Assembly (NCBI GenBank): GCA_024123915.1
Contig: CP099650.1
Span: 6,324,001 to 6,388,000 of the forward strand
Direction: 5' to 3'
Length of the DNA stretch: 64,000 bases
Origin: Oxalobacteraceae bacterium OTU3CAMAD1
GTDB taxonomy: Bacteria > Pseudomonadota > Gammaproteobacteria > Burkholderiales > Burkholderiaceae_D
In this document: in pieces, positions 1 through 64,000 of the stretch
Layout of the letters: every line of letters starts with the position of its first letter
Position numbering within the stretch: the stretch's first letter is position 1
The notes under the pieces: model-generated
Told to the model about the DNA's origin: nothing
The model's input: only the letters and a program-made list of their open reading frames with translations
The model's database searches: none
Position numbers and translations under genes: made by a program

Positions 1-13
1 TCGCGAGAACATC

Positions 14-1543
14 ATGACCATCATAAAGCAAGAAGACCTGATCGAATCCGTTGCCGCAGCGCTCCAGTACATCAGCTACTACCATCCCGCCGACTACATC
101 GAGCACCTGGCGCGCGCCTACGAGCACGAGCAGAGCCCGGCGGCCAAGGACGCGATCGCGCAGATCCTGACGAACTCGCGCATGTGCGCGGAAGGCAAGC
201 GTCCGATCTGCCAGGACACCGGCATCGTCAACGTCTTCCTGAAAATCGGCATGGGCGTGCGCTTCGAGGGCTTCAGCGGCACCGTCACCGACGCCGTCAA
301 CGAAGGCGTGCGCCGCGCGTACAACTTCGACGACAACAAACTGCGCGCCTCCATCGTCGCCGACCCGCATTTCGACCGCAAGAACACCAAGGACAATACG
401 CCAGCCGTGGTCCATATGGAACTGGTCGAAGGTAATACGGTCGACGTCAAGGTCGCGGCCAAGGGCGGCGGCTCGGAAAACAAATCCAAGATGATCATGA
501 TGAACCCGTCCGATTCGCTGATCGACTGGGTCATGAAGACCGTGCCGACCATGGGCGCCGGCTGGTGCCCGCCTGGCATGCTGGGCATCGGCATCGGCGG
601 CACCGCCGAGAAGGCCATGCTGATGGCCAAGGAAGTGCTGATGGAAGACATCGACATGTTCGAGCTGAAACAGCGCGGCCCGCAGAACAAGCTGGAAGAA
701 CTGCGCATCGAACTGTGCGACAAGATCAATTCGCTGGGCATCGGCGCGCAGGGCCTGGGCGGCCTGACGACCGTGCTCGACGTTAAAATCATGATGCACC
801 CGACCCACGCGGCCTCCAAGCCGGTGGCGATGATCCCGAACTGCGCGGCCACCCGCCACGGCCACTTCGTGCTGGACGGCTCTGGCCCTGCCTACATGAC
901 GCCGCCTCCGCTGTCGACCTGGCCGGACGTCTCGTGGGCGCCGGACACCGAAAAGTCCAAGCGCGTCGACCTCAACACCCTGACCAAGGAAGAAGTCGCC
1001 TCGTGGAAGCCGGGCCAGACGCTGCTGCTGAACGGCAAAATGCTGACCGGCCGCGACGCCGCGCACAAGCGCATCCAGGACATGCTGGCCAAGGGCGAAG
1101 AACTGCCGGTCGACTTCAAGAACCGCGTGATCTACTACGTCGGCCCAGTCGATCCGGTGCGTGACGAAGTCGTCGGCCCGGCCGGCCCGACCACCGCCAC
1201 CCGCATGGACAAGTTCACCGACATGATGCTCGAGCAAACCGGCCTGATCGCGATGATCGGCAAGGCCGAGCGCGGCCCGGTCGCCATCGAATCGATCAAG
1301 AAGCACCAGTCGGCCTACCTGATGGCAGTCGGCGGTTCGGCCTACCTGGTCTCCAAGGCGATCAAGGGCGCCAAGGTGCTGGGCTTCGCCGACATGGGCA
1401 TGGAAGCGATCTACGAGTTCGACGTGGTCGACATGCCGGTGACGGTGGCCGTCGACGCGGCCGGCACCTCGGTGCACAACACTGGCCCGGCGGAGTGGAA
1501 AGCCAAGATCGAGCAGTTGAACATCCCGGTCGTCACCGCCTGA
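14..1543 (+). CDS. fumA: Class I (iron-sulfur) fumarate hydratase
   Basis: The 509-residue protein is a full-length oxygen-sensitive class I fumarase, which interconverts fumarate and malate in the TCA cycle. Visible family landmarks are the PICQDTG segment with Cys66 (a likely [4Fe-4S] ligand), the GGGSENKSK block near residues 151-159, GAGWCPPGMLGIGIGG near 180, and PNCAATRHGHF followed by DGSGPAYM near residue 280. N- and C-terminal fumarase domains are fused in one chain, as in E. coli FumA/FumB. The start lies only 13 bases into the window, so its promoter is not visible. Its TGA stop shares one base with the next ATG (murI), so the two genes are probably co-transcribed and translationally coupled. 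The family assignment is firm; the fumA symbol is by similarity, since several class I paralogues share this form. Confidence 0.93.
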   Translation: MTIIKQEDLIESVAAALQYISYYHPADYIEHLARAYEHEQSPAAKDAIAQILTNSRMCAEGKRPICQDTGIVNVFLKIGMGVRFEGFSGTVTDAVNEGVRRAYNFDDNKLRASIVADPHFDRKNTKDNTPAVVHMELVEGNTVDVKVAAKGGGSENKSKMIMMNPSDSLIDWVMKTVPTMGAGWCPPGMLGIGIGGTAEKAMLMAKEVLMEDIDMFELKQRGPQNKLEELRIELCDKINSLGIGAQGLGGLTTVLDVKIMMHPTHAASKPVAMIPNCAATRHGHFVLDGSGPAYMTPPPLSTWPDVSWAPDTEKSKRVDLNTLTKEEVASWKPGQTLLLNGKMLTGRDAAHKRIQDMLAKGEELPVDFKNRVIYYVGPVDPVRDEVVGPAGPTTATRMDKFTDMMLEQTGLIAMIGKAERGPVAIESIKKHQSAYLMAVGGSAYLVSKAIKGAKVLGFADMGMEAIYEFDVVDMPVTVAVDAAGTSVHNTGPAEWKAKIEQLNIPVVTA

Positions 1544-2412
1544 TGACCAGCGCCCGCCCCCGTTCGGCCGACGCTTTGGCCGACTCTTCGGCTCAAGCGC
1601 CCATCGGCGTTTTCGATTCCGGCGTGGGCGGGCTGTCGGTGCTGCGCCATATCCGCGCGCAGCTGCCGCACGAACACCTGATGTACTTTGCCGATTCCGG
1701 CCACGCGCCGTATGGCGACAAGACCGAACAGTTTGTCGTCGACCGCGCGCTGGCCGTGACGGCTTTCCTGCTGGCGCACGGCGCCAAGGCGCTGGTTGTG
1801 GCCTGTAACACCGCCACCGTGGCCGCCATCAAGGCGGTGCGCGCGCGTTATCCGGATTTGCCGGTGGTGGGCGTGGAACCGGGCCTCAAGCCGGCCGTCA
1901 GCGCCACACGGAACGGCAAGGTCGGCGTGCTGGCGACGGCGCGCACGCTCAAGGGTGAAAAGTTCCTGCAACTGCGCGAGCAGATTTCCGCCGCCAGCAA
2001 TACCGAATTCCTGTTGCAACCGGCCGTCGGGCTGGTCGACCTGATCGAACAAGGCGACCTGGAGACGCCGGCCATAGCCGCCATGCTGGAGCACTACGTC
2101 GCCCCGCTGCTGGACCAGGGCGCCGATACCCTGGTGCTGGGCTGCACGCACTATCCGTTCATCAAGACAGGCATCGAGCGCGTGTTGCGCGATCACGCCC
2201 GCACCGATGTGACCTTGATCGACACCGGCGACGCCGTGGCGCGCCAGCTGGTGCGCCTGCTGGAGACGGCAGGCCTGCTGCGTGTGGCGCAGGGTGACAG
2301 TGCCGCCGAGCCCACCCTGCGTGGCTACACCACGGCCGACGTCAGCGCCCTGGCGCCCGCCTTCGACAAGCTGCTGGGGCTGCGTCCGCCGGTCGAGAAA
2401 GTTGATGTCTGA
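1543..2412 (+). CDS. murI: Glutamate racemase
   Basis: Glutamate racemase makes D-glutamate for peptidoglycan synthesis in the cytoplasm. From the ATG at 1543 the protein has 289 residues. It carries the N-terminal IGVFDSGVGGLSVLR motif, ADSGHAPYG, and both catalytic cysteines: Cys88 in ACNTAT and Cys201 in GCTHYPF. A longer reading frame opens at 1495, but the first 16 codons lie inside the fumarase gene and do not resemble the family. The ATG at 1543 overlaps the fumarase TGA by one base, a typical coupling arrangement. Pairing with fumarase is not functionally obvious. Confidence 0.95.
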   Translation: MTSARPRSADALADSSAQAPIGVFDSGVGGLSVLRHIRAQLPHEHLMYFADSGHAPYGDKTEQFVVDRALAVTAFLLAHGAKALVVACNTATVAAIKAVRARYPDLPVVGVEPGLKPAVSATRNGKVGVLATARTLKGEKFLQLREQISAASNTEFLLQPAVGLVDLIEQGDLETPAIAAMLEHYVAPLLDQGADTLVLGCTHYPFIKTGIERVLRDHARTDVTLIDTGDAVARQLVRLLETAGLLRVAQGDSAAEPTLRGYTTADVSALAPAFDKLLGLRPPVEKVDV

Positions 2413-2526
2413 GCAAAACTCCATCTTTCACGGGAAACTTTGCATTTAGATTTGCAGGATTCAAATCAGGCTTGTATAATTCGGCACCTGTTCAGCGAAT
2501 AGCTGGATAGTTGAAGTAAGACAGTG

Positions 2527-2602
2527 GTGGCTGTAGCTCAGTTGGTAGAGTCCAGGATTGTGATTCCTGTTGTCGTGGGTTCGAGCCCCATCAGCCACCC
2601 CA
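2527..2602 (+). tRNA. tRNA-His (GTG anticodon)
   Basis: A complete cloverleaf is visible: acceptor GTGGCTG (2527-2533) pairs with CAGCCAC (2592-2598); the anticodon stem CAGGA/TCCTG encloses loop TTGTGAT with anticodon GTG at 2560-2562; the T arm is GTGGG-TTCGAGC-CCCAT. The discriminator is C (2599) and CCA is encoded (2600-2602). The base before the acceptor (2526) is G, the position -1 guanine that pairs with C73 and is the histidine identity element. The accessory patch starts just downstream. Confidence 0.97.
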
Positions 2603-2620
2603 AAATCTTCCTTAATAATC

Positions 2621-2643
2621 AACCGCCTATATGGCGGTTTTTT
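2621..2643 (+). terminator. Intrinsic terminator after tRNA-His
   Basis: AACCGCC (2621-2627) and GGCGGTT (2633-2639) form a 7-bp stem with a 5-base loop, followed by a run of T to 2643. Confidence 0.85.
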
Positions 2644-2834
2644 ATTGTCCAAAATAACTTCCAACCGTTTTCGCGCGTACTCGACACCGCACTGGAAACA
2701 CCATATGGCAGCAAAAGCCGCCCGAGCGCATCGGCGAAAATCGGTCGTGGCTTGCATGTGATAATTGGATAGATTGTCATACTTTCAATAAGATAGACTT
2801 TGGCTCCGTCCAAATATTATCTTGAAAGCCAAAA

Positions 2835-4268
2835 ATGAAGAAATTTCTCATGCTGACAGCGGCTGCGCTGTTCGTGTCGCAGGCATTCGCTCAGGTCACA
2901 CCTCCGTTCGGCAGTTTCGAAAAGCCGTTCGCCGCTGATTCCTTGTGGAATTCGCGGCCTCTGAACCCAGTATTGGGCACATACCAAATCCCAAAGGTGC
3001 TCGACCCAATGGTTTCACAAGGCATATATTCGACCAAAGCCTTCAGGGCGACCGAGTCCGACGGCCCGATGACCATTTATCCGGTCGAAGGCCAATCCGG
3101 CATTGAAGACCCGGAGGCGAGGTTCCCGACGGCGACCGTCACGCTTCCCCGCTGGCCAGCCCTGGTCACGCCTGCAGCTTCCGGGGACGGACACGCGGAC
3201 ATCTTCGACGAAGTGTCGGGCAAAATTCACAGCTTTTGGCAACTCAAGTTCGTCAATGGTAAATGGACGGCGAAACAACATGCCTGGTCCTTGATGGGCG
3301 GTAAGGGATGGCCAGATCCAAGTCATAGCTATCAAGGAGCCCGTGCGGTCGGAGTGCCAAGCGTCGCAGGGGTAATCAGGCTGCATGAGTTCGATGATGG
3401 TGAAGATCATTTCAAGCACGCCTTGGCCATGTCCGTCGAGAAACAGGGTCTTTCCGGCAAGTCCGGTAACCCAACCTATATCTTCCCGGCTACCGCTGCG
3501 GATGTAGGTTCAAAGGACTCTCATATAGGGACGCCTGGCGTACCCGAGGGGGCGCTGATGATGCTCCCCCCGGATTATCAGATGCAGATCGATAACCCAA
3601 GGTTGCAGAAAGTCGTCAACACCCTCAAACTTTTCGGCGCACGGGTGGTCGATGAAAACGGCGACACGCCATTTTTCATCTATGTCGAGAACGACGTGGA
3701 CCAGAATAATCCTACCTATCGCCTATCCACTGGCAACTACAGTGAGGTCATCGAAGAATTGCATCGGATTCGTGCCAAGCTCCGACAAGTCGTGGATGCA
3801 TCTGACTGGATCGACGGCAACGGGCAGTCTACTGACGCCGACAAAGTTGGAAATCCGAACATCCTTTCAATGAGGGGCGATTGGACGAAAATGCCAGGCG
3901 GCAATTATGCTCCCGCTGTTCGGTACGACGCTAACTCACCAAGTATTGTTTTACCCGCCCGCTCGTTACCAACCTTTCAACAGTCCGCCACCAGCGGTGT
4001 TGCGAGTACCGGCCTCGGCGCTATAACTTGGGCTTATCCCAAGGCCGGCGAGAAATTCCTTTTCACCTCGATAGCTGAAGGAAACGCAAAGATTTCCTTC
4101 GACATGTACGTCGGCACGACGCTGAAGGCAAGTATCCCTTTCTTGACCAATGGACAAACCGGCACATTGACTTGGGAACAGGGTGCATGGATGATCATCA
4201 AAATTTGGAACCCCGCAAATCAAACGGGCAGCATCCGCGCCACAATGGTCCGGGCACTGGCGCAGTAA
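2835..4268 (+). CDS. Secreted protein of unknown function
   Basis: The 477-residue product begins with a clear Sec signal peptide, MKKFLMLTAAALFVSQAFA, probably cleaved before QVTPP at residue 20. I do not recognise a named family. The middle contains ordered motifs that look like a conserved extracellular domain: IHSFWQLKF, WSLMGGKGWPDPSHSYQGAR, IRLHEFDDGEDHFKHALAMS, PEGALMMLP and ARVVDENGDTPFFIYVEND. A beta-rich C-terminal domain follows (about 385-477, ending SIRATMVRALAQ). Base composition is clearly less GC-rich than flanking core genes, with relaxed third positions, and it sits next to tRNA-His, so it was probably acquired. A terminator follows at 4298-4322, so it looks like a single-gene unit. 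An enzyme acting on an exported polymer is possible but unproven. Confidence 0.8.
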   Translation: MKKFLMLTAAALFVSQAFAQVTPPFGSFEKPFAADSLWNSRPLNPVLGTYQIPKVLDPMVSQGIYSTKAFRATESDGPMTIYPVEGQSGIEDPEARFPTATVTLPRWPALVTPAASGDGHADIFDEVSGKIHSFWQLKFVNGKWTAKQHAWSLMGGKGWPDPSHSYQGARAVGVPSVAGVIRLHEFDDGEDHFKHALAMSVEKQGLSGKSGNPTYIFPATAADVGSKDSHIGTPGVPEGALMMLPPDYQMQIDNPRLQKVVNTLKLFGARVVDENGDTPFFIYVENDVDQNNPTYRLSTGNYSEVIEELHRIRAKLRQVVDASDWIDGNGQSTDADKVGNPNILSMRGDWTKMPGGNYAPAVRYDANSPSIVLPARSLPTFQQSATSGVASTGLGAITWAYPKAGEKFLFTSIAEGNAKISFDMYVGTTLKASIPFLTNGQTGTLTWEQGAWMIIKIWNPANQTGSIRATMVRALAQ

Positions 4269-4297
4269 AGCGAAAAGCCTTCAGTTAAAGTCTCGCA

Positions 4298-4322
4298 AGC
4301 CCAGTCTCTGACTGGGCTTTTT
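4298..4322 (+). terminator. Intrinsic terminator of the secreted-protein gene
   Basis: AGCCCAGTC (4298-4306), loop TCT and GACTGGGCT (4310-4318) form a perfect 9-bp stem followed by a T run to 4322. Confidence 0.9.
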
Positions 4323-4409
4323 CGTTCTGCATGCTCCAGCTAAAACGGGGCGCCCATCCGTCCCCTCCCCGCTCGCCGACCCCAACGCGCGGCTTAGCGA
4401 TCATCCACA

Positions 4410-4541
4410 CTTGGCCTTCCCCTAACGGTACGGCCACTCCCAATACCGACCTCTGCGTAAGTTGCACCTCCGTCTACATCAAGTCCCGAAATCGTCTTGT
4501 CGTGCAATGGAAAGATTTCTTCTTTGATCCGTACGCATGCC
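4410..4541 (+). pseudogene. Degraded copy of the candidate immunity gene at 5173
   Basis: Positions 4463-4541 are about 80% identical at base level to 5536-5615 in the downstream secreted-protein gene. The shared translation is SCTxVxIKSRNRLVVxWKxFFFD. A weaker match to the preceding LGLPN segment extends upstream to about 4410 but needs a frameshift and an insertion, and one base is lost after FFFD, so the 3' end is out of frame. No start codon or ribosome binding site fits. This is a decayed duplicate on the other side of the lysozyme gene, so the locus reads immunity remnant, lysozyme, immunity. Confidence 0.75.
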
Positions 4542-4599
4542 ACGCCTCAACGCCAGCCGTGATACGACTCAAGCCTAGATGCCAGGGAGGGATGTAAAT

Positions 4600-5139
4600 T
4601 TGATTTCCAATCCACTTGGAAAGTCTGATATGCCATCCTCCAATTCCACCGCTAAACCCAATGCGCACATGCGCATGAGTCTCGAAGCAAAAGCGAGAAT
4701 GCGTTCCACTGAAAGGGCGGTCTACAAATACTACAACGACATGGGAAAGAACAAAGGCCATTGCACTTGGGGCGCTGGGATTCTCGCGCACAAGGGCGTC
4801 TGCAGCGAGGAAGAGCTCAACAGGAAAGTCAGTGCTTCCTCCGTCGAGATTGAGTTTGAACGCAGAGTATCAGAAGCTGAACGGGCTGTGCAGCGCAATG
4901 TCGTGGCAGAGCTGAACCAAGCGCAATTTGATGCCATCGTAAGCTTTACCTACAACGCCGGTATGCGTGGCGCCAGAGATACCTATGCCTACCTGAACCG
5001 TAGAGACTTCCCTGGTGCTGCTTCCAACATGTCGACAATCATAAAAGTAAAAGTCGGAAACAGGAAAGTCGTGGCTCCGGGACTAGTTAGACGTCGCATG
5101 GAAGAAAGCGAGCCGTTCCGTAGCCCTCAGACGAACTGA
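4600..5139 (+). CDS. GH24 (T4-type) lysozyme, candidate antibacterial effector
   Basis: This is a muramidase of the phage-lysozyme fold, predicted to cut the MurNAc-GlcNAc bond of peptidoglycan. The catalytic triad of T4 lysozyme is recognisable: Glu in STERAVYKYYND, Asp nine residues later in the same stretch, and Thr in GHCTWGAG (three residues further than in T4). Also typical are QFDAIVSFTYNAG and GLVRRRMEESEPF. No signal peptide or transmembrane segment is seen. Start choice is uncertain: ATG 4579 lacks a Shine-Dalgarno, TTG 4600 has AGGGAGGG eight bases upstream and is preferred, and ATG 4630 is also possible. The next gene, 33 bases downstream, encodes a Sec-exported small protein. A cytoplasmic lysozyme beside an exported partner fits an effector-immunity pair (for example delivered by type VI secretion); a stray prophage endolysin is the alternative, but no other phage genes are present. 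Base composition is low-GC. Confidence 0.85.
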   Translation: MISNPLGKSDMPSSNSTAKPNAHMRMSLEAKARMRSTERAVYKYYNDMGKNKGHCTWGAGILAHKGVCSEEELNRKVSASSVEIEFERRVSEAERAVQRNVVAELNQAQFDAIVSFTYNAGMRGARDTYAYLNRRDFPGAASNMSTIIKVKVGNRKVVAPGLVRRRMEESEPFRSPQTN

Positions 5140-5172
5140 TCAACTGCGACGAAATAAACCCAGGAGCAACAT

Positions 5173-5631
5173 ATGTCCCATCTGAACCTGAGCAATCGCC
5201 TCCGCGCCTGTTTGGCTGTACTAATCTTTACCATCTTGCCAGCACAACATCTGCAGGCCTCGGAATGGCATGAAAAATTCGTAATTGGAAGCTGGAAACT
5301 AACTGCTGTGCTCGACTCTTCCGAGATCTCAGCATTGGACGACGACGAAGCACAGCAACTAGTTGGTCACGTGCTTACGATTAGCCGGGACAAAGTTCAA
5401 CTTGATGATCGAGTGTGTGCCTCCCCCGGCTTTGAAGTGACCAAGGCGGAAACTTATAAGTTGTTTCGGGAGGAAGCACACGCCAGTGCGGAAAAGCTGG
5501 GCTTGCCCAACCCGGTTACAGCCATTGAAGTTAGCTGCACAGACGTGTTCATCAAGTCCCGAAATCGCTTAGTGGTGCACTGGAAAGGCTTCTTCTTTGA
5601 CGCCATCCGCATGCCCAGCAAATCCCTCTAA
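5173..5631 (+). CDS. Sec-exported small protein, candidate lysozyme immunity protein
   Basis: The 152-residue product has an N-terminal signal peptide (about residues 1-30, hydrophobic core CLAVLIFTILPA, likely cleavage after LQA). The mature part of about 122 residues has two cysteines (CASPGF and EVSCTDV), likely a disulfide in the periplasm, and a beta-like C-terminus with KSRNRLVVHWKGFFFD. A good AGGAG lies seven bases before ATG 5173. The family is not recognised. Its position directly after a signal-less lysozyme, its predicted periplasmic location and the decayed duplicate at 4410-4541 all suggest that it protects the producer's cell wall by binding the lysozyme. That function is inference. 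Confidence 0.8.
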   Translation: MSHLNLSNRLRACLAVLIFTILPAQHLQASEWHEKFVIGSWKLTAVLDSSEISALDDDEAQQLVGHVLTISRDKVQLDDRVCASPGFEVTKAETYKLFREEAHASAEKLGLPNPVTAIEVSCTDVFIKSRNRLVVHWKGFFFDAIRMPSKSL

Positions 5632-5635
5632 ATCA

Positions 5636-5730
5636 CGTAGGGCGGATTAGCGCAGCGTAATCGGCCAAGACATGCGTCGTGACAGCTCATGCAATGGCCG
5701 ATTACGGCGTGCCGCCTAATCCGCCCTACG
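5636..5730. repeat. REPIN-like paired palindromic repeat, copy 1
   Basis: Unit CGTAGGGCGGATTAGCGCAG (from 5636, continuing to 5666) is followed 29 bases later by the inverted related unit ending TAATCCGCCCTACG (5696-5730). The two arms pair over most of their length, giving a long hairpin. The same units recur at 30142-30258 and 44721-44827. It lies directly after the candidate immunity gene. Confidence 0.85.
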
Positions 5731-5876
5731 AAAAGCGTCCCAGACCTAAGAATATTTTTGCAAGCCATTGCCCGATGGCACTAGATTGACGCTACAATAA
5801 GGATGCCTTTCGGCACCAATCAGCGGCCACTTCGCTTCCCGAATTACGTCATCTAAGTCTCACCTACAGCGCAGCC

Positions 5877-6326
5877 ATGTCTGAACCAAAATCCCTCTCA
5901 GAAGTCAGTACTTATAGCAAAGATACGCCCGTTGGCCGTCCGGACATTGACGGCCGCGCCGGCGTGTTCATTCCATCGGAGCTGTTCGACCCCGGCAGCA
6001 ACGCCGCCATCCGCAGCGGTTCGGGCATCGTCGGGTTCGGCAACCCGGACGGCTCGCTGACCGTCTACTTCGAATCCAACCGCTTCGAAGACAGCAGCCT
6101 GCACAAATGGGAAAACAAGGCGCGCAAAGCCTACGACCGCATGGTCATGGGCGCACCCACCGTGTCCAAAGCCAAGATCGACGCCAAGATGCTCGATCTG
6201 GTCGGCCTGATCGACGGCATGGGCATCCACCTGAAGCAGCCGGATGGCCTGCAGCGCTGGCTCGAAACTTCCAACGCCGCCGACACCGCCCCGGCCGGCC
6301 CCGTCGTACTGTGGAAAATTAAATAA
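5877..6326 (+). CDS. Hypothetical protein
   Basis: A 149-residue soluble protein with no signal peptide or membrane segment, and GC-rich codon use like the core genome. Recognisable stretches are DGRAGVFIPSELFDPGSNAAIRSGSGIVGFGNPDGSLTV (as scattered Gly-rich turns) and a helical part around WENKARKAYDRMV. I do not recognise a family. It stands alone, with the REPIN-like repeat upstream and a short hydrophobic-peptide gene downstream. The coding assignment rests on length, codon bias and clean boundaries. Confidence 0.75.
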   Translation: MSEPKSLSEVSTYSKDTPVGRPDIDGRAGVFIPSELFDPGSNAAIRSGSGIVGFGNPDGSLTVYFESNRFEDSSLHKWENKARKAYDRMVMGAPTVSKAKIDAKMLDLVGLIDGMGIHLKQPDGLQRWLETSNAADTAPAGPVVLWKIK

Positions 6327-6455
6327 GAAGTTGGTAGAAAGATAGAGACGGCGTGTTGTCCTACACGATGTCGGACGATTTGCTGATGTTCTTAATGTAG
6401 CCTTAAGACTATTCTGGAGACATCAACAACCCTCACCTAAATCCGGGAGTCTGTC

Positions 6456-6575
6456 ATGGCACGCTATCTCCATTTCGCATACGGCGCTTTACTGCTCAGT
6501 CTTGCATGCGCTTCGACTTATGTGTTGGTAGAGGGTAACGCACTGGGCCAGGCATCGGTCTACGTGCTGCGCTAA
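6456..6575 (+). CDS. Small hydrophobic peptide (39 aa)
   Basis: ATG at 6456 opens a 39-codon frame ending TAA at 6573-6575. GGGAG lies about eight bases upstream. Residues 7-20 (FAYGALLLSLACAS) form a hydrophobic segment, so the product could be a membrane peptide or an exported peptide with a 15-20-residue mature part; the Cys context is not a good lipobox. The bidirectional terminator at 6626-6666 closes the unit. No family is known to me; coding potential is moderately supported. Confidence 0.5.
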   Translation: MARYLHFAYGALLLSLACASTYVLVEGNALGQASVYVLR

Positions 6576-6625
6576 TACCCCGATACGCCGGCGAGCACGC
6601 ACGACATTAATTCCCGGACGGATGT

Positions 6626-6666
6626 AAAAATCCCGCCAGGCCCGATGGGGCGTGGCGGGATTTTTT
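6626..6666. terminator. Bidirectional intrinsic terminator
   Basis: AAAAATCCCGCCA (6626-6638) pairs with TGGCGGGATTTTT (6653-6665); A and T runs flank both sides. It separates the plus-strand small gene from the minus-strand lipoprotein gene ending at 6710. Confidence 0.9.
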
Positions 6667-6709
6667 GTGTCCGCAGCTAAGTGAGCGACCGGCAGTCAGC
6701 GACCGGCGA

Positions 6710-7108
6710 TCAACGGCGATAGCCGCCACGCCCCCAGCCACCGCGTCCGCGATGCCCGCCCCAATAGCGGCCGAACGAGAAGTCCAGGCCGATGGAGACC
6801 GGTGGGTAGTAATACGATGGCGCCGGCTGGTAATACACGGGCGCCGGCGCGTAGTAGACCGGCGGCGCGACGACATAGGTGGTGGTGGTGGCGGGCTGGG
6901 CGTAAACCACGCGCGAGCTCGGCGCCGGCAGTTCCTCGGTCGTGTAGACGGTCGTCGGAGCGCTGCCCGGGGCGCGGTTCGACGGCGTCACGGACACGGT
7001 GCGCCACTGGTAGGGATCCTGTACCTGGGCGGTGGTGTAATACGGCTGCTGCACTGCGCACCCGGTCAGCGCCACCATTGCGCCGACCACGGCAAAGATA
7101 ATCTTCAT
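6710..7108 (-). CDS. Tyr/Pro-rich lipoprotein
   Basis: The 132-residue product has a lipoprotein signal, MKIIFAVVGAMVALTGC, with lipobox LTGC and acylated Cys17. The mature chain is low-complexity: a Thr/Pro-rich linker, a stretch with repeated PVYYAPAPVYYQPAP-type units, and a Gly/Arg-rich tail (GGHRGRGGWGRGGYRR). Similar Tyr-rich lipoproteins are common in beta- and gammaproteobacteria, but their role is unknown. AAGGAG sits seven bases before the ATG at 7108. It appears monocistronic, with terminators on both sides. Confidence 0.85.
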   Translation of the reverse strand: MKIIFAVVGAMVALTGCAVQQPYYTTAQVQDPYQWRTVSVTPSNRAPGSAPTTVYTTEELPAPSSRVVYAQPATTTTYVVAPPVYYAPAPVYYQPAPSYYYPPVSIGLDFSFGRYWGGHRGRGGWGRGGYRR

Positions 7109-7200
7109 GGCAAATCTCCTTGTTCCAGAATCGTACTATATAAGGAAGTTTAGCGCGTCCGCAGCCAGATTACAGCTTGTTACACGTAATAATGCGGGCG

Positions 7201-7229
7201 AAAAAAAAGGAGCCGAATGCGGCTCCCTT
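7201..7229 (-). terminator. Terminator of the mini TonB-C gene pair
   Basis: On the minus strand GGAGCCG (7226-7220) and CGGCTCC (7215-7209) enclose a 4-base loop, followed by eight T (7208-7201). Confidence 0.9.
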
Positions 7230-7253
7230 TGGTATTGCCCTGCGGGACTATGC

Positions 7254-7601
7254 TTAGTCCAGTTTCCAGGCGTAATCAACCTTGGTCCAGGTTTCGGCCG
7301 GCGCGCCGTCCTTGGTGCCCGGCTTGAATTTGCAGGCGCTCAGCGCCTTGATGGCGGCCTTGTCCAGGTTCTTGAAGCCGCTCGTCTTGTCGAGCTTGGA
7401 GTCAGCCACCGAGCCGTCCGACTTCACCAGGAACGACATCGATACCGTGCCCTGTTCTTCATTCATCAGCGACGCTTTCGGATATTCCGCTTTGCAGTTT
7501 TTGGCATCGAAACTGGCCGGCACTTCGGCGGCGAACGCCGCTGGAACGCTCGACACGAGCACTGCTGCAACCACACTCAACCAACGCTTATTTGTAGACA
7601 T
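7254..7601 (-). CDS. Exported stand-alone TonB C-terminal-domain protein
   Basis: A 115-residue protein with a signal peptide (to about AAFAAEVPA) whose mature part is essentially one TonB C-terminal domain: KAEYPKASLMNEEQGTVSMS, then VKSDGSVADSKLDKTSGF, then AAIKALSACKFKPGTKDG. It lacks the Pro-rich linker and inner-membrane anchor of a real TonB. Two conserved cysteines (KNCKAEYP and SACKFKPG) probably form a disulfide. The ATG at 7601 (preceded by AGGGGAAA) is preferred over an upstream in-frame codon at 7631. It is paralogous to and co-directional with the gene at 7670, 68 bases away, and a terminator follows. It may bind TonB-box-like peptides or outer-membrane partners; this is unproven. 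Confidence 0.87.
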   Translation of the reverse strand: MSTNKRWLSVVAAVLVSSVPAAFAAEVPASFDAKNCKAEYPKASLMNEEQGTVSMSFLVKSDGSVADSKLDKTSGFKNLDKAAIKALSACKFKPGTKDGAPAETWTKVDYAWKLD

Positions 7602-7669
7602 CTGATTTCCCCTAGTGGATGGATTCGGCAATCGGCCATGCGCCCCGGCATGGCCACTTGAGACAGGTG

Positions 7670-8005
7670 TTACAGCTTCCAGCTATAGTCGACCTTGGTC
7701 CAGGTCTGTGCTACCGCGCCGTCCTTGGTGCCCGGCTTGAACTTGCAACCGCTCAGCGCTTTCAGCGCCGCTTTGTCGAGGTTCTTGAAACCGCTCGACT
7801 TTTCCAGCTTCGACTCGACGACGTTGCCGTCGGCGCCGACCAGGAACGCCATCTTGACGTCGCCCTGCTCTTCATTCATCAGCGATGCCTTCGGGTATTC
7901 GGCCTTGCAGTTCTTGGCGTCAACCGAGGCCGGCACTTCGGCGGCGATGGTGACGGCGGAAACGGCGGACAGAACGACGGCGGCGATGATCGAAAACTTG
8001 TTCAT
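7670..8005 (-). CDS. Exported stand-alone TonB C-terminal-domain protein (paralogue)
   Basis: A 111-residue protein with signal peptide MNKFSIIAAVVLSAVSAVTIA and a mature TonB-C domain almost co-linear with its neighbour: VPASVDAKNCKAEYPKASLM, then KMAFLVGADGNVVESKLEKS, then KALSGCKFKPGTKDG. The two cysteines are conserved. GGGAAA precedes the ATG at 8005; an upstream in-frame codon at 8035 is less likely. It is the promoter-proximal member of the two-gene unit, and tandem duplication is the simplest origin. Because it has no membrane anchor it cannot transduce energy alone. Confidence 0.87.
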   Translation of the reverse strand: MNKFSIIAAVVLSAVSAVTIAAEVPASVDAKNCKAEYPKASLMNEEQGDVKMAFLVGADGNVVESKLEKSSGFKNLDKAALKALSGCKFKPGTKDGAVAQTWTKVDYSWKL

Positions 8006-8098
8006 TTGTATTTCCCAACAATTATTTTTAGACACTGATTAGATAGACGCCAAGGCCCGCACACGTGTCGCAATGGGCGACAGCAGGCCGAGGCAAGC

Positions 8099-9844
8099 TT
8101 AGAACTCTTCCCACTCGTCGGCGGCGTTGCTGCTCGGGCCGTTGACGACTTTCTTCGGTTTGGCGATCGCTGCGGCCGGCTTGGACGGCAATTTCTTCAC
8201 AGGAGCGCGGGCGGCGGTGATCGGCTTGACCACTGCCTTCGGGGCCGGCGTAAATACCGGAGCGGCAACGCGCTCCTCGCCTTCCACCAGCTTGAAGATG
8301 CTGACCACCCGGGACAACTCGGAGGCCTGGTCTTGCAAGCTTTGTGCTGCGGCGGCGGATTCTTCCACCAGCGCGGCGTTTTGCTGGGTCATGCTGTCCA
8401 TCTCGATGATGGACAGGTTGACCTGTTCGATACCAGCGCTTTGTTCCTGGCTGGCGTTGGCGATCTCGCTCATGATGTCGGTGACGCGGCGCACCGAGGC
8501 GACCACTTCATCCATGGTGACACCGGCCTGGCCGACCAGCTTGGTGCCGGCGCCGACCTTCTCGACCGAGTCGTCGATCAGCATCTTGATTTCCTTGGCG
8601 GCGCCAGCGGAGCGCTGGGCCAGGTTGCGCACTTCCGACGCCACCACGGCGAAGCCGCGGCCCTGTTCGCCGGCACGGGCCGCCTCGACGGCGGCGTTCA
8701 GCGCCAGGATGTTGGTCTGGAAGGCGATACCGTCGATCACGCCGATGATGTCGACGATCTTCTTGGCCGACGCGTCGATCGAGCTCATGGTGTTGACCAC
8801 TTCCGACACGACTTTGCCGCCCTTGATCGCCACGTCCGACGCCACCGACGCCAACTGGTTGGCTTCACGGGCGTTGTCGGCATTCTGTTTCACGGTAGAG
8901 GTCAGCTCTTCCATCGCCGAGGCGGTTTTTTCCAACGAGCTGGCCTGCATTTCGGTGCGGGCCGACAGGTCGATATTGCCGGCGGCGATCTCGCGCGAGG
9001 CGGTGCCGATGGTCTCGGTGCCCGAACGGACCTGGCCGACGATGTCCACCAAGCTGTTGCGCATTTCCTTCATTTCATACAGCAGGCTGCCCTTGTCGTT
9101 GCCGTTGGTGTCGATGGACACGGCCAGGTCGCCGTTGGCGATGCTGCTGGCGATCGAGGCGGTGTAGTCCGGCTCGCCGCCCAGCTGCTTGAGCAGGCCA
9201 CGGGTGATCAGCAGCGCGGCGACGATCGAGATGGCGACCGCCAGCAGGCCCATGATGATCATGAAGTTGCGGCCACTGGAGAAGCCGTTGGCGGCGTCGA
9301 TCTGCATCTGTGCGTTCAGTTTGTCTTCCAGCGCATCCAGTTTATCGAGCGCGGCCATCCATTTGATCTGGGCTGGACGGATTTCCTTGATCAGCACGCG
9401 GGTCGCGCCTTCGGCATTGCTTGCCAACCACAGTTCGGTCGCCTTGGCGATCGCCGGCATGGCGATGCCTTCCTGTTCCTTGATGGTGGCCAGCAGGGCT
9501 TTTTCTTCAGGGGTGGCTTCGATCGCGAACTGCGCGCTCAGCTTGTTCTGTGCTTCGGTGTACTTGCCAGCCAGTTCCTTGACGCGGTTCAACTCCGGTT
9601 CCATGTCGGCGGGGTCTGTCATCAAGGTCAGCACGCGCAGCGTTCTGATGCGGTCATTGACATTGTTACGCATGTCCAGCACCAGGCGCGAGACGACGTT
9701 GTTGACGCTGATGACGTGGTCCAGGCGCTCTTGGATCTGTGCCATGCGGAAGATGCCGACCGTGGTCACGGCAATCAGGAACAACAGTACCAGGGCAAAT
9801 CCGAGGCCCAGGCGCGTTCCGACTTTCATTTTTGCTAAATTCAT
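8099..9844 (-). CDS. Methyl-accepting chemotaxis protein
   Basis: The 581-residue transmembrane chemoreceptor has TM1 (about 12-32), a periplasmic four-helix-type sensor of about 155 residues, TM2 (about 190-212), a HAMP linker and a cytoplasmic signalling domain with the hallmark hairpin [20 protein letters not shown] and [16 protein letters not shown]. An Ala/Pro/Lys linker leads to the C-terminal DEWEEF, which matches the xWxxF pentapeptide used by some receptors to tether CheR/CheB. The ATG at 9844 is chosen because the upstream frame (to 9928) has no signal-anchor features and GAAGAGACGAA lies before 9844. The ligand is unknown. It is isolated from other chemotaxis genes. Confidence 0.93.
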
Positions 9845-10203
9845 TTCGTCTCTTCGTAAGTGACACTGTTGATAAGAATTTGCCCTGGGACTGCCTCGTT
9901 GGTACGAGAACACTATCCGCACACTCATTGCCGTAAATCAATAAAACATGACATTAGCAAACAATGACTGCGAATGCAAAATTTAGCGCTACACAAAGCC
10001 TTGGGTGTAGTTTTTGCGCAGCAGCATGCGGTCGGATGGCGTTGGAAATATATGGTATTTGATGAATTATAGATGCAAATTTTTCCTCAAAGCAAGAAAA
10101 AAATGCCGCTACTTTACGCATCTTAAATTTCTGCGTGGAAATACCAACAGTTCCACCGCATCAAGGGCCGAATTGTCGGAAATCCGGCCCCGCCTGTAGG
10201 GAT
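9845..10203. other. Intergenic region, no gene seen
   Basis: This 359-bp AT-richer region lies upstream of the chemoreceptor and downstream of dusA, both on the minus strand. It should hold the receptor promoter, but I could not assign a clear sigma-28 or sigma-70 site. A hairpin GGGCCG/CGGCCC (about 10165-10190, no T run) could end dusA transcription. Confidence 0.5.
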
Positions 10204-11238
10204 TTAAGCGGCGGTGCGCAGCCGGGCGGCCGCTTCGAGAAGGAGGTTGGCGTCGCCGGCGGCGAGCTTTTTGGAATCGGACAATACCTGGCGGAAGGCG
10301 CGCGCGCCCGGCAATCCGGTCATCAGACCCAGCATGTGGCGGGTGATGCTGTTGAGCTTGAGGCCCTTGGCGCCGTGCTGCGCCAGCTGGGCCTGGATGT
10401 AGGGAATCATCACCTCGAGAATTTGCTCGCGTGACTTGCTGGCGCTGTCGTCGCCGTAGTAACGCTGGTCGAACGTGGCCATCACAAACGGGTTGTGGTA
10501 CGCCTCGCGGCCCAGCATGACGCCGTCCAGATGGCGCAGGTGCTCGTCGATCTCGGCCTCGGTTTTGATGCCGCCGTTGATGATGATTTCGAAGTCAGGA
10601 AAGTCGCGTTTGAGGCGGTAGGCGTAGTCGTATTTCAGCGGCGGCACCTCGCGGTTTTCCTTCGGCGACAGGCCCTTGAGGATGGCGTTGCGGGCGTGGA
10701 CGATGAAGGTTTTGCAACCGGCGTCGGACACGGTGCCGACGAAATCGCGGACGAAGTCGTAGCTTTCGGTCTGGTCGATGCCGATCCGGTGCTTGACGGT
10801 GACGTCGATGCTGACGGCGTCGCGCATGGCCTTGACGCAATCGGCCACCAGTTGCGGCTCGGCCATCAGGCAGGCGCCGAAGGCGCCCTTCTGCACGCGC
10901 TCGGACGGGCAACCGCAGTTCAGGTTGATCTCGTCGTAGCCCCATTTTTCGCCCAGTTTGGCGCTGGTGGCCAGGTCGGCCGGATCGCTGCCGCCCAATT
11001 GCAGCGCGACTGGATGCTCTTCTTCGTTGAAGCGCAGGTGGCGCTCGACGTCGCCATAGACCAGCGCGCCGGTGGTGACCATCTCCGTGTACAGCCAGGT
11101 GTGGCGGCTGATATGGCGGTGGAACACGCGGCAGTGGCGGTCGGTCCAGTCCATCATCGGCGCGACCGACAGGCGGCGGCTCGGCTTGACGCCAGGCGCT
11201 GCGGCTGTATCGGTGGTCGGCTGGTCGATGATGGTCAT
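10204..11238 (-). CDS. dusA: tRNA-dihydrouridine(20/20a) synthase
   Basis: A 344-residue FMN enzyme that reduces uridines in the tRNA D-loop using NADPH. Diagnostic motifs are LSVAPMMDWTDRHCR near the start, TEMVTTGAL, the catalytic-cysteine region NLNCGCPSERVQKGAFGACL, VTVKHRIGID and the phosphate-binding NGGIKT followed by GVMLGREAYHNP. DRHCRxFHR and VQKGAFGACLM favour the DusA subfamily over DusB/DusC. ATG 11238 is chosen; the frame extends to 11355, but that segment is Arg-rich and unlike the family. It is divergent from the XRE gene at 11464. Confidence 0.93.
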   Translation of the reverse strand: MTIIDQPTTDTAAAPGVKPSRRLSVAPMMDWTDRHCRVFHRHISRHTWLYTEMVTTGALVYGDVERHLRFNEEEHPVALQLGGSDPADLATSAKLGEKWGYDEINLNCGCPSERVQKGAFGACLMAEPQLVADCVKAMRDAVSIDVTVKHRIGIDQTESYDFVRDFVGTVSDAGCKTFIVHARNAILKGLSPKENREVPPLKYDYAYRLKRDFPDFEIIINGGIKTEAEIDEHLRHLDGVMLGREAYHNPFVMATFDQRYYGDDSASKSREQILEVMIPYIQAQLAQHGAKGLKLNSITRHMLGLMTGLPGARAFRQVLSDSKKLAAGDANLLLEAAARLRTAA

Positions 11239-11347
11239 GGCGGCTGCTACGGGAAACGGATGAGGGTCGTCATTATACAGCGAAACCTCCGGCGAACACC
11301 GACGCTCCCGGCGCCATCGACAGGGGCAATATGTGGCCGAATTCGCA

Positions 11348-11401
11348 ATATTCATCGATATTCCGCTATATTCAGCTTCTTATTCATTGTGGAATCCACA
11401 A
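11348..11401. promoter_or_regulatory. Direct repeats and perfect palindrome upstream of the XRE gene
   Basis: ATATTC occurs three times at exact 10-bp steps (11348, 11358, 11368). Seventeen bases on is a perfect 7-1-7 inverted repeat, TTGTGGAATCCACAA (11387-11401). These lie between divergent dusA and the XRE gene at 11464. Helical phasing and symmetry suggest protein binding, most simply autoregulation by the XRE product. Confidence 0.55.
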
Positions 11402-11463
11402 GAATACGACTCAGACGCTGCGCACCGTGCCGCGTGTCCATCACATAGGAAAAGGTCAGGTCG

Positions 11464-12222
11464 ATGAATTTTGGCGAGAAGCTCAAACGGATCAGAACGG
11501 AAAAAAACCTCACCCAACCGCAGTTCGCCGAGGCGATCGGCATCGAACAATCGTATTTGTCCAAGCTTGAGAACGATAAATCGCAGCCCTCCGCCGACAT
11601 GTTCAGCGCGATACTCAAGGCGCTGGAACTGGACGCGGCGCACTTCCTGGCCGATATCGACAAGAAGGTCTTGCAGACTTCGCTGCGCCACGTTCCCGAA
11701 GTCGGCCTTTTCTTGAACGGTGCCACCACGCGCAAAGTCCGCGACGTCAGGAAATACTGGTACGGCGCGGCCGCCGCCGGCGCCCTCGGTTTCGCCCTGA
11801 TGCTGGCGGCCAACGACGGCATCTTCTTTCCCAACGATCAGTATCGCTACGTGTCCCAGGGCGTGATCCTGGACGGGGAGTCGGAGAACATCTTCGAACA
11901 GTTCGACACCATCCTGGCTTTGCAACTGGAGGCCAACACCATCGATGCCGCCGAACGCGCGCGGCGGCTGGCCGAGTTCAAAACGAATCGGGTACGGGTG
12001 TCCAACATCGAATTCTGGGGCAATCGCGGCACCGTGTTTTTCGAACCGGAGGGCAACGGCAGACGCAAGTTCGAGCAGGTCAATATCCGCCGCATGCGGT
12101 CGGAAGAAAACAAGATTTTGCAGTATCTGGGCGCCGTGCTCGCCGTTTGCGGCGGGCTGACGCTCATCGTCGGATGGCGGATGCGCAAAGCGACCGCCGG
12201 CATGGAAAAGCCGGTCAACTAA
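11464..12222 (+). CDS. Membrane-anchored XRE-family regulator
   Basis: The 252-residue protein has an N-terminal Cro/C1-type helix-turn-helix (about 3-60; FGEKLKRIRTEKNLTQPQFA, then QSYLSKLENDKSQPS). It is followed by a transmembrane helix at about 100-116, a region of about 100 residues predicted to be periplasmic, and a second transmembrane helix at about 219-238 with a basic cytoplasmic tail. This is a one-component transmembrane regulator layout, similar in principle to ToxR/CadC but with an XRE DNA-binding domain. It is followed 18 bases later by a gene for an exported protein, probably in one operon. The palindrome at 11387-11401 is a candidate operator. Ligand and targets are unknown. 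Confidence 0.87.
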   Translation: MNFGEKLKRIRTEKNLTQPQFAEAIGIEQSYLSKLENDKSQPSADMFSAILKALELDAAHFLADIDKKVLQTSLRHVPEVGLFLNGATTRKVRDVRKYWYGAAAAGALGFALMLAANDGIFFPNDQYRYVSQGVILDGESENIFEQFDTILALQLEANTIDAAERARRLAEFKTNRVRVSNIEFWGNRGTVFFEPEGNGRRKFEQVNIRRMRSEENKILQYLGAVLAVCGGLTLIVGWRMRKATAGMEKPVN

Positions 12223-12240
12223 CGAGAAAAGGAGCACCTT

Positions 12241-12975
12241 GTGTCACACATCAGAACGTTCTTTGCGGGAGCCACGACGATGGCCAGCGCCCTGGCGGCA
12301 GTATTCCTGTTGAGCGGCGCCAAGGAGCCGCCCAAACATGAGCATTTCGACGAGATCACCGTCGGCCGCATCAACATCGTCGAGCCGGACGGCACCAAGC
12401 GCATCGTGCTTTCCAACCGGGCGCAGTTCCCGGGCGATTTCATGCAGGGCAAGGAAGGCGCGCGGCCCGATCGGCGCGACTTCGCCGGCATGCTCTTCGT
12501 GAACGAGGAAGGCACCGAGAACGGCGGCCTGATACAGAAAGGCGCCATCGGACCGGACGGCAAAATCTCGTCGGGCCTGTCGCTGACCTTCGACCGTTTC
12601 CGCCAGGACCAGGCACTCCAATTGCTGAATACCGACAGTGCGACGGATCACCAGACTGCCCTGATCATCAACGACGTTCCATATTTCAAAGTGACATCGT
12701 TCGAGGACCAGCGCGGCTTCCGCGACGAGGCCGGCAAACTACCGGCCGACGAGCGGCGCGCGTACTGGCAAAAACTATCGGAGCAAGGCCGTATGGGGGC
12801 CAACCGCATATGGCTCGGCAAAACGCGCGACAAGGACTCGTCGCTGGAACTCAAGGACGCCAAGGGCCGGGTTCGCATGAAGCTGCTGGTCAGCGCCGAT
12901 GGCGTGGCCGCGATTCAAATGCTCGATGAAACCGGCAAAGTACTCAAGACCATCTCCGCCGCGTCGAAAGACTAG
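12241..12975 (+). CDS. Exported protein of unknown function paired with the XRE regulator
   Basis: The GTG start at 12241 is preceded by AAGGAG. The 244-residue product has a hydrophobic N-terminus (about 7-26), either a signal peptide cleaved near SGA or a membrane anchor. The remainder is soluble, with two similar beta-rich blocks: ITVGRINIVEPDGTKRIVLS near residue 40 and RIWLGKTRDKDSSLELKDAK near residue 185. Such repeated V/L-G-x-DGxxR/KxxL units suggest a beta-sheet repeat fold. I do not recognise the function. Close coupling to the membrane XRE gene suggests that it is its periplasmic sensor partner or regulated product. Its stop codon overlaps that of the convergent next gene in the sequence CTAG. 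Confidence 0.8.
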   Translation: MSHIRTFFAGATTMASALAAVFLLSGAKEPPKHEHFDEITVGRINIVEPDGTKRIVLSNRAQFPGDFMQGKEGARPDRRDFAGMLFVNEEGTENGGLIQKGAIGPDGKISSGLSLTFDRFRQDQALQLLNTDSATDHQTALIINDVPYFKVTSFEDQRGFRDEAGKLPADERRAYWQKLSEQGRMGANRIWLGKTRDKDSSLELKDAKGRVRMKLLVSADGVAAIQMLDETGKVLKTISAASKD

Positions 12976-13550
12976 GCCGCCGCAGTGAAGGGCAAGGTCA
13001 CCAGGCCGACCAGATAGCGCGCCGGCCGGGTGCCTGGATTGGCGTAAATGATTTGCTGATCTTCGCGCATCGCCACGCAATCGCCGGCTTCCAGACGCCA
13101 TTGCTGGTCGCCGCACGAGATATCCATGACGCCCTCGAGCATCCACATCTGATGGTGGATATCGGACGCCCGCGCCATGCGCTCATAGACGACGCGCTGG
13201 CCGGGCGGGAACATCACCTCGACCAGTTGCAACGGCGAACGCGCCGCCGGCGACAAGTGCCGCCGCACGTAGCCGGAGGCCGGATCGGTCCACACCTGCT
13301 GCTCGGCGGCGCGGCGCAGCGGCGATGGCGCGGACGTGCTGTCGTCGGCCTCGAACAGCGAGGCCAATGTCACGCCGAGGGCGCCGGCCAGCTTGTCGAG
13401 CACGGTGGCGGTGGCGCTGCTCTCTCCCCGCTCGATCAGGGAAATGTTGGAGCGGCTCACGCCGCTCAGTTCGGCCAGGGCCGTCAACGACAGCTGGCGC
13501 GCTTCGCGCAGAGCCAACACGCGGCCCGCAATTAGTTTGTTTATATCCAT
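12972..13550 (-). CDS. XRE-cupin transcriptional regulator
   Basis: This is a one-component regulator: an N-terminal XRE helix-turn-helix (LREARQLSLTALAELSGVSR, then SLIERGESSATATVLDKLA) and a C-terminal cupin ligand-binding domain with VMFPPGQRVVYE, MWMLEGVMDI and LEAGDCVAM. Length is about 192 residues from ATG 13550. ATG 13559 is in frame but is part of the TATAAT -10 element (13563-13558 on the minus strand), so transcription would begin near 13551 and the mRNA would be leaderless from 13550. No Shine-Dalgarno is visible for either start. It is divergent from a GNAT acetyltransferase gene 34 bases away, a common pairing in which the regulator controls the acetyltransferase. Confidence 0.88.
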   Translation of the reverse strand: MDINKLIAGRVLALREARQLSLTALAELSGVSRSNISLIERGESSATATVLDKLAGALGVTLASLFEADDSTSAPSPLRRAAEQQVWTDPASGYVRRHLSPAARSPLQLVEVMFPPGQRVVYERMARASDIHHQMWMLEGVMDISCGDQQWRLEAGDCVAMREDQQIIYANPGTRPARYLVGLVTLPFTAAA

Positions 13551-13554
13551 GTTA

Positions 13555-13568
13555 TCCATTATACTGGA
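13555..13568 (-). promoter_or_regulatory. TATAAT -10 inside a near-palindrome
   Basis: On the minus strand TCCAGTATAATGGA carries a consensus -10 (TATAAT). The outer TCCA/TGGA bases make it a 12-of-14 palindrome, a plausible autoregulatory operator for the XRE-cupin gene. The -35 match (ATTTTG, 17-bp spacer) is weak. Confidence 0.5.
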
Positions 13569-13584
13569 TTTACCGTCCAACAAA

Positions 13585-14055
13585 ATGACCGATCATCCCA
13601 TGCATATTGCCTTTGAAACCCCGAACCAGCCCGAAGTCATCTCCCTGATCGCCGATCTCGATGCGTATCAACTTTCGCTGTACCCGCCGGAGCTGGTCTA
13701 CGCGCTGGATTTGCCGTCGTTGATGGAGCCGCACGTGAAGTTTGCCGTGGCGCGCGAGGGCGACGCCGCCGGCAAGATCGTCGGTTGCTGCGCGATCGTG
13801 CTGTCGCCGGAATATGGTGAGATCAAGCGATTGTATGTGGACCCCGCCGTGCGCGGCAAGGGAACCGGGCGAGGCCTGCTGAGCTTGCTGGAAAAGGCCG
13901 CAGTGGAAGCCGGTTGCGCGCAGATGGTGCTGGAGACCGGGCCGTCGCAGCCGGAGGCGATGGGGCTGTACGAGCGGCACGGTTTCCGGCGCTGCGGTGC
14001 GTTCGGCGATTATCTGGACGATCCGATGAGTGTGTTCATGCGCAAAATCCTATAG
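13585..14055 (+). CDS. GNAT-family N-acetyltransferase
   Basis: A 156-residue single-domain acetyl-CoA-dependent acetyltransferase. Motif A is clear: GEIKRLYVDPAVRGKGTGRGLLSLLEKAA, with the RGKGTG pyrophosphate-binding loop; motif B resembles LYERHGFRRCGAFGDY. The substrate is not predictable; amino acids or amines are common for this PhnO/RimI-like group. ATG 13585 is preferred over the longer frame from 13336, which runs through the divergent regulator gene. Probably controlled by the adjacent XRE-cupin protein. The repeat element at 14073 follows the stop. Confidence 0.9.
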   Translation: MTDHPMHIAFETPNQPEVISLIADLDAYQLSLYPPELVYALDLPSLMEPHVKFAVAREGDAAGKIVGCCAIVLSPEYGEIKRLYVDPAVRGKGTGRGLLSLLEKAAVEAGCAQMVLETGPSQPEAMGLYERHGFRRCGAFGDYLDDPMSVFMRKIL

Positions 14056-14072
14056 CGCGCGGCGCATGCGTT

Positions 14073-14138
14073 CAACCCGCAATGCGGCGCACAGGGGTCG
14101 TACCCGCAGGGTACGACCCCTCTTGGCCTCTCGGGTTG
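14073..14138. repeat. GGGGTCGKACCC palindromic element, copy 1
   Basis: Outer arms CAACCCG (14073) and CGGGTTG (ending 14138) flank the core AGGGGTCGTACCC-GCA-GGGTACGACCCCT (13-bp perfect stem). It lies between the convergent GNAT and DUF3141 genes. This is the GTAC core variant. Confidence 0.88.
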
Positions 14139-14160
14139 CGCGTCTCAATCACTCCTCCCC

Positions 14161-16401
14161 TCACGCTTCCTTTTTCTTCTTGCGCACCACGGCCAACTTC
14201 GGCGCCTGCGGACCGAACATCTCCGCCACGCGCTCCAGCCGCACGGCGCCGTCGCCGACCAGGGTACCGGTCGCGCCGGCCACCTGGCGCACGATGCCCA
14301 AGGCCGCCGCGCGCGCTTCCGGCTCGTCCGGCAGCAACAGCGGCAGGTCGCGCATCGCCGCCTCCTCGTCGACCTGCAACATCAGATACTGGTCGCGCAC
14401 GATGGTCTTGAACTGCGTCACGCTCAACTCCTCGTCGTCCGAGGTGCGCAAGCGCAGCTGGCGTATCGTCGCGAACGCGCGTTCGTCGGCGGCGCTCATC
14501 TCCGGACTGCGATAGATGTACAGCAAGCCGCGGATGATCGCCTCCGTCGCCCCACCCTCGGCCGTCTTGGTCGCGGCCGCCGCGCGGAACGCGTTCAGCG
14601 CCGCCTCGTGCGCCAGGTCCCGGCCGATGCGTCGCGGCGCGCCCGCCTCGGAGCGCAAGCCCACCAGCGCCTGCAACACCGGCGAGCCGTACACATTCAG
14701 GAAGAACTTCTCCGTCGCCTCGTCGCGGGCGTCCCGATAAGCATCCAGGGTGGCGACGATCTGCTTCGACATGTGCTCCTGCATCTGCAGGAAGATGTTG
14801 TCCTTGTCCACCGGGCGGCGCTGCGCCCTGACCTTCTCGGCCAACGCCGGGATGCCGTCGAGCAGCTTGTTTTTGCTGGAGAACGCCGTGTAGCGCAAGC
14901 GCAGCGGATGCGATTCGCGCAGCCGTTCGGCGCTCTCTTCCGTCACCATGCTCTTGACGATGGGGCTGACGAACTGGCGGTACAGGCCCTGGTTGATTTC
15001 CGACACCCGCGCGACGGTCGCGAAACGGCGCTCGTCCTCGGCGTCGTTGCCGCCCAGCGCGCGCAGCGCGTCCAGGCCGCGCCGTTCGAAACGCATGACG
15101 AAGTCGCCGCCCATCATGTCGCCGGCGGCGATCTCGGCTTGCAGCATCTCTTCGTCCTTGTCGAGGAACACCGCTTCGTACAGGCCCGGCGGCATGATGT
15201 CGATCATGTCCATCGCGGCCGTGAATTCCTCGTGCTCCTTGTTGGCCACCGAGGCGGAAACGAAGATGCCCAGGTGACCTATGCTCTGGTGCATCGTGTA
15301 AATGATGGTCTGGCCGCCGGCGACCAGCGCGGCGTCGTCCTCGTACAGGTCCAGCACCCAGCCCAGCGCCTGCTGCGGCGGCGTGATGTCGTCGCCCCAC
15401 GAGCAAAACACCACGATCGGCGACTTGATGTTGCGCAGGTCGATGCGGTGGCCTTCGCTGTCGAGCAGCGCGGCCGCGCTCAGCTGGTTGCCGACGAACA
15501 GCGAGTCCGCGATGTATTGCATTTCACCGGCGTTGAGCAGCACAGGATTGCCCCACCAGCGCTCGAACTCCAGGAAGCGCGCCGCCTCGGTGTCGATCTT
15601 CGAATAAACGTTGTAGTTCTTGCTCCACATCGTGTTCGACGGGTTCATTTTCTCAAAATTCTCGACCAGCTGCGCGCCGTCGAAAATGCCGTTGCCGAGA
15701 TCGCCCGCCAGGGTGGTCGCCCACGTGCCGCCGAGCGCGCCGCCCAGGTAGCGCATCGGGTTCTTGCCGCGCACGCCAGCCCAGTACGACAGCGGCGCCC
15801 CGGCCAGCACCAGCGGACCGACCAGGTCCGGCTGCAGCGCGGCCGTCATCATGATTTGCCAGCCGGCCTGGCAGTTGCCGATCAGCGCCGGTTTACCGTC
15901 GGCCTGCGGATGCAGTTGGGCCACATGGGCGATGAATTTCGCCTCCGCCCGGCACACGTCCTCGATGGTCTGGCCCGGCTCAGGATGGGGAAGGAAGCCG
16001 ACGAAATAACAGGGATGGCCGGCCTTGAGCACGACGCCGATCTCGCTGTCCTGTTTCATGCCGGCGATGCCGGGACCGTGGCCGGCGCGCGGATCGAACA
16101 CGATGAACGGGCGCTTGGTGGGATCGGGGGCGACGCCGTCCGGCGGCGCGATATAGCATAGGCCGTAGTTGACGGGACGCTCGAGATCGCGGCCGTCCAT
16201 GATGACTTCGAAGGCGAAACTGAGCACGTGCGGAGCGGTCTCTTCGGTACGAAGATTGCGCTCGTCGCCGCGCTGGCGCAGCACGTCCATGAACAGCACG
16301 CTGCGCTGGCAGGCGTCGACCCAATAGTCGGTCGCCTGCTGCGCGAGGGCGAAGGGATTGGTCGGCCAACCTGACCACGGATTCAACTTTTCGTCACTCA
16401 C
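14161..16401 (-). CDS. DUF3141 protein (PHA-synthase-like alpha/beta hydrolase)
   Basis: The 746-residue protein fits the DUF3141 family, related to polyhydroxyalkanoate synthases. It has an alpha/beta-hydrolase core with PFIVFDPRAGHGPGIAG, HPCYFVGFLPHPEPGQT and a nucleophile elbow GNCQAGW in which Cys177 takes the place of the usual Ser, as in PhaC enzymes. Further on, CSWGDDITPP and MHQSIGHLGIF supply the likely Asp and His. The C-terminal third is helical and basic (ends VVRKKKKEA). GTG 16401 has GAGGAG seven bases upstream and is preferred to the TTG at 16416. No phaA/B/P genes lie nearby, so a role in polyester metabolism is only suggested. Confidence 0.88.
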   Translation of the reverse strand: MSDEKLNPWSGWPTNPFALAQQATDYWVDACQRSVLFMDVLRQRGDERNLRTEETAPHVLSFAFEVIMDGRDLERPVNYGLCYIAPPDGVAPDPTKRPFIVFDPRAGHGPGIAGMKQDSEIGVVLKAGHPCYFVGFLPHPEPGQTIEDVCRAEAKFIAHVAQLHPQADGKPALIGNCQAGWQIMMTAALQPDLVGPLVLAGAPLSYWAGVRGKNPMRYLGGALGGTWATTLAGDLGNGIFDGAQLVENFEKMNPSNTMWSKNYNVYSKIDTEAARFLEFERWWGNPVLLNAGEMQYIADSLFVGNQLSAAALLDSEGHRIDLRNIKSPIVVFCSWGDDITPPQQALGWVLDLYEDDAALVAGGQTIIYTMHQSIGHLGIFVSASVANKEHEEFTAAMDMIDIMPPGLYEAVFLDKDEEMLQAEIAAGDMMGGDFVMRFERRGLDALRALGGNDAEDERRFATVARVSEINQGLYRQFVSPIVKSMVTEESAERLRESHPLRLRYTAFSSKNKLLDGIPALAEKVRAQRRPVDKDNIFLQMQEHMSKQIVATLDAYRDARDEATEKFFLNVYGSPVLQALVGLRSEAGAPRRIGRDLAHEAALNAFRAAAATKTAEGGATEAIIRGLLYIYRSPEMSAADERAFATIRQLRLRTSDDEELSVTQFKTIVRDQYLMLQVDEEAAMRDLPLLLPDEPEARAAALGIVRQVAGATGTLVGDGAVRLERVAEMFGPQAPKLAVVRKKKKEA

Positions 16402-16488
16402 CTTGAGACTCCTCAATACGGTTTTATGCTGCCATGCGTCAAATTACTCCTGCACTGGCAAAAAGGCAATTGAATCCGTTGCCGCGAA

Positions 16489-16523
16489 AAAAAACCCCGG
16501 GGCTCCGTGGAGGCCGGGGTTTT
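16489..16523 (-). terminator. Terminator downstream of typA
   Basis: AAAACCCCGG (16491-16500) and CCGGGGTTTT (16514-16523) form a 10-bp stem; on the minus strand it is followed by eight or more T. It closes typA transcription before the DUF3141 gene. Confidence 0.9.
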
Positions 16524-16529
16524 CTTGTC

Positions 16530-16599
16530 AAACCCGGCCACCGTCAGAGGGGTCGGACCCCAAGGGGTCCGACCCCGGTGGTACGCGGGGTGCGGGTTT
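16530..16599. repeat. GGGGTCGKACCC palindromic element, copy 2
   Basis: The core GGGGTCGGACCCC-AA-GGGGTCCGACCCC (16548-16575) is flanked by AAACCCG and CGGGTTT. It lies between the typA stop (16611) and its terminator. GGAC core variant. Confidence 0.88.
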
Positions 16600-16610
16600 A
16601 GCGCAGACGA

Positions 16611-18443
16611 TCAGGATTCGCGCGATGCTTTTTTACGCTCGTGCTCTTTCAGGAAGCGCTTGCGCAGACGGATCGATTTCGGGGTGATCTCCACCAGTTC
16701 GTCGTCGTCGATGAATTCAACGGCGTATTCCAGCGACATCTGAACCGGCGGCACCAGGCGCACCGCTTCGTCGGTACCCGACGAACGCACGTTGGTCAGC
16801 TGCTTGCCCTTGATTGGGTTGACGACCAGATCGTTATCGCGCGAGTGGATACCGATGATCATGCCTTCGTACACCGGGTCGTTGTGGACCACGAACATAC
16901 GGCCGCGATCCTGCAGTTTCCAGATCGCGTAGGCCACGGCGGCGCCGTCGTCCTGCGAAATCAGCACGCCGTTGCGACGGCCGCCCAGTTCGCCCTTGGT
17001 GTTGTCGACCGGAGCGTACGCGTCGAACACGTGGCTCATCAAGCCGGTACCACGGGTCAGGGTCATGAACTCGCCCTGGAAGCCGATCAGGCCACGCGCT
17101 GGAATACGGTATTCCAGACGCACACGGCCTTTGCCGTCCGATTCCATGTTTTGCAGGTCGCCACGACGACGGCCCAGTTCTTCCATGACGCCGCCCTGGT
17201 TGGCTTCTTCAACGTCGACCGACAGTTGCTCGAACGGCTCGTGGCGCACGCCATCGACCATTTTGAACACAACGCGTGGACGCGACACAGCCATCTCGAA
17301 ACCTTCGCGACGCATGTTTTCGATCAGGATGGTCAGGTGCAGCTCGCCGCGGCCCGAAACTTCGAAGATCGTGTCGTCGTCGGTTGGTGCAACGCGCAGT
17401 GCGACGTTGGCTTTCAGTTCTTTGTCCAGACGATCGCGCAGCTGGCGCGAGGTCACGAACTTGCCTTCGCGGCCGGCCAGTGGCGAGTTGTTGACCATGA
17501 AGTTCATCGTCAGCGTAGGCTCGTCGACGGTCAGCATCGGCAGCGGGTCAGGGGTATCGACCGCGCACAGCGTCGAACCGATGCCGATTTCATCGATACC
17601 GTTGATCAGGCAGATGTCGCCGGCGACGGCTTCGTCGACCAGTACGCGCTCCAGGCCCTTGAAGTTCAGCACCTGGTTGATGCGGCCCTTGATCGGGGTG
17701 GCGCCTGGGCCATTGATGACCAGAACGTCCTGGCCGACCTTGACGGTGCCACGGTTGACGCGGCCAATGCCGATCTTGCCGACGTAGGACGAGTAGTCCA
17801 GCGACGTGATTTGCATCTGCAGCGGGCCTTCCGGATTGTCGTCGCGCACTGGAACGTGTTCCAGGATGGCGTCGAACAATGGCTTCATGTCGCCCGAGCG
17901 GACATCTTCGGTCAGGCCGGCGTAGCCGTTCAGGCCCGAAGCGTAAACGATAGGGAAGTCCAGCTGCTCATCGTTCGCGCCCAGTTTGTCGAACAGTTCG
18001 AAGGTCTGGTTGATCGCCCACTCAGGACGTGCGCCCGGACGGTCGACCTTGTTGACGACGACGATAGGCTTCAGGCCCAGCGCCAGTGCCTTGCGGGTCA
18101 CGAAGCGGGTCTGTGGCATTGGGCCTTCCTGCGCATCGATCAGCAGCAGAACGGAGTCGACCATCGACAGCACACGTTCCACTTCGCCGCCGAAGTCGGC
18201 GTGGCCTGGGGTGTCGACGATGTTGATGTGGGTGCCTTCGTACTCAACCGCGCAGTTCTTCGACAGAATCGTAATGCCGCGTTCCTTTTCGAGGTCGTTC
18301 GAGTCCATGATGCGAGTATCGACCGCTTGGTTTTCACGGAAGGTGCCGGACTGGCGCAGCAGCTGATCCACGAGGGTGGTTTTGCCGTGGTCAACGTGGG
18401 CGATAATGGCGATGTTGCGAATTGCGCGTTTTGTAGTAGACAT
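16611..18443 (-). CDS. typA: Ribosome-associated GTPase TypA/BipA
   Basis: The 610-residue translational GTPase acts on ribosome assembly and stress or cold adaptation. Motifs: G1 AHVDHGKT (15-22), switch I region EKERGITI, G3 [21 protein letters not shown]4 NKVD, then the EF-G-like beta-barrel and the BipA-specific C-terminal domain ([19 protein letters not shown], then [19 protein letters not shown]). Full length; it ends in a basic [12 protein letters not shown] tail. An extended -10 site lies about 105 bases upstream, giving a leader of roughly 95 nt. Confidence 0.96.
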
Positions 18444-18547
18444 GGTCGTTATATTTGCTGAAAAACTGCGGGTGCGTACAAACTGTACGGGGGGTATTCC
18501 GGGATGTTCGTGGGCTACAACTGCTTAGCCAATTTCTGGAACCGCGT

Positions 18548-18556
18548 AGTATAGCA
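18548..18556 (-). promoter_or_regulatory. Extended -10 promoter of typA
   Basis: TGCTATACT on the minus strand matches an extended -10 (TGn plus TATACT). No convincing -35 lies 17 bases upstream, as is usual for extended -10 promoters. The predicted leader contains a small GTACA/TGTAC hairpin near 18474-18488. Confidence 0.45.
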
Positions 18557-18629
18557 TGGTGCGTTGCAACTCCTTAAAAAAATCGAGTATTTTCAAAGAG
18601 TTGCTGGTTTACGTGCTGGCGGCGCCTCT

Positions 18630-18695
18630 TCAACCCGCAAACCGCTGCGGCCGGGGTCGGACCCAACGGGTCCGACCCCTTCGGTTCAGGGTTGA
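18630..18695. repeat. GGGGTCGKACCC palindromic element, copy 3
   Basis: The core GGGGTCGGACCC-AAC-GGGTCCGACCCC lies inside outer arms TCAACCCG and GGGTTGA. The right arm overlaps the last codons and stop of truB (Val-Gln-Pro-stop), so the repeat supplies the gene's 3' end. Confidence 0.85.
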
Positions 18696-19609
18696 ACGAA
18701 GGCGATCAGGCGTTCCGGGGCGAGGATGCTGTATTCGCCCAGCAGGGCGGTGCCGAGCAGCTTGTCGTCGAGGTAGACGCGCACCCTGCCCTGCTCCGCC
18801 GGCACCGATATCGGCTCCTTGCCCAACGCCAGGCGCTGGCCGTTAAGGAAGCGTTTGGCGAGCTCGGCGTTCAGCTGCACGGCCGGGAAACTGGCCAGCA
18901 AGGCGTCCACCGGGGCCAGCAGACTCAACGGCTCGGCGTGCGCTGTCAGCGCTTCCAGCGTGATCATATTGTCCATCGTCAGCGGGCCCACCTGCGTGCG
19001 GCGCAGCGCGTTCAAATGCGCGCCGCAGCCGAGCGCTTCGCCGATGTCCTGGCCCAGCACGCGGATGTACGTGCCCTTGCTGCACGTGACCGACAACTTC
19101 AGGAACGGCGCTTCGTACGACACCAGCTCCAGCTTGTGGATGATGACGTTGCGCGCCTCACGCTCCAGGGTGATGCCGGCGCGCGCGTATTCGTACAGCG
19201 GCTTGCCGTCGCGCTTCAGCGCCGAATACATCGGCGGCACTTGCGCGATCGGGCCACGGAACTTGTCCAGCACCGCGTGGATCTGCTCCAACGTGACGTT
19301 GACGTCGCGCGTGTCGATGACTTCGCCCTCGGTGTCGCCGGTGTCGGTGGTCTGGCCTAGGTGCACCGTGGTCTCGTAGGTCTTGTCCGCTTCCAGCAAG
19401 TCCTGCGAAAACTTGGTCGCCTCGCCAAAGCACAGCGGCAACAGGCCGGTGGCGAACGGGTCGAGCGTGCCGGTGTGGCCGGCCTTCTTGGCGTTGAGCA
19501 CGCGCTTGGCTTTGATCAGTGCATCGTTGCTCGAGAGGCCGACCGGCTTGTCGAGCAGCAGCACGCCGTCGACCAGGTCGCGGACTTTTTTAGTGTGGTG
19601 TTGTTTCAT
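18686..19609 (-). CDS. truB: tRNA pseudouridine(55) synthase
   Basis: TruB makes pseudouridine 55 in the T-loop of tRNAs. The 307-residue protein has [18 protein letters not shown] and the catalytic motif [20 protein letters not shown] with Asp50, then [17 protein letters not shown] and the [20 protein letters not shown] block; a PUA-like C-terminal domain ends VQP. ATG 19609 is used; an upstream TTG (19636) would extend into a repeat element. It is the last gene of the rimP-nusA-infB-rbfA-truB operon, although repeat copy 4 separates it from rbfA. Confidence 0.95.
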
Positions 19610-19632
19610 GGGACTGTGATTGAGCGGCGCCG

Positions 19633-19696
19633 TCAACCCGGAAGTTCGGGGTCGTACCCGACGGGTACGACCCCGGCTCGCCGCCGTGCGGGTTGA
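19633..19696. repeat. GGGGTCGKACCC palindromic element, copy 4
   Basis: The core GGGGTCGTACCC-GAC-GGGTACGACCCC lies within arms TCAACCCG (19633) and CGGGTTGA (to 19696). It sits in the rbfA-truB spacer. GTAC core variant like copy 1. Confidence 0.88.
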
Positions 19697-19722
19697 ACGG
19701 TTGCCGCAGGCGACGCGTGGGA

Positions 19723-20136
19723 TTACTCGGCGGCCTTGTCGTCCGGCTTGGCCTGGTCGTCGTCCAGCGAACGCGTGGCGTTGGCCTGGTCGATCAGCAG
19801 CGACAATTCCATGCCGCGCGAGGTCGACGTATCGTGCACGAAGTGCAGCGCCGGCAAGGTGTGGATGTGCAAACGCTTGCCCAGCTGGCCGCGCATGTAG
19901 CCGGCGGCGGCCGACAGGCCTTCGACGGTCTGCTTGACCTGCTCCGGGCTGTCCTTGAGCATCGTGAAGAAGATCTTCGCGTGCGCGTAGTCCGGCGTGA
20001 CCTGCACTTCGGTGATGGTGATCATGCCGACCCGTGGGTCTTTCAACTCGTAGGCGATGATTTCGGACAGATCGCGCTGGATCTGGTCCGCGACGCGCTG
20101 ACCGCGCTGCGGGATGGTTTTACTGTGTTTTGCCAT
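19723..20136 (-). CDS. rbfA: 30S ribosome-binding factor A
   Basis: The 137-residue KH-fold protein binds late 30S assembly intermediates. Landmarks are [40 protein letters not shown] and the C-terminal [24 protein letters not shown] 20136 is preferred to the frame start at 20193. The C-terminus has an acidic/Lys tail. It lies 97 bases after infB in the classic operon order, upstream of truB. Confidence 0.95.
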
Positions 20137-20233
20137 GATTCGGTACTGCTTTCCATAAACGGCAAGTGGACGGGAGCTGTTGCTTCCGTCCACTCTACCT
20201 AGTACTACTGTCTATTACTACTGTCCGTAACGA

Positions 20234-23107
20234 TTACAGCGTACGGGCGATTTCCTGAACTTCGAACACTTCCAGGGTGTCGCCAACCTGGATGTCGTTG
20301 TAGTTCTTCAGCGACAGGCCGCACTCCAGACCGGCGCGGACTTCTTTCGCGTCGTCCTTGAAGCGTTTGAGCGAGTCGATCTCGCCGGTCCACACCACGA
20401 TGTTGTTGCGCAGCAGGCGTACCGAGGAAGCGCGCTTGACCACGCCATCGGTGACCAGGCAACCGGCAACCGCGCCGACTTTCGAGACCAGGATGACCTG
20501 GCGAATCTCGACCTGGCCGATAACGGTTTCGCGCTTCTCTGGCGCCAACATGCCCGACAACGCCGCTTTGATCTCGTCGATCGCATCGTAAATGATGTTG
20601 TAGTAGCGAATGTCCACGCCGTTCGACTCGGCCAGCTTGCGCGCCTGTGCATCGGCACGGGCGTTGAAGCCGATGATGACCGCTTTCGAGGCCACCGCCA
20701 GGTTGACGTCCGACTCGGTGATGCCACCGACTGCGGCGTGCACGACTTGTACGCGCACTTCCGAGGTCGACAACTTCTGCAACGAGCTGACCAGTGCTTC
20801 CTGCGAACCCTGCACGTCGGTCTTGATGATCATCGGCAGGTTTTTGACTTCGCCTTCGGCCATCTGGTCGAACATGTTTTCCAGCTTCGCGGCTTGCTGC
20901 TTGGCCAGTTTCACGTCGCGGAACTTACCTTGACGGAACAGACCGATCTCACGGGCTTTACGCTCGTCAGCCATGACCATGACTTCTTCACCGGCTTGCG
21001 GCACTTCCGTCAGACCCTGGATTTCGACCGGGATCGAAGGACCTGCTTCGTTGATCGGCTTGCCGTTCTCGTCCAGCATCGCGCGAACGCGGCCATACGA
21101 GGAGCCCGCCAGAATCACGTCGCCGCGCTTCAGGGTACCGGACTGCACCAGGATCGTCGCGACCGGGCCCTTGCCCTTGTCCAGACGGCCTTCGACCACC
21201 AGGCCACGCGCTGGCGCGTCGACCGGGGCTTTCAGTTCCAGAACCTCGGCCTGCAACAGAACCTGTTCCAGCAGCGCATCGATACCGGCGCCGGTTTTTG
21301 CCGAGACCGGCACGAATGGCGATTCGCCACCGTATTCTTCCGGCACGACTTGTTCGGCGACCAGTTCCTGCGTCACACGGTCGACGTTGCCGCCCGGTTT
21401 GTCGATCTTGTTGATCGCCACAACCAGAGGCACGCCGGCCGCTTTCGCGTGGGCGATCGCTTCCTTCGTTTGCGGCATCACGCCGTCGTCGGCCGCCACC
21501 ACCAGAATCACGATGTCGGTCGCTTTCGCGCCACGGGCACGCATCGCCGTAAAGGCTTCGTGACCCGGGGTATCCAGGAAGGTGATCATGCCGCGCGGGG
21601 TGTCCACGTGGTATGCGCCGATGTGCTGGGTAATGCCGCCGGCTTCGCCCGACGCCACTTTGGCGCGGCGGATGTAATCCAGCAGCGAGGTCTTACCGTG
21701 GTCGACGTGACCCATGACGGTCACCACCGGTGCGCGCGAGACGGATTCGAAGTGAGCGTGCTCACCCTGGTCTGCCAGCAGCGCTTCCGGATCGTCCTGC
21801 TCGGCGGCGAAGGCTTTATGGCCCATCTCCTCGACCAGAATCATCGCGGTTTCCTGATCCAGCACCTGGTTGATGGTGCACATCTGGCCCAGCTTCATCA
21901 GCTGCTTGATGACCTCGGATGCCTTGACGGACATCTTGTGCGCCAGTTCGGCCACGGTGATGGTTTCAGGGACGTACACGTCCTTGATGACCGCCTCGGT
22001 TGGCGCCTGGAAGTTGGTTTCGCGGTCGTCCGAGTGCGAGCCACGACGGCCGCCACTCTTGCCACCACTACGCCAGCCGTCACGGCCGCCGGTGCCGGTG
22101 TTGCCACGGCCCTTGTTGGCGGTGTTGCCCGGCGCGCCACGTTTCTTGGCGTCGTCCGACCAGGTCGACGAGACATTGGCCGACTTGATCGACTTCTTGT
22201 CGGCGGTAACCGGCTTCTTGTCGCCCGGCTTGTCGCCAGGCTTGGCGACGGCGCCGGTCGCAGGCTTGTGCAGGGTGCCTTCGGCAACCTTGGCCTTGAC
22301 TGGAACAGGTGCTGGCTCAGGGGCCTTGATGGCGCGGCGCGGCGCGTTCATCATGGCCTTGATCTGGGCGACCTCGTCCGCCACGGCCTTGCGGGCGCGG
22401 TCGGTGGCTTCGGCTTTCTCAGCGGCTTCCTTCGCGGCGGCGGCGGCCTTCTTCTTGGCCTCTTCCGCTGCGGCTTTTTTCTTCTCTTCGGCGGCGGCAT
22501 CGCTGGCGCTCGGCGCAGGTGCTGCGGCGCCGGCGTTGGTCGCGGCGGCCGCTGCCTTGGCGGCGGCTTTCTTCGCCTCGGCGTCGGCTTCCTTCTTCGC
22601 TTCGGCTTCGGCGGCGGCCGTGGCTTTGGCCTGGGCTTCCTTCTCGGCGTCCAGCTTGGCCAGGCGGTCTTGCTTCTCGCGCAGCTCGGCTTCCTGGCGC
22701 GCGATCAGTTCGGCCTGTTTGCGGGCGTCTTCTTCACGGCGGGCCACCTCGGCAGCGTCCACCACCGGCGCCACAGGGGCGGGGGCGGGAGCGGCGACCG
22801 GCTCGTCGCGCTGGACGAAGGTGCGAACCTTCTTCACAGCGACCTGAATCGTGCGGGCCTTGCCATTGGCGTCGGCCTGCTTGATTTCAGTGGTTTCTTT
22901 GCGCGTCAGCGTGATCTTCTTCTTTTCGGTATCAGCCGATGCGCCGTGGGTACGACGCAAGTGATCAAGCAGCTTATCCTTATCATCTTTCGACAATGGA
23001 TCTGACGTCGAACTTTTTTCGACGCCGGCAGAACGCAGCTGCGTCAGCAGCAAATCTGCAGGCATCTTCAGTTCGGTGGCAAATTGGGCTACGTTGTTAC
23101 TCGCCAT
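20234..23107 (-). CDS. infB: Translation initiation factor IF-2
   Basis: IF-2 delivers initiator tRNA to the 30S subunit and drives subunit joining. The 957-residue protein has an N-terminal IF2N domain ([20 protein letters not shown]), a long Ala/Lys/Glu-rich charged linker (about residues 130-270) and a second IF2N-type segment ([20 protein letters not shown]). The GTPase domain follows, with G1 GHVDHGKT at 466-473, DTPGHEAF and NKIDKP, then domains II-IV. AGAGGAC precedes ATG 23107. The linker is longer than in E. coli, as usual in betaproteobacteria. Confidence 0.97.
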
Positions 23108-23153
23108 TCAGTCCTCTTTTCTATGTGTCGCGGAGATGATAAAGATACTCAAA

Positions 23154-25234
<2,081 letters not shown>

Positions 25235-25268
25235 TCATTCAAAAACAGGCCGTACAAAACGCTTTAAC

Positions 25269-25293
25269 AAAAAAAAAATGGGCATCTGCCCAT
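25269..25293 (-). terminator. Intrinsic terminator inside the rimP-nusA leader (candidate attenuator)
   Basis: On the minus strand ATGGGC-AGAT-GCCCAT (25293-25278) is followed by a run of about ten T ending at 25269. It lies between the predicted promoter (25367-25395) and the rimP start (25204), so it must be read through for operon expression. Confidence 0.8.
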
Positions 25294-25366
25294 CTTCTTG
25301 TAATACCTAGCCAGATGAAAGGATTCCTGTGGGAGCTACCCGCGAAGAACTTTTACTAGGCTGGTT

Positions 25367-25395
25367 ATTATAACCTTATCTGCTCTGCGCTGCAA
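25367..25395 (-). promoter_or_regulatory. Sigma-70 promoter of the rimP-nusA-infB operon
   Basis: On the minus strand TTGCAG (25395-25390), a 17-bp spacer and a consensus TATAAT (25372-25367). The predicted start near 25360 gives a leader of about 155 nt. Confidence 0.75.
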
Positions 25396-25442
25396 TCAGC
25401 GCATAACACAAATAAGGTCGATGGACCAGAAAACAAGCGCTT

Positions 25443-25510
25443 AAACCCCCAACGTAAGAGGGGTCGGACCCCAAGGGGTCCGACCCCGCAGCGTCATCGC
25501 CTTGCGGGGT
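25443..25510. repeat. GGGGTCGKACCC palindromic element, copy 5
   Basis: The core GGGGTCGGACCCC-AA-GGGGTCCGACCCC lies just downstream of rluB (stop at 25522) and upstream of the rimP promoter. Its core is identical to copy 2. Outer arms AACCCCC/GCGGGGT are less regular. Confidence 0.85.
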
Positions 25511-25521
25511 ATTGCTGACTA

Positions 25522-27834
25522 TTAACCCTTGCGGCGACGCGGCATGCCGTGATCGATCGCACCGCCGCGTGGCGGCTGGTTGCGACGCGGCGCACCGGCG
25601 TTACCGAAGCCGAAAGTCGTCTGCAACGGATCGGGCTGGCGCGGACCACGGCTTGGACCTTTGGCCGACTGGCCGCCGCCCATACCGCCACCCTGGCCGC
25701 CTTGACCACCCTGCCCTTGCGGACGACCCTGACCCTGCGGCCGGCCCTGGCCACCACCGGCGCTGCGTGCCGGACCTTCGCCCAGCGGACGGCCACCGGC
25801 GTAACCGCCGATACCTTGCGGACGACCACCCGGACGGCCCGAACCTTGCGCGCCGCCTGGACGGCCCTGGCCGCCACCCTGGCCGCCTTGACCATTGCCA
25901 CCCGGACGACCCGAGCCCTGCGCGCCACGGCCATTGCCAGCGCCGTTGGGACCGCCAGCGCCACCGGCGCCATTGCCCGGACGACCCTGGTTACCGAAAC
26001 GCGGACCGCGCTGCTGCTTGGCGAAAGGCATCGCATTGTCGTTGCTGACATCGGCGCGGTTGAAGTTCGGCTCGTCGCCATCATCCTCGTCGTCGTCATC
26101 GTCGCGGTCGTCGAAGTCGGCGCGGCCGCGCTGCGGACGCTTTTCAGGGCCCTTGTTCTGCGCGGTCGGCTTGGCTTGCTGCGGGCCTTTGCCGCGCGGC
26201 GCGGCAGCCGCCGGCGTGTCGCTGCCTTTCTTGTCGACGCCGTAGGCGGCCAGCAGGTCGCGCACGGTGTTTTCTTCCATCTCTTCCCAACGGCCACGCT
26301 TCAAGCTGCTTGGCAGGGTCATCGCGCCGTAGCGGGTACGGATCAGGCGCGACACGGTCAGGCCGATCGCCTCGAACATGCGGCGCACTTCGCGGTTACG
26401 GCCTTCGCCGATGATCACGCGATACCACTTGTTGATGCCCTCGCCACCACCGTCGGCGATCTTGGAGAACTGCGCCAGGCCGTCTTCCAGCTCGACGCCG
26501 GCCAGCAGTTTCTGGCGCATGCCTTCTTCCAGCACGCCCAGGGTACGCACGGCGTATTCGCGGTCGATGCTGTAGCGCGGATGCATCAGGCGGTTGGCCA
26601 GGTCACCGGAAGTCGTGAACAGCAGCAAGCCTTCGGTGTTGAAGTCGAGGCGGCCGATGGCCAGCCATTTGCCGGCCTTCATCGTCGGCAGGCGGTCGAA
26701 CACCGATGGACGGCCGTCCGGGTCGTCATGGCTGACGATCTCGCCGGCCGGCTTGTGGTACACCAGCACGCGCGGCGGCTTCTTGCTGACGCGGCGCTGG
26801 AGCAATTTGCCGTTGATACGCACGGCATCGGCCGGCAGGATGCGCTGGCCGATGTGGGCCGGCTCGCCGTTGACCGACACGCGGCCGGCAACGATCAGCT
26901 CTTCCATGTCGCGGCGCGAGCCGAGACCGGCTTCGGCCAGTACCTTGTGCAGTTTCGGCGCGTCGTCTTCCGACGTCAGGTCGCGGCGCACGGCTTTCGG
27001 CGCGTTGCGGCCCTTGCCGGTTTCTTCGCTGTCGAAGGCGTCGGAGGTGACGTACGAGAATGCGGCGTCGGCATCATACGCTTTGCCGGCATTGCCGAAG
27101 GCGCCATGCACGCGCTGCGGCTTCGGTCCCTTGCCGCGACCGCCCTTGCCGTTGCGTTGCTGGCCGTCAGGACGCGGACCGCGCTCGTTGCGCGGCTTGC
27201 CGTTCGGCTCTGCGCCCTCTTCTGCCGGCGCCGCTTCGCCTTCGGCCGCAACCACAGGCTCCGGACGTGGCATCGTCGCTTCGCGCAGCGCCCGTTGCTC
27301 GCGCATTTGGCGCGGACCGCGCGGGCCGCGTGGGCCACGGTCGCTGCGCTCGCGCTGCGCGGCTGGCTGGCCGTCCTGGCCTTCAGCACCCGAAGCGGCT
27401 GCAGCAGGAGCGGCTTGCGCTTCCACTGCTGGCGCGGACGATTCGGCCGAAGCCGTCACGGCGGCGACCGGCTTCTTGGCGCGTGGCACCTTGGCCGGCG
27501 CTTTGGCCGCTTCTACAACTGGCGCGGCTTGCGGCGCCGATTCAACAGCCTGGACAGCCTCGACGGCAGCCTTGGCGACCGGTTTGGCACGCGGTTTTTT
27601 CACCGGCACGGGCGCGTCGGCGGCGGCGGGAGCGGCAACGACAGGCGCGGCGGCTTCAACGGCGGCGTCAGCCTTCGGCTTGCGCTTGGCCTTGGCGGCA
27701 GGCGCGGCCTCGGCGGCGCCGGAGGTCGACGCAGCAGCATCGGCTTCGATCTGTGCTTTGGTACGGCGTTTTGGCTTGGCGACCACTTCTGCGGTGGCGT
27801 CGTTGACTGTCTCGGGGGTATTAGATTTGTTCAT
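25522..27834 (-). CDS. rluB: 23S rRNA pseudouridine(2605) synthase RluB with long low-complexity tails
   Basis: The core is a RsuA/RluB-type pseudouridine synthase: an S4 RNA-binding domain ([20 protein letters not shown]), then [20 protein letters not shown] and the catalytic motif [19 protein letters not shown], then [16 protein letters not shown]. The protein is 770 residues, far longer than the roughly 290 of E. coli RluB. An N-terminal extension of about 290 residues is Ala/Lys/Pro-rich. A C-terminal tail of about 230 residues holds an acidic patch ([15 protein letters not shown]) and Gly/Gln/Arg-Pro repeats of the GQGRPQGQG type. ATG 27834 overlaps scpB by 14 bases, so the genes are coupled. 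Confidence 0.93.
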
Positions 27835-28615
27835 TATTCGTTTCTTGGTTGTGCTCAGCGTCAACCGTTAAATCTGGCGCATGGTCGTGATTGATTGCTT
27901 GCTGGCCGGCTTCCGGGCTAGTCGCGGCGTCTACTGCTTCGTCGGCCACTTGCAACTCGCTATCCGTACCATCTCGTTGTTGCGCGACGCTTTCGCTGTG
28001 CGCGGCTTTATCAAAGTTCTCTTGCAGGGCCGCCTCCAGCGCTTCCATATCCGGACCGCCGCCCTGCACATCGCTCAATTGCTGCAACGGCGGCAGCTGG
28101 GACAGCGAATTCAATCCCAAATCATCCAAAAACTGCTTGGTCGTGCCCAGCAACGCCGGGCGGCCCACGACGTCGCGGTAACCGATGGCGTCTACCCAGC
28201 CACGGTCTTCCAGCATTTTGATCGTCTGTGAATTGACGGCGACGCCGCGTATCTCTTCGATATCGCCCCGCGTGACCGGCTGCCGGTACGCGATGATCGC
28301 CAGGGTTTCCAGCGTCGCCCGCGAATATTTGGGCGGTTTTTCAGGATTCATCCGGTCCAGGTACAGCTTCATCTCGGGGCGGCTCTGGAAGCGCCAGCCG
28401 GTCGACAGGCTGACCACTTCGATGCCTTTGCCGGCCCAATCGAGCCGCAGTTCTTCCAGCAATTCCTTGATCGTATCGGAACCTACTCCGGGACCGCGCG
28501 GCCTGCCCTGGTCATCGACATCGACATACAGCTTCTTCAGACTGTGGATCGACAACGGCTCATGGGCGCATAGCAACGCGGTTTCGAGGACTCTTTTAGC
28601 CTCAGCTGTATCCAT
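27821..28615 (-). CDS. scpB: Condensin-complex subunit ScpB (segregation and condensation protein B)
   Basis: ScpB is a kleisin-interacting winged-helix subunit of the SMC-ScpAB complex. The 264-residue protein has [20 protein letters not shown] at its start, [20 protein letters not shown], then the highly conserved [20 protein letters not shown] and [20 protein letters not shown], followed by [18 protein letters not shown]. The last 90 or so residues are an acidic, low-complexity extension. scpA is not in the window; the next upstream gene is glk after a 318-bp gap. Its 3' end overlaps rluB, a common pairing. Confidence 0.94.
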
Positions 28616-28933
28616 AGCAATCTTGTGGTTGCATTGTCATGCAAAGAAAGAAATCAATCACATTCAGTGAGGCACTGGCCGCATTCAAAATGCCGCCTGC
28701 CGGAGTACTCGCTGAAGCTGTTTTCCGAGCCCGGGCGATACGCGCCGGGCGGGAGAGAGAGGCATGCCGACGACGACCGAGGCCGCCGCTTTTCTACGTG
28801 AAACGCGACTGCGAAACGCGATTTTCGGGCGAAAACATGCGAGACCAATCAATGACGTTTCATCCTACAAGCCGAATTGTACCTGATAAAAGCGCAAAAC
28901 GCGCATTTCGGCCACATCGAAGTGTAACTTGCC
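28616..28933. other. Intergenic region, no gene seen
   Basis: A 318-bp spacer between glk and scpB, both on the minus strand. A GCCCGG/CCGGGC hairpin occurs near 28730-28752 without a T run. I see no convincing coding sequence or promoter match. Confidence 0.4.
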
Positions 28934-29959
28934 TTACGCAGCAGCAAGTCGTTCCGACAAGATTGCGGATACGCCAACAAAGGCCGGATATTCGGCGGTG
29001 ATGACCCAGGTGGGCACCTGGCACAGGTATTTGTTGAAGCGGCCCTTCTGCTCGAAGCGCGCGCGGAACCCGGATTTGTCGAAACGCTCGCCCAGGCGCG
29101 GCACGATCCCGCCACCTATATAGATACCGCCCTGCGCGCCCAGGGTGATGGCGATGTTGCTGGCGATGGTGCCCAGCATGCGGCAGAAGGTCTCGATGAC
29201 GTCGTCGCACAGCGGGCATTCGCCGGCCAGCGCGCGGGTGGAGATGTCGGCCGCGCTCAGCGGCTCGGCGGCGACGCCCTGCCGGTCGGCCAGCGCGCGG
29301 TAGATCAGTTCGATACCGGCGCCGGACATCAGGCGCTCGGCGGATACGTGTTCGAATTCTTTCCAGGCGAATTGCAGGATCGCCACTTCTTTGGCGTTGA
29401 CCGGCGAGAAGCTGACGTGGCCGCCTTCGCTCAGCAGCGCGGTCCAGCCGTCCTTGCCCGGGATCAGGCCCGAGACGCCCAGGCCGGTGCCGGCGCCGAT
29501 CAGGCCCAGCGGGGTTCCCGGTACGGCCACGCCGCCGCCGACCTGGTGCTTTTGCGTCGCCGACAGTTGCGGCAGCGAACTGGCCAGCGCGGTGAAATCG
29601 TTGACGACCACCAGAATGTCGAAGTTCACTTCGCGGCGCAACGCCTCGATCGAGAACTGCCAGTGGTGGTTGGTCATGCGCACCATGTCGCTGGTCACCG
29701 GATTGGCGATGGCGATGGCGCCATTGCGGATACCGGTGACGCCCTTGCCGGCCACGGCTGGCGAACCCAGGTAAGCGACCAGCGCGTCGGCGATGGTTGG
29801 GTAGGCCGCGCAAGGCAGCACTTCGATCGCCTCAATCTTGCCCGGGGCGGTCTCCAGCGCAAAGCGCGCATTGGTGCCGCCGATATCCGCTAGCAGACGC
29901 GGGCCGCCGATGTAGTCGGTGGTCGGGGAGGATGGCGATTGAAGGGACTGGGCTGTCAT
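28934..29959 (-). CDS. glk: Glucokinase
   Basis: Glucokinase phosphorylates glucose with ATP in the cytoplasm. The 341-residue protein belongs to the bacterial Glk family: phosphate-binding LLADIGGTNARFAL near residue 22, sugar-site NHHWQFSIEALRRE and VVVNDFTALASSLP with the catalytic Asp, adenosine-site LGLIGAGTGLGVSGLIP, then EGGHVSFSP and the C-terminal GGIYIGGGIVPRLGERFDKS. It stands alone between scpB and a REPIN-like repeat. Outer-membrane receptors for sugars elsewhere in the window could feed it, but no direct link is shown. Confidence 0.95.
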   Translation of the reverse strand: MTAQSLQSPSSPTTDYIGGPRLLADIGGTNARFALETAPGKIEAIEVLPCAAYPTIADALVAYLGSPAVAGKGVTGIRNGAIAIANPVTSDMVRMTNHHWQFSIEALRREVNFDILVVVNDFTALASSLPQLSATQKHQVGGGVAVPGTPLGLIGAGTGLGVSGLIPGKDGWTALLSEGGHVSFSPVNAKEVAILQFAWKEFEHVSAERLMSGAGIELIYRALADRQGVAAEPLSAADISTRALAGECPLCDDVIETFCRMLGTIASNIAITLGAQGGIYIGGGIVPRLGERFDKSGFRARFEQKGRFNKYLCQVPTWVITAEYPAFVGVSAILSERLAAA

Positions 29960-30141
29960 GGTCGATTGAAAATAGTTGAGGCCTAAGCTTAAGGTATTTT
30001 CACTATTCCAGGCAAGCGGAGTTTGTAGTTTTAGTACAGATAAGTATCGTTTGCCACAGGAAATTACTTTTCGGAATTTATTTTGAGTAGTATGACTACC
30101 CGGCGCGTTGCGCCGTCGGCGTGGCGTTGTCGGCGGCTCAT

Positions 30142-30258
30142 GGCGGATTACGCTACGCTAATCCGCCCTACGTAGAACACGTGTGCCCACAGTTAGGTGG
30201 ACACCGAGACACCACGGAAACACGTAGGGCGGATTAGGCGGCACGCCGTAATCGGCCA
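30142..30258. repeat. REPIN-like paired palindromic repeat, copy 2
   Basis: Inverted unit GGCGGATTACGCTACGCTAA (continuing to 30172, ending CCGCCCTACG) and direct unit CGTAGGGCGGATTAGGCGGC (from 30223 to about 30258) face each other across 50 bases. Orientation is outward relative to copy 1. It lies upstream of glk and downstream of the DedA-rhodanese gene. Confidence 0.85.
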
Positions 30259-30281
30259 CGCTCCGCCGATACATTATCCGG

Positions 30282-31250
30282 CTACGCCGCCGGCGCCGTA
30301 TCGATGGTCTCGTTGGCCGCCGGCTGCCGCGTCCCGAACCGCGCGTTCCACGCATCGAGGCCGCCATGCAACGGCCGCGCCAGCGTGAACCCGTGCGCCT
30401 TCAACTCCTTGGCCACCTGCGCCGCCGTCACATCATTGGGGCAACTGCAATACACAACAATATGCCGCCGCTTGTCCAGCGCGATGATCTCCGTGCTCGG
30501 CTCCCCACCCTTGAACAACAAAGCCCCCGGAATCGCCGGCTCCAGCATCTGCGCCGTCACGCTGCGCGCATCGACCAGCACCGGCTCATGACCCTCTTCC
30601 ATTAACTGCTTGAAGTCGTCCACCGTCACCCGGTCGATCTGCACCGACTGACGGAAACGCTTGCGCTCCACATACTTATACGCGACAAACAGCGCCAGCA
30701 GCGCCACCAACACCATCAGCGCCGTCGAGCCCAGATCGCTCAAGGTGGTCAACACCGAATCGATGCTGGAATGGAAGAACGCGCCGATCGCGATGCCGGT
30801 GCCGCTCCACAGCGCCCCGCCCAGCACGCTATAGCCGAGAAAAACCTGATAGCGCGTCCCCATGGCCCCGGCCAGCGGCGACGCAATGGTGTTAAAACCG
30901 GGAATGAATTTGGCCACGATCAGCATCTTCGGCCCCCACTTGGTAAAGCTGTCCTCGGTCTGGCTGACGCAATAATCGGGGGAGAGCGAAATCCTGCACA
31001 GCAGCTTGAGGATGCGCTTGCCATAGAAGCGCCCCATGCGGAACCAGAAACCGTCGCTGATCAAACAGGCGCAGATGGCCGCCGCCAACACGGCAGGCCA
31101 GCTGAAGTCGCCATCGATGGACAAGGCGCCAGCGACGATCAGGATCGGATAAGCAGGAATCGGCATGCCGATCTGCTCGATCAGCACGATCGCAAACACG
31201 ATCAGTACGCCATATTCTTGCAGTAGTTGGATTAAATTCGGCATCCGCAT
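30282..31250 (-). CDS. DedA-family membrane protein fused to a rhodanese domain
   Basis: Residues 1 to about 200 are a DedA/SNARE-associated (VTT) membrane domain with several hydrophobic helices and the typical FxxGRxxG-like and AKFIPGFNTIASPLAGAMG motifs; DedA proteins act in lipid scrambling or envelope proton-motive-force homeostasis. Residues about 215-322 form a cytoplasmic rhodanese domain: VTVDDFKQLMEEG, VLVDARS and the active-site loop VYCSCPNDVTAAQVA, whose first Cys is the likely sulfur carrier, then GGLDAWNARFG. The fusion is intact with no frameshift. Start at 31250 or the in-frame ATG 31244; neither has a strong Shine-Dalgarno. Substrate is unknown. Confidence 0.9.
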   Translation of the reverse strand: MRMPNLIQLLQEYGVLIVFAIVLIEQIGMPIPAYPILIVAGALSIDGDFSWPAVLAAAICACLISDGFWFRMGRFYGKRILKLLCRISLSPDYCVSQTEDSFTKWGPKMLIVAKFIPGFNTIASPLAGAMGTRYQVFLGYSVLGGALWSGTGIAIGAFFHSSIDSVLTTLSDLGSTALMVLVALLALFVAYKYVERKRFRQSVQIDRVTVDDFKQLMEEGHEPVLVDARSVTAQMLEPAIPGALLFKGGEPSTEIIALDKRRHIVVYCSCPNDVTAAQVAKELKAHGFTLARPLHGGLDAWNARFGTRQPAANETIDTAPAA

Positions 31251-31290
31251 ATCTTAACTTAAAAATCGCTTAACCGTCCCTGGCCTTTGC

Positions 31291-32982
31291 TCACGCGCGC
31301 CCCGCGATGGACGCCAGCAGAGTACGTGTGTAGGGGTGCTTGGGATCGCGATACAGCTCGTCGGAACCGGCCATCTCCACCACCGTACCCCGCCGCATCA
31401 CCATCACCTGGTCGGCGATATATTTCACCACCGACAGGTCATGCGAGATAAAGATGTACGACAGCCCGAACTCGTCTTGCAGGTCCTGCAACAGGTTGAG
31501 CACCTGGGCCTGCACCGACACATCCAGCGCGGACACCGACTCGTCGCACACCAGGATCTCCGGCTTCATCGTCAGGCAGCGCGCGATGGCGATCCGTTGC
31601 CGCTGGCCGCCGGAAAACTCGTGCGGATAGCGCTGGAACGCGGACGCCGGCAAGCCGACCTTCTTCAGCAACGCATAGGCGGCGGCGGTCCGCTCGCGGT
31701 CGTCGGCGCCGATGCGGTGGATGCGCATCGGCTCCAGCAATATCTGGCCGACGGTAAAGCGCGGGTTCAGCGACGCGTACGGATTCTGGAAAATGATCTG
31801 GATGCGCCGCTTGTAGCCCTGAAACTCGCGGGCCGTCATGGATAGCAAGTCGCGCCCCTCGAACATGGCGCTGCCGCCGGTCGCATGGTGCAGCCGCAAC
31901 AAGGTCAGGCCGACCGTCGTCTTGCCGGAACCGGATTCCCCCACCACGCCCAGGGTCCTGCCGCGCGCCAGCGTGAACGACACATTGTCGACCGCCTTGA
32001 ACTCGCGCTTGCCGAACCAGCCCTCGCGCAGATAAAAGCTCTTGCTCAGGTTGTTCACCACCAGCACCGGCTGGTCGTCCGGCCGATAGCCGCGTTCGCG
32101 CTCCCCCGCATCTTCAACGCGCTGGGGTTCCCCCGCCTCCTTCATATAGTCGGCGATGACGGGCAAGCGCCACGGCCGCTCGTCCAGCCTCGGGCGGCAA
32201 TGCAGCAGCGCCTTCGTGTAGGCGTCGACCGGCTCGACCAGCACCTGCCGCGCCGGACCGGCCTCGCGCACCTCGCCATGGCGCATCACGACCACCTGGT
32301 CGGCGATCTCCGCCACCAGCGCCAGGTCGTGCGTGATCAGCAATACCGCCATCGCGCGGCGCTTTTGCAAGCTGGCGATCAAGTCCATGATCTGTTTCTG
32401 GATCGTCACGTCGAGCGCCGTGGTGGGCTCGTCGGCGATCAGCAGCTTCGGTTCGCAGGCGATCGCCATGGCGATCATCACGCGCTGTTGCTGGCCGCCG
32501 GACAGCTGGCTGGGATAGGCGTCGATTTTCACCGCCGGATCGGGTATGCCCACCTCGTCGAGCAGCTCCAGCGTGCGGCGGCGCGCCTGCGCCCGGCCCA
32601 TGCCCAGATGCAGGCGCAGCACCTCGCCGATCTGCGCCCCCACGGTGAACACCGGATTGAGCGACGACATCGGTTCCTGGAAGATCATGGCGATCTCCTT
32701 GCCGCACAGCGCGCGCCGCTGCGCCGCCGGCAGCGACAGCAACTCGCGGCCGTCGAAACGGATGCTACTCGACGGCCCGATGACAGTGGTGTCCGGGGCC
32801 AGCAGTCCCATGACCGCCAGCGAGCTGACCGACTTGCCGCTGCCCGACTCGCCCACCAGCGCCACCGTGCCGTTGCGCGGCACGGTGAACGACACGCCCT
32901 TGACGGCGTCGACGACCGTGTTGCGATCGACCCGGAAGCCGATCCGCAACGCGCGCACATCGAGAAGGATATCGTCGGCCAT
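31291..32982 (-). CDS. Fused dual ATP-binding subunit of a peptide-type ABC transporter
   Basis: Two complete ABC ATPase domains lie in one 563-residue chain, as in YejF or DppD-DppF fusions. The first has GESGSGKS, LSGGQQQRV and LLIADEPTTALD; the second has GESGSGKT, FSGGQRQRIAIAR and ILVCDESVSALD. After each domain is the oligopeptide-transporter signature (DAYTKALLHCRP and HPYTRTLLAS). The start is ATG 32982 or 32985; both overlap the permease stop (ATGATG), and AAGGTG spacing favours 32982. It energises the permeases encoded just upstream in the same operon. No binding-protein gene is present, so the substrate (peptide, nickel or opine) cannot be read. Confidence 0.93.
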   Translation of the reverse strand: MADDILLDVRALRIGFRVDRNTVVDAVKGVSFTVPRNGTVALVGESGSGKSVSSLAVMGLLAPDTTVIGPSSSIRFDGRELLSLPAAQRRALCGKEIAMIFQEPMSSLNPVFTVGAQIGEVLRLHLGMGRAQARRRTLELLDEVGIPDPAVKIDAYPSQLSGGQQQRVMIAMAIACEPKLLIADEPTTALDVTIQKQIMDLIASLQKRRAMAVLLITHDLALVAEIADQVVVMRHGEVREAGPARQVLVEPVDAYTKALLHCRPRLDERPWRLPVIADYMKEAGEPQRVEDAGERERGYRPDDQPVLVVNNLSKSFYLREGWFGKREFKAVDNVSFTLARGRTLGVVGESGSGKTTVGLTLLRLHHATGGSAMFEGRDLLSMTAREFQGYKRRIQIIFQNPYASLNPRFTVGQILLEPMRIHRIGADDRERTAAAYALLKKVGLPASAFQRYPHEFSGGQRQRIAIARCLTMKPEILVCDESVSALDVSVQAQVLNLLQDLQDEFGLSYIFISHDLSVVKYIADQVMVMRRGTVVEMAGSDELYRDPKHPYTRTLLASIAGRA

Positions 32983-34013
32983 CATTTCACCTTCGGATCG
33001 AGGGCGTCGCGCAGCGCGTCGGTCAGCAGCGAGAACGCCGTCACCAGCAAGGCCATGGCGATGGCGGCGGCCGTCAGCTGCCACCAGCGTCCGAGGATCA
33101 GTTCATTTTGCGCCTCGTTCAGCATGCTGCCCCAGGACACCACGCCGACCGGCACGCCGAAGCCCAGGAAGCTCAGAATGACTTCGGCCTTGATAAAGCC
33201 GACCACCAGGATCGACAACTGCACCAGCGCCACATGGCTGACATTGGGGAAGATATGCGAGAACATCTTGCGCCAGTGCGAGGCGCCGATGGCGTCGGCG
33301 GCCAGCACATATTCGCGCCCCTTGTGCTTGATGTACTCGGCGCGGATCAGCCGGTACGGACCGGTCCAGCCGGTCAGGCCGAGGATCAGCACGATGGTCG
33401 CCACGCCGCGCTGCTGCAGCACGGCGGCCACCGCCAGGATCATCAGCACCGACGGGATGGCCGTGAAGATGCTGTAGAACCAGTTGAAGACGTCGTCCAC
33501 CACGCCGCCCCAGTAGCCCGACAGCGCGCCGAACAAGGTGCCGATGCCGACCGCCAGCGCGGCCGCCGCCAGGCCGACCACGATCGACGTCTCGCCGCCC
33601 TTGATGGTTTTCTTGATGATGTCGTGCCCCCATTTGTCGCCGCCGAAAGGCAAGGTGGCGCGGCGCGCCTGCTCCGGCGCGGTATCGGCGCGCGCCGCCA
33701 GCTGCGCCTTCAGCGCGCGGATGTCGTCGGCCAGCGGATCGAAGGGATTGTCCGGCAACGCGGCCCGCTCCGCCGGGGCGGGCGCGGCGGCCAGGCCGGC
33801 AACCTTGGCGCCGACAAAACCCGGCGGGGCGTAATTGACGCCGACCTCGTCCTCCCAGTCGGCGGCAATCAGCCCGCCGGCCGACAGCGCCAGCATCAGC
33901 AGGAACGCCGCCACCACCGCCAGCGACAGCATCGCCACGCGGTCCGCGCGCAGCCGCCGCCACGCCAACATCCACAGTCCGGCCGGCGGTCCCGCCAAGG
34001 TCGCGCCCGTCAT
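32982..34013 (-). CDS. ABC transporter permease, DppC/OppC type
   Basis: The 343-residue inner-membrane permease has an N-terminal OppC-type anchor (WRRLRADRVAMLSLAVVAAF). A periplasmic insert of about 100 residues (FDPLADDIRALKAQLA) is longer than in DppC. The BPD-transport domain begins near GHDIIKKTIKGGETSIVVGL and contains the cytoplasmic coupling loop EYVLAADAIGASHWRKMFSH. It ends with TDALRDALDPKVK. Its first codons overlap the upstream permease stop by four bases, and its stop overlaps the ATPase start, so the three genes form one coupled unit. Confidence 0.93.
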   Translation of the reverse strand: MTGATLAGPPAGLWMLAWRRLRADRVAMLSLAVVAAFLLMLALSAGGLIAADWEDEVGVNYAPPGFVGAKVAGLAAAPAPAERAALPDNPFDPLADDIRALKAQLAARADTAPEQARRATLPFGGDKWGHDIIKKTIKGGETSIVVGLAAAALAVGIGTLFGALSGYWGGVVDDVFNWFYSIFTAIPSVLMILAVAAVLQQRGVATIVLILGLTGWTGPYRLIRAEYIKHKGREYVLAADAIGASHWRKMFSHIFPNVSHVALVQLSILVVGFIKAEVILSFLGFGVPVGVVSWGSMLNEAQNELILGRWWQLTAAAIAMALLVTAFSLLTDALRDALDPKVK

Positions 34014-34948
34014 GCGAGCTTCACCCGGGGATCGAGCGCCTGGTACATCAGATCCGTCAGCAGGTTGAACACCATGGTCGCCACCGCCACGTAGATCGTG
34101 ATGGCCTTAATGACCGGAAAATCGCTGCGCTCGACCGCCAGGATCACCTCGCGGCCGATGCCGGGGATGCCGAAGAAACGCTCCAGCAGGAAAGCGCCGA
34201 TCAGCAACGCCGGCAGGCTGGCCATCACATGCGTGACGATGGGAATGGCGGCGTTGCGCAGCACGTGCACCCACATCACGCGCCGCTCGCCCAGCCCCTT
34301 GGCGCGCGCCGTGCGCACATAATCCTGGCCCACTTCGTCGAGCACGAAACTGCGGTACAGCCGCAACGTCGGCGCGATCGACACCGCCAGTCCAATCAGG
34401 ATCGGCAACGCCGCGTAGCGCAGCAGGTTCTCGCGCAAGCCCTGCCCCCAGCCCTGCACCGGGAACAGCCCGAGCTTGTACGCCAGGCCGTACTGCAGCG
34501 CGATGATGTACACCAGGATGCTGACCGACATGCCGACGGTGCAGGCGATCATCAGCGCGCGATCGGTCGACGAGCCGCGCACGAAGGCGACCGCCAGCGC
34601 CAGCGCGACGCCGATCAGCGTTTCCAGCAAGGTCAGGGGAATGAGCACCGTCAGCGACGGCCCCAGCCGCGTGGCGATGATGTGCGACACCGGCTCGCCG
34701 GTCGCCCAGCTCAGGCCGAAATCGAAGGTGACGATCTGCCGGATGAAAATCCACAGTTGCATCGGGTAGGACTGGTCGACGCCGAGCTGGTGGCGGATGT
34801 TGGCGATGGCCTCGGCGTTGGCCATCTTGCCGGCCAATAGATAGGCCGGATCGCCGCCGACCCAGTTAAACAGGACAAACACCAGCAACACCACGCCCAG
34901 CATCGTCGGCAGCATCTGCCATACGCGGCGCACCACAAAAGCCCCCAT
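34010..34948 (-). CDS. ABC transporter permease, DppB/OppB type
   Basis: The 312-residue permease starts with the family-typical FVVRRVWQMLPTMLGVVLLV and GDPAYLLAG. It contains six predicted helices and the coupling loop DYVRTARAKGLGERRVMWVH, and ends LMYQALDPRVKLA. GGGAGAGG lies before ATG 34948. It is the first gene of the transporter operon. A solute-binding protein would be expected upstream, but the next 489 bp hold no gene and the neighbour beyond is a divergent TonB-dependent receptor, so the binding protein is encoded elsewhere or lost. Confidence 0.93.
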   Translation of the reverse strand: MGAFVVRRVWQMLPTMLGVVLLVFVLFNWVGGDPAYLLAGKMANAEAIANIRHQLGVDQSYPMQLWIFIRQIVTFDFGLSWATGEPVSHIIATRLGPSLTVLIPLTLLETLIGVALALAVAFVRGSSTDRALMIACTVGMSVSILVYIIALQYGLAYKLGLFPVQGWGQGLRENLLRYAALPILIGLAVSIAPTLRLYRSFVLDEVGQDYVRTARAKGLGERRVMWVHVLRNAAIPIVTHVMASLPALLIGAFLLERFFGIPGIGREVILAVERSDFPVIKAITIYVAVATMVFNLLTDLMYQALDPRVKLA

Positions 34949-35365
34949 CCCGCGCCTCTCCCTATGCCGAGCTTACGCAATCGAATTTTCCACCCGGGCA
35001 GTTATACCCGATCCGGCAGCCGCTGACTACGCCGGGCGGCGCCGGTAAGTATCGGTGGCCGCCGCAACTGTCGGCCGACCGAATTATAAGCAGCCTCATC
35101 CGAACAAACATTCAATTGGAAATCGGCATTCTGTCGTCTAAAAGTAACACATGACAGGTTTGTTACAGTTTAATTTCCGGCAAAAACCATCCTTTCCGGA
35201 ATTTTATTAACGTTTCCGTCGTTAGCTAAAAACCAAATACTTAACGTGGGTTAGTCGAACTTAGCTGCGAATTGGCGCATTTTCGGTACCGACTATCACT
35301 TTGGCGGCGACCCGGCGCGGGACCGGGGAGGCCCGGCGCAACAATTTTGATGCTAATGGGCCACG
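34949..35365. other. Divergent intergenic region between ABC operon and receptor cluster
   Basis: No coding sequence is evident. The right part is AT-rich (35090-35270), with repeated TTTCCGG boxes near 35192 and 35212, and should hold the ABC operon promoter, which I could not define. Confidence 0.4.
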
Positions 35366-35395
35366 TTGACACCCCGGCAAGCCCGATGCTCTTAT
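35366..35395 (+). promoter_or_regulatory. Shared-type promoter of TonB-dependent receptor 1
   Basis: TTGACA (35366-35371), 14 bases, ATG (35386-35388), one base, TCTTAT (35390-35395). Read as -35, extended -10 TGn and -10. The same spacing recurs upstream of three other receptor genes. Confidence 0.6.
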
Positions 35396-35506
35396 AACTA
35401 ACAGAGGAAAGAAAATTTCTCGCACGAGAGCACCGCCATGTCGCGATCTGCCGCATGGCCGACGGCTTATTTCACGGTAGTCCCAGTTCAGTTGGAGAGT
35501 GTCAGC

Positions 35507-38302
35507 ATGATGATGGAAACAGTATTGTCCCGTTCAGTACGCCTTATTTTCTCGGGTGGTATCGCCGCCGCCGGCCTGATGTCCGCGCCGGCCATGGCGC
35601 AAACGACCGACGCGCCGATCCAGCGCGTTGAGATCACCGGTTCGAGCATCAAGCGCGCGACCGCCGAAACGGCGTCGCCGGTCCAGGTGATCACCAGCGA
35701 GGACCTGCTGAAATCGGGCAAGGGTACCGTGTCCGAATACCTGCAAACGCTGACCGCCGACGGCGCCGGCTCCCTGCCGACCGGTTTCGGCAACGGCTTC
35801 GCGGCCGGCTCGACGGCGATCTCGCTGCGCGGCCTGGGCGCCACCTCGACCCTGGTGCTGCTCAACGGCCGCCGCATGGCGCCGTTCGCGCGCGCCGACG
35901 ACGGCCAGAAAAGCTTCACCGACCTGTCGACCATTCCGATGCAGATCGTCGAACGCATCGAGATCCTCAAGGACGGCGCCTCGTCGACCTACGGCGCCGA
36001 CGCCATCGCCGGCGTGGTCAACATCATCCTGCGCAAGGACGTCGAAGGCCTGACGATCAAGGGCGACACCGGCTGGTCGCGCTACGACGACGGCAAACAG
36101 AACAAGGCCTCGCTGACCTACGGCAAGGGCAACCTCGACAGCGACAAGTACAACTTCGTCTTCAACGCCGAGTACTTCCAGTCCGACAACATCAAAAACA
36201 GCGACCGCAAGGACCGCGCCCACATCGGCAAGTCTGACCTGCGTCCATACGGCTACGCGGTCGACACGCAGTTCGCCGGCGGCTACATCTCCGGCAACAA
36301 CGCCGCCAGCGCCAGCCCGGCCGGCTCGATCCGCAACCCGGCCAACAACAACTACGTTTCGCTGCCGGGCTGCTCGACCCTGTCGGCCACCAAGGACCAG
36401 ACCGGTGCGGGCGGCGGTTGCCTGTGGCACCACGACCAGTTCCGCGACATGCAGCCGCAGATCGAATCGACCAACCTGTACGCCCGCGGCACCTGGCAGA
36501 TCAACGACGACACCCAGGCCTACGCCGAAGCCGGCTACTCCAAGCGCGCGACGTCGTTCATGATGCCGCCGTCGTCGGTCACGCCGACCCCGGCCTTCCC
36601 GCCGAACAGCACCAACCCGCAGGGCTTCGTCAACTACGGCAGCATCGCCCTGCTGGGCGCGACCCACCCGCAAAACCCGTACGGCGTGGCCACCCGCCTG
36701 CGCTACTCGGCGTTCGACGTCGGCCCAAGCACCCGCCACGCCGACAACGAATTCACCCGCGCCGTCATCGGCGTCAAGGGCTCGGCCATGGGCTGGGACT
36801 ACGACACCGGCTACACCCATTCCGAGTCCACGCTGGACCTGGAATACACCAACATGCTCAACATGACGGTGCTGCGCGCGGCGCTGGGCAACCCCGCCTC
36901 GCAGTACTTCCCGTACTACATCGGCGACCAGGCCTCCCGCAACCCGGCCTCGCTGTACGCGGCGCTGCGCGTGAACGCCACGTCGAAGTCGACCACCAAG
37001 CTCGACATCGTCGACTTCAAGGCCTCGCGTGAACTGTTCGACCTGCCAGGCGGCAAGCTGGGCCTGGCCGTCGGCGGCGAATACCGCAAGGAGCAGTTGT
37101 CGAACCCGTCGCTGTCGGGCTCGGAAAACGGCACCATCAACGCCAGCTACGTGGCCGCCTTCGGCGACACCAAGGTCAAGGCGGTCTACGCCGAGATCCT
37201 GGCGCCGGTGATCAAGACGGTCGAGCTGTCGGCCGCCATGCGTTACGACAAATACGACAACTTCAGCTCGTCGACGCCGAAGGCCGGCATCAAGTGGACC
37301 CCGGTCAAGAGCTTCGCGCTGCGCGGCACCTACACCGAGGGCTTCCGCGCACCGGGCGCGGCCGAAGGCAACGCCACCTCGCAATCGACCGGCTCGGCGC
37401 CGGTGCGCGATCCGGTCCGCTGCCCGGGCGGCGTGCCTGCCGCCGGCGGCGCCACCTCGGCCGACTGCGCCCTGACCGTGGCCGCCGTCAAGGTCGGCGA
37501 TCCGAACCTCAAGCCGGAAGAGTCCAAAGGCAAGACCCTGGGTCTGGTCTGGGATCCGCTGGACGGCACCAGCCTGTCGCTCGACGGCTGGACCATCAAG
37601 CGCACCAACGAGATCAACTCGCTGCCATACGACCAGGCCGCCGCGCTGCCAACGGCCGTACGTAACGACAACAACCTGGTCGTCGGCGGCGTGGCCCAGC
37701 CAGGCACCGGCACCCTGGTGCTGACCCAGGCGCCGTACCGCAACTCGAGCTACACCAAGGTCAGCGGTGTGGACTTCGACATCAAGCAGCGCCTGCGCTT
37801 GGGCGCCTACGGCCGCGCGGTCGTCGGCCTGACCTGGACCCACGTCGCCTCGTGGCTGCGGGCCGAGTCGGCAACCAAAACGTACCAGTACGCCGGCACG
37901 CACGGCAACTGCGACACGTCGAACTGCGCCGGCACCCCGAAGAACAAGGTCAGCCTGATGGCTTCGTGGGACTTGGGCAACCTGAACGTGACTGGCAACG
38001 TCAACTACCGCGACAAGATGCGTAACACGGCCGACGCCGCGTCGCTGTGCGCCAACACCTTCGTCGGCGGCGCCAACGCGCCGAACGCCAAGTGCGAGAT
38101 CGCCTCGTTCACCACCCTGGACCTGTCGACCCGCTACGCGGTCAACAAGCAGCTGACCCTGTTCGCGTCGATGAACAACGTGCTCGACAAGGTCGCGCCG
38201 CTGGATCCACAGACCTACGGCGGCATGAGCTACAACCCGATGGATGCTTCCGGCGCCATCGGCCGCTACATGAAGGTCGGCGCCAGCTACAAGTTCTTCT
38301 GA
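35507..38302 (+). CDS. TonB-dependent receptor 1
   Basis: The 931-residue outer-membrane receptor is predicted to import a scarce substrate using TonB energy. The signal peptide begins MMMETVLSRSVRLIFSGG and ends near APAMAQ. The plug starts at QRVEITGSSIKRATAE, with the conserved LVLLNGRRMAPFA and EILKDGASSTYGADAIAGVV, and lacks an STN signalling domain. The beta-barrel follows, with paired cysteines in loops, and ends in aromatic Phe (SYKFF) for BAM recognition. ATG 35507 is the first of three consecutive ATGs after GGAGAG; the frame from 35438 lacks a ribosome site. Substrate unknown. First of three co-directional receptor genes, each with its own promoter and terminator. Confidence 0.93.
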   Translation: MMMETVLSRSVRLIFSGGIAAAGLMSAPAMAQTTDAPIQRVEITGSSIKRATAETASPVQVITSEDLLKSGKGTVSEYLQTLTADGAGSLPTGFGNGFAAGSTAISLRGLGATSTLVLLNGRRMAPFARADDGQKSFTDLSTIPMQIVERIEILKDGASSTYGADAIAGVVNIILRKDVEGLTIKGDTGWSRYDDGKQNKASLTYGKGNLDSDKYNFVFNAEYFQSDNIKNSDRKDRAHIGKSDLRPYGYAVDTQFAGGYISGNNAASASPAGSIRNPANNNYVSLPGCSTLSATKDQTGAGGGCLWHHDQFRDMQPQIESTNLYARGTWQINDDTQAYAEAGYSKRATSFMMPPSSVTPTPAFPPNSTNPQGFVNYGSIALLGATHPQNPYGVATRLRYSAFDVGPSTRHADNEFTRAVIGVKGSAMGWDYDTGYTHSESTLDLEYTNMLNMTVLRAALGNPASQYFPYYIGDQASRNPASLYAALRVNATSKSTTKLDIVDFKASRELFDLPGGKLGLAVGGEYRKEQLSNPSLSGSENGTINASYVAAFGDTKVKAVYAEILAPVIKTVELSAAMRYDKYDNFSSSTPKAGIKWTPVKSFALRGTYTEGFRAPGAAEGNATSQSTGSAPVRDPVRCPGGVPAAGGATSADCALTVAAVKVGDPNLKPEESKGKTLGLVWDPLDGTSLSLDGWTIKRTNEINSLPYDQAAALPTAVRNDNNLVVGGVAQPGTGTLVLTQAPYRNSSYTKVSGVDFDIKQRLRLGAYGRAVVGLTWTHVASWLRAESATKTYQYAGTHGNCDTSNCAGTPKNKVSLMASWDLGNLNVTGNVNYRDKMRNTADAASLCANTFVGGANAPNAKCEIASFTTLDLSTRYAVNKQLTLFASMNNVLDKVAPLDPQTYGGMSYNPMDASGAIGRYMKVGASYKFF

Positions 38303-38333
38303 TCGCCTGACGGCGGTGTGAAGCGACCCTGAA

Positions 38334-38362
38334 GGGCGGCGCCAAGGCGCCGCCCTTTTTTT
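38334..38362 (+). terminator. Terminator of receptor 1
   Basis: GGGCGGCGCC-AA-GGCGCCGCCC (38334-38355), a strong 10-bp stem, then seven T. Confidence 0.92.
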
Positions 38363-38520
38363 GTGGCAGAAATGTAACGTTGTAACTGTACCTAAACCTT
38401 TGCCGATCGCTGACGGTGGCGCACCACTGTGTGGCACCACGACCACGCCGCACCAAGATATTCGGTCATCTTATGCCGATCCGCCAATGTTTCGCAGCGC
38501 CGGATTGGCATTAGCACCAA

Positions 38521-38532
38521 ATTAGAGCGTTT
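38521..38532 (+). promoter_or_regulatory. Upstream box ATTAGAGCGTTT of receptor 2
   Basis: The identical 12-mer occurs at 41662-41673 upstream of receptor 3, and both lie 85-86 bases before the TTGACA element. A candidate regulator site. Confidence 0.45.
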
Positions 38533-38605
38533 TTTAGCGCTTTAATGGCGCAATGTTGCTTGCACGAAATCGCGCCTTTTACCTCTTTTTACAAAACTTT
38601 GTACG

Positions 38606-38635
38606 TTGACAGCGACTCTCTGTGAATGATCTGAT
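38606..38635 (+). promoter_or_regulatory. Shared-type promoter of receptor 2
   Basis: TTGACA (38606-38611), 14 bases, ATG (38626-38628), A, TCTGAT (38630-38635). Predicted leader about 95 nt. Confidence 0.6.
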
Positions 38636-38734
38636 GGCGGATGCGAAAAACGTTACGTTTTTCTCACTGGCATGCGCCTTTAAAAAAGCGACCACGCGGT
38701 GGTCATCGACATAAAAAATTGGGAGAACAACAGA

Positions 38735-41410
38735 ATGATGGTTGAAACAACATTGGCACGCTCCGTACGCCTGGTCTGCGCCGGCGGCCTGCTGGGCCTG
38801 GGACTGATCGCGCCGGTCGGTCACGCGCTGGCGCAAACCGCCGACCAGCCGATGCAGCGCGTCGAAGTGACGGGCTCGTCGATCAAACGCCTGGTGTCGG
38901 AGACGGCCAACCCGCTGTCCGTGTTCAAGGCCGACGACTTCGTCAAGCAAGGCTTGACCACGGCCCAGGAAGTGCTGGACCGCATCCCGTCGAACAGCTC
39001 GAGCTTCGGCGCCGGCAACGTCGTCGGCGGCAACAGCAGCGGCCTGCCGACCGGCGGCGCGGCCAGCGCCGACTTGCGCGGCCTGGGCGGCGACAAAACG
39101 CTGGTGCTGCTCAACGGCCGCCGCATCGCCAACCATCCGTATGACGGCGCCAGCGTCGACCTCAACATCATTCCGGTCTCCGCCCTCGAGCGCGTCGAAG
39201 TGCTGCGCGACGGCGCCTCGGCCATCTACGGCACCGACGCCATCGGCGGCGTGATCAACTTCATCACCAAACGCTCGGTCAACGCCACCACCATCACCGC
39301 CGAGGCCGTGCTGCCGCGCGCCCCCGGCGCCGACGAGAAGCGCGTCAACATCTCCAGCGGCTTCGGCGACCTGGAAAAAGACGGCTACAACGTCTTCGGC
39401 GTGTTCGACCACCACAGCATCGACATCCTGACCTCGCAGCAGCGCGACTTCTCCAAGACCGGCATCATTCCCGAGCGCGGCCTGAACCTGACCTCCGGCA
39501 CCACCTTCCCGGGCAACTATTTCGATCCGGGTTCCAGCGTGACCGGCAACCCCGGCTTCGCCACCGGCTGCGACGCGCCGTTCTCGGTGCCGCGCGCCAG
39601 CAACGGCACCTGCCGCCAGGATTACACGCGCCAGATCGACAACCTGCCCAAGCAGAAACAAACCGCCTTCTTCGGCAAGGCCAGCTTCAAGCTCAACAAC
39701 GACCACCTGGCCTCGATCGAGTACCTGCATTCGGAAAACGACGTCGTCTCGCACACGGCGCCGCCGCCGCAGACCGGCCTGCTGCTGCCGACCACCAGCA
39801 AATACTACCCGGGCAACTCGGGCGGCGTGCCGGCCATGCCTGGCCTGTCCGGCCAGCCGCTGTCGGTCAACTGGCGTCCGACCGAAGCCGGTCCGCGTGA
39901 AATCAATTCCAAGGGCGCGGCCGACCGCCTGGTGTTCTCGGTCGAAGGCCTGCTGGCCGGCTGGGACTACAAAACCGGCTTCAACCTGTCGGAAAGCCGT
40001 TCGGCCGAATACTTCACCGGCGGCTATGTGCGCGACGAAAGCTTCGCCGCCGGCGTCGCCAACGGCATCCTCAATCCGTTCGGCAAGCAGGACGCCACCG
40101 GCAAGGCCTACCTCGACAGCACCGCGCTGCGCGGCCAGGTCCAGAAGGGCAAGACCCGCAACACCGGCATCGACGCCAAGGCCAGCCGCGAGCTGATGGA
40201 CCTGCCGGGCGGTAAGCTGGCGGTGGCCATCGGCGGCGAACTGCGCCGCGAAGAGGCCGACTTTACCGTCAACCGCGACATCGCCGGCCAGGCGACCAGC
40301 TCGGGCCTGTCCGGTTCGCAGTCGACTTCCGGCGCGCGCACCATCAAGGCCGTGTTCGGCGAAGTCAACCTGCCGCTGATCCAGGACCTGGAAGTGCAGC
40401 TGGCCGCCCGTTTCGACGATTACAGCGACGTCGGCAACACCACCAACCCGAAACTGGGCGTGCGCTACCAGCCGACCAAGCAAATCGTGCTGCGCGGCTC
40501 GGCCTCGACCGGCTTCCGCGCCCCGACCCTGTTCGAGAAAAACGCGCCGCAGTCGAAGAACGACACCAACAACTCGTACAACGACCCGATCCTGTGCCCG
40601 GGCGGCGTGCTGGCGAACAACCCGATCGCCAACCCGCTGCGCGACTGCGACCTGCAACAGTTCAAACTGCAGGGCGGCAACCAGAACCTGAGCCCGGAAA
40701 AATCGAAGACCTTCGCCTTCGGCGTCGTGATCGAGCCGATCCCGCAAGCGACCTTGTCGGTCGACTACTGGAACATCAAGCTCAAGGACAAGATCAACGC
40801 GCTGCCGGAAGAAGCCATCTACGGCGACTACGCCAAGTACCAGGACCGCTTCCTGCGCAATCCGGACGGCTCGCCGTTCGCCATCCTGGACTTGAAGGAA
40901 AACCTGGGCAAGGTCAACACCGATGGCCTCGACGTCAGCCTGACGATGCGTTCGGGTGCCACCGCGTTCGGCAACTTCACGTTGACGGTCGACGGCACCT
41001 ACGTCCACAAGTATGAGTACCAGGACGAACGCGGCGGTCCTTACACCCAGAACGTCGGCCGCTACGCCGCCAACAATCCGGTGTTCCGCTGGAAGCACAA
41101 CGCCGCGCTGAACTGGCGTCAGGGCGTGTGGGCCGCGACCTTGGCCCAATCGTTCAAGTCCGGCTACACCGACCAGAACCTGGACATCGACGACGAGTTC
41201 CTCAACAAGGTGCCGTCGTACAGCCTGTGGAACCTGTCGGGCACCTACACCGGCTTCAAGGGCGTGAGCCTGACGGCCGGCATCAAGAACCTGCTGGACA
41301 AGGACCCGCCGTTCTCGAACCAGGGCACGTTGTTCCAGAAGGGCTACGATCCGCGCTACACCGACGCGGTCGGTCGTGCGATCTACCTGCGCGGCAGCTA
41401 CACCTTCTAA
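38735..41410 (+). CDS. TonB-dependent receptor 2
   Basis: An 891-residue outer-membrane receptor. Signal peptide MMVETTLARSVRLVCAGGL to about GHALAQ; plug from QRVEVTGSSIKRLVSE with TLVLLNGRRIANHPYD and VEVLRDGASAIYGTDAIGGV; barrel to the terminal SYTF. GGGAG lies nine bases before ATG 38735, preferred over an upstream in-frame start at 38699. Pairs of loop cysteines occur (ATGCDAPF with GTCRQD; ILCPGG with LRDCDL). It resembles receptors 1, 3 and 4 more than 5 and 6. Substrate unknown. Confidence 0.93.
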   Translation: MMVETTLARSVRLVCAGGLLGLGLIAPVGHALAQTADQPMQRVEVTGSSIKRLVSETANPLSVFKADDFVKQGLTTAQEVLDRIPSNSSSFGAGNVVGGNSSGLPTGGAASADLRGLGGDKTLVLLNGRRIANHPYDGASVDLNIIPVSALERVEVLRDGASAIYGTDAIGGVINFITKRSVNATTITAEAVLPRAPGADEKRVNISSGFGDLEKDGYNVFGVFDHHSIDILTSQQRDFSKTGIIPERGLNLTSGTTFPGNYFDPGSSVTGNPGFATGCDAPFSVPRASNGTCRQDYTRQIDNLPKQKQTAFFGKASFKLNNDHLASIEYLHSENDVVSHTAPPPQTGLLLPTTSKYYPGNSGGVPAMPGLSGQPLSVNWRPTEAGPREINSKGAADRLVFSVEGLLAGWDYKTGFNLSESRSAEYFTGGYVRDESFAAGVANGILNPFGKQDATGKAYLDSTALRGQVQKGKTRNTGIDAKASRELMDLPGGKLAVAIGGELRREEADFTVNRDIAGQATSSGLSGSQSTSGARTIKAVFGEVNLPLIQDLEVQLAARFDDYSDVGNTTNPKLGVRYQPTKQIVLRGSASTGFRAPTLFEKNAPQSKNDTNNSYNDPILCPGGVLANNPIANPLRDCDLQQFKLQGGNQNLSPEKSKTFAFGVVIEPIPQATLSVDYWNIKLKDKINALPEEAIYGDYAKYQDRFLRNPDGSPFAILDLKENLGKVNTDGLDVSLTMRSGATAFGNFTLTVDGTYVHKYEYQDERGGPYTQNVGRYAANNPVFRWKHNAALNWRQGVWAATLAQSFKSGYTDQNLDIDDEFLNKVPSYSLWNLSGTYTGFKGVSLTAGIKNLLDKDPPFSNQGTLFQKGYDPRYTDAVGRAIYLRGSYTF

Positions 41411-41439
41411 GTCGTTCCAGGCGGTTGTAACGCCTGTAC

Positions 41440-41474
41440 AACCCGGACCCGCCGCCAGGCGCGTCCGGGTTTTT
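41440..41474 (+). terminator. Terminator of receptor 2
   Basis: AACCCGGAC (41440-41448) pairs with GTCCGGGTT (41463-41471), followed by T to 41474. Confidence 0.88.
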
Positions 41475-41661
41475 CACGTCCGGGCGACGTCGTTGGGGGC
41501 GCTGTTGTGGAAATCCCACGCCGACAGTCGATATTGATCCAGTTTCATCGTGATTAATTCCGCACAAACATTGCACCACCGGCAAACGCACGCGCCGCAG
41601 AATCACTTCCGTTTTGATAGCGGCGCCGGGTTTCAATGCGCACTTCCCCGCCCCTCACCGA

Positions 41662-41673
41662 ATTAGAGCGTTT
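41662..41673 (+). promoter_or_regulatory. Upstream box ATTAGAGCGTTT of receptor 3
   Basis: Same 12-mer as 38521-38532, located 86 bases before the -35 element. Confidence 0.45.
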
Positions 41674-41747
41674 CCGGGCGCGAATTCGGCGCGCGCCCGG
41701 GCCGCGCGGGCATGCGCAGCTCTGGCTAGCACGCGACGGCTGACGGA

Positions 41748-41777
41748 TTGACAGTGATTCGGGCCAAATGATTTGAT
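41748..41777 (+). promoter_or_regulatory. Shared-type promoter of receptor 3
   Basis: TTGACA (41748-41753), 14 bases, ATG (41768-41770), A, TTTGAT (41772-41777). The leader would be about 40 nt. Confidence 0.6.
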
Positions 41778-41825
41778 GAGTCAAGAGACCCGCCCGTGTG
41801 TCTCGTTCAAATCGGGAGTTAAACA

Positions 41826-44666
41826 ATGATGGTTGAAACAGTATTGTCACGATCGGTACGGTTGATCTGCGCCGGCGGCCTGGCCTTCGGCATGCACGCG
41901 GCCGTGGCGCAAACCGGGGACGCGGCTATCCAGCGCGTGGAGATCACCGGCTCGAGCATCAAGCGCATCACCGCCGAGGGCGCGCTGCCGGTGCAGACGC
42001 TGTCGAAGGCGCAGATCGAACAGAGCGGCGCGGCCAGCGTGGCCGACCTGATCGCCACCTTGCCGTCGATGCAGGGCTTCACCACCTCGTCGATGTCGGT
42101 CAACGGCGGCGGCGGCGGCCTGCAATCGGCATCGATCCACTCGATCGGCGAAGGCTACACCTTGGTGCTGCTCAACGGGCGCCGCCTGGCGCCGGCCACC
42201 TCCGGCTCCACCGTCAACCTGGCCAGCATCCCGCTGGCGGCGGTCGAGCGCGTCGAGATCCTGACCGACGGCGCCAACACGCTGTACGGCTCGGACGCGA
42301 TCGCCGGCGTGGTCAACTTCATCCTCAAGAAAAACCAGACCGACGCCATCATCGAGGGCTCGTACAGCCAGCCGCGCAGCCGCGGCGGGCGCACCCAGAC
42401 CGCGTCGATCTCCAAGGGCTGGGGCGACATCGAGAAGGACGGCTTCAACGTGCTGGTGTCGGCCTCGCACGACGAAACCAAGGCCTCGTGGGCGCGCGAC
42501 CGCGACTTTTCCAAGAGCGGCGTGATCCCGTTCTCCGCGAACGGCAAGAACTACAGCCTCTACCAGCTGAGCTCGAACTCGATGCCCGGCACCGCCACCG
42601 TCCAGTACACCAACCCGGACCAGTCGGCGGGCAGCGTCCTCTTTAGTCCCAACCTGCTGGCCACCGGCGCCTGCAACGGCAGCAACCTGTTCCGCATCAG
42701 CCCGACCCGCTGCCAGTTCGACTACGCCGCCACCGTGCAAAACACCCCGGCCATCAAGCGCGACAGCGTGTTCGCCTCGCTCAATTACAAGATCAACGAC
42801 AGCGCCAACTTCTTTGCCGAAGCGCTCGGTTCGTCGTTCACCAACACCGCCCAGTACGCGCCGCCGGCCCAGCCGCTGGGCGTGCCGCTCGACAGCGCGC
42901 TGTACGCCCGCTCGATCGCGCCGTACCTGGCGCGGGTCGGCGTGCCGGCCGGCGCCACCGTCGACAGCGCGACGATGAGCCTGCGCCTGGTCGACGCCGG
43001 CGGCCGCGCCGACAACTACAAAACCGTCGCCAAGCACCTGGCCTTCGGCGTCGATGGCACCGTCAAGGGCTTCGACTACCGCGCCGCGTTCACGCACTCG
43101 GAAAACAAGCAGACCGACACCGCCGCCGGCGGCTACATGAGCCTGAACGCCTTCGACGCCCTGGTCACGTCCGGCCAGTTCGATCCGTTCGCGCCGCCGG
43201 GCACCTCGCAGGGCGTGCTGGCGCCGGCCGTGCTGGGCATCCTGTTCAACGAGACCAAGTCGACGCTCGACCAGATCCAGGCCAGCGCGACGACCGAAGT
43301 GTTCAAGATGCCGGCCGGCCCGGCCCAGCTGGCCGTTGGCGCCGACTTCACCCGCCAGAAATATTCGGAGGCGCCGAGCCCGTACAACCAGGGCCCGAAC
43401 AAGCAGCAGCCGGACTTCGACGACGCCGTCGTCGGCGGCACCTCCGGCGCGCTGCCGATCGATGCCAGCCGCAAGAACTGGGGCGCCTACGGCGAGTTGC
43501 TGCTGCCGGTGCTCAAAAACATGGACCTGACCGCGTCGACCCGCTATGACGATTTCGGCGCCGTCACCAACGACAAGAACTTCGACACCGACGGCAACCT
43601 GCTCGGTTCGGGCAAACAGGGCAAGACCGCCAGCAAGGCCACCTACAAGCTGGCGCTGCGCTGGAATCCGGTCGAGATGCTGCTGGTGCGCGCCTCGTAC
43701 GGCACCGGCTTCAAGGCCCCGGTGCTGACCGACATCGTCAAGCCGCTGGTCAACGGCGGCTCGTCGCAGTTCCATAACTGCCCGATCACCTCGCCGACCG
43801 ATCCGCGCTTCCGCCTGTGCCACGGCCCGGCCGAATACGCGCTGCTCACCGGCGGCAACGCCGCCACCGGCGAAGGCGCGCTGCTGCCGGAGGAATCGAA
43901 GCAGGCCACCCTGGGCTTCCGCCTCGAGCCGATCCCCAGCCTGTCGCTCGGCTTCGACTTCTGGGACGTCAAGCTGACCAACCAGATCGCCACCTTGTCG
44001 GAAAACCTGGTGTTCGAGAATCCGACGGTGTACGACAGCCTGCTGCGCAGCTACTTCGACCCGATCCAGAAGCAGGACGTGCTGGTGGCGGCGCTCACGC
44101 CGTTCAACCTGTCGACCGCGCACTACCAGGGCATCGACTGGGACCACACCTACCGCACCGGCACCGCGCTGGGCAAGGTGGCGCTGCAATGGACCGGCAC
44201 CTTCATGACCAAGGCCGAGCAGGACAATCCCGGCACCGGCCTGGAGAAGAACATCGGCCGCTTCAACTCGTACGCCGACGTCACCTTCCGCGTGATCTCG
44301 AAGCTGACCGCGTCGCTGCGCACCAATATGTTCATGCATTCGCTGACGGCCAACTACCATTCGGGCTACACCGACCAGGAGTACAACGAGGACAACTCGG
44401 TGGTGCGTGAAATCCTGGCCGACGGCTCGCTGGGCGGATACGTGCCGCTGACGCGTCGCGTCAGTTCGTACACCACGTTCGACTGGCAGACCAAGGCGCA
44501 GCTGAGCAAGCAGTTCTCGCTGACGGCCGGCATCAAGAACCTGGCCGACATCGACCCGCCGTTCAGCATGCGCAACGCCGGCGGCGGCAACCAGTCGGGC
44601 TACGACGGCCGCTACACCGACCCGCTGGGCCGCACGTTCTACCTGACGGGCAATTACAAGTTCTGA
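41826..44666 (+). CDS. TonB-dependent receptor 3
   Basis: A 946-residue outer-membrane receptor. Signal peptide MMVETVLSRSVRLICAGGLA to about AAVAQ; plug from QRVEITGSSIKRITAEGALP with FTTSSMSVNGGGGGLQSAS, TLVLLNGRRLAP and VEILTDGANTLYGSDAIAGV; barrel ending FYLTGNYKF. GGGAG precedes ATG 41826. The Gly-rich plug stretch and the ending RNAGGGNQSGYDGRYTDP are shared with receptor 4, so these two are sister paralogues on opposite strands, converging at 44.7-44.8 kb. Substrate unknown. Confidence 0.94.
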   Translation: MMVETVLSRSVRLICAGGLAFGMHAAVAQTGDAAIQRVEITGSSIKRITAEGALPVQTLSKAQIEQSGAASVADLIATLPSMQGFTTSSMSVNGGGGGLQSASIHSIGEGYTLVLLNGRRLAPATSGSTVNLASIPLAAVERVEILTDGANTLYGSDAIAGVVNFILKKNQTDAIIEGSYSQPRSRGGRTQTASISKGWGDIEKDGFNVLVSASHDETKASWARDRDFSKSGVIPFSANGKNYSLYQLSSNSMPGTATVQYTNPDQSAGSVLFSPNLLATGACNGSNLFRISPTRCQFDYAATVQNTPAIKRDSVFASLNYKINDSANFFAEALGSSFTNTAQYAPPAQPLGVPLDSALYARSIAPYLARVGVPAGATVDSATMSLRLVDAGGRADNYKTVAKHLAFGVDGTVKGFDYRAAFTHSENKQTDTAAGGYMSLNAFDALVTSGQFDPFAPPGTSQGVLAPAVLGILFNETKSTLDQIQASATTEVFKMPAGPAQLAVGADFTRQKYSEAPSPYNQGPNKQQPDFDDAVVGGTSGALPIDASRKNWGAYGELLLPVLKNMDLTASTRYDDFGAVTNDKNFDTDGNLLGSGKQGKTASKATYKLALRWNPVEMLLVRASYGTGFKAPVLTDIVKPLVNGGSSQFHNCPITSPTDPRFRLCHGPAEYALLTGGNAATGEGALLPEESKQATLGFRLEPIPSLSLGFDFWDVKLTNQIATLSENLVFENPTVYDSLLRSYFDPIQKQDVLVAALTPFNLSTAHYQGIDWDHTYRTGTALGKVALQWTGTFMTKAEQDNPGTGLEKNIGRFNSYADVTFRVISKLTASLRTNMFMHSLTANYHSGYTDQEYNEDNSVVREILADGSLGGYVPLTRRVSSYTTFDWQTKAQLSKQFSLTAGIKNLADIDPPFSMRNAGGGNQSGYDGRYTDPLGRTFYLTGNYKF

Positions 44667-44677
44667 CGGTGATGATG

Positions 44678-44702
44678 AAAGGGCTCCTCGGAGCCCTTTT
44701 TT
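44678..44702 (+). terminator. Terminator of receptor 3
   Basis: AAAGGGCTCC-TC-GGAGCCCTTT (44678-44699) followed by T to 44702. Confidence 0.9.
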
Positions 44703-44720
44703 GCGTCGCGGGCGAAGCGT

Positions 44721-44827
44721 GGCCGATTACGGCGTGCCGCCTAATCCGCCCTACGTCTCTCCGTGGACCATTTACGCCTGCGTCACGAGGAGGCACGTAG
44801 GGCGGATTAGCGGAGCGTAATCCGCCA
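44721..44827. repeat. REPIN-like paired palindromic repeat, copy 3
   Basis: Inverted unit GGCCGATTACGGCGTGCCGC (from 44721 to 44755, ending CCGCCCTACG) and direct unit CGTAGGGCGGATTAGCGGAG (from 44796 to about 44827) sit between the convergent receptor 3 and 4 genes. It may serve as the 3' structure of receptor 4, for which no T-run terminator is seen. Confidence 0.85.
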
Positions 44828-44845
44828 CGCTCCGCCAACACCGCA

Positions 44846-47764
44846 TCAGAACCGGTAATTACCGGTGATGTAGAACGACCGCCCGCGCGGATCGCTGTAG
44901 CGCGCGTCATACCCGAGCTGGTTGCCGCCCCCGGCGTTCTGCAACGTTAACGGCGGATCGCGGTCGAACAGATTCCTGATCCCGGCCGTCAGCGTAAACG
45001 CGCCAAAATCATACTTGCCCTGCCAGTCGAACGTGGTGTACGACGCCGTGCGCAAGCCCTCGAACGCCACCGACTCGCCGATGCCGCCATCCGGCGCCAC
45101 GGCGAAGATCGCCGTGTCGATCGGATACGGCTGGTCGTGGTAGTCCGAGCGGTAATGCGCCGTCAGGGTGTTGGTCAGCTTGCCCGTGACCAGACTCAGG
45201 TTCAAATGGCTCTGCAAGCGGAACACCACCGCGTTGTCCGGCCCGAAGCGGCCCAGGTCCGACTGCACCTCGCCTCCCGCCGTGGTGGTGTAGTTCTGCT
45301 TGAGCATATAGGTGCCGGTCCAGCCCGCCCGCAAATCGCCGATGCGCGAGCGCAGCCGGTAGGTGAAGTCCCAGTCGATGCCCCGGTAGTTGGCCACGCC
45401 GCCGTTGATCGGCGCCAGGATGTAACCGATGGTGGTGTAGCCGGCCGGGTCCGGATACGGATTGACGAACAGCCGCTGGTACGCCTGCGGATTGGCGAAA
45501 CCCACCTGCTCCGGCACGCCCGCCGACAACACCTGGTTGCGGATCTGTACGTTCCACAAATCCATCCCCAGCGACAGGCCGGCCAGCGGCTCGACCCGGC
45601 CGCCGACGGTCCATTGCTTCGACTTCTCCGGCTGCAATCCCTCGGCGCCGCTGGCGCCGTTCGGGCCGGTCAGCAAATCGTATTGCGCCGAGCCCACCTG
45701 GCAACCGCGCGAACCTGGGAACGGACACGAATAGCTGCCGGCCGTGCTGCCGAAGAAGGTCGGCGAGCCGGCGATATCGTTGATGTTGGGCGCCTTGAAG
45801 CCGGTGCCGTAGGAGGCGCGCAGCAGCACCGTGTCGACCGGCGTCCAGCGCGCGCTGACCTTGTAGGTGGCCTTGCTGAAGTCGTTGCCGACATCGCCGC
45901 CGGGCAGGCGCTGGCGCAGCCCGCTGGCGTCGGCCAGCCGCTCGAAGATGTAGCCGCTGTGGGTCTTGTCGTAGCTGTCGTAGCGCGCGGCCACGGTCGC
46001 CTCCAGGGTCTTGGTGGCCGGCAGCAGCATCTCGGTGAACACGCCCCAGTTGTCGCGTTTGGCGTCGAACGGCACCTGGCCGTAGTTGCCGCCGACCGGA
46101 TAGTTGGCCGACGCCGGCTGCGTCGAATACCCCGAGCCGGACAGGATGGTCGGATGGTAATCGGTCTGGTAGCGCGTCTTCGAAAAGTCGCCGCCCAGCG
46201 AGACGATGGCCATGCCGCCCGGCAGGCTGAACATGTCGTGCTGGGCCGCGCCGTGCAGGGTGTCGAGCTTGGAGTCGGTCTTGGAGAACACGGTGCCGTT
46301 GACCAGCGCGCCGCGCAGCTGTTCGGCGCCGATGCCGGTCACCGGATCGTAGGCGCCGGAGGCGACCAGCGCGGACAGCTTGTCGTAGTCGGAGTAGCCG
46401 CCGGCGGCCACATCCTTGAGCTTGGTCTTCGACAGGATCAGGCTGGCGTTCCAGGTCCAGCCGAAGTGGTTGCCGTCGATGCCGGCGGCGAAATGGCGGG
46501 CGTCGGTCTGGTACTTGTCGGCGCGCCCGCCGATCAGCACCGAGCGGTAGCCCAGGGTCGCCTCGCCGCTGGGGTTTTCCAGGTTGTTGGCGTCCAGGTA
46601 GGGTTGCACATAGCGGGCATACAACTGCGGGAAGCGGTCGGTGGTGTTGACGCCCATCGGCTGCGCCGACGGCGCGAATTGGGCGATCATCGCATAGCTC
46701 GACAGCACCAGCTCGCCCCACACCGAGGTCGTGTCGTTGAGCTTCAAGGTGCCTTTGAGCAGGCCGCTGTCGCGGTGCGAGCCGGGAATGTTCTCCACCG
46801 TCGCGCCGTAATTGAAGCGGCATTGCGTGCCCTGCGGCCCGGCCAGCGCGCTGCCGCAATTGCCGTTGGCGGCCAGGTAGGGGTTGATCGCCACGCCGCT
46901 GGTCTCGACCGTGTCGGCCGAGCCGCGCGGGCGCACGTTGAAGGTGATGTTGGCCGGCTCGGTGTTGCCGGTGCGCTGGTCGAAGTAATACTGGCGTCCG
47001 CCGCTGCCGAAGCGGAAGAAGGCGCCGCGCGCCGAAAAGTCGCGTTGCAGCGCCGTCAGCCGTTCCTGCTCCTCGTGGCTGTACGAGGCCAGGATATTCC
47101 AGCGGTCCTTCTCCAGGTCGCCCCAGCCCTTGGTAATGCCGGCGCTCGACCACGAGCCGCCGGACTTTTTCGGCTGGCCGTAGGTGGCGGTGATCTCGCC
47201 TTTGGTCAGGTCTTTTTTCAGGATGAAGTTGACCACGCCGGCGATGGCGTCCGAGCCGTACAGCGCCGAGGCGCCGTCGGCCAGGATCTCGACGCGCTCG
47301 ACCGCCTCGAGCGGAATGCTCTCGATGTTGACCGCGTAGCCGCCGCCCTGGCTCGAACCGAGCGCGCTCGGCGCCATGCGCTGGCCGTCCAGCAGCACCA
47401 AGGTGTACTTCGACGGCAGCGAGTGCAGCGCGGCGGTGGTGACGCCGGCGCCGCCGCCATTGACCGAGCTCGACGACGGCACGAAGCCCTGCATCGACGG
47501 CTGCATCTGGATCAGTTCGGTTGCGGAAGTCGCGCCGCTTTGCCTGATGTCGGCCGCGCTCAACACCTGCACCGGCAACGAACCCTCCCGGGCGATGCGC
47601 TTGATCGACGAGCCGGTGATCTCCACGCGCGGCATGATGGGGTTGCCGGTCGCCGCCTCCTGCGCGAGGACTGCGGCCGGCAGGGCCAGCAGGCCGAGCG
47701 CGCAATACGCGCCCCCTGTAAACATCAAGCGCAACGAACGGCATAACACTGTTTCCTGCATCAT
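44846..47764 (-). CDS. TonB-dependent receptor 4
   Basis: A 972-residue outer-membrane receptor. Signal peptide MMQETVLCRSLRLMFTGGAY to about AAVLAQ; plug with PRVEITGSSIKRIAREGSLP, FVPSSSSVNGGGAGVTTAAL, TLVLLDGQRMAPSALGSSQG and VEILADGASALYGSDAIAGV; barrel ending FYITGNYRF. GGAGG precedes ATG 47764; the frame to 47824 has no ribosome site. It is most similar to receptor 3. Loop cysteine pairs (NGNCGSALAGPQGTQCRF and SCPFPGSRGCQ) suggest surface disulfides. Substrate unknown. Confidence 0.93.
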   Translation of the reverse strand: MMQETVLCRSLRLMFTGGAYCALGLLALPAAVLAQEAATGNPIMPRVEITGSSIKRIAREGSLPVQVLSAADIRQSGATSATELIQMQPSMQGFVPSSSSVNGGGAGVTTAALHSLPSKYTLVLLDGQRMAPSALGSSQGGGYAVNIESIPLEAVERVEILADGASALYGSDAIAGVVNFILKKDLTKGEITATYGQPKKSGGSWSSAGITKGWGDLEKDRWNILASYSHEEQERLTALQRDFSARGAFFRFGSGGRQYYFDQRTGNTEPANITFNVRPRGSADTVETSGVAINPYLAANGNCGSALAGPQGTQCRFNYGATVENIPGSHRDSGLLKGTLKLNDTTSVWGELVLSSYAMIAQFAPSAQPMGVNTTDRFPQLYARYVQPYLDANNLENPSGEATLGYRSVLIGGRADKYQTDARHFAAGIDGNHFGWTWNASLILSKTKLKDVAAGGYSDYDKLSALVASGAYDPVTGIGAEQLRGALVNGTVFSKTDSKLDTLHGAAQHDMFSLPGGMAIVSLGGDFSKTRYQTDYHPTILSGSGYSTQPASANYPVGGNYGQVPFDAKRDNWGVFTEMLLPATKTLEATVAARYDSYDKTHSGYIFERLADASGLRQRLPGGDVGNDFSKATYKVSARWTPVDTVLLRASYGTGFKAPNINDIAGSPTFFGSTAGSYSCPFPGSRGCQVGSAQYDLLTGPNGASGAEGLQPEKSKQWTVGGRVEPLAGLSLGMDLWNVQIRNQVLSAGVPEQVGFANPQAYQRLFVNPYPDPAGYTTIGYILAPINGGVANYRGIDWDFTYRLRSRIGDLRAGWTGTYMLKQNYTTTAGGEVQSDLGRFGPDNAVVFRLQSHLNLSLVTGKLTNTLTAHYRSDYHDQPYPIDTAIFAVAPDGGIGESVAFEGLRTASYTTFDWQGKYDFGAFTLTAGIRNLFDRDPPLTLQNAGGGNQLGYDARYSDPRGRSFYITGNYRF

Positions 47765-47896
47765 GACCAACCTCCGCAATAGTTTTGGAAAACACCGGTC
47801 CAACGCCCGCCGCCGGGGTGGCAACGGGTCGCGTTCTTTGCTGGTGTTTAGTGATTGAGCTTAGGAAGGTGTCCATCGACACCTGGCGTGGTTGAT

Positions 47897-47926
47897 ATAA
47901 AAACATGCCATGGAATTAAGTGTCAA
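47897..47926 (-). promoter_or_regulatory. Shared-type promoter of receptor 4
   Basis: On the minus strand TTGACA (47926-47921), 14 bases, ATG (47906-47904), T, TTTTAT (47902-47897). Same spacing as receptors 1-3. Leader about 130 nt. Confidence 0.6.
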
Positions 47927-47983
47927 TCGATCTTGAGCTCGATTCGGGGTTCTTACAACAGCGCGGGGAACGCAACGCAAAAA

Positions 47984-48016
47984 CAAACGGCCCCATATGG
48001 CGACTGGGGCCGTTTG
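47984..48016 (-). terminator. Terminator of aroG
   Basis: CAAACGGCCCCA (47984-47995) pairs with TGGGGCCGTTTG (48005-48016), a 12-bp stem; on the minus strand it is followed by a T-rich run. Confidence 0.9.
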
Positions 48017-48044
48017 TGTTTCCTAGGTGTAGCGTTCTACGATT

Positions 48045-49124
48045 TTACTTCGAGGCGGCTTCCGCTGCCTGCGTGGCAAGACGGCGCTGGCGCACGGCGG
48101 CGGCCAGGCCCTGCAGCACCTGCACGCTGCTGTCCCAATCGATGCAGCCGTCGGTCACCGACTGGCCGTAGGTCAATTCCTTGCCGGGCACCAGATCCTG
48201 GCGGCCCGCAACGAGGTGCGACTCGACCATCACGCCGACGATGCGGCTGTCGCCGCCGGCGACCTGTTGCGCGATGTCGGCGCACACCGGCACCTGGTTC
48301 TCCGGCTTCTTGGAGCTGTTGGCGTGCGAGGCGTCGATCATCAGGCGCGCGGCCAGGCCTTGCGCGGCGATCGCCTTGCAGGCTTCCTCCACGCTCGCGG
48401 CGTCGTAGTTAGGCGCCTTGCCGCCGCGCAGGATGATGTGGCAATCCTCGTTGCCGGCGGTCGAGACGATGGCCGAGTGGCCGCCCTTGGTGACCGACAG
48501 GAAATGGTGCGGCTGCGAGGCCGCCTTGATCGCCTCGACGGCGATTTTGACGTTGCCGTCGGTGCCGTTCTTGAAGCCGACCGGACAGGACAGGCCGGAC
48601 GCCAGCTCGCGGTGCACCTGCGACTCGGTGGTGCGGGCGCCGATCGCGCCCCAGCTGATCAGGTCGGCGATGTATTGCGGGCTGATCACGTCGAGGTATT
48701 CGGTGCCGGCCGGCAGGCCCAGCTCGTTGATGTCGCGCAGCAGTTCGCGCGCCATGCGCAGGCCGTCGTTGATGCGGAAGCTGCTGTCCATGTACGGGTC
48801 GTTGATCATGCCCTTCCAGCCGACGGTGGTGCGCGGCTTCTCGAAGTACACGCGCATGACGATTTCCAGGTCGCCGGCCAGTTCGCGGCGCAGGTGGATC
48901 AGGCGGTTGGCGTATTCCATGGCCGCCTTCGGATCGTGGATCGAGCACGGGCCGATGACCACCATCAGGCGGTCGTCCTGGCCGTGCAGGATGCGGTGCA
49001 GCGCGATGCGGGCGTTGGCGGCGGTGTGCTCGGCCGCCTCGCTGCAGGCGAATTCGCGGATCAGGTGGGACGGTGGAACCAATTCCTTCATCTCGCGGAT
49101 GCGCAGATCGTCGGTACGGGGCAT
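48045..49124 (-). CDS. aroG: 3-deoxy-7-phosphoheptulonate (DAHP) synthase, AroG type
   Basis: It catalyses the first committed step of aromatic amino acid synthesis, condensing PEP and erythrose-4-phosphate. The 359-residue protein is a class I-alpha (AroF/G/H-type) enzyme: VVIGPCSIHDPKAAMEYANR, MRVYFEKPRTTVGWKGMIND, ISWGAIGARTTESQVHRELA, VGFKNGTDG, GGHSAIVSTAGN, IDASHANSSKKPENQ, VESHLVAGRQDL and SVTDGCIDW. GGAG lies before ATG 49124. Its promoter, aromatic leader peptide and terminator lie at 49157-49366, so expression is predicted to be attenuated by charged Phe/Tyr tRNA. Which amino acid inhibits the enzyme cannot be read from sequence alone. Confidence 0.96.
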   Translation of the reverse strand: MPRTDDLRIREMKELVPPSHLIREFACSEAAEHTAANARIALHRILHGQDDRLMVVIGPCSIHDPKAAMEYANRLIHLRRELAGDLEIVMRVYFEKPRTTVGWKGMINDPYMDSSFRINDGLRMARELLRDINELGLPAGTEYLDVISPQYIADLISWGAIGARTTESQVHRELASGLSCPVGFKNGTDGNVKIAVEAIKAASQPHHFLSVTKGGHSAIVSTAGNEDCHIILRGGKAPNYDAASVEEACKAIAAQGLAARLMIDASHANSSKKPENQVPVCADIAQQVAGGDSRIVGVMVESHLVAGRQDLVPGKELTYGQSVTDGCIDWDSSVQVLQGLAAAVRQRRLATQAAEAASK

Positions 49125-49156
49125 GCTGTTCTCCAAGTATTCAAAAATGTCGGGGT

Positions 49157-49187
49157 AAAAAAAAACCGCCTCATCAGGCGGTTTTTT
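49157..49187 (-). terminator. Attenuator terminator upstream of aroG
   Basis: On the minus strand AAAAAACCGCC (49187-49177), loop TGATGA, GGCGGTTTTTT, with the T run continuing to 49157. It lies 33 bases before the aroG ATG and 45 bases after the leader peptide stop. The ascending arm ACCGCCT (49182-49176) can instead pair with AGGCGGT in the leader (49245-49239). Confidence 0.9.
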
Positions 49188-49231
49188 CAGGATTTGCGGG
49201 AACTCGTTTTTACTTCTACGTGCACCGGCCG

Positions 49232-49297
49232 CTACTCCACCGCCTTGGGGTTGGAATCGCTAAAGTAAAAGTAGCCGGTAAAGAAGAAGTGGGTCAT
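49232..49297 (-). CDS. aroG leader peptide (21 aa, Phe/Tyr-rich)
   Basis: ATG at 49297 opens 21 codons beginning MTHFFFTGYFYFS and ending at TAG 49234-49232. Seven of nine consecutive codons (residues 4-12) are Phe or Tyr (five Phe, two Tyr). The control codons contain ACCGGCTAC (49279-49271), which can pair with GTAG...CCGGT (49235-49224) across the stop. The C-terminal codons contain AGGCGGT (49245-49239), able to pair with the terminator's left arm. This is the classical layout of a pheL/trpL-type leader. No strong Shine-Dalgarno is seen before the ATG. Confidence 0.8.
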   Translation of the reverse strand: MTHFFFTGYFYFSDSNPKAVE

Positions 49298-49336
49298 GAA
49301 CGTGTTCGACAGGTATTGGGTAAATATCGTGGAATG

Positions 49337-49366
49337 ACTATAACGCCAACGCCCAAGGCTTGGCAA
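49337..49366 (-). promoter_or_regulatory. Sigma-70 promoter of the aroG leader
   Basis: On the minus strand TTGCCA (49366-49361), an 18-bp spacer and TATAGT (49342-49337). A start near 49330 leaves about 33 nt before the leader peptide ATG. Confidence 0.65.
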
Positions 49367-49402
49367 GCTATTTCTTGACTAGCTTCAATGGTTACCCGCC
49401 GC

Positions 49403-49470
49403 CAACCCGAACCCCGGATGCCGGGGTCGGACCCGCAGGGTCCGACCCCATGTGGCCGCCGTGCGGGTTT
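49403..49470. repeat. GGGGTCGKACCC palindromic element, copy 6
   Basis: CAACCCG (49403) and CGGGTTT (to 49470) flank CCGGGGTCGGACCC-GCA-GGGTCCGACCCC. It lies just after the tldD stop (49475) and upstream of the aroG promoter. Confidence 0.86.
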
Positions 49471-49474
49471 GGGG

Positions 49475-50935
49475 TTACGCCGTGCCGCCCACCGTCACGC
49501 CATCGATGCGCAAGGTCGGCTGGCCCACGCCGACCGGCACGCTCTGGCCTTCCTTGCCGCACACGCCCACACCCGGGTCCAGGCGCATGTCGTTGCCGAT
49601 CATCGAGACCCGGTTCAACACTTCCGGGCCGTTGCCGATCAGCGTCGCGCCCTTGACCGGATAGGTGATCTTGCCGTTCTCCACCATATAGGCCTCGCTG
49701 GCCGAAAACACGAACTTGCCGTTGGTGATGTCGACCTGGCCGCCGCCGAAATTGACCGCGTACAAACCGTTCTTGACCGACGCCAGGATTTCCCCGGGGT
49801 CCTTGTCGCCGCCCAGCATGTAGGTGTTGGTCATGCGCGGCATCGGCAGGTGCGCGAACGATTCGCGCCGCGCGTTGCCCGTCACCGGCATCTTCATCAG
49901 GCGCGCGTTCATCGTGTCCTGGATGTAGCCTTTCAGGATGCCGTCCTCGATCAGGGTCGTGCACTGCGTCGGATTGCCTTCGTCGTCGATGTTCAGCGAA
50001 CCGCGGCGATCGGCCAGGGTGCCGTCATCGACCACCGTCACGCCCTTGGCGGCGACGCGCTCGCCGATGCGGCCGGAGAACGTCGACGAACCCTTGCGGT
50101 TGAAGTCGCCCTCGAGGCCGTGGCCGATCGCCTCGTGCAGCAGGATGCCGGGCCAGCCCGGTCCCAGCACGACCGTCATCGGGCCGGCCGGCGCCGGACG
50201 CGCGTCCAGGTTGACGACCGCCGACTTGACCGCCTCGGTGGCGTAGAAGTCCAGCAAGGTATCGCTGAAGTAACCGTAATCGTAGCGGCCGCCGCCACCG
50301 GACGAACCCATCTCGCGCCGGCCGTTCTGCTCGACGATGACCGTCAGCGACACCCGCACCAGCGGACGGATGTCGGCCGCCAGCACGCCGTCGCTGCGGA
50401 CCACCAGCACCACGTCGTATTCGCCGGCCAGGCCCGCCATGACCTGCACCACGCGCGGATCTTTCGCGCGCGCCATCTTCTCGATGCGCTCGAGCAGCTT
50501 GACCTTGGCCGTCGCGTCCAGCGAAGCGAGCGGATCGTTCGGCATGTACAGCGAGCGGCCGCCGGTCGGCGTCATCGCGCCGGCCACCTTGATCTTGCCG
50601 GCGCCGGCACGGGCGATGGTGCGGGTCGCGGTGGCCGCGTCCATCAGCGCCGCTTCGGAAATTTCGTCGGAGTAGGCGAAGGCGGTCTTGTCGCCGGAAA
50701 TGGCGCGCACGCCGACGCCCTGGTCGATCGAGAAGCTGCCGGTCTTGACGATGCCCTCTTCCAGGCTCCAGCCTTCGTTTTTGGTGAACTGGAAATACAG
50801 GTCGGCGTAGTCGACCTTGTGCGTGAACATCGCGCCCAGCGTCTTGAGCAGCTTGGCCTCGTCCAGCCCGAACGGCGTCAGCAGGATGTCGCGGGCGACG
50901 GCCAGGGTGGACAGGTTGGGTTCAAAAGGCTTCAT
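49475..50935 (-). CDS. tldD: Metalloprotease TldD
   Basis: TldD forms a heterodimeric zinc protease with TldE/PmbA that degrades unfolded peptides and matures some peptide natural products. The 486-residue protein has the zinc site HEAIGH (267-272) in [20 protein letters not shown], preceded by the Gly-rich [13 protein letters not shown], and ends with [23 protein letters not shown] 50935 (after CCGGAG) is used instead of the frame start at 51022. pmbA is not in the window. It forms a cluster with the nitrilase gene and yhdP, an order shared by many proteobacteria. Confidence 0.95.
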
Positions 50936-50978
50936 GATGATGCTCCGGTTCGAAATTATTGCGCAATTGTATGGGGGA

Positions 50979-51776
50979 TCACATCGTGCGGTGCTTGAGC
51001 GCCGGCAGGCTCTGGCGCACACCTTCGATGAACAGCGGATCGATCTCGCCCTTGACCACGCCCTCGCCCTCGGCCAGCACGTCCTTGACCGCGCCCCACG
51101 GGTCGATCAGCATGCTGTGGCCCCAGGTGCGGCGCCCGTTCGGATGCGTACCGCCCTGCGCCGCCGCCAGCACGTAGCACTGGTTTTCGATGGCGCGCGC
51201 GCGCAGCAGGATTTCCCAGTGGGCCTGGCCGGTGGTGTAGGTGAACGCGGCCGGCACGACGATCAGCGACACCGGTCCCATCGCGCGGTACAGCTCGGGG
51301 AAGCGCAGGTCGTAGCAGACCGACATGCCGATCTTGCCGAACGGCGCCTCGACCACGCCGACGTTCTTGCCCGGCACGATGGTTTTCGATTCGTTGTACG
51401 ACTCCGTACCCTTGGTGAAGCCAAACAGGTGGATCTTGTCGTAGCGGCCGACGTGCTCGCCCTGGGCGTTGTAGACCAGGGTGGTGTTGACGACTTTTTC
51501 CGGATCGTCTGACGCCAGCGGCAAGGTGCCGCCGATCAGCCAGATCTCCAGCTCGCGCGCCAGCGACGACATGAAGTCCTGGATCGGCCCCTGCCCCAGC
51601 GGCTCGGCCACGGCCACCTTGTCGCTGTCGCTCAAGCCCATGATGGCCCAGTACTCGGGCAGCAGCACCAGCGAGGCGCCGCCGTCGGCGGCCTGCGTCA
51701 CCAGCCGGCGCGCGGTGGCGATGTTCTCCGTCACGGACGGCGAGGAAATCATTTGTACTGCGGCGACTTTAGTCAT
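50979..51776 (-). CDS. Carbon-nitrogen hydrolase (Nit/omega-amidase-like)
   Basis: This 265-residue nitrilase-superfamily enzyme has the Glu-Lys-Cys triad: Glu41 in LVLLPEYW, Lys114 in [10 protein letters not shown] and Cys154 in [15 protein letters not shown]. The form resembles Nit1/Nit2, which hydrolyse deaminated glutathione or alpha-ketoglutaramate as metabolite repair. ATG 51776 is used; upstream in-frame codons to 51824 do not match. It lies 43 bases before tldD and 49 bases after yhdP on the same strand, so one transcript is likely. The exact substrate is not decided by sequence. Confidence 0.92.
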
Positions 51777-51825
51777 GGCGGTTCCAATCGTGGCTGAAGC
51801 GTAAAGTGATCGCTGGTTGTGCAAA

Positions 51826-54800
51826 TTATTGCGCGCCCTTGGCGGCCTGCGGCGGATCCGCCCTGGCCCCGTCGAGCTTGGTGACCACCGGCGCCTTCCA
51901 CGGCCCGGTGACCTGCATATGATAGGTCAGCGCCCGCATCACCGGTGCGCTGAGGAAAAGCTGGGCCAGGAAGCTGCCGAGGCCGATGACCGGGTTGACG
52001 GCCAGCGCGTAGACCAGCGGCGCCGTGCCCAGGTTGACCTCGGGAATGACGACCACGTGCAGGTTGGCGGTCTCGTTGGCGATGTCGGCGGTGCCGTCCA
52101 TCAACACCGTGGCGGCCACGCCGTGCATTTTCAAGTTGTCGGTCTTGGCGATGCCTTGATGGATGCTGGCATTGGCGGTGATGCCGTCGAACGCCAGGCC
52201 CTCGGAGAAGACGTCGTGGAAATCGAGTTTGAGCAGGCGCGGCAAGGCTTGCAGGCTCAGCACTCCCAGCAGCTTGGCGGCGCCCGGGTCCTGCTTGAGG
52301 AACTGGCCTTTTTCGACGTTCATCGTTATCTGGCCTTCCAGGCTCGGCAGGTCCAGCGAATATGGCAGGCCCTTCCAGGCGATGTCGCCGCTGAGCGAGC
52401 CCTTGCCGTTCCTGAGTGTGCCGACGAAGCCGAAGCGGTCCAGCAACTTGCCGGCGTCGGCGATGTCCAGCTTGAAGTTGAGGCTGGTGTTGTGCGCGCC
52501 TTCGCGCGTGACCCATTTGCCGGTGCCGGTCAGCTCGCCGTCGGCGTTGGTCAGCGACAGCTTGTTGATGCGCCATTCGCGCGCCTTCTCGCTCGGCAGT
52601 TGCGCGTTGCTGGCCTGTAGCTCCAGCTGCCCCAGCGGTTTGTTGAACAGTTCGAGGCGCTCGACCACCACATCGAGCGCGGGGATGGACGCGGCCGCGC
52701 TCTTGCCGTCCGACAGCAGGTCCTGCACCTCCTTCGACGCCGACGCCGGGATCACCAGCGACGACAGGCGCGCCGTCACCTTGCCCAGGCCATGGCCGGT
52801 GGACGGTTCGCTCCAGGTCAGGTAGCCGTTGGCCTGCGTGGAATCGATGCTGGCCTGCCACACCGTCTTCTGGCGGCTGACGCCGACGACGACGTTCTCC
52901 AGCTTGCGGTCGCCGATGACGAGTTCGATGCTGCGGGCGGCGATGGTGTCCGGCACCACGTATTGGGCGAAGTCGGTGGCGTCGGCCGGGGCGGCGGCGT
53001 CCGCTGTCGCCGGCTCGTTCTTGCCGGCCACGCTGCTGCCGAAGTCCAGCCACGAATCGACGTTCAGCGCCGGCAGGCTGATGTTGACCGCCAGGCCGCT
53101 GTCGGGTTCCGGCGCCGGCGTGTTGATGCCGATGCCGCCGCGCACCAGCTTCCATGGCGACTTGACGATTTTCTGGCGCTGGTAGCGCGCCGCGATGCTG
53201 GTGCCCAGCGCGATGCGGATCTCGTCGTGCAGCGAATTATTGGCGTCCGGCGTCAACCCGCTGGTCAGCAGAAAGCGCAGCGGCATCGCGTCCGGCGCCG
53301 CCTTGTTGACCGGGGCCGGCAAGTCCAGGCCCAGCCCGGCCAGGTTGGAATCGACCGCCACCGTCAGCTGGTGGTCGCGCACCGTCACCGTGCCGTTGTA
53401 GCGCGTGGCGCCGGAGAAATGGCTGCCGAGGCGCTGCATCACCGGCATCGTATAAGTCTTGCGGAAACCGTCGGCCGTCAGCATGCCGCCCAGCTTGATG
53501 ACGATGGCGTTGTCGCGCTGGGTGCCGCCGGTGATGGCGATCGGCCCGTCGAGGAAGATGCCCGACAGCTGGTTCAGGTTCACGCCGTGCTCGTTGAATT
53601 CGATCTTGCCCTGCGCCGCCTGCACCGGCGGCAAATCGTTCATCAGGGTGATGTCGTTGTTATTGAGCTGCAAGGCGCCCTGCACCTTGGCGTCGATCAT
53701 GTGCGACAGCGGCAATTGCAGCTTGAGCGCCAGGGTGGCGTTGCCGCTGGCCTGGGTGTCCTCGGTGAAGTGCGAGATCCAATTCAATACCGGGCTGTTG
53801 GCGACATATTTGAGGAATTCCTGCATCGGCGCGGCGGCGTTGCCGTCGATCTCCAGCATCGAATCGTGGATCGTCAAGTCCGGGATCACGGCCTTGACCT
53901 TGGTCAGCGCGGCGCCGCCGGTGCTGGCCGTGTCGCCATGGATTTCCATGCGGGCACGGTCGAACACGAAGCTGCCCTTGATGTGCTCGGCCTGCGGCCA
54001 CAACGGCAGCGGCTTGCCGTCCTTGCCCAGCACCTTGCCGTCATGCAGGTAGTGATTCGGCGAATAATTCAGCTTGCCCTCGGTCAGCTTGCCGGCGACG
54101 CGGAACTCGCCGCGCGCCGCGTGCTCCCCATGGAAGGGGAAATGCGCCAGGTCGCCGCGCAGGCGCACGCTGACGTCGCTGGCGACGCCGCCTTCCAGCG
54201 CGCCGGTCAACCAGGCGCGCAGGTCGTGCGGCGTCTGCATCGGCAGGAAACGGTCGATGCGGTTGAGCTCGAAGTTGTCCAGGGTACCGGTCAGGTCGGC
54301 CTTGCCCATGCCCTTGCCGGCCAGCGGCATCGTGTGCGTGCCGCGCAAGGTGCCGCTCAGCCCCTGCTGCAGAAAGGCCATCTCGTCGATCTGCAACAGC
54401 AATTGGTTGTCCGGTTCGAACGACCAGCGCGCCTTCAGGTTCAGGCGGTCGAACGGCATGGCCGCGTCGCTGAACTGGTCCGGCATCTGCAATACCAAAT
54501 TCTGCGAATCCAGGCTGAAGCGCCCCCCCTTGTCGGTGGCGTCGATCGATCCCGTCAGGTTGTCGAAACCGGGAACGCCGGGCACGGCGGCGGTGGCCGG
54601 CGTCCTGCCCGTCTTCGGCTGCGCCGGACGCGGCGGCTGCGGCTGCAGTCCCACGCCCACCAGGTCGCCCTTGACCCGGTACGACTGCACTGCCGGGAAG
54701 GCGCCGGTCCATTCGGCCGAGAAATTGCGCAGCAGGCCGCGCGGGGCGGCGTCGGCCAGCAGCTTGCGCCGGCCGGCCGTCAGCGGCAGGCGCTCGGCCA

Positions 54801-56034
54801 GGCCGGCCACCGTGCGCAAGTCCAGCTGCGGCGCCCGCAGCTGGAATTTCTGCGGCCTGGAGGCGGTGGCCGCGACGAAGGTTTCCGACAACGAGGTCGG
54901 CGCCATCACCAGGCCGTCGCTGGTGGTCAGGGTCAGATTGGTCAGCGCGATGCTGTGGCCGCGCTCGCCGAACTTTTGCCCGGCCGCGCCCTTGGCCACC
55001 GGGGACGCCAACGGCGGACTGTCTTCGCGGGCGGCGATGCGGCCGGTCAGTTCGCGCAGGTCCAGCTGCGGCAAATCCTTGCCCAGCACCGCCGAGACAT
55101 CGCGCAGGCCGACATCGGCGGTCACGGCCGTCAAGCGCGACTGGTCGAACCCGAGCCAGGTGCGCAGCGAGCCGCCGCCGCTGTTCAGCACGAACGGGAA
55201 ATCGATCCAGGCTTTCCAGGCGGCGACGTCGGTGTCGCGGATGTCGGCGTACAGCTCACCCTTCCACATCGACACATTGGACACGCGGCTGGCGAAGGCG
55301 GGATGGGTGAAGTCGGCGCGCACGTCGAGCGGCGCGGCCAGCGCCGCCGGCGGCGTGGCCTTGAGCGCGAGCTGGTGGCGCAGCCACTTGTTGCGCAGCA
55401 CCAAGGTGACGCCTTCCAGCGCCAGCGGTGGCGCCGCCCGCTGCTTGTCGGTCCAGCGCACGCGGCCGTCGCGAATGACGATCTCGCGCTGCGACAGCAG
55501 CCAGTCGGCGGCCTTGCCGTCGCTCGGTTTATTGGGGTCGAGATACATGCCCGCCGCGTACAGGCGGCCGTCGGCTTCGCGCCGCAGGTCGAGGTCGGGA
55601 CGGGTCAGCACCAGCGATTCGAAACGGGGACCGCCCGCCAGCACGCTCCACCACGACAACGTGGCCGACACGCCGGGCAGCGCCAGCGCCTGCCGGCCCT
55701 GGCTGTCGTGCAGCACCACATCACCCAGGTACAGGCTGGGGCGCAAGCCGTTCCAGGAAGCGTAAATGCGGGAAATGGTGACCTGGTTGCCGGCGGCGCG
55801 GCTGGCGGCGCGCTCGATATCGCCCTTGTAGTGGTCGATATTCGGCAGCACGGCGTAGCGCAGCACCAGGAACAGGATGGTGAAGGCGAAATACAGCAGC
55901 AACAGAAGCTTGACCGAGAACCCCAGCACATGGTGGGTGGCCACATTGCAGAAGCGGTAGGCCGCACGAAGCCGATGCCAGCGGGCGGCCAACGGCCCCT
56001 CGTCTGTCACGCTCTCCTCTTCTTGTTTTTGCAT
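51826..56034 (-). CDS. yhdP: YhdP-family AsmA-like envelope protein
   Basis: A very large (about 1402-residue) inner-membrane-anchored periplasmic protein of the YhdP/AsmA-like family, which bridges the envelope and is implicated in phospholipid transport to the outer membrane. One N-terminal transmembrane helix (about 38-62, KLLLLLYFAFTILFLVLRYA) is followed by a long repetitive beta-rich region and the conserved C-terminal domain (TIPVMQRLGSHFSGATRYNG in similar form, then AGKLLDRFGFVGTLRNGKGS and LSLQALPRLLKLDFHDVFSE). The start is ATG 56034, or GTG 56010, which has AGGAG close upstream. First gene of the yhdP-nitrilase-tldD cluster and divergent from glnE. Confidence 0.93.
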   Translation of the reverse strand: MQKQEEESVTDEGPLAARWHRLRAAYRFCNVATHHVLGFSVKLLLLLYFAFTILFLVLRYAVLPNIDHYKGDIERAASRAAGNQVTISRIYASWNGLRPSLYLGDVVLHDSQGRQALALPGVSATLSWWSVLAGGPRFESLVLTRPDLDLRREADGRLYAAGMYLDPNKPSDGKAADWLLSQREIVIRDGRVRWTDKQRAAPPLALEGVTLVLRNKWLRHQLALKATPPAALAAPLDVRADFTHPAFASRVSNVSMWKGELYADIRDTDVAAWKAWIDFPFVLNSGGGSLRTWLGFDQSRLTAVTADVGLRDVSAVLGKDLPQLDLRELTGRIAAREDSPPLASPVAKGAAGQKFGERGHSIALTNLTLTTSDGLVMAPTSLSETFVAATASRPQKFQLRAPQLDLRTVAGLAERLPLTAGRRKLLADAAPRGLLRNFSAEWTGAFPAVQSYRVKGDLVGVGLQPQPPRPAQPKTGRTPATAAVPGVPGFDNLTGSIDATDKGGRFSLDSQNLVLQMPDQFSDAAMPFDRLNLKARWSFEPDNQLLLQIDEMAFLQQGLSGTLRGTHTMPLAGKGMGKADLTGTLDNFELNRIDRFLPMQTPHDLRAWLTGALEGGVASDVSVRLRGDLAHFPFHGEHAARGEFRVAGKLTEGKLNYSPNHYLHDGKVLGKDGKPLPLWPQAEHIKGSFVFDRARMEIHGDTASTGGAALTKVKAVIPDLTIHDSMLEIDGNAAAPMQEFLKYVANSPVLNWISHFTEDTQASGNATLALKLQLPLSHMIDAKVQGALQLNNNDITLMNDLPPVQAAQGKIEFNEHGVNLNQLSGIFLDGPIAITGGTQRDNAIVIKLGGMLTADGFRKTYTMPVMQRLGSHFSGATRYNGTVTVRDHQLTVAVDSNLAGLGLDLPAPVNKAAPDAMPLRFLLTSGLTPDANNSLHDEIRIALGTSIAARYQRQKIVKSPWKLVRGGIGINTPAPEPDSGLAVNISLPALNVDSWLDFGSSVAGKNEPATADAAAPADATDFAQYVVPDTIAARSIELVIGDRKLENVVVGVSRQKTVWQASIDSTQANGYLTWSEPSTGHGLGKVTARLSSLVIPASASKEVQDLLSDGKSAAASIPALDVVVERLELFNKPLGQLELQASNAQLPSEKAREWRINKLSLTNADGELTGTGKWVTREGAHNTSLNFKLDIADAGKLLDRFGFVGTLRNGKGSLSGDIAWKGLPYSLDLPSLEGQITMNVEKGQFLKQDPGAAKLLGVLSLQALPRLLKLDFHDVFSEGLAFDGITANASIHQGIAKTDNLKMHGVAATVLMDGTADIANETANLHVVVIPEVNLGTAPLVYALAVNPVIGLGSFLAQLFLSAPVMRALTYHMQVTGPWKAPVVTKLDGARADPPQAAKGAQ

Positions 56035-56214
56035 CAATAAGCTAATAAATCAGGCCATGCGTCAAATAAAATCGCTACACTCGGTTTTTTCAAGCTTCCC
56101 AGCCTGCGCATTCTACCGCATCGCACCGCTAACACAGCGCCTGTTAGCCCTTGTTGCGCCGGTTTTACGTGTCCGGCGGAGGCCAACTTATTCGCATCGG
56201 GACAATAGCCGCCA

Positions 56215-59001
56215 ATGAACGCAACCGCCGTTACCTCCACAGTCACCCAGCTTGTCACCCCGTCGGCCTCGCGCTTCTATCAACGCTGGCTGGCCGCCGC
56301 GCCCGACCGCGCCGCCAAAGCCGATGAAATCACCCAGGTTTCGCTGGCCCAGATCGACCTTGAGGACTATCTGGGCAGGGAAGCGGGCGCCGTGCCGGCG
56401 GGCGCCCCGCCCCTCCCGCTGCAGCGCGCCATGCGCCGGTTGCGCAATCTGCTGGTGTGCGGGCTGATCCGCCGCGACCTGGAGGGCCGGGCCAATCTGG
56501 CCGAGGTGGTGGAAACCATGACGCGCTTCGCCGATTTCGCCATCCAGCAGCATCTGCGCGAACTGACCGTCGAGATGACGGCCGCCCACGGCACCCCGAC
56601 CGGGCGCGAATCGGGCCAGCCGCAGGAGCTGATCGTGCTGGCGATGGGCAAACAGGGCGGCCGCGAGCTCAACGTCTCGTCCGACATCGACCTGATCTTC
56701 GTCTATCCGGAGGATGGCGACACGGTGGTCGTTGCGCCGGGCCAGCGCAGCCTGTCCAACCACGAATATTTCATCCGCCTGGGCAAGAAGCTAATCGCGG
56801 CCATCGCGGAGATCACGGAAGATGGCTACACGTTCCGCGTCGATATGGCATTACGGCCGAACGGGGGCTCCGGTCCGCTGGCCGCCAGCTTCAACATGGT
56901 GGAGCAATATCTGATCGTCCAGGGCCGCGAATGGGAGCGTTACGCCTGGGTCAAGGCGCGCGCCGTCACCGGCCACCCGGACGAAATCGCCGCGCTCGAC
57001 GCCATCGTGCGGCCGTTCGTGTTCCGCCGCTACCTGGACTTCGGCGTCATCGACGCCATCCGCAATATGCACGCGCAAATCCGGGCCGAGGTGAACCGCC
57101 AGGAGCGGCTGCACCCGGACCGCAGCAACAACGTCAAGCTGGGCCGGGGCGGCATCCGCGAAATCGAGTTCCTGGCGCAAGTGTTCCAGCTGATACGGGG
57201 CGGGCGCGACGCCGCGCTGCGCGACCGCTCGACCCGCACCACCTTGCGCATCATCGCCGAGAAAGGTTTGTTAAGCCACGCCATCGTCTACCAACTACTG
57301 GCTTCGTACACCTTCCTGCGCAATCTGGAACACCGCCTGCAATATCTGGACGACGCCCAGACCCATACCCTGCCGGCCAACGAGGCCGACCAACTGGTGG
57401 TGGCGCAGATGATGGGCCTGCCCGACGCGGCCACCCTGCTGGCCCAGCTGGAAGCCCACCGCCAGTTCGTCGCCGGGCAGTTCGACGAAATGTTCTCCGA
57501 CAAGACCAGCGGCAGCGACAACGACATCAATCCACAATCGAGCAACGAATGCGCCGATCCCGACAACCGCGACGCCATGATCGCGCGCTTCGCCGAACTC
57601 GGTTTCGACGCCCCCGAGGTAGCGACCAAGCGCCTGATCGCCACCTGGCAGGCGCCGCGCCTGCAATCTTTGCCGGAAGCGAGCCGCAACCGGCTGCTGG
57701 CCCTGGTCAACGCGGCGCTGCCCTTGATTATCCAGTGTTCGGCCGAGTCGAGCGGCGGCAACCAGCTGGCCACCCTGGGACGGCTGCTCGACTTCCTGGA
57801 GGCGGTGGCGCGCCGCTCGGCCTATTTGTCGCTGCTGACCGAGTATCCGCACACGCTGGCGCGGGTGATCCGCATGGTCCACGCCAGCGGCTGGGCCGCG
57901 CAATTCCTCAGCCTGCACCCCATCCTGCTCGACGAACTACTGGACGACCGCGTGCGCAACGCCGTGTTCGACCCGGTCAGCCTGGCCCAGGATCTGGAAC
58001 TGCAGCTGGCCGCCGCCCCCGGCGACACCGAGCGCCAGATGGATATCCTGAGGGAAATCCACCACGCCCAGCTGTTCCACCTGCTGGCGCAGGACCTGGC
58101 CGGCGACCTGACGGTGGAAAAGCTGGCCGACCATCTGTCGGCGCTGGCCGACAAGATCGTCGAGGCCGCCATCAAGGCGATCTGGCAGACCATCGCCACC
58201 CGCCACCGCGAAGTGCCGCGGTTCGCCGTCATCGCCTATGGCAAGCTGGGCGGCAAGGAACTGGGCTACGTCTCCGACCTGGACGTGATCTTCCTGTACG
58301 ACGACACGGACCAGGACGCCCCGGCCCAGTACGCCAAGCTGGCGCAGCGCTTTATTACCTGGATGACATCGCAAACCCCGGCTGGCACCTTGTTCGACAT
58401 CGACACGGCGCTGCGCCCGGACGGCGCCAGCGGCATGATGGTGTCGAGCGTGGCCTCGTTCGAGAAGTACCAGAACGGCGCCGCCTGGGTATGGGAGCAC
58501 CAGGCGCTGACGCGCGCGCGCTTCTGCGCCGGCGACGCCGCCATCGGCGAACGCTTCGAGCGGATCCGCGAGGCGGTGCTGCGCAAGGAACGTCCGGCCG
58601 ACGGCCCGCTGAAGCGCGAAGTGGTGGCCATGCGCAAACGGATGGTGGACGCCAAGCCGAACCACAGCCAGCTGTTCGACCTGAAACAGGACCCTGGCGG
58701 CATGATCGACATCGAATTCATCGTCCAGTACCTGGTGCTGCAACACGCCTCAACCTATCCCGAACTGACGATCAATATCGGCAACATCACCTTGCTGAAG
58801 ATGTTCGGCGAGCTCGGCTTGATCCCCGCCGACCTGGCCGCCAAGGTCGGCGACGCCTACCGGCAGTTACGCAAGCTGCAGCACCAGCTGCGTCTGCAGG
58901 GCCAGGATCTGGCCCGGGTCGACCCGGCATCGATGGCCGCCCACGTTCCGCACGTGTTAGCCCTATGGCACCTGATCTTTGGAGAAAACGTTGCCGAGTA
59001 A
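56215..59001 (+). CDS. glnE: Bifunctional glutamine synthetase adenylyltransferase/deadenylylase
   Basis: GlnE adds and removes AMP on glutamine synthetase in response to PII signalling. The 928-residue protein has two nucleotidyltransferase domains: the N-terminal (deadenylylase) with GGRELNVSSDIDLIFVYPED and the C-terminal (adenylylase) with GGKELGYVSDLDVIFLYDDT, each carrying the GG-x9-DxD signature. Helical GlnD-like linker domains follow each (RGGIREIEFLAQVFQL and DPGGMIDIEFIVQYLVLQ). It is divergent from yhdP, with a 177-180-bp shared regulatory region. Confidence 0.96.
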   Translation: MNATAVTSTVTQLVTPSASRFYQRWLAAAPDRAAKADEITQVSLAQIDLEDYLGREAGAVPAGAPPLPLQRAMRRLRNLLVCGLIRRDLEGRANLAEVVETMTRFADFAIQQHLRELTVEMTAAHGTPTGRESGQPQELIVLAMGKQGGRELNVSSDIDLIFVYPEDGDTVVVAPGQRSLSNHEYFIRLGKKLIAAIAEITEDGYTFRVDMALRPNGGSGPLAASFNMVEQYLIVQGREWERYAWVKARAVTGHPDEIAALDAIVRPFVFRRYLDFGVIDAIRNMHAQIRAEVNRQERLHPDRSNNVKLGRGGIREIEFLAQVFQLIRGGRDAALRDRSTRTTLRIIAEKGLLSHAIVYQLLASYTFLRNLEHRLQYLDDAQTHTLPANEADQLVVAQMMGLPDAATLLAQLEAHRQFVAGQFDEMFSDKTSGSDNDINPQSSNECADPDNRDAMIARFAELGFDAPEVATKRLIATWQAPRLQSLPEASRNRLLALVNAALPLIIQCSAESSGGNQLATLGRLLDFLEAVARRSAYLSLLTEYPHTLARVIRMVHASGWAAQFLSLHPILLDELLDDRVRNAVFDPVSLAQDLELQLAAAPGDTERQMDILREIHHAQLFHLLAQDLAGDLTVEKLADHLSALADKIVEAAIKAIWQTIATRHREVPRFAVIAYGKLGGKELGYVSDLDVIFLYDDTDQDAPAQYAKLAQRFITWMTSQTPAGTLFDIDTALRPDGASGMMVSSVASFEKYQNGAAWVWEHQALTRARFCAGDAAIGERFERIREAVLRKERPADGPLKREVVAMRKRMVDAKPNHSQLFDLKQDPGGMIDIEFIVQYLVLQHASTYPELTINIGNITLLKMFGELGLIPADLAAKVGDAYRQLRKLQHQLRLQGQDLARVDPASMAAHVPHVLALWHLIFGENVAE

Positions 59002-59106
59002 CAACGGGGCGCTGGATTAAGTGAAGTACTATGTACAGTCAGAATAATGAGAGCGCAACCTCGAACCCGCGCCACGCTGCTGTCTCACTTAACCTGGAGA
59101 ATTGAC

Positions 59107-59562
59107 ATGAAAACATTATTGGGCGCGGTGGCATTCAGCCTGGTGGCGATGTCCACCACCGCTATTGCCGCCGACAAAGGAAGCAAGGAAGAAGCCGTCG
59201 CCATGGTCAAACGGGCGGTCGCGTTGATTAAATCGGACGGCAAGGAAAAAGCCTTTGCCGCCATTTCCGATCCGGCCAACGCCAATTTCCATGACCGCGA
59301 TTTATATGTCTACGTTTATGATTTAAATGGCGTCGCTTTAGCCCACGGCAATAATCCCAAGATGGTCGGCAAACCTTTAATCGGCCTCAAGGATAATGAG
59401 GGCAAACCGATGATCAAGGAAATGGTGGACCTGGCCAAAACCAAGGGCAGCGGCTGGGTCGATTTCAAATGGCCCAATCCCGTGACCAAGGCGGTTGAAT
59501 CCAAGTCCGGTTATGTGGAAAAGGTCGATGATATGTTTGTTGGCTCCGGTATTTATAAGTAA
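59107..59562 (+). CDS. Secreted single Cache-domain protein
   Basis: The 151-residue protein has signal peptide MKTLLGAVAFSLVAMSTTAIAA and one small-molecule-binding Cache domain (DRDLYVYVYDLNGVALAHGN, then NPKMVGKPLIGLKDNEGKPM and GWVDFKWPNPVTKAVESKSG, ending VGSGIYK). It has no transmembrane or output domain, so it is probably a soluble periplasmic sensor or binding protein. CTGGAG precedes ATG 59107; the frame from 59047 is less likely. Codon use is AT-richer than its neighbour glnE. It lies upstream of receptors 5 and 6 with its own terminator. Confidence 0.9.
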   Translation: MKTLLGAVAFSLVAMSTTAIAADKGSKEEAVAMVKRAVALIKSDGKEKAFAAISDPANANFHDRDLYVYVYDLNGVALAHGNNPKMVGKPLIGLKDNEGKPMIKEMVDLAKTKGSGWVDFKWPNPVTKAVESKSGYVEKVDDMFVGSGIYK

Positions 59563-59605
59563 GCCACAGAAATAACCACGGGCAGGCCCGCCCCGATTGG
59601 CCACC

Positions 59606-59630
59606 GCCGGGATGCGTCCCGGCTTTTTTT
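59606..59630 (+). terminator. Terminator of the Cache-domain gene
   Basis: GCCGGG (59606-59611), loop ATGCGT, CCCGGC (59618-59623), then seven T. Confidence 0.88.
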
Positions 59631-59800
59631 CGTCCGTTTTTTGTTCGAAAGCGCATTCCCGCCGCAAATCATGCTTGAAATTGGCATGTAAAAGCCAAAA
59701 ACGAGCTTGCGCAGGGGGGGAACTCTTCGCCCGCCTCTTCTGTCTATTTAATGGAGACATCCCCTTAGACATTCCATTAATAATCAAAAGGAGTCGGATA

Positions 59801-62722
59801 ATGACAAGAGAAAGATTGCTCGCCCGTTCGGTCCGCATGATCTGCGCCAGCGGTTTGCTGTTCGCCGCTACCATCGCCGATGCTCAGGAATCTGCTGAAC
59901 CGATGCAGAAAGTGCTGATTACCGGCTCCCGTATCGCCTCGCCCGCCGCTGAATCGCCGTCGCCATTGCAAATATTAAGCTCGGCCGATATCGCGGCCTC
60001 CGGCGCCACCAATCTTCAGGAATTACTTCAAAAAAACCCGACCATGGGTACGCCCTCCGTCAGCAGAACCAATTCCAATTTCCTGACATCGAGCGCTGGT
60101 GTCACTACGATTAATTTGCGGAATCTCGGCGATTCACGAACATTGGTATTGGTTAATGGACGCCGGTTTGTTTCCGGCGTTCCCGGCGATAGCGCTGTCG
60201 ACCTCAACACTATTCCAACGGACTTTATCGAGCGGGTCGAGTTATTAACGGGAGGCGCGTCCGCCACCTACGGGTCCGATGCCGTGGCCGGGGTGGTAAA
60301 TATTATCTTGAAGAAAAATTTCAACGGCGTGCTGCTCGACTCGCTAGTGGGCCAGAGCGAGGAAGGCGACGACTACAGAAAGAAACTGGGATTGACTTTC
60401 GGTATCACCAGCGCCGATGGCGCGAGCAACCTGATGGGCCATTTCGGCTACTCCAAACAGGGCGAGGTCTTCTCGCGCGACCGCGAGCGCTCGGCCGTCG
60501 ATCAGTTCTCGTCGATCGCCCAGGGGCGTCCCGATCTGGCGTTCGTGGCGCGCCGGCCGAACTTTTCCGGCTACGCGCCGCAAGGCCGTTTCTTCGGCGA
60601 CACCGAGGATTTTACCTATGACGCAAATAACAATATTATTCCCTGGAACCAGAACGGCGCCCCCGGCACCGGTGTCGGCGCCACCGGTTACAACCGTTCC
60701 GAATACCGCCTGATTGCCGTGCCGATCGAGCGCTACCTGTTCGCCACCAACGGCAATTGGGCCTTCAATCCCGACCACAGCGCGTTTTTCGAGGGCACCT
60801 ACGCCTCGACCAGCGTCAACAGCAACATCGAACCGTTCGCGCTGGGATCGGACAATGTCTATAAACCCGGCGGCCAGGTCCCTGCCGCCTCGCTGATCAA
60901 CGGCGCGCTGGTCCGCAATCCCTTGGTGCCGCGGTATTTGTACGACCGCATCAGCGACACCGACGGCGACGGCGTGCCCGACTACTTCTTCACCCGCCGC
61001 TTGTCGGAATTCGGCCCGCGCCAGTCCGACGTCGAGCGCGACACCTTCCGCCTGTCCACCGGACTCAAGGGGACCGTGCGCGACTGGAATTACGAGGCTT
61101 ATCTAACCTACGGCAAGACCAAGGAAGCGCAAAGCTCCACCGGACAGGTCAACGTCATGAACCTGCGCAACGCGCTCGAGGCGATTCCCGACGTCGACGG
61201 CACGCCCGTCTGCCGCGACGTCAACGCCCGCCAGGAGGGTTGCGTGCCGATCAACCTGTTCGGCTACAACAGCATCACCCCGGACGCGCTTCGCTATGTG
61301 ACCGCGCCGGGCTCGCTGCTGACGACGATCACGCAGCGGCTGGTCGGCGCTTCGGCCACCGGCGAGGTGCCGGGCCTGCCCGCCGGCCGCATCGGCATCG
61401 CCGCCGGCTTCGAATGGCGTTCGGAGGAATCGAGCGCCATTCCCGATCCGCTGACCCAGTCCGGCCTCAACGCCGGCAACGCCACGCCGCCCACTTTCGG
61501 CCAGTTCACCGTGCGCGAGGTGTTTGTCGAAACCCGCGTGCCCTTGCTCAAGGAACGCCCCTGGGTGCGCCAGCTGAGCGCGCTGGCGACCTTCCGCCAC
61601 GGCGACTATTCGACCGTCGGCGCCACCAATAGCTGGAACGCCGGCCTCGAATGGACGGTGACGCCCGACATCAAGATCAGGGCCACGCGCGCGCAATCGA
61701 CCCGGGCGCCCAACATCAACGAGCTGTACCAGGCGCCCAGCCAGGACTTCCCCACCGGATTGGTCGATCCGTGCCAGGGCGTGTCCGCCAGCGACGCCAG
61801 CCCGCTGGCCGTCAATTGCCGCAACGCGCCCGGAGTTGCCGCCAACATAGCGGCAAATGGCGGCATCTTCACGTTAAACCAGGCCGACCAGCAGGGTATC
61901 AGCGGCTACAACCGGGGCAATCCCAACCTGGACGCCGAAACCGGCCGTTCGACCACGGTCGGCCTGGTGGTCACGCCGCGCTCGATCCCACTGCTCAGCC
62001 GGGCGGTGTTCACGCTGGATTACTTCAAGATCGACATCGCCGACGCCATCGTCTTCACCAACCGCCAGTACGCGCTGGACCAGTGCTACAACCAGAACAA
62101 CCCGGACTTCTGCTCCTTCATCACGCGCCGCCCCGCCGCCGTGGGCAACCTCAGCGCCGGTTCGATCCGCTACAGCGACATCGCCGCCACCAATAGCGGC
62201 GGCTTCGGCACCGAGGGCATCGACCTGACCGCATCGTGGGCCGGCCGGGTCGGGCCGGGCAACTTGAGCGCGCGCCTGGCCCACACCTGGCTGCGCAAAT
62301 TGTGGCAACAGGCGACGCCGGACGCCGACAAAAACCACGAGGTGGCCGAGGTCACGGCCGACAATGTCAACGCCCCGCGCAACCGCGCCACCCTGAACCT
62401 GGCCTACAAATGGGGACCGTACGGCGCCAGCTGGACCACCACCCACACCGGACCGGTGTCGCTGGACGACCAGTTCCTCAAAAGCCTGAGCATCGCCCCG
62501 GGCACGGTGGGCGTCGGCTCGCGCACCTATAACGATGTCCAGTTCACCTATGACGTGCGCAAGTCGGTGCAGCTCTATTTGGGCATCGACAACCTGTTCA
62601 ACGCCAACCCGCCGCCCATCATCAGCGGCCTGCCCGGCAACCAGACCGGCACCGAAACCGATGCCTCGACCTACGACGCCATCGGCCGCCGTTTCTATGT
62701 GGGATTGCGCGTGTCGCTGTAA
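59801..62722 (+). CDS. TonB-dependent receptor 5
   Basis: A 973-residue outer-membrane receptor. Signal peptide MTRERLLARSVRMICASGLL to about ADAQ; plug from QKVLITGSRIASPAAESPSP with LQELLQKNPTMGTPSVSRTN, LVLVNGRRFVSGVPG and VELLTGGASATYGSDAVAGV; barrel to RRFYVGLRVSL, which ends in Leu rather than Phe. AAAAGGAG precedes ATG 59801. It is a close paralogue of receptor 6 but distinct from receptors 1-4 (GSRI versus GSSIKR). The first 170 codons use AT-ending codons far more than the rest, suggesting a mosaic gene. Substrate unknown. Confidence 0.93.
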   Translation: MTRERLLARSVRMICASGLLFAATIADAQESAEPMQKVLITGSRIASPAAESPSPLQILSSADIAASGATNLQELLQKNPTMGTPSVSRTNSNFLTSSAGVTTINLRNLGDSRTLVLVNGRRFVSGVPGDSAVDLNTIPTDFIERVELLTGGASATYGSDAVAGVVNIILKKNFNGVLLDSLVGQSEEGDDYRKKLGLTFGITSADGASNLMGHFGYSKQGEVFSRDRERSAVDQFSSIAQGRPDLAFVARRPNFSGYAPQGRFFGDTEDFTYDANNNIIPWNQNGAPGTGVGATGYNRSEYRLIAVPIERYLFATNGNWAFNPDHSAFFEGTYASTSVNSNIEPFALGSDNVYKPGGQVPAASLINGALVRNPLVPRYLYDRISDTDGDGVPDYFFTRRLSEFGPRQSDVERDTFRLSTGLKGTVRDWNYEAYLTYGKTKEAQSSTGQVNVMNLRNALEAIPDVDGTPVCRDVNARQEGCVPINLFGYNSITPDALRYVTAPGSLLTTITQRLVGASATGEVPGLPAGRIGIAAGFEWRSEESSAIPDPLTQSGLNAGNATPPTFGQFTVREVFVETRVPLLKERPWVRQLSALATFRHGDYSTVGATNSWNAGLEWTVTPDIKIRATRAQSTRAPNINELYQAPSQDFPTGLVDPCQGVSASDASPLAVNCRNAPGVAANIAANGGIFTLNQADQQGISGYNRGNPNLDAETGRSTTVGLVVTPRSIPLLSRAVFTLDYFKIDIADAIVFTNRQYALDQCYNQNNPDFCSFITRRPAAVGNLSAGSIRYSDIAATNSGGFGTEGIDLTASWAGRVGPGNLSARLAHTWLRKLWQQATPDADKNHEVAEVTADNVNAPRNRATLNLAYKWGPYGASWTTTHTGPVSLDDQFLKSLSIAPGTVGVGSRTYNDVQFTYDVRKSVQLYLGIDNLFNANPPPIISGLPGNQTGTETDASTYDAIGRRFYVGLRVSL

Positions 62723-62760
62723 AGATGTTTGCCAAAGTCAACCGTCATGCGCGGTTTGTG

Positions 62761-62781
62761 GCCGCACCACAACGGTGCGGC
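62761..62781 (+). terminator. Hairpin after receptor 5 (weak terminator)
   Basis: GCCGCACC-ACAAC-GGTGCGGC, an 8-bp stem 38 bases after the stop, with no clear T run. It may stabilise the mRNA end rather than terminate. Confidence 0.4.
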
Positions 62782-62928
62782 GTCACTATCATAATGATAT
62801 TGTTGGTTTTTTGATTCTATTGTCTGTTTGTGTTTACAGCGACAACAACGACTGAGTACAGTGGCTGGTCGAAAAAATATTGTTTCGACAATTGGCATAG
62901 ACCATACAAAATACTCAGGGAGTTGCAA

Positions 62929-64000
62929 ATGATGAAAGAGACAACACTATCCCGTTCGGTGCGCATGATCTGCGTCACCGGTCTGGCGTTAGGCATGCAA
63001 GCCGCCCATGCACAAGAAGCCGCATCGGAGCCGATCCAGAAAGTGCAAATCACCGGTTCGCGCATCTCGTCGCCGAACGCCGATTCGCCGTCCCCGTTGC
63101 AGATTCTCAGCTCGGCCGACATCGCCGCCTCCGGCGCCGTCAACCTGCAGGAATTACTGCAAAAGAACCCGACCATGGGTACGCCTTCGCTGAGCCGTAC
63201 CAACTCCAACTTCCTGACCTCGGGCGGCGGCGTCTCCACCGTCAACCTGCGCAATCTGGGCGATGACCGCACCCTGGTGCTGGTCAACGGGCGCCGTTTC
63301 GTCTCCGGCGTGCCCGGCGAGACCGCGGTCGACCTGAACACCATCCCGACCGACTTCATCGAGCGCGTCGAGCTACTCACCGGCGGCGCGTCGGCGACCT
63401 ACGGTTCGGACGCGGTGGCCGGCGTGGTCAACATCATCCTGAAGAAAAACTTCGAGGGTTTGCTGATCGACGCCCAGACCGGTGAAAGCCGCGAAGGCGA
63501 CGACAGCAAGCGCAAACTGTCGCTGACCTTCGGCACCACCAGCGCCGACGGCGCCAGCAACCTGATGGGCCACTTCGGCTACTCGAAGCAAGGCGCCGTG
63601 TACTCGCGCAACCGCGCCGCCTCGGCCATCGACCAGACCTCGTCGATCTCCAAGGGCCGTGGCGACCTGGCGTTCGTGCCAAGGAAACCGAACTTCTCCG
63701 GCTACGCGCCGCAGGGCCACTTCTACGGCGACGAAGAAGACTTCACCTACGACGCCAACGGCAACGTGATCCCGTGGAGCACCAACGGCGTCAACGGCGT
63801 CGGCGCCACCGGCTACAACCGCTCGGCGCTGCGCGCCATCGCCGTGCCGACCGAGCGCTACTTGTTCGCGCTGAACGGCACCCGCGCCCTGAGCGAAAAC
63901 CACAGCGCCTTCTTCGAAGGCACCTACGCGGCAACCAAGGTATCGACCAATATCGAGTCCTTCCCGCTGGGCTCGGACGACGTCTACAAATCCAACGGCC
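62929..64000 (+). CDS. TonB-dependent receptor 6 (3' end outside the window)
   Basis: The frame opens at ATG 62929 (ATGATG; CAGGGAG upstream) and stays open to the window end, giving 357 complete codons. Signal peptide MMKETTLSRSVRMICVTGLA to about AAHAQ; plug from QKVQITGSRISSPNADSPSP with LQELLQKNPTMGTPSLSRTN, LVLVNGRRFVSGVPG and VELLTGGASATYGSDAVAGV, then the first barrel strands (SNLMGHFGYSKQGAVYSRNR). It is very similar in protein sequence to receptor 5 over the visible part, but with normal GC-rich codons throughout. A recent tandem duplication is likely. Confidence 0.93.
   Translation, partial: MMKETTLSRSVRMICVTGLALGMQAAHAQEAASEPIQKVQITGSRISSPNADSPSPLQILSSADIAASGAVNLQELLQKNPTMGTPSLSRTNSNFLTSGGGVSTVNLRNLGDDRTLVLVNGRRFVSGVPGETAVDLNTIPTDFIERVELLTGGASATYGSDAVAGVVNIILKKNFEGLLIDAQTGESREGDDSKRKLSLTFGTTSADGASNLMGHFGYSKQGAVYSRNRAASAIDQTSSISKGRGDLAFVPRKPNFSGYAPQGHFYGDEEDFTYDANGNVIPWSTNGVNGVGATGYNRSALRAIAVPTERYLFALNGTRALSENHSAFFEGTYAATKVSTNIESFPLGSDDVYKSNG

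Follow-up and report, generated by a model that had tools for sequence, protein, structure and literature searches.

The 5' leader of aroG, on the minus strand of the 64-kb stretch of DNA analyzed here (the window), is very probably (rough probability, 0.88) a ribosome-mediated transcription attenuator governed by the supply of Phe and Tyr, to which Trp would be added in many lineages. Leader and gene form a unit spanning positions 49366 to 48045. The parts of the attenuator, their geometry, and their conservation are apparent from the sequence and from comparison with relatives, and we infer from these leader translation, premature termination, and an amino acid response. The first-pass annotation had proposed a complete Phe/Tyr attenuator at this site, and every feature it listed was found where it had been placed. 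The proposal is supported by the conservation in relatives of the leader frame, the promoter, the terminator, and the antiterminator core, and by folding with a masked ribosome; it is tempered by a weak helix between regions 1 and 2 and by Trp as a third control residue in many leaders.

In the proposed mechanism, RNA polymerase would start about 7 nt past TATAGT and transcribe a 21-codon open reading frame (ORF). With charged Phe and Tyr tRNAs plentiful, the ribosome would reach the stop codon and cover the strand AGGCGGT; the ACCGCCT/AGGCGGT hairpin and its U tract would then form, stopping transcription before aroG. With these tRNAs scarce, the ribosome would stall in the Phe/Tyr run, leaving the leader AGGCGGT free to capture ACCGCCT ahead of synthesis of the terminator's right arm, and transcription would read through into aroG. 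With no ribosome on the leader, region 1 pairing may hide AGGCGGT and give termination by default, which is the least certain step.

Promoter, leader peptide, and aroG

The aroG gene (positions 48045 to 49124, minus strand; ATG at 49124) encodes a 3-deoxy-7-phosphoheptulonate (DAHP) synthase, matched by NCBIfam models NF006723 (590.6 bits; cut-off, 568) and TIGR00034, and sits after the end of a tldD-like gene. The sigma-70-like promoter TTGCCA-N18-TATAGT (49337 to 49366, minus strand; TTGCCA at 49366-49361, TATAGT at 49342-49337) is present as first proposed and was the sole promoter-like site in a scan of 48900-49600 (shuffle mean, 0.3). The form TTGCNN-N17/18-TATAGT was seen upstream of 33 of 111 leaders, with different hexamers in other lineages, in a survey that took the best of many positions without shuffle control, included poor promoters, and left out L047 and L078, whose upstream DNA was too short. 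The TyrR operator pattern, TGTAAA-N6-TTTACA, had six matches in the window at three or fewer mismatches (4.25 expected by chance), none of them near 49100-49500. No T-box was matched by Rfam, the only gathering-score match in the window being a tRNA, and none of the Rfam leader families (Phe_leader, Trp_leader, Leu_leader, and others) reached gathering score at the aroG leader; the best on the same strand was Leu_leader (24.7 bits; cut-off, 50; E, 0.26), extending from the leader stop to the terminator.

The leader ORF MTHFFFTGYFYFSDSNPKAVE (49232 to 49297, minus strand; ATG at 49297, TAG at 49232) has 21 codons, of which F4, F5, F6, Y9, F10, Y11, and F12 are control codons; codons 4 to 12 read F F F T G Y F Y F and are thus aromatic at seven of nine positions, bearing out the earlier description. 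It is the window's only ATG-initiated ORF of 10 to 45 codons with at least five aromatic codons in any nine. Shuffled windows held on average 0.23 ORFs with at least five such codons and 0.03 with at least six, and runs of seven or more occurred in 0 of 30. No clear Shine-Dalgarno sequence was seen upstream of the leader ATG in the window sequence.

That the ORF arose by chance ahead of an ordinary terminator is extremely improbable: weak model matches read elsewhere in the source genome and in related genomes do include loci that lack an aromatic leader, some of them with terminator-like hairpins, but the shuffled windows yielded no such ORF and the ORF is conserved in frame in relatives, on which grounds this explanation was rejected. 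The distance from the ATG to the control block was 27, 30, or 33 nt in 30, 18, and 2, respectively, of the 50 Oxalobacteraceae-type leaders (out of 53) in which the block pattern was found, always in frame, as expected of a reading frame. Phe was encoded by TTT at 78% of Phe codons in leaders, versus 15% in 79 aroG genes.

Phe occurred within the control run of all 53 Oxalobacteraceae-type, 31 Burkholderiaceae-type, and 28 other leaders, and Tyr in 51/53, 31/31, and 23/28 of these, respectively; Trp was found in 10/53, 30/31, and 18/28. Oxalobacteraceae-type peptides commonly contain ...FYFSNSNPKAVE, and Burkholderiaceae-type peptides MSAKFYFYFFWYLRPLADREG. The N terminus, the C terminus, and the frame past the run vary among relatives, with frame shifts downstream of the aromatic run in L005, L020, L051, and others. 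Leaders of “Candidatus Burkholderia humilis” (L054) and Caballeronia megalochromosomata (L055) are likewise shifted past the run, the frame of the former continuing into the terminator.

The variability of both termini and of the frame past the run makes it very unlikely that the peptide is itself the product, a conserved small protein encoded by a separate gene before aroG and followed by its own terminator. The strong conservation of the Phe/Tyr run, and a promoter and terminator of the ORF's own, would suit such a gene; the leader nevertheless lies ahead of aroG in the loci read, and 48900-49600 offers only the one promoter-like site.

In 23 of 109 leaders, the best promoter-like match places the -10 hexamer no more than 9 nt ahead of the ATG; tallied by hand, these comprise 18/27 from other groups and 5/82 of the Oxalobacteraceae and Burkholderiaceae types (2 of these 5 being from Duganella, L005 and L042). 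Such leaders may be leaderless, a prediction from consensus matches without shuffle control. Distances of 6 to 9 nt past a -10-like hexamer were observed in L005, L042, L098, L100, L101, L161, L163, L165, and others.

Terminator, antiterminator, and the predicted switch

An intrinsic terminator (regions 3:4; 49157 to 49188, minus strand) precedes the aroG ATG, with the hairpin at 49188-49159 and a T run to 49157, as had been annotated. Its left arm, region 3 (ACCGCCT; 49176 to 49182, minus strand), is also the partner of the antiterminator strand, region 2 (AGGCGGT; 49239 to 49245, minus strand), which occupies leader codons 18 to 20. The fold of 49330-49124 had a z score of -2.45, with 3 of 200 shuffles equally good. 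A generic terminator scan of 48900-49600 listed no terminators, though the inverted repeat is plain, probably because the scan pairs the A tract with the U tract and leaves too few T residues past the stem. A hairpin with a U tract was present in the window and in 79/79 leaders of the filtered set described below. In the A1 alignment (27 rows), the terminator helices were 95.6% and 98.7% paired, and the loop-closing pair was swapped between A-U and U-A in 7 of the 24 rows with letters on both sides.

The AGGCGGT:ACCGCCT pairing proposed earlier is likewise present at its sites, and its GGCGG/CCGCC core recurs in relatives. The 7-bp match in the window had a p value of 0.085 against shuffles, and only 34 of 79 leaders showed complementarity beyond that of shuffles at the 0.05 level. 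The antiterminator was 91.4% paired with a covariation score equaled by 81 of 500 shuffles; because its core is nearly invariant, covariation is no test of it. Of 112 leaders, 107 have GGCGG followed by a downstream CCGCC..GGCGG hairpin pattern; among 110 leaders, GGCGG lies in leader frame 2 in 98, in frame 0 in 7, and in frame 1 in 5. The reading frame, the terminator, and the GGCGG/CCGCC antiterminator core are thus kept while the peptide changes.

Region 1 (ACCGGCTAC; 49271 to 49279, minus strand), in leader codons 7 to 9, has weak to moderate support; its partner GTAGCGGCCGGT (49224 to 49235, minus strand) spans the leader stop codon. The 1:2 helix was 90.5% paired in A1, and one pair took three forms (G-C in 16 rows, U-A in 7, and C-G in 1, with 3 unpaired, of 27). 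Across all 18 A1 pairs, 18 cells were changed on both sides versus 5.7 in shuffles (0/500), and the pairs with any two-sided change numbered three, as in shuffles (286/500). When 30 rows were placed on an aroG tree, one Massilia group of eight contained the C-G row and all but one of the seven U-A rows; the 1:2 covariation would thus represent about two or three events. The best 1:2 complementarity reached p 0.05 against shuffles in 2/28, 3/25, 1/31, and 3/26 leaders by group. RNAalifold consensus folds recovered the terminator, and the named 1:2 helix was absent from the A1 fold; in the Burkholderiaceae-type fold, the first codons paired with the GGCGG strand and not as region 1:2. The protector helix is therefore a weakly supported, putative element and the weakest part of the model. 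The pairing of region 1 with GTAGCGGCCGGT thus survives as sites that exist with one covarying pair, but the events are few and the complementarity in most leaders does not surpass that of shuffled sequences. The compensatory stem changes expected in relatives were similarly found in part, in the terminator swap and the one 1:2 pair, but not in the antiterminator, whose covariation was no better than that of shuffles.

Leaders were folded only as far as the terminator loop, with pairing barred under a 30-nt ribosome footprint (110 leaders; L173 and L106 were dropped). In the window leader, the antiterminator probability was 0.00 without a ribosome, and 0.94 to 1.00 with the A site on codons 4 to 12; it was still 0.99 at codon 14 but dropped to 0.00 at codon 15 and stayed there as far as the stop. 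Across the 110 leaders, the median probability was 0.01 with no ribosome and 0.00 at the stop codon, against 0.99 for the median stall. At its maximum over the stall positions, the probability passed 0.5 in 101 leaders (but not in 9) and was higher than without a ribosome by over 0.2 in 76 (but not in 34); at the stop codon, the probability was below 0.1 in 77 and at least 0.1 in 33. Mean probability was 0.73 at aromatic codons (n = 780) versus 0.21 at others (n = 1,444), a gap much of which is due to codon position: within codons 4 to 14 only, the means were 0.75 and 0.57, respectively, and the position-stratified difference was 0.21. Out of 770 aromatic codons among codons 4 to 20, 752 fell at codons 4 to 14, which places the control codons where ribosome stalling would release the antiterminator strand. 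By calculation only, an antiterminator sharing the terminator's left arm is thus predicted to become available when the ribosome stalls on the control codons.

Probabilities below 0.1 without a ribosome were obtained for 83% of Oxalobacteraceae-type leaders versus 72% of shuffles, for 29% of Burkholderiaceae-type leaders versus 33%, and for 46% of others versus 58%; in 29 Burkholderiaceae-type leaders, the mean was as high as 0.63 even without a ribosome. This last value, together with the weakly supported 1:2 helix, would fit a true attenuator terminator on which leader translation acts mainly via coupling, Rho access, or RNA stability and not through a 1:2/2:3/3:4 switch. We consider that unlikely, given that nearly all aromatic codons (752 of 770) sit at positions where ribosome stalling would release GGCGG and that GGCGG occurs with its matching hairpin pattern in 107 of 112 leaders.

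Conservation and spread

Among the contigs of relatives searched with AroG, the best 80 (Oxalobacteraceae and Burkholderiaceae-type genera) were filtered for at least five aromatic codons in 10 plus a hairpin; leader and terminator were found before aroG in 78, the filter failing for L022, which has a tldD-to-aroG interval without a leader, and L054. The relative set left out these two and the paralogue L002. The covariance model R1 gave one strong match in the source genome (163.1 bits; next, 18.4). Five extra matches at 18.4 bits or below were rejected as further strong copies, the one opened (L224) being without an aromatic leader. Out of 79 family genomes, 63 had one match each at E values of 1.5e-12 or lower, 71 had some match at E values up to 0.01, and 8 had none. 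Seven loci from weak or divergent matches comprised three leaders before aroG (L232, L233, and L234) and four loci with no aromatic leader (L224, L229, L230, and L231).

Across the order, AroG was matched in 122 of 160 genomes, and the region upstream of the best match was read for 97, plus three paralogue regions. An aromatic leader followed by a CCGCC/GGCGG hairpin was found in 36 of the 97 aroG regions and 13 of 32 family groups, as tallied by manual reading and not as the output of one filter; 61 aroG regions and all three paralogue regions had no such leader. The 78 of the best 80 relatives agree with the expectation that the Phe/Tyr codon run would be conserved upstream of aroG. In the wider class, 40 regions were read of 99 genomes with a match, and leader plus hairpin occurred in two, both of one family group (38 without). 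The numerous absences across the order and the class count against the attenuator reading. The second AroG of the source genome has no such leader upstream. L085 and L022 are one locus, whose missing leader therefore enters both surveys. Leaders hand-picked for the counts left out L090, L097, L109, L143, and L185, which are also leader-like, and the L092 and L192 regions end at contig ends. Aromatic frames in group f26, L207, L218, and L222 were rejected, being without the leader-plus-hairpin arrangement.

The leader was absent in some genomes of about 2 Mb (L158, L160, L102, and L085) and in genomes of 3.7 to 4.4 Mb (L099, L107, and L150), and present in genomes of 2.0 to 2.4 Mb (G302, G334, and G361). 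L022/L085, L102, and L158, from genomes of about 2 Mb, share the window's arrangement of aroG behind the end of a tldD-like gene but have no leader. L150 (family group f42) retains a CCGCC/GGCGG terminator before aroG with no aromatic leader and is possibly a decayed attenuator. The distribution suggests that the attenuator may be old in the order and lost in many families.

A broader reading, put forward tentatively, is that an aroG attenuator shared by several betaproteobacterial families responds to the aromatic amino acid supply as a whole (nearly all leaders carrying Phe and Tyr, and most Burkholderiaceae-type ones Trp too), that its RNA is leaderless in many families, with the first codon of the control peptide at the transcription start, and that it could take the place of repression of the TyrR type at the enzyme where the shikimate pathway begins.

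Relation to known attenuators and significance

An attenuator for a betaproteobacterial DAHP synthase had been put forward as undescribed, and a literature search of partial coverage found no report of attenuation for betaproteobacterial aroG; DAHP-synthase attenuation is, however, known elsewhere. It is thus not new in general: the mechanism is classical, and the setting, betaproteobacterial aroG, seems to be undescribed. The comparisons below draw on excerpts of the sources cited.

In Escherichia coli, pheA (with leader peptide pheL) and pheST are attenuated by Phe-tRNA charging (PMC11802643). These systems are alike in leader peptide and attenuation and differ in their target genes and in that the aroG leader mixes Phe and Tyr codons, with Trp in many lineages.

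For the rise in aroF transcription of Corynebacterium glutamicum under Phe limitation, Neshat 2014 is reportedly the original source. That aroF is under the aroR leader with Phe-Tyr-Phe, its transcription going up on Phe limitation and Tyr availability being reported as without effect (excerpts of PMC11802643 and PMC4046766). It is alike in having a leader peptide before a DAHP synthase; the lineage is distant, and the likeness is one of description, not of sequence.

The Acholeplasma uORFC-13-1 motif is a predicted upstream ORF plus terminator before aroF (PMC8632094), alike in that arrangement before a DAHP synthase and different in its U run coding at least one Phe, its lineage, and its status as a prediction only. 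Putative attenuators are listed for Vibrio aroAIalpha_Y>tyrA in the Merino database (Table 7 of PMC1173090); these also would precede a proteobacterial DAHP synthase but belong to a gammaproteobacterial operon with tyrA and are likened here without leader or structure. The RNA of the Sinorhizobium meliloti trp leader (peTrpL) begins at the ATG of the leader ORF (PMC7298713), as predicted for many of the leaders that belong to neither the Oxalobacteraceae nor the Burkholderiaceae type; it differs in its Trp codons and trpE(G) target, and the window leader would have a 5' untranslated region (UTR) of about 33 nt. In excerpts of further papers, the reach of TyrR control in Vibrionales includes aroG (PMC5343134), processing or attenuation is given as the origin of 82 short 5' UTRs in a Burkholderia (PMC5688073), and the patterns of proteobacterial attenuators are conserved over large distances (PMC1262725), which fits the fixed GGCGG/CCGCC core.

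Elsewhere in the source genome, trpE is preceded by a Trp leader, MSSIKKHNVNQTGSIEAWLWRRWQSWQN, with an inverted repeat and a T run behind it, likely an ordinary trp attenuator. The Trp-rich ORF at this locus (L239; G000:C1, upstream of trpE near 1317308-1317748:-) includes AWLWRRWQSW. No short ORF with at least three aromatic codons in nine was found within 600 nt upstream of pheA or pheS in this genome. A terminator-like inverted repeat with a T run stands directly before pheS (L237; G000:C1, near 3406810).

In Ralstonia, according to an excerpt of PMC6379268, when one of the two DAHP synthases is deleted, the other is expressed at a 10- to 20-fold higher level; an aroG attenuator might bear on this finding. 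The mixed Phe, Tyr, and Trp codons, together with the predicted leaderless leaders, form a natural series on how several amino acids are combined, and the same series would be useful for following attenuator evolution while a short core stays fixed. The aroG leader provides a concrete account of how many betaproteobacteria could tune the entry step of aromatic amino acid synthesis.
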